Assembly (NCBI GenBank): GCA_016781635.1
Contig: JADDPY010000574.1
Span: 1-17,286, forward strand
Length of the DNA stretch: 17,286 nucleotides
Direction: 5' to 3'
Source: Rubrobacter sp.
GTDB taxonomy: Bacteria > Actinomycetota > Rubrobacteria > Rubrobacterales > Rubrobacteraceae
Below are positions 1 to 17,286 of the stretch, piece after piece. Made by a program: the position numbers and the translations under genes. Every line of letters starts with the position of its first letter. The first letter of the stretch is position 1. The notes under the pieces were generated by a model. That model was not told the DNA's origin. It saw only the letters and a program-made list of their open reading frames with translations, and did no database searches.

Positions 1-1
1 G

Positions 2-283
2 CTCTCGCCGCACCAGCTCGGCGTTGCTCACCGCGTCTTCGCCGAGGCGGCGTGGAACGCCGCAAAGCATTCGGGGGCGCGCAACCTGTGGCTTCAAACG
101 CGCCGCGAGGGTAGTGGCTTCGTGCTCGCCCTACGCGACGACGGATGTGGCTTCGACCCGACGACGCAGGGGGGCGGTTACGGCCTTCACTCCATGCGCT
201 CCCGGGCCGAGGAGGTGGGGGCAAAGCTTGGGATCTCCTCCGCCCCCGGAACCGGAACGACGGTCGAGTTGAGGTTCCCCTGA
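2..283 (+). CDS. Sensor histidine kinase, C-terminal ATPase part (5' truncated by window edge)
   Basis: Reading from base 2 gives 93 codons ending at the TGA at 281-283; the gene begins before the window. The visible part is the HATPase_c domain of a HisKA_3-type kinase (NarX/DesK/LiaS style). It has an N-box-like stretch EAAWNAAKHSGA, the G1 box DDGCGFD, a glycine-rich lid GGYGLHSM, the typical RAEEVGAKLGISSAPGTGT tail and a final VELRFP. The dimerisation/phosphoacceptor and sensor regions are not present, so the signal cannot be inferred. Its stop codon shares one base with the start of the response regulator (TGATG), so the two proteins are probably co-translated and form a two-component pair. 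The kinase would autophosphorylate and pass the phosphate to that regulator. Confidence 0.88.
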   Translation, partial: LSPHQLGVAHRVFAEAAWNAAKHSGARNLWLQTRREGSGFVLALRDDGCGFDPTTQGGGYGLHSMRSRAEEVGAKLGISSAPGTGTTVELRFP

Positions 284-879
284 TGAGGATCCTGCTTGTA
301 GACGATCACCCGGCCATGCGCTACGGCGTGAAGTACCTGCTGGATTCTGCCGAGGGCATGGAGGTGATGGGAGAAGCCCAGACCGCCCGAGACGCCGTCC
401 GTCTCGCCGACGATCTGCGTCCCGACCTCGTTCTGCTCGATCTGAGGCTCGAAGGAGAGGACTCCGGTATCGAAGCTTGTCGGGAGATCAAGGGGAGGTC
501 CCGGTCTCCGCTCGTCGTCCTGTTTACCGCTCATACCGGGGCCGAGGACGTGGCGGCGGCAGTTCTCGCCGGAGCCGACGGCTATTTGCATAAGGGGATA
601 GGCGGAACGGAGCTGCCCGATGCCCTGAGACGCGTGGAGGACGGTGAGAAGGTCTGGCTGCTCTCCACCGCGAACGACGAGGCGAAGCAACGCGTCGCCA
701 GCGCGGCTGACGAGGCCCGTCTCACGCCGAAGGAGCGGGAGGTACTGGCGCTCATGCTCAGGCGTTACACGAACGCCGAGATCTCCTCCGAGCTCTATAT
801 AAGCCTCTACACCGCCAAAAACCACGTCTCCAGCATCTTGAGGAAGATGGGCCTCAAGAGCCGCCGGGATCTCCTGTAG
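283..879 (+). CDS. NarL/FixJ-family response regulator
   Basis: A 198-residue two-domain regulator. The receiver domain (about 1-120) has the acidic pair D8/D9 in LLVDDHP, the phosphoacceptor D53 in LLDLRL, T82 and K104. The C-terminal LuxR-type helix-turn-helix (about 147-198) has LTPKEREVL, a recognition region around YISLYTAKNHVSSILRKMG and ends in RRDLL. Length and order are normal for the family, and all phosphorylation residues are present. The ATG at 283 is chosen because it overlaps the kinase stop (TGATG) and starts exactly at the conserved first strand; an upstream in-frame extension to 145 only reads through kinase sequence. A GAGG at 271-274 can serve as ribosome binding site. The regulated genes are not evident. 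Confidence 0.93.
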   Translation: MRILLVDDHPAMRYGVKYLLDSAEGMEVMGEAQTARDAVRLADDLRPDLVLLDLRLEGEDSGIEACREIKGRSRSPLVVLFTAHTGAEDVAAAVLAGADGYLHKGIGGTELPDALRRVEDGEKVWLLSTANDEAKQRVASAADEARLTPKEREVLALMLRRYTNAEISSELYISLYTAKNHVSSILRKMGLKSRRDLL

Positions 880-1006
880 CCGAGAGCCTCCAGCGGGCGG
901 AAGGTAGAAGATTCCGCGCCGCAGGCGTTCACCTCCGGTTATGTGGTCAGAAAGAGCGTCGTAGCAGCGCGCGAGTGGCGGTTGGCTGAGGGCTACCGGA
1001 TGTCGA

Positions 1007-1291
1007 CTACTCGTACAGGCCAGCGGTCTTCTTCTGCTGTTCGATGGCGGTTTTGATCCGCCGGGCGTCGGGTGGAGCCATACGTTCGATGCTTATCTGG
1101 CGGCCATCGTTCGTTTCTATGGTAAGGGTGGCGTTGATGACGCCACGCACCGTGGCGTCGACCACCTGCCTGAGCCCCATCGCTATGATGTTCTGGCCCT
1201 GCCATCCAGAGACGAGCTCCACCCGGTCGAGGTAGACGTTGACCACGACGTTGGTTCCGGCGCCTTGCGCCAGGGGTCTGTTCTGTTCCAT
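1007..1291 (-). CDS. Small conserved-looking protein, possible bacterial PH-like fold
   Basis: A 94-residue protein that I do not recognise as a named family. It has no signal peptide or membrane segment. The pattern of short beta-like strands (NVVVNVYLDRVELVSGW, then LTIETNDGRQISIERM) followed by a terminal helix (PPDARRIKTAIEQQKKT) resembles PH-like domains of small actinobacterial proteins; this is a fold guess only. The ATG at 1289-1291 is preceded by a weak purine stretch. It lies downstream of the ammonium transporter on the same strand, but two strong hairpins intervene, so it may be only weakly co-transcribed or have its own promoter. An overlapping frame (993-1205) lacks such protein character. 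Confidence 0.7.
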   Translation of the reverse strand: MEQNRPLAQGAGTNVVVNVYLDRVELVSGWQGQNIIAMGLRQVVDATVRGVINATLTIETNDGRQISIERMAPPDARRIKTAIEQQKKTAGLYE

Positions 1292-1341
1292 GCCCGCTTT
1301 CTATGAGGGTTGTAGGTCTGCGTCGAACGGGACGCCCGAAA

Positions 1342-1363
1342 GCCCCGGAGCGACCTCCGGGGC
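1342..1363 (-). terminator. Hairpin upstream of the small gene, terminator-like
   Basis: A perfect 9-bp stem, GCCCCGGAG (1342-1350) and its complement (1355-1363), closes a 4-base loop. On the minus strand it is followed by only three T residues, so intrinsic termination would be modest. It is the second of two hairpins between the transporter and the small PH-like gene. Confidence 0.5.
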
Positions 1364-1374
1364 CTCGGATGGGG

Positions 1375-1403
1375 CGGCCGGCGGGGACGAGCCCCGCCGG
1401 CCG
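1375..1403 (-). terminator. Strong hairpin just after the amt stop
   Basis: A perfect 12-bp GC stem (1375-1386 with 1392-1403) and a 5-base loop, starting 12 bases beyond the amt stop codon on the minus strand. There is no T-tract, so it may act as a 3'-end stabilising structure or weak terminator rather than a classical intrinsic terminator. Confidence 0.55.
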
Positions 1404-1414
1404 AGCCTGGTGCG

Positions 1415-2866
1415 CTAGGCCGTGCCCCTGGCGGTTCTTCTGCCGTCGAGCGGCTCGTGAAGGTCGCTTTCGTTGCTGCCGCTCCCGTTCTGGTAGTCGG
1501 TAGCAATAAGCTGCTCGGAGTAACCGTAGACGCCGTGCTCGGAGATATCGAGCCCGTCGAGCTCGTGCTCGGGCTTGACTCGCAGCCCTATGGTCGCCTT
1601 GAGGGCGGCGAAGACGCCGTAGGAGACGAGGAAGACGAAGCCGCCGCAGACGACGATGCCGAGGGCCTGCACGCCGAGCTGGGCGAAGCCGCCGCCGTAG
1701 AAGAGGCCGGGGTTGCCCACGCCGGTCGCCTCGACGAGGGCGGGGGTGGCGAAGAGGCCGGTCGAGAGCGTGCCCCAGATCCCGCCCATGCCGTGGGCGG
1801 CGATGGCGCCTAGGGGGTCGTCGACACCGATGCTGTCCACGAAGAGAAGGACGGAGTACATGATGATGCCGGCGATAAAGCCTATAACGATCGCGGCCCA
1901 GGGGTCAACGAAGGCGCAGGCCGCGGTGATGGCGACGAGCGCGGCGATGGCGCCGTTGCCCGCCATCCCGACGTCGACGTGGCGGCGGTAGGCGTAGCTC
2001 ATGAGCATGGCCCCGAGGACACCGGCGCCGGCCGCGAGGTTGGTCGTGAGGGCGATGTCGGCGAAGGAGGCGCCGACAGCGGCCATCGTGGAGCCGGGGT
2101 TGAAGCCGAACCAGCCGATCCAGAGGATGATGACCCCGAGGACCGCGAGCGGCATGTTATGGCCGGAGATGGTTTGTGGCCGTCCATCGTCATCGTACTT
2201 GCCGATGCGGGGACCGAGCAGCAGGGTGCCGGCGAGCGCCGCTATGGCGCCGGAGAGGTGGACGACGGTGGAGCCCGCGAAGTCCTGCATGCCGAAGCCC
2301 GCGAGCCAACCCGCGCCCCAGATCCAGTGCCCGACGATCGGGTAGATTAGCCCCGAGAAGACCACGGCGAAGATGCAGTACACGGCGAACTTCGTCCGCT
2401 CCAGCATCGTCCCCCAGACGATAGCGAGGGAGACGAGCGCGAAAGCGACCTGAAAGAGGAACTTGGCGGAGATCGGGACCGCCGTCCACGTCAGACCCGC
2501 GTAGGTCTCCGCGTTGCCGGCGAGGAAGAAGCCTTCGGTGCCTATAACCGAGTTGAGCACGCCGCCGTCGGAGAAGGTAAGGCCAAAGCCTACCGCCCAG
2601 AACATGACGATGCCTATGCCCATCATCGCCAGGATCTTGGCGACGACGCTACCAACGTTCTTCATGCGTGAGAAGCCTACCTCCAACATCGCGAAGCCCG
2701 CTTGCATGAAGATGATGAGCATCGCCGCCACGATAACCCACAGGGTATCTATCGCGAGCACCATCTCCTCGACCGTCGGCGGCGCCTCTTCCTGCGCCAG
2801 TGCCAGCCCGGGCACCGCCGCCACAAGTAACAGCGCCGCTACCGTTAGTACAACGAACCTCCGCAC
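1415..2866 (-). CDS. amt: Ammonium transporter (Amt family)
   Basis: A 483-residue inner-membrane channel for ammonium/ammonia. A cleavable signal peptide (about 1-24, ending LALAQ) is followed by eleven expected membrane segments. The pore twin histidines are H203 (in TVVHLSGA) and H358 (in IAAHGMGG). D195 lies eight residues before the first, the same spacing as D160/H168 of E. coli AmtB. The cytoplasmic tail carries the family motif LDISEHGVYGYSEQ, the region where PII proteins normally dock, then a hydrophilic extension. The start is GTG (2864-2866), supported by a strong AGAAGGAGG six bases upstream. No PII (glnK) gene follows within the window, although amt-glnK pairing is common. Two hairpins lie directly downstream. 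Confidence 0.95.
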   Translation of the reverse strand: MRRFVVLTVAALLLVAAVPGLALAQEEAPPTVEEMVLAIDTLWVIVAAMLIIFMQAGFAMLEVGFSRMKNVGSVVAKILAMMGIGIVMFWAVGFGLTFSDGGVLNSVIGTEGFFLAGNAETYAGLTWTAVPISAKFLFQVAFALVSLAIVWGTMLERTKFAVYCIFAVVFSGLIYPIVGHWIWGAGWLAGFGMQDFAGSTVVHLSGAIAALAGTLLLGPRIGKYDDDGRPQTISGHNMPLAVLGVIILWIGWFGFNPGSTMAAVGASFADIALTTNLAAGAGVLGAMLMSYAYRRHVDVGMAGNGAIAALVAITAACAFVDPWAAIVIGFIAGIIMYSVLLFVDSIGVDDPLGAIAAHGMGGIWGTLSTGLFATPALVEATGVGNPGLFYGGGFAQLGVQALGIVVCGGFVFLVSYGVFAALKATIGLRVKPEHELDGLDISEHGVYGYSEQLIATDYQNGSGSNESDLHEPLDGRRTARGTA

Positions 2867-3194
2867 GGGTGCCTCCTTCTTACGGGGTGTATACGTAATG
2901 CGAGTAGTCTAGGCACGGCCCCCGAGGGGGGCTTTGGCCCTATGTCCAAAGATGCACGCCAAAAACGCTAGCCTGCTTGTACAGCTACGCGACGTGCAGG
3001 ATGCGACGAGTGCTTTTACTTCCGTCCCACACTGGACGACCTTTTCTCGACGACATCGCCCTCACTAGGGTGGGTGTCTTCTCACGCCGGCGGGCTCGAT
3101 GGGGGATGCCGGGGGTGGGTGAGGAGCGCATGTATCGCATCTCCGGGTTGGCCTGCGAGGGTGTCTACGCGAGGAGAGCCTCGAAAAAGGCGTT
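2867..3194. other. Gene-free stretch: amt 5' region and pucR 3' region
   Basis: This 328-base gap holds the amt leader and promoter region near 2867-2960. The only promoter-like hexamer I see is TATACA (minus strand, about 2889-2894), without a convincing -35. A short GC hairpin occurs at 2918-2932. The rest, up to the pucR stop at 3195, shows no supported gene: a 73-codon open frame at 2977-3198 has arginine-rich, low-complexity content and no ribosome binding site. Confidence 0.5.
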
Positions 3195-4928
3195 TTAGCG
3201 GTCGTTGAAGCTGGACGGCTTTTCAGGGGAACGTCCGAGGAGCTGCATGGACTTTATGCCCAGGGTGAGCCGTTCGCGGTCCTCGCTTTTGTCCACGTCG
3301 AGGCGAGTGAGTTCGCGGACACGGTCGAGGCGGTAGCGGATCGTGTGGCGGTGAGCGAAGAGCCCGGAGGCTGTCTTGGCGGTCGAGGCATCGTTGCCGA
3401 GGTAGGTGGTGAGGGTGTGGACGAGCTCGGTGCCGTAACGGGAGTCGTAGCGGACCACGGGTTCCAGGGTATCGGCGTAGAACGTCTCGAGCTCTTCCGG
3501 CTCCTCTTGCAGGACGCGGAAGAGGAGCTTGTAGGTGCCCGTTTGCTCGAAGGTTGAGATAGAAGAGGGACCCTGGATCCTGTGTCCTATCTCGAGCGCC
3601 ACCTCGGCCTCGGAGTAGGCGTCCGAGAGGGCGGATGGGTTTTCCTTGAACCGCCCGATGCCGATGGAGACCGTCAGGTCCGGTAGGAGCCCCTTGACGT
3701 AGCGTTGCACGCGAGAGGCCAGGTCGAGGGCCATGTCCGAGAGCTCCTTCGGCGGGACGCCCTCCGAGGGGCCGACGAAGAGGATGACGTTGTCCGAGCG
3801 AGGCCCGAGCAGAAAGTTCGAGAAGAGGTCGCGGGCTTGAAGGCGGACGGCGTCGGCGAGACGCCTCTTGAGCTCCTGGATCGCCGGCTCCTTCAGCCGC
3901 CGCCGACTCAGGTACCCCGCGAAGTCGTCTATGTCCACCACCACGGCCATGGCGCCCGCGGCGAGGTCGGCGCCGAGATAGCGGGCCCTTTGCAAGAGGA
4001 GGTCCAGGTTCCCGTGGTGCCCCGAGATGACGTCGTCCACGAAGTCTCCCCGGACGCCGAGCTCCGTCTCGAGGCGCACGCGCTCCTTGCCGAGCTCTGC
4101 CTCCAGCGCCCGGACGGACCAGTACAGCACCACGATGTCCCGCGGTCCCAGAGGGGCGTCCTCGAGGTGCATCCACAGGTAGCCTGCGGGCGTACCGGTC
4201 CCGACGGGCGTCCAGAAGAGCTCCCTGTCGGTGGCACGCCAGCGCTCGACGGGGACGGAGAGAAAGCCACCAGGGAGACGCGCGTAACGGTCCCGTCGCT
4301 CTCGTCGGGTTTCTTCGATCCCCGAAGCGCGGGAGGCCCTGAGCCCGTGCTCCTCCAGAAAAGCGCGGAGGGCGGCGGCCGAACCGCCGGGCTTGCCCCC
4401 CGGGTCTGCCTCCGCCAGCAGGCGGCCCACCGGGTCCTCGACCACCACGGAACGCTCGAGAAGGCCCGCGAGCTTCTCCGCGAGCCCTTCCACCGAGGAT
4501 GCGCCACCCGACGGCTCCAGCAGGGTGCGCGCCGTACCGTGTGAGTAGCGCAAGAGACCGTCGCCGCTGGTGTCGTCGGTGACGGGCTTCGATCCTTCCC
4601 TGGAAAGAAAGCTCACCCGTCGCAGCGGAACCTCGTGAGGGAGTATCGCGAGCCCTATCCCCTTCCCCTCGACCTTGCGCACGGTATCGGCCGAAGGCTC
4701 CACCTTCGCGCGCCAGACCACCGCGGGGGCGCCCCCCTCTACGATGTCGTCCAGGAAGCCCTCGTCGAGAGCCTCGCGGGCGGTCACGACCACCTCGTCC
4801 GGGCCGAGCCAGCCCTCGGCGGCGTCATCCGGGGCGATCCCACGGACCGTGCGGGTGGGGTCGCCTTGCACAACACGCCGCCCCTTCAACTCGCCTACCA
4901 GGTTGTCGAAAAACTCTTCGAGGGTCAT
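3195..4928 (-). CDS. PucR/CdaR-type transcriptional regulator
   Basis: A 577-residue regulator. The N-terminal part (about 8-105) resembles the PucR-type ligand domain, followed by a GAF-like middle region. A degenerate GGDEF-like segment comes next (about 330-470, around AMAVVVDIDDFAGYL and TVSIGIGRF), lacking a catalytic GGDEF motif. The C-terminal HTH_30 domain (about 502-565) includes NDASTAKTASGLFAHRHTIR and YRLDRVRELT. Relatives control purine, sugar-acid or amino-acid use; the effector here is unknown. The ATG at 4928 is preferred over an in-frame start 30 codons upstream because a GGAG lies four bases before it and the protein begins with the family-like MTLEEFFDNL. The gene is divergent from uvrA with its own promoter. 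Confidence 0.88.
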   Translation of the reverse strand: MTLEEFFDNLVGELKGRRVVQGDPTRTVRGIAPDDAAEGWLGPDEVVVTAREALDEGFLDDIVEGGAPAVVWRAKVEPSADTVRKVEGKGIGLAILPHEVPLRRVSFLSREGSKPVTDDTSGDGLLRYSHGTARTLLEPSGGASSVEGLAEKLAGLLERSVVVEDPVGRLLAEADPGGKPGGSAAALRAFLEEHGLRASRASGIEETRRERRDRYARLPGGFLSVPVERWRATDRELFWTPVGTGTPAGYLWMHLEDAPLGPRDIVVLYWSVRALEAELGKERVRLETELGVRGDFVDDVISGHHGNLDLLLQRARYLGADLAAGAMAVVVDIDDFAGYLSRRRLKEPAIQELKRRLADAVRLQARDLFSNFLLGPRSDNVILFVGPSEGVPPKELSDMALDLASRVQRYVKGLLPDLTVSIGIGRFKENPSALSDAYSEAEVALEIGHRIQGPSSISTFEQTGTYKLLFRVLQEEPEELETFYADTLEPVVRYDSRYGTELVHTLTTYLGNDASTAKTASGLFAHRHTIRYRLDRVRELTRLDVDKSEDRERLTLGIKSMQLLGRSPEKPSSFNDR

Positions 4929-4977
4929 CGTTCTCCAGACGAGGGCCGGCCACGGAATCCCTGGAGGGGACGCATTC

Positions 4978-5007
4978 ACTATAAACGAGCGACGGGCGGA
5001 TGGTAAA
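4978..5007 (-). promoter_or_regulatory. Predicted promoter of the PucR-type regulator
   Basis: On the minus strand a -35-like TTTACC (5002-5007) is separated by 18 bases from a -10 TATAGT (4978-4983). This predicts an mRNA start near 4971 and a leader of about 43 bases before the ATG at 4928. Confidence 0.5.
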
Positions 5008-5029
5008 ATACGGGGCATGCTTCTCGTAC

Positions 5030-5057
5030 TTGGCCTCCCGAGCGGGGGCCGTATACT
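5030..5057 (+). promoter_or_regulatory. Predicted promoter of uvrA
   Basis: A -35-like TTGGCC (5030-5035), a 16-base spacer and a -10 TATACT (5052-5057) predict transcription from about 5064. A ribosome binding site AAGAAGGGG follows at 5083-5091. I see no actinobacterial LexA-type box (GAAC-N4-GTTC) in the gap. Confidence 0.55.
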
Positions 5058-5100
5058 TTTGTGGAGCAGGCTCAGTAGGACTAAGAAGGGGTAGCCGAAG

Positions 5101-7950
<2,850 letters not shown>

Positions 7951-8038
7951 CACGTAGCCGAAGCGGCGACCTGGTAGGGCCCGCGGCGCAGTAGATTTCC
8001 AAGCGCTCACCCCCGCTTCCGGGAGAAAGGGCTGACGT

Positions 8039-8071
8039 GGTGCGCGGAAGGACCTTCCGCGCACCTCTATT
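8039..8071 (+). terminator. Terminator between convergent uvrA and the GGDEF-EAL gene
   Basis: A near-perfect palindrome with arms at 8039-8049 and 8055-8065 (GGTGCGCGGAA and its complement), at least 11 bp, with a short loop. On the plus strand it is followed by TCTATTTC. The position between convergent genes suggests it serves uvrA and perhaps, in reverse, the opposing gene. Confidence 0.75.
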
Positions 8072-10564
8072 TCAAGCGAAGAGGGTGGCGAGGGATTTCG
8101 AGGTCGTGTCGCTGGGGGAGGGCCTCTGAAAGTAGAAGCCCTGGGCCAACTCGCACCCCAGAGCCCGCAGGTGTTCGAGTTGCTCGACGGTCTCCACGCC
8201 CTCGGCAATCGCTTCCAGGCCCAGGGCGTGCGCGAGCTCGATAGAGGCCGCGACGAGGCCTTCGTCCTTGGAGTCGCGCCCGAGCCCCTCGACAAAGGAG
8301 CGGTCGATCTTGAGGTAGTCGACGGGGAACTTCTTGAGGTAGGAGAGCGAGGAGTAACCTGTGCCGAAGTCGTCCACAGCGATCTTGACGCCAAGTGACT
8401 TGAGTTCCTGAAGCGTGGCGAGGGCGGCGCCCACGTCCTCCACGACCATGCTCTCGGTGATCTCCAGGATCAGGTCGCGCGGGTCGAGACGGGTTCGTCG
8501 CAGGACCTCCGCGACGCTTTCGCCCAGATCCGGGTGCTTAAACTGCGCCGCCGAAAGGTTGACGCTCATCCTGAGCGGCGCATCGGTGGGGTACAGATTT
8601 TGCCACTCGCCGAGCTGCCGACAGGCTTGTTCCAGGACCCAACGACCAAGGTGAACGATGAGCCCCGTTTCTTCGGCCAGGGGGATGAACTCCGCCGGGG
8701 TGACCAGGCCGCGTTCGGGGTGCTCCCAGCGCACCAGCGCCTCCTGGGCCACGATCTTGCCCGACCTCAAGGAGACCTTGGGTTGGTAGTAGACCCTGAA
8801 CTCCTCCTTATCGAGGGCGCGGCGAAGATCTGCCTCCATCCCCAGCCGCTCCAGGGCCTTCTCGTTCATGCCCGGCTCGAAGACGGCGTGGCTGTTTTTA
8901 CCTCCATCCTTCGCGCGATACATCGCGAGGTCTGCGTTTCGAAGGAGGTCGCCGGAGCGGTTCCCATCGTCCCCGCCGAGGGCGACCCCGACGCTGGTCG
9001 TGACGAAGAGGTTGTGACCCCCGACCCGGAACGGCGCCCTGAGTGCCTCCTCGATCCGGACGGCCACGTTCGTAGCCTCCTCCGGGTCCTCTACATCCTC
9101 CAACAGGACCACGAACTCGTCCCCGCCGAGGCGAGCGGCGGTATCGGCGGGTCTCAGGCACGACGAGAGACGGTCCGCGACCGCGACCAGCAGCTCGTCC
9201 CCGACCTCGTGGCCCAGGGAGTCGTTTATGACCTTGAAGTTGTCCAGATCCATGAACAGGACCGCCACTCTGTCACCCCGCCGGCTCGCGCGCTTGAGGG
9301 CATGATCCACGCGCTCGAGGAACAGGCTGCGGTTGGGCAGGTCGGTCAGCGGATCGTGGAAGGCCTGGTGTGCCAGCTTCTCTTCCAACTCCTTCCGCTC
9401 GGTCACGTCCTTTTGGACGCCGATGAAGTTCACGACGCGGCCGTCCTCGTCGCGCACCGGAGCTATGTACAGCTCGTTCCAGAACAGCGTGCCGTCCTTT
9501 TTGTAGTTGCGCAAGGGGCCCGACCACTCTCTGCCTTCCTTGATCGCGATCCTGAGCTCGTCGATGCCCGGCTGCTCCCGGTCGCCGTTCGCCAGGACGC
9601 GGCAATTTTGTCCCAAAATCTCCTCGGCCCCGTAGCCGGTGATCTGCTCGAACCTCGGGTTCACGTAGATGATCGGGTTGTCGGGGCGGTTCGGGTCGGT
9701 GATGACGATGCCGTTGGAGGAGGCGGCGATGGCCCGGTCCCTCAGCTTGAGCTCGTCCTCGACCCTCTTGCGCCCGGTGACTTCCCAGGCGTTGACTACT
9801 ACGCCACCGACGCTCGGGTCGTCGATCATGTTCGTGCCCACCGCTTCGAAGTGGTGCCAAGAACCGTCCTTGTGCCTCACGCGCAGCCCGCTGGGCTTGT
9901 TCCCGACTCCCGGGCCGCCGAGCACCTCCTCGAAGGCGCTCAGAGCTTCCTCCGCGTCGTCCTGATGTACGTAGGCGGAGACATGAGTGCCCACGACCTC
10001 CTCGGGCCGGTAGCCCAGCGTGTTCTCGAGCGATGGGCTACCGTAGCGCACGACGCCGTCCGCCCCTACTATGAGGACGATGTCGGAGGCTTGCTCGGAG
10101 AGTGCGGCGCGGAACGCCTCTTCGCTCTTGCGCTTCTTTTCTTCTTGTCGCTTGCGCTCGGTGACGTCACGCTGCACGGAGACCCAGTGGGTGTACAGTC
10201 CATCGTCGTCTAAAACCGGCACAATGTTGAGCTCCACCCAGAACTCCGTGCCGTCCTTGTGGTAATTCCGGAGCTCCACGCGCACCGCCCGCCACCGTTC
10301 CAGCGCCGCCCGGATCTCGTCTCGCGCCGCTCGATCCGTCCCCGGCCCCTGCAAGATGCGCGGTGTTCTGCCCTTTACGTCCTCCAGGGTGTAACCGGTC
10401 ATCCTCGTAAAGGTCTCGTTCACGTAGACGATCTTCGGGCCGGGTTCCTCGATCGGGGTGCCCTCCGTTACCAGGATCGCGTCGTTCGCATTCTCGACTA
10501 TGGAGCGCAGGAAGCGTAACTCCGCGTCCCGCTCGCGCCCCAGCCTCCTGTTGTCTTGCTCCAT
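8072..10564 (-). CDS. PAS-PAS-LOV-GGDEF-EAL cyclic-di-GMP signalling protein
   Basis: An 830-residue, apparently soluble protein with no membrane segments. PAS1 (about 15-137) is LOV-like but has P68 where LOV has cysteine. PAS2 spans about 145-268. A third domain (about 275-390) has LOV hallmarks: PDNPIIYVNPRFEQITGY, GQNCRVLA with C321, RNYKKDGTLFWN (N353, N363) and FIGVQ (Q384). A GGDEF domain follows, intact at 480-484, with an RxxD product-inhibition site R471-D474. The EAL domain has E608-A-L, N669, EITE 701-704, DDFGTGYSS, LKID and AEGVE, so catalytic residues for phosphodiesterase activity are present. Inference: blue light, via flavin bound to the LOV domain, tunes cyclic-di-GMP synthesis or breakdown. 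The ATG at 10564 follows AGGA by four bases. Which output dominates cannot be read from sequence. Confidence 0.93.
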   Translation of the reverse strand: MEQDNRRLGRERDAELRFLRSIVENANDAILVTEGTPIEEPGPKIVYVNETFTRMTGYTLEDVKGRTPRILQGPGTDRAARDEIRAALERWRAVRVELRNYHKDGTEFWVELNIVPVLDDDGLYTHWVSVQRDVTERKRQEEKKRKSEEAFRAALSEQASDIVLIVGADGVVRYGSPSLENTLGYRPEEVVGTHVSAYVHQDDAEEALSAFEEVLGGPGVGNKPSGLRVRHKDGSWHHFEAVGTNMIDDPSVGGVVVNAWEVTGRKRVEDELKLRDRAIAASSNGIVITDPNRPDNPIIYVNPRFEQITGYGAEEILGQNCRVLANGDREQPGIDELRIAIKEGREWSGPLRNYKKDGTLFWNELYIAPVRDEDGRVVNFIGVQKDVTERKELEEKLAHQAFHDPLTDLPNRSLFLERVDHALKRASRRGDRVAVLFMDLDNFKVINDSLGHEVGDELLVAVADRLSSCLRPADTAARLGGDEFVVLLEDVEDPEEATNVAVRIEEALRAPFRVGGHNLFVTTSVGVALGGDDGNRSGDLLRNADLAMYRAKDGGKNSHAVFEPGMNEKALERLGMEADLRRALDKEEFRVYYQPKVSLRSGKIVAQEALVRWEHPERGLVTPAEFIPLAEETGLIVHLGRWVLEQACRQLGEWQNLYPTDAPLRMSVNLSAAQFKHPDLGESVAEVLRRTRLDPRDLILEITESMVVEDVGAALATLQELKSLGVKIAVDDFGTGYSSLSYLKKFPVDYLKIDRSFVEGLGRDSKDEGLVAASIELAHALGLEAIAEGVETVEQLEHLRALGCELAQGFYFQRPSPSDTTSKSLATLFA

Positions 10565-10591
10565 ATTTTCCTGCTCTCCGCCCGATGACCA

Positions 10592-10656
10592 TGTAGGACG
10601 CCGAAGGGGCCACGGAGCGTCCGGTATCGCGCTCCCGCATCCAGTTGCATCCTACA
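10592..10656 (-). other. Folded mRNA leader of the LOV-GGDEF-EAL gene (putative)
   Basis: On the minus strand TGTAGGATGC (10647-10656) can pair with GCGTCCTACA (10592-10601). All ten pairs form if one G-U wobble is allowed, and that wobble exists only in the minus-strand RNA. An inner hairpin joins GGAGCG (10630-10635 on the minus strand) to CGCTCC (10614-10619). The structure ends 27 bases before the start codon. It does not match the GEMM cyclic-di-GMP riboswitch consensus as I know it. Confidence 0.35.
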
Positions 10657-10671
10657 AGTTATCGGCGCAAC

Positions 10672-10677
10672 AGTATA
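10672..10677 (-). promoter_or_regulatory. Possible -10 box for the LOV-GGDEF-EAL gene
   Basis: TATACT on the minus strand, predicting an mRNA start near 10665 and a leader of about 100 bases. No good -35 sequence is seen at 16-18 bases, so support is partial. Confidence 0.35.
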
Positions 10678-10783
10678 AAACTTTAGCACATGGTACGCCT
10701 GTTTCGAGCTCGGGCTGAGGCTCGTGGACGGGGCTGCGGGGTTTTTGTGCCAGCTCCCGAACCGGCCTCGAGGCCTTATCGGA

Positions 10784-10789
10784 TAGAAT
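10784..10789 (+). promoter_or_regulatory. Possible -10 box for the phosphodiesterase gene
   Basis: TAGAAT on the plus strand predicts transcription from about 10796, only a few bases before the ribosome binding site AAGGAG at 10802-10807. The -35 region is unconvincing. Confidence 0.35.
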
Positions 10790-10810
10790 AACCTGGTTTG
10801 CAAGGAGACT

Positions 10811-10855
10811 ATGGCTTTGTGGAGGATGATCCAAACTTGCCCAGACCTGTTCTGA
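10811..10855 (+). CDS. Possible 14-codon leader ORF overlapping the phosphodiesterase start region
   Basis: ATG at 10811 sits three bases after a perfect AAGGAG (10802-10807), the best translation start in this gap. It opens a frame of only 14 codons (MALWRMIQTCPDLF) in a different frame from the enzyme. Its TGA (10853-10855) overlaps an in-frame ATG of the enzyme in a TGATG arrangement typical of coupled translation. It could be a real leader peptide, or the trace of a frameshift at the enzyme's 5' end. It may also be chance. Confidence 0.3.
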   Translation: MALWRMIQTCPDLF

Positions 10856-12357
10856 TGATGGTGCTCGATGGCATAAGACCGGATGTGTTGCGCGCTGCGA
10901 TCCGGGACGGCGAGGCCCCGGCTCTGGCCCATCTTGCCAGGAGCGGCGAGGCCGTCTGGGATGCGGTCTCGGTCTTCCCGAGCATCACGCCCGCGGCGAC
11001 GGCGGCGATCGCCACGGGCGAGGCCCCCGCAGGGAGCGGCATCATCGGCCACGCCTGGTACCACAGGGATGAAGGCAGGGTCGTCGTCTACGGGGCGACG
11101 AGGGAGACCGTCCTTTCGACGGGTCCCTTGAAGGTCTTCCACAACAACGTCTGGCGGATGAACCGGGATGACCTGCTCGCCCCGACGATCTTCGAGAAGC
11201 TTCACGAGCTCGGTATAGACGGGGCCTGCGTGAACTTTCCGGTGAGGCGCGGGCCGCACGATCACCCGGTGCGCCTGAGGAGCGTCAGCCACGTGGCGGC
11301 GAACAGCGCGTTGCTGGGCCCCTCGGTCGGCGGGCCGAAAGAGTATTTCATGGGCGACTTGTTCTACAGCCGCGACACGGGGCTGCAGGGTAGGACCGGG
11401 GTCGGGGGGATCTCGCGCTCCGCCGGCATAAACGACGAGTACGCCGCGCGCGTTGGGGCCATGTTCCTCAAAGAGAAGGTCGCGCCGTTCAACCTCGTCT
11501 ACTTTTTCAAGGGAGACTCGATCGCTCACCACAAGGGCCTCGCCGCTCAGAGGGAGTACGTGGCGACCCTCGACGGCTATGTGTCGGAGATTTTCGACGC
11601 TGCCGGCGGCGCGGAGAAGCTGCTCGAAGATTACGCGGTCATCGCGCTGGCGGACCACGGGCACACCCCGCTCCTTTCCAACAAGCGCCGCTACATCGAC
11701 CTCGGACGTATCCTCGGGGAAGGAACGTCGATAGGGTCCAGGGCAAGTTTCGGCCCCGGGATCGACATCGTAGCCGTACCAAACGGTCGCTCGGCCCTTC
11801 TGTACCTCCCCGAGCGGGCCTCCTCCGATGCGGAACGCGAGGCCGTAATCGGGAGGGTGCTTTCTCGCCGCGGTATCGACATCGCCGCGTGGAGAGATGA
11901 CGGCTGGGTCGTGGCTCGCAGGGCCGGGATGGAGCTTAAGTTCCGTTCCGACGGAGTTGGTATTCGAGCTCCGCGTGATGCGGCCGGGCGGCGCTGGGAG
12001 CTCGTGGGGGACCTGCGGGCTTTGGAGATCGAGGTATTGGAAGGCGAGATCTCTTACGGTGAGTACCCGGACGCGCTGGAGCGTTTGTGGGGATGCGTAA
12101 GGTCCGAGAGGTGTGGCGACGTCGTGCTCTCGGCCTCCCCGGGTTACACCTTCGGCGAGGTCTCCGGCAAGTACCACGTCGAGAGCGATCACGGCTCGCT
12201 GCACACATCGGACTCGAACGTCTTCGTGCTCGCCGCCGGGCTCTTGGAGGGCGTGAGGGTGCCCCGTCGGATCACGGACGTCGCCCCGACCCTGTTGAAG
12301 CATTTCGAGGGTGGACTTTCCACGTTATCGGGGCTCACGGAGCGTCGTGTCTCGTAG
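10819..12357 (+). CDS. Type I phosphodiesterase/nucleotide pyrophosphatase family protein
   Basis: An alkaline-phosphatase-superfamily hydrolase with two-metal-site residues. Counting from the ATG at 10855, these are D5 in VLDGIRPD, nucleophile T45 in FPSITPAAT, D221/H225 in GDSIAHH, D267-H268 in LADHGHTPL and a late histidine in ESDHGSLH (446-450). It resembles the PF01663 (NPP-like) group, which cleaves phosphodiester or pyrophosphate bonds; the substrate is unknown. No signal peptide is visible, so it is probably cytoplasmic. The start is ambiguous. GTG 10819 (512 residues) includes the whole first strand RPVLMMVLDG but lies 11 bases from AAGGAG. ATG 10855 (500 residues) trims that strand, and TTG 10798 lies upstream of the ribosome binding site. 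The stop overlaps the next gene, so they likely form an operon. Confidence 0.88.
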   Translation: MEDDPNLPRPVLMMVLDGIRPDVLRAAIRDGEAPALAHLARSGEAVWDAVSVFPSITPAATAAIATGEAPAGSGIIGHAWYHRDEGRVVVYGATRETVLSTGPLKVFHNNVWRMNRDDLLAPTIFEKLHELGIDGACVNFPVRRGPHDHPVRLRSVSHVAANSALLGPSVGGPKEYFMGDLFYSRDTGLQGRTGVGGISRSAGINDEYAARVGAMFLKEKVAPFNLVYFFKGDSIAHHKGLAAQREYVATLDGYVSEIFDAAGGAEKLLEDYAVIALADHGHTPLLSNKRRYIDLGRILGEGTSIGSRASFGPGIDIVAVPNGRSALLYLPERASSDAEREAVIGRVLSRRGIDIAAWRDDGWVVARRAGMELKFRSDGVGIRAPRDAAGRRWELVGDLRALEIEVLEGEISYGEYPDALERLWGCVRSERCGDVVLSASPGYTFGEVSGKYHVESDHGSLHTSDSNVFVLAAGLLEGVRVPRRITDVAPTLLKHFEGGLSTLSGLTERRVS

Positions 12358-13102
12358 CGGCGCCCCGGGGCGGGGCGAGCCGGAGCGGGACGGGGGACGG
12401 GAAGAAGGGATCCACCCGCGCTACCGCCGCGCCTTCGGTTGCGTCACCTGGGTATACATGGGCATTCTCGCGTTCCTGGCGGCTGCGACGCTACTCGCTC
12501 TCCCCATCCGCTACGTCGGCGACGGCGCGGGGTTTGGGCAGGTTCTGAGCCGCCTCTCGTTCTATGGGCTCGTCCTGATCCTGCCGGCCATGGTCCTCGC
12601 GTTCTTTCTTGGGTCGCGCACCTACCGGGTGGAGCGCGGCTTCGGGATGCGTGTAGGAGCGGGCATCGGCGCGCTGGTCGGATGGGCGTGCTTTTTCGTC
12701 CTCTCCTGGGCGGCGGTCGCCTACGGCCTCGACGGCCGCGACCAGATGTTCAGGCCCGCCCTCTTCGCCGGTCTCGACGGAAGCCCCGTCCTCTACGTGT
12801 TCCCCCTGCTGCTGATCGTGGCCACTGCACTTGTCCTGTACGCTCTCTACGCTACGCGTGCGTACTACGGACGGCGCCGGAGCGCGGCATTCGCCTCGGC
12901 GGCGCTCGCCCTGGTCGCAGGCCTGCTCGTGCTGGTCTCCGACCCCGACCCGTTGGGGATCGCGGGCGCCCTCGTCTCCACGCTCTCCGGCGCCGTCGGC
13001 GGCTGGATATCGGGCTTCGGCTACGCGAGGGCAGGCGGCAACGAGATGATCCCGCCGGGCTCCACCATCCGACCCAGCCAGTCCCGCCGCAGAACCCGAT
13101 AA
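12347..13102 (+). CDS. Six-helix membrane protein of unknown function
   Basis: A 251-residue protein that I do not recognise. A charged N-terminal tail (1-28) precedes six likely membrane segments at about 30-54, 70-90, 102-127, 147-170, 178-198 and 203-226, and a basic C-terminus ending SQSRRRTR. No enzymatic motif is visible. GTG 12347 is chosen because GGAG (12339-12342) lies four bases upstream and it overlaps the phosphodiesterase stop (12355-12357) by 11 bases, implying translational coupling. A longer in-frame start at 12311 would only add sequence read from the enzyme's 3' end. The overlap suggests the two products act in one process, perhaps at the membrane, but that is inference. 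Confidence 0.75.
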   Translation: MSRSGAPGRGEPERDGGREEGIHPRYRRAFGCVTWVYMGILAFLAAATLLALPIRYVGDGAGFGQVLSRLSFYGLVLILPAMVLAFFLGSRTYRVERGFGMRVGAGIGALVGWACFFVLSWAAVAYGLDGRDQMFRPALFAGLDGSPVLYVFPLLLIVATALVLYALYATRAYYGRRRSAAFASAALALVAGLLVLVSDPDPLGIAGALVSTLSGAVGGWISGFGYARAGGNEMIPPGSTIRPSQSRRRTR

Positions 13103-13144
13103 GCCCACGCTAGTAAGAAGTGAGTTTCTGGGAACCCGCGCTTC

Positions 13145-13180
13145 GAGACCGTCTGAAAAAGAAGTTGGTGGCTGGCTACG
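13145..13180 (+). repeat. Left terminal inverted repeat of the IS5-like element
   Basis: The first 17 bases match the right end perfectly. The next 19 match at 14 of 17 aligned positions, allowing one single-base gap on each side. Preceded by TTC. Confidence 0.8.
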
Positions 13181-13185
13181 CTGAG

Positions 13186-13773
13186 ATGGTTGGCAGGGTT
13201 ATGATGTCGGCGGTACGCTCGGACGTGGGGAAGGACGGTAAGGTATCCCTGGTGGTCGTCAACTACCCGACGGTGTCGCGGGAAGACCTCGGTTGGGTGC
13301 AGTCCATCCGGGCCGAGCACGACGAGCTCTACTACGGGGTGGCCGATCCCCACTTCACGTTCGTGTTCCCCGTCTTCGGCTTCGACCGCGGGCGTTTCCT
13401 CGGGCACGTGAGGGAGCGCGCCCGGGGCGTCGAGGGGATACGCTTCGCGTGCAGGTGCGCCACGGTGGTCAAGGACGCCACGAATGAGTACACCCACGTC
13501 TTCCTGGTCCCCGACGAGGGCCACAGCGGGATCGTCAAGCTGCACGACCGCCTCTACGGGGGCCCGCTGGCGCCGCACCTCAGGCTCGACATCCCGTTCA
13601 TTCCTCATATCGGCATCGCCAACTCGCTCGACCCGATGGTCTGCAAGCGGCTCGCCGACGGGCTCAACCGCGGGGAGTTCGAGATCGAGGGCTCCGTCGA
13701 CGCGCTCGACGTGGCGAGCTACGAGCACGACCGGGTAACGACGATCGAACGGGTGCCCCTGGAAGGGCCTTAG
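13186..13773 (+). CDS. 2H phosphoesterase / 2'-5' RNA ligase superfamily protein (element cargo)
   Basis: 195 residues from ATG 13186. The family's two histidine motifs are HFT in DPHFTFVFP (His codon 13351-13353) and HIG in PHIGIAN (13606-13608). The second has Gly where Thr or Ser is usual, so activity is uncertain. Relatives act on 2',3'-cyclic or 2'-5' linked nucleotides, tRNA ends, or nucleotide second messengers. The conserved fold begins near VSLVVVNYP (from 13243), so the start could also be ATG 13201, ATG 13204 or GTG 13225; none has a strong ribosome binding site. The frame stays open back to GTG 13120, but that lies outside the element and would translate the inverted repeat. The TAG stop interlocks with the opposing transposase stop. 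Confidence 0.82.
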   Translation: MVGRVMMSAVRSDVGKDGKVSLVVVNYPTVSREDLGWVQSIRAEHDELYYGVADPHFTFVFPVFGFDRGRFLGHVRERARGVEGIRFACRCATVVKDATNEYTHVFLVPDEGHSGIVKLHDRLYGGPLAPHLRLDIPFIPHIGIANSLDPMVCKRLADGLNRGEFEIEGSVDALDVASYEHDRVTTIERVPLEGP

Positions 13774-14648
13774 GCTCGGCGCGCCAATCTTCTCGCCATG
13801 AGCCACGCCATCGCGGCGTAGACGAAAGCCTCCCCGGTGGCGCACAACCGCTCGTGGTCCTAGCCCATCCGGCGGTTGTGCGAGATCCAGGCGAAGGTGC
13901 GCTTGGCCACCCAGCGGCGCGGCAGGTTCTCGAAGGCCGGCGGGCGTTTGGGCAGCTTGCCGAGGTCCATCTCGCGGCCCTCTTCGAACCACTCTCTCGC
14001 CCAGATCCGCAAAACCTTCTCGGGAGGAGGCTTCGGGGAGCGGTTGACGACCTCGACCTCCACGCCGAGCTCCTCCTCGACCCACTCCTTCCCCCTACCC
14101 CGGTAGACGGCATCGACCCACAGGTACGAGAGGCGCGGGAGCCGATCCCGTGCGGGCTCTAGCAAGCGCTTGATCCCGTCTTGGTCGGGGACCTTCGCGC
14201 TGTGGACCCTCGCCTCGACCACGAGCCCTTCGGTGTCCACCAAGATGTGGCGCTTCCTGCCTCTCACCTTCTTGCCGCCGTCGAAGCCCCTCTGTTCGCC
14301 GCCGCCTCCGCTCGTCTTCACGGACTGCGCATCGACGATGCCCGCGCTCGGCTCGGGCTCCCGGCCGATTTGCTCCCTCAGCCGCCGCCGCATCGCCCGG
14401 TTGAGCCCCTGCCAGGTGCCGTCGAGCCTCCACGCCCTGAAGTAATGGAACACCGTCTTCCAGGGCGGGAAGTCCTTCGGCAGCATCCTCCATTGGCAGC
14501 CGGACTTCAGCGCGTAGAAGACGGCGTTGAGGATCCCGCGGATGCTGTGGAGTCTGGGTCTCCCACGCCGTTTCGGTGCCGGAAGATGTGGCTTCAGCAG
14601 CGACCATTCGGCGTCCGAGAGGTCCGTCGAGTATTTCTTGCTCGACAT
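13770..14648 (-). pseudogene. IS5-family transposase, disrupted by an amber codon and loss of the catalytic Glu
   Basis: An IS5-family DDE transposase. The N-terminus YSTDLSDAEWSLLKPHLP, helix-rich region and GRKRHILVDTEG segment are typical. Catalytic D106 (IVDAQSVKT) and D179 (LWVDAVYRG) are present, but the expected Glu in the WVVERTFAW-type motif is K249 (WVAKRTFAW, codon 13902-13904). A TAG at 13860-13862 ends the open frame at 262 residues. Translation beyond it continues the family's C-terminus (DHERLCATGEAFVYAAMAW) to a TAA at 13770-13772, giving an ancestral length of 292. AAG (Lys) is expected where TAG now stands. Two independent lesions suggest the element cannot move by itself. 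Alternatively, 13860-14648 may be annotated as a truncated CDS. Confidence 0.88.
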
Positions 14649-14657
14649 AGATCGGAC

Positions 14658-14693
14658 CGTAAGCCATCCACCGACGCTTTTTCAGACGGTCTC
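14658..14693 (-). repeat. Right terminal inverted repeat of the IS5-like element
   Basis: Read on the minus strand it begins GAGACCGTCTGAAAAAG, identical over 17 bases to the left end, and stops ten bases before the transposase ATG. It is followed on the plus strand by TTC. Confidence 0.8.
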
Positions 14694-14820
14694 TTCTGTT
14701 TATGCTTGCCCGAGAAGTAATTCAGTCGTTGCGAAACTGTTATCCCATTGCGCCCGTTGTGTCACCTTGTCCCGTTATCGTTCTAAAGGTAGGGAGGACG
14801 AACTGAAAGGGAGTACGGAG

Positions 14821-15231
14821 ATGAAGCGGATCATGGTTATGGTTACGGTAGCGGCCCTGGCCCTCATGCTTACGGCGGGCACCGCTCTGGCGGCCAGCTT
14901 CTACGGCCACTCCTACGCGGAGACGATCTACGGCACGAGCGGGGACGACGTCATCGGGGGGGTGGGCGGCGGGGATTACCTCTCTGGTGGGGCGGGCAAG
15001 GATACGGTGAGCGGCGGGCAGGGTGACGACCTCGTTCGGGGTGACGCTGGGGCCGATTCTCTCAAGGGCGGGGCGGGCTCCGATCGCATCCTCGGCGGCA
15101 CTGAGAACGACACGATCGTGTCTGCGGGCGACGGGCTGGGCGACGTAGTCGACTGCGGAGCCGGTACCGATGTAATCACTGCCGACCGCTACGATCAGGT
15201 CACTGGCTGCGAGAAGGTCAGCCGCGTCTGA
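14821..15231 (+). CDS. Small secreted RTX-type calcium-binding repeat protein
   Basis: 136 residues. A signal peptide (about 1-24, cleavage after TALA) is followed by hemolysin-type nonapeptide repeats from about 37 to 100, seen as GTSGDDVIGG, GGAGKDTVSG, GQGDDLVRG, GAGSDRILGG and TENDTI. The C-terminus has two cysteines (C112, C130) in a DCGAGTDV...VTGCEKV arrangement that could form a disulfide, common in small actinobacterial RTX-like proteins. It should fold as a calcium-stabilised beta roll outside the cell; no catalytic domain or type I secretion partner is seen. ATG 14821 is chosen because it starts the signal peptide and follows AAAGGGAG (14806-14813). A longer open frame to 14527 runs into the mobile element and is not credible. 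Confidence 0.88.
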   Translation: MKRIMVMVTVAALALMLTAGTALAASFYGHSYAETIYGTSGDDVIGGVGGGDYLSGGAGKDTVSGGQGDDLVRGDAGADSLKGGAGSDRILGGTENDTIVSAGDGLGDVVDCGAGTDVITADRYDQVTGCEKVSRV

Positions 15232-15258
15232 GAGCATCACGCAAGCATAAGTAAGGTT

Positions 15259-15294
15259 GGCCGGGGTCCTTCGGGACCCTGGCCTTTTCGTTTC
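15259..15294 (+). terminator. Strong intrinsic terminator after the RTX gene
   Basis: An 11-bp stem with one G-T wobble (15259-15269 with 15274-15284), capped by a TTCG tetraloop and followed by TTTTCGTTTC. It separates the RTX gene from uvrC. Confidence 0.9.
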
Positions 15295-15376
15295 TCCAAA
15301 ATACGGTCCATGCCTCCGGAACGGCTGTCGACCCGTAGACGTGCGGGTTCGCGCGGGGCTCCGGCGCCGCGGGGGA

Positions 15377-15382
15377 TATAAT
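15377..15382 (+). promoter_or_regulatory. Consensus -10 box of uvrC, implying a leaderless mRNA
   Basis: A perfect TATAAT whose last base is eight positions before the A of the uvrC ATG, so transcription should begin at about 15389-15390. No ribosome binding site is present. The -35 region is GC-rich and unlike consensus. Confidence 0.65.
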
Positions 15383-15389
15383 CTTATTA

Positions 15390-17231
15390 ATGGCTCAGAA
15401 AAACGGGTATCTCGACCGATCACACCTACCGACTTCGCCCGGCGTCTACATTTTCAGGGATGCCGAGGATCAGGTTATCTATGTTGGCAAGGCCAAGAAC
15501 ATACGCTCCCGCGTCGCCAATTACTTCACGAAGTCCGGCGACGGGCGGCCGAAGATCGGGGAGCTCCGCGAGCGCGTCCGGCGCATAGACTTCATCGTCA
15601 CGAGGAGCGAGACCGAGGCGCTGGTGCTGGAGGCGAACCTTATAAAGCGCCACCGTCCGCGCTTCAACGCCTCCCTCAAGGACGACAAGAGCTACCCGTA
15701 CATCGTGGTAACGACGGGGGACGAGTACCCGAAGGTCTACGCCACGAGGGCGACCAGGGATAGCCGCCATCGCTACTTCGGGCCGTTCCCGAGTGCGGGC
15801 TCCGTCCACTCGACGCTGGACGTTCTGAACAAGACCTTTAGGTTCAGGAAGTGTCGAGGCCCCGAGCCGGGGCGCAGGAGCGGGGTGCCGTGTCTTAACT
15901 ACCACATCGGGCGCTCGGCGGCGCCGTGCGTAGGCGCCATCTCCAAGCCCGACTACGATGCCATAATTACGGACGTCGTTGCCTTTCTGGAGGGTAGGGT
16001 CGACCATCTCATCCGCGAGCGCGAGGTAGCGATGAAGGAGGCGGCTCGCGAGATGGATTTCGAGAAAGCGGCGAAGCTTCGTGACGAGCTCTCGGCCCTC
16101 ACCCACGTCCGCGACCGCCAGCAGGCGACGATCGCCTCCGAAGACTCCTTCGACGCCTTCGGGGCGTATGCCGAGGGGGAATCCGCCTGCGTGCAGGTCT
16201 TCGCGGTGCGCGGGGGCCAGATCGTCAACCGCGATTCTTTTCTCCTCGACAACTACGCGGAGGCGTCGGCCGACGCCGTGGCGCTCCAGTTTGTCCCCCA
16301 GTTTTACGACTCGGGCAGCGCCGTTCCGCGCGAGATCCTCGTGGAGACGGACGAGAGCGACGACGCGCTGGCCCCCCTGGAGGGGTATCTTTCGGAGCTC
16401 CGGGGGACGAAGGTCGACGTGCATCGTCCCCGGCGTGGGGACAAGCGGCGCATCCTGGAGATGGCCGAGCGAAACGCGAAGCTCGGGCTCGCGCACGAGA
16501 AGCTTGTCGAAGAGTCGCAGCGCGGCCAGGTCGCCTCTACCCTCGACGCCCTGCGCGAGGAGCTTGCGCTGCCGAGACTGCCGATGCGCATCGAGTGCTA
16601 CGACATCTCGAACACGATGGGGACGAACTCCGTTGCCTCGATGGTCGTCTTTCAGGGCGGGAGGCCGGCCAAGGATCAGTACCGGCGCTTCAAAATAAAG
16701 ACCGTGGAGGGGGCGGATGACTTCTCCAGCATGGCCGAGGTGCTGAAGCGCCGCCTCGAGCGGCTGGCGGAGGGCGACGTGAAGTTTCCCGCTCCGGACC
16801 TCGTACTCCTCGACGGCGGTAAGGGTCAGCTCTCGGCGGTCGTCCCGGTCTTCGACGAGATGGGGGTCGGCACGGATCTCCCGGACATCACCCTGCGCTC
16901 CCTGGCGAAGCGCGACGAAGAGGTTTATCAGCCGGGCCGACCTGAGCCGGTGATCCTGCGGCGCGACTCCCCGGAGCTGCACCTCCTCCAGCGCGTCCGG
17001 GACGAGGCGCACCGCTTCGCGAATGCGTACCACCGAAAGTTGAGAGGGCGCGAGATGACCGCCTCCGTCCTCGACGAGCTGCCCGGCGTAGGGCCCGCGC
17101 GCAAAAAGAAGATCCTGGAGCACTTCGGCACTCCGGAGGCGTTCGTGAACGCCTCTCCTGAAGAGCTCGAGGCCGTGCCTGGACTTCCGTACAGGGTCGC
17201 CCGCGAGATCCACGCCCGGCTGCACCGTTGA
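15390..17231 (+). CDS. uvrC: UvrC, excinuclease ABC subunit C
   Basis: The dual-incision nuclease of nucleotide excision repair, 613 residues, normal for the family. The N-terminal GIY-YIG nuclease has [18 protein letters not shown] and the catalytic Glu region [21 protein letters not shown] around 72-92. A UVR motif ([13 protein letters not shown]) around 220-235 contacts UvrB. The C-terminal RNase H-like nuclease has [16 protein letters not shown] and a late RDEAHRFA. Two helix-hairpin-helix motifs close the protein ([17 protein letters not shown] and [12 protein letters not shown]). The ATG at 15390 starts the conserved region and has no ribosome binding site, matching leaderless translation. 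uvrA is elsewhere in the window and transcribed separately. The gene after uvrC is not in the window. Confidence 0.96.
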
Positions 17232-17286
17232 ACGCCGCGGACCGTATGCACTGGCCCGACCGGGGCCATAAGGGATAGGCCGCGTC

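Follow-up and report, generated by a model that had tools for sequence, protein, structure and literature searches.

The window, by which we mean the whole analysed stretch of 17,286 bases, contains an IS5-family element of 1549 bp at positions 13145-14693. Two genes lie tail to tail inside its ends, one for a 2H phosphoesterase (PE) and one for the transposase. In the following, TIR stands for terminal inverted repeat and handles starting with G and L denote genomes and loci, respectively. The features are (position, strand, description):

13142..13144, no strand: TTC, left copy of a putative 3-bp target-site duplication (chance match 1 in 64)
13145..13161, plus: far (cargo-side) TIR, 17 bp perfect, weakly extended to ~36 bp (inverted-repeat comparison, shuffles)
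13186..13773, plus: PE gene, the probable passenger (PF13563; both motif His invariant; YjcG fold)
13770..13773, no strand: overlapping stops of PE (plus, 13771-13773) and of the transposase frame (minus, 13770-13772); junction identical in the G035 copy
13770..14648, minus: IS5-family transposase gene (DUF4096 and DDE_Tnp_1, from profiles and alignment), frame cut by a TAG at 13860-13862
14677..14693, minus: TIR on the transposase-start side, 17 bp, pairing with 13145-13161
14694..14696, no strand: TTC, right copy of the putative target-site duplication, equal to the left TTC

Both TIRs read GAGACCGTCTGAAAAAG, the one at 14677-14693 in inverted orientation, and agree at 17/17 bases. They form the sole perfect inverted pair of 17 nt in the window; at 16 nt there is one unrelated pair besides. 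As the first-pass annotation of this DNA had stated, TTC is directly repeated outside both ends, a match of 3 bases that taken alone is weak. The element thus shows the TIRs and short duplication expected of IS5, with a duplication length that is uneven across its relatives. The annotation had further described extended repeats of 36 bp, and these are present but weak: 24 of the 36 bases match ungapped, and 29 of 2000 shuffles did as well for positions 18-46. A TIR longer than 17 bp is supported by the left (cargo-side) end of the window element, which over 38 bp is 81.6% similar to the end of the G035 copy next to its transposase start.

The transposase (13860-14648, minus strand) matched the profile NF033580 transpos_IS5_3 with 169.9 bits against a cut-off of 110, and the Pfam domains DUF4096 and DDE_Tnp_1 were both above their cut-offs. 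Together with the perfect TIRs this bears out the earlier assignment to an IS5-like element with inverted ends. The in-frame TAG at 13860-13862 follows codon 262, with 29 further codons to the stop at 13770-13772. For the stretch RRWV.ERTF we compared 13 aligned copies and found Glu in 12/12 others and Lys in the window copy. From the family motif we take this Glu to be the last of the three DDE residues. While the clade itself is IS5, the window copy thus lacks an intact triad (Glu to Lys, plus the early TAG) and its transposase is likely dead. The transposase gene of the G035 copy, by contrast, is naturally unbroken. The PE gene of the window also has no usual start codon. This copy of the element is probably immobile and no longer autonomous. 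We counted the state of both genes against the interpretation given below.

The open frame of PE (13120-13773, plus strand) matched PF13563 with 47.2 bits (gathering cut-off 27) and has in-frame ATGs at 13186, 13201 and 13204. At the position where its relatives start (13243-13245) we observed GTA in the window copy and GTG in the G035 copy, so translation in the window would have to begin upstream. The consensus of the two 2H phosphoesterase motifs is H-x-T/S. One histidine per motif, His56 and His141, is invariant in 23 aligned members; the first motif is H-F-T in 21 of them and H-F-A in the remaining two (P0007 and P0015). The second motif is H-x-G or H-x-A in 23/23 and thus differs from the consensus for YjcG and LigT, so that the protein does not carry two H-x-T/S motifs. 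H-x-G/A is common to relatives outside the element and hence a trait of the subfamily. The fold is that of YjcG. The passenger is probably a 2H phosphoesterase of the YjcG/LigT type with a putative enzymatic role. Between the window and G035 copies dN/dS of PE is 0.27. The genes that neighbour chromosomal relatives of PE vary among the five genomes examined, and in plasmids we found two distant matches only (37% and 26%). Closer relatives are the metagenome proteins P0001-P0014, with 71-93% identity to PE; for 13 of these 14 the longest contig measures 1-6 kb. The first-pass annotation had speculated that the cargo might counter nucleotide-based defence, in which case PE would break down cyclic oligonucleotide signals like Acb1. 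Neither PADLOC nor PHROGs nor the phage searches gave any support for such a function, and we consider it quite unlikely.

We searched 197 genomes for PE and obtained matches in three: the window's own genome, G035 and G002. G035 is the uncultured Rubrobacteraceae AVDCRST_MAG03 and belongs to another genus than the window. Its PE (stretch CADCUT010000002.1) shows 86% identity over residues 16-195, and it lies in a unit of 1545 bp (794-2338 of L003) with 83% DNA identity to the window element from end to end. The internal junction with the overlapping stops is identical in both copies, the similarity stops at the TIRs and we found no likeness between the flanks. The claim that the phosphoesterase travels with the element thus holds up in this comparison of two copies: the same unit, with the same ends, stands between unrelated flanks in another genus, which argues that PE moves as one unit with the IS element. 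The search for further copies with both genes, which the annotation had recommended, was successful in G035, but no further copy of the element was encountered in the window's own genome (707 contigs, 77.7% complete). We counted this against the interpretation, as well as the G035 copy being without a clear target-site duplication (ACA / TCT). The fragmented state of the window's metagenome assembly, with 3.3% contamination in addition to the values above, is what speaks for a misjoining of PE and IS. We regard such an artefact as extremely improbable, as the separate assembly G035 has the identical junction and the outer sides of the window element both match the conserved gene row of its relatives, the left neighbour followed by uvrC.

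The match in G002 is a tail of 40 PE residues (1501-1620 of L004) with 58% identity, and the genes next to it resemble sortase genes by eye. We found no exact TIR pattern near this tail, which is perhaps what is left of a PE gene that the window's genus had in its chromosome.

We compared the window locus via uvrC, which is present in 10/10 genomes of the genus, and examined eight loci. In four of them (G009, G008, G003 and G001) the left neighbour gene is followed by uvrC at 37-120 bp, and PE and transposase are absent in between. For G002 we observed ~1 kb of other DNA at the same locus and for G005 ~1.8 kb of unmatched DNA; G004 gave a partial alignment only and the contig of G007 starts near uvrC. 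The annotation had also recommended looking for empty sites with a single TTC. Both genes are indeed absent in the four relatives; the right flank of the window element (14697-15370) is unmatched in these genomes, so that the absence is seen at the level of the locus and not of the exact insertion site. Between the element and uvrC, at ~14821-15231 of the window, there is a small gene whose glycine-aspartate repeats look RTX-like by eye and which was unmatched in the four relatives whose left neighbour abuts uvrC.

Relatives of the transposase occurred in 48 of the 197 genomes, among the matches listed. We took 40 loci around the better transposase matches and around TIRs and screened them for TIR pairs. 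A tree was built for 25 transposase copies from these loci plus the window and L005, omitting 14 loci without two clear ends and four without a transposase. Plain elements of 884-965 bp hold 19 of the copies and longer elements hold six. The passengers of the longer elements, identified by Pfam, are as follows:

Window element, 1549 bp: PE
L005 (G035), 1545 bp: PE
L080 (G008), 1651 bp: O-methyltransferase (OMT), one TAG inside
L081 (G037), 1952 bp: metallo-beta-lactamase-fold (MBL) hydrolase
L082 (G003), 1495 bp: DUF4440/SnoaL-like protein; transposase out of frame
L083 (G001), 2079 bp: alpha/beta hydrolase

In 6/6 cases the passenger follows the transposase stop and precedes the far TIR. The original view of PE as cargo stands in that PE moves with the element and has to be widened in that plain relatives without PE exist and PE is one of several passengers. 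The stop in the OMT gene of L080 and the out-of-frame transposase of L082 were counted against the interpretation. The window element falls into a clade of nine copies (support 100/100), five with cargo and four with none, in which most inner forks are not resolved. On the tree the cargo label requires three changes, two of them forced by well-supported branches, and it is clustered beyond shuffled labels (mean 5.5 changes; 3 of 500 shuffles as low).

These counts also bear on the idea that PE is no passenger and aids the element itself, e.g. in the processing of nucleic-acid ends during transposition or in damping a host response. The overlapping stops pack PE and transposase genes together in both copies, and the dN/dS of PE would fit a helper as well. 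Against this, 19 of the 25 compared transposase copies sit in elements without an extra gene, four sit beside other genes, and the PE relatives have differing neighbours in the five genomes examined. A helper role thus appears improbable to us, if marginally less so than the counter-defence function.

For two of the other passengers, the MBL hydrolase and the methyltransferase, we looked for relatives elsewhere in the family. For the MBL gene of L081 we detected a relative with 92% identity in G002, a different genus, among the 39 family genomes searched. The DNA of G037 and G002 matches from the first TIR base onwards, with 92.7% over 916 bp, and the match ends before the transposase. The G002 copy has one internal stop and we found no transposase there. 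The methyltransferase piece of L080 has a 73% relative in G007 with no recognisable TIRs within 3.3 kb. We also took a census of 60 hand-picked TIR regions, which are part of all sites, several at contig starts having been omitted. TIR pairs were found in 23 of the 60: MITE-sized ones, one in L197 that encloses a gene but no transposase, and long pairs of a looser kind in L157, L174 and L198, of which the pair in L174 encloses a match to the transposase tail. The other 37 have no partner TIR, often since the contig ends close by, and thus, also in view of the long pairs, more cargo elements may exist. The pair in L197 (507-2740, G004) surrounds a minus-strand frame of 559 codons that looks glycosidase-like by eye; this locus showed no transposase match and no clear duplication, and the pair is possibly a mobile insertion cassette. 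In viral contigs the TIR pattern was not found and transposase relatives reached an identity of at most 51%. In plasmids 2331 records contained transposase relatives, each below 60% identity.

Another noticeable characteristic of the family was the number of short TIR pairs. In the 39 family genomes we counted ~40 pairs that are 130-145 bp apart (MITEs), e.g. L102 1122-1263, L103 1302-1442 and L117 1045-1186, with many in G037, G034 and G032. The interiors of four MITEs were read and differ considerably. Elements and MITEs often lie in an intergenic repeat of the Rubrobacteraceae with halves like CTATTCACC..GA.TGC and TTCTCGGAAGTT. One exact half-site pattern occurred in 16/39 family genomes, with 43 occurrences in G037, none in the window's own genome and none for the reversed control. 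We saw the host repeat at L026 (rc 3638), L082 (rc 5104), L091 (rc 2768) and others; some copies look like short arrays of units of ~25 bp. Locus L080 reads TGCCGCTA / element / TAAGATGTCTTCTCGG. Joined by eye with one TA, these flanks resemble TGCCGCTAAGAGTAGTCTTCTCGG, which stands uninterrupted in L026 and has two more bases. The left flank of the window element resembles one half of the host repeat (GAGTTTCTGGGAA) and the right flank shows no clear likeness. For the duplications we observed the following: TA at both ends of the L080 (OMT) and L082 (SnoaL) elements, TCT at L079, L085 and the MITEs L102 and L103, TCTA at L090 and TAGA at L109. There was none in L005, L078, L081, L083, L086 and others examined, and its absence in L081 and L083 was counted against the interpretation.

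There are indications of how genes may have entered the slot. In L083 a MITE-like stretch of ~145 bp forms the far end, and a decayed inner TIR lies just after the transposase, by half of the host repeat. The far end of L082 resembles the end of MITE L102 (89% over 27 bp), and the L082 element directly adjoins a plain IS. L082 and L083 are likely intermediates and suggest capture by an IS together with a nearby MITE end. On this route, which we regard as the most likely, a host gene would come to lie between a plain IS of ~0.94 kb and another TIR supplied by a MITE or by a further IS copy. The transposase would then use the outer pair of TIRs, the inner one would be lost along with most of the second element, and the stages would run from IS and MITE around a gene, to a MITE cut down to its end, to a TIR alone.

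The same material could in principle produce the unit by coincidence: a plain IS landed by a resident PE gene with a stray TIR (solo end or MITE) opposite, and the unit never moved as a whole. Stray ends are available, since plain copies and the ~40 MITEs carry the same TIRs, and L083 may be exactly such a chance row of MITE, gene and IS that never moved. For PE this is contradicted by G035, where the unit recurs in another genus between unrelated flanks, its ends exact and its internal junction identical, and the MBL passenger likewise has the same boundary on the TIR side in two genera. We judge a chance row for PE to be about as unlikely as the counter-defence function.

We conclude that a transporter IS with a captured passenger is the best explanation of the unit, with a probability of roughly 0.8. 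The IS5-family DDE transposase would recognise both outer TIRs and move everything between them, one passenger gene included. Capture of this kind would have been repeated with different genes in the Rubrobacteraceae, and some of the products would have spread. The comparison shows that the unit exists, that another genus has a second copy of it, that the slot can hold other passengers, that there are plain relatives and that both genes are absent at the locus in four relatives; transposition as the mover we infer.

Related systems are already known. Modular IS231 and MIC231 elements are one of them, for which De Palmenaer 2004 is cited as a reference. The cited parts of the literature on transporter IS (tIS) describe IS copies with passenger genes, in which an ordinary IS with transposase and TIRs holds a gene unrelated to transposition inside its ends (PMC3129680, PMC7986276). 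PE inside 13145-14693 is such a gene. What distinguishes the present case from the tIS of these sources is that a single IS5 clade has five kinds of passenger in the one slot and occurs alongside plain copies and MITEs sharing its ends. The elements also resemble modular IS231 and MIC231 of the Bacillus cereus group, where, in the portions cited here, one IS backbone carries varied passengers in extra DNA inside the TIRs and cassettes without transposase exist too (PMC2266710, PMC1196294), MIC231 being moved in trans by the IS231 transposase (PMC1196294). IS231 belongs to the IS4 family and has its extra DNA between the left TIR and the transposase gene (PMC2266710), whereas here the family is IS5 and the extra DNA follows the transposase stop. 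The proposed capture is comparable to TIMEs, miniature elements able to move a DNA segment enclosed by them; unlike our MITEs these are Tn3-derived with ends of 38 bp and duplications of 5-6 bp (PMC4133298). Tn3-family transposons with passengers, one of them enclosing two IS5 transposases, are a different matter from IS5 elements with passengers in the part of the source cited (PMC7371123). In the open-access literature (titles and abstract starts, a scope outside which subscription journals and ISfinder fall) we recognised no passenger case for the IS5 family or for Rubrobacter. Elements of this kind are thus already known; the IS5 form of them, likely intermediates included, seems to be new.

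Judging from the sequences compared, the finding is wider than one IS with one odd gene: it comprises an IS5 clade whose single-gene cargo slot is optional and varied. As close relatives hold other genes at the same spot or none, the small element looks like a simple vehicle by which individual genes can be picked up and moved. In annotation such cargo of a small IS is easily overlooked because the passenger resembles an ordinary chromosomal gene, and it is a possible route for small enzyme genes to spread among Rubrobacteraceae genomes. With plain, MITE, likely intermediate and cargo forms in one clade, the step from a simple IS to a gene-carrying transposon would be directly studiable.

Finally we contrasted the divergence of the two genes between the window and G035 copies. 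Synonymous differences were found at 31/132 sites in PE and 83/186 in the transposase (dS 0.28 vs 0.68; Fisher p 1.4e-4). In steps of 90 bases the identity is 79-94%, mostly ~90%, over 13190-13863, which includes the transposase tail. The transposase body ranges over 71-91%, reaching 89-91% at 14179-14358, and both outer ends are at 63-67%. Over its final 107 bp the transposase is 86% identical in the two PE copies, whereas each of these shares 69-81% with five other copies; the transposase bodies of the PE pair are 80% identical, inside the range of 78-83% for other pairs. A tree joining the two bodies was only just rejected (AU p 0.047), a value that does not firmly exclude sisterhood. The lower dS of PE hints at a passage of cassettes from one IS backbone to another; the contrast could also stem from uneven selection at synonymous sites, and the exchange reading is weakened by the well-conserved stretch in the transposase body. 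We put forward only tentatively, and with clearly less than even confidence, that the clade may be a modular gene-capture vehicle, in which cassettes (gene, transposase 3' tail and far TIR) would be swapped between IS backbones through recombination within the tail of the transposase gene, and the outer ends of an IS and a nearby MITE would give rise to new ones. If true, an element of very small size would act somewhat like a platform for cassettes. We also observed that the unrelated passengers of L082 and L083 have ~61 bp of upstream DNA in common (3694-3754 and 1215-1275, respectively; 75%), a stretch that lies beside a TIR or TIR relic and takes in part of the host repeat.
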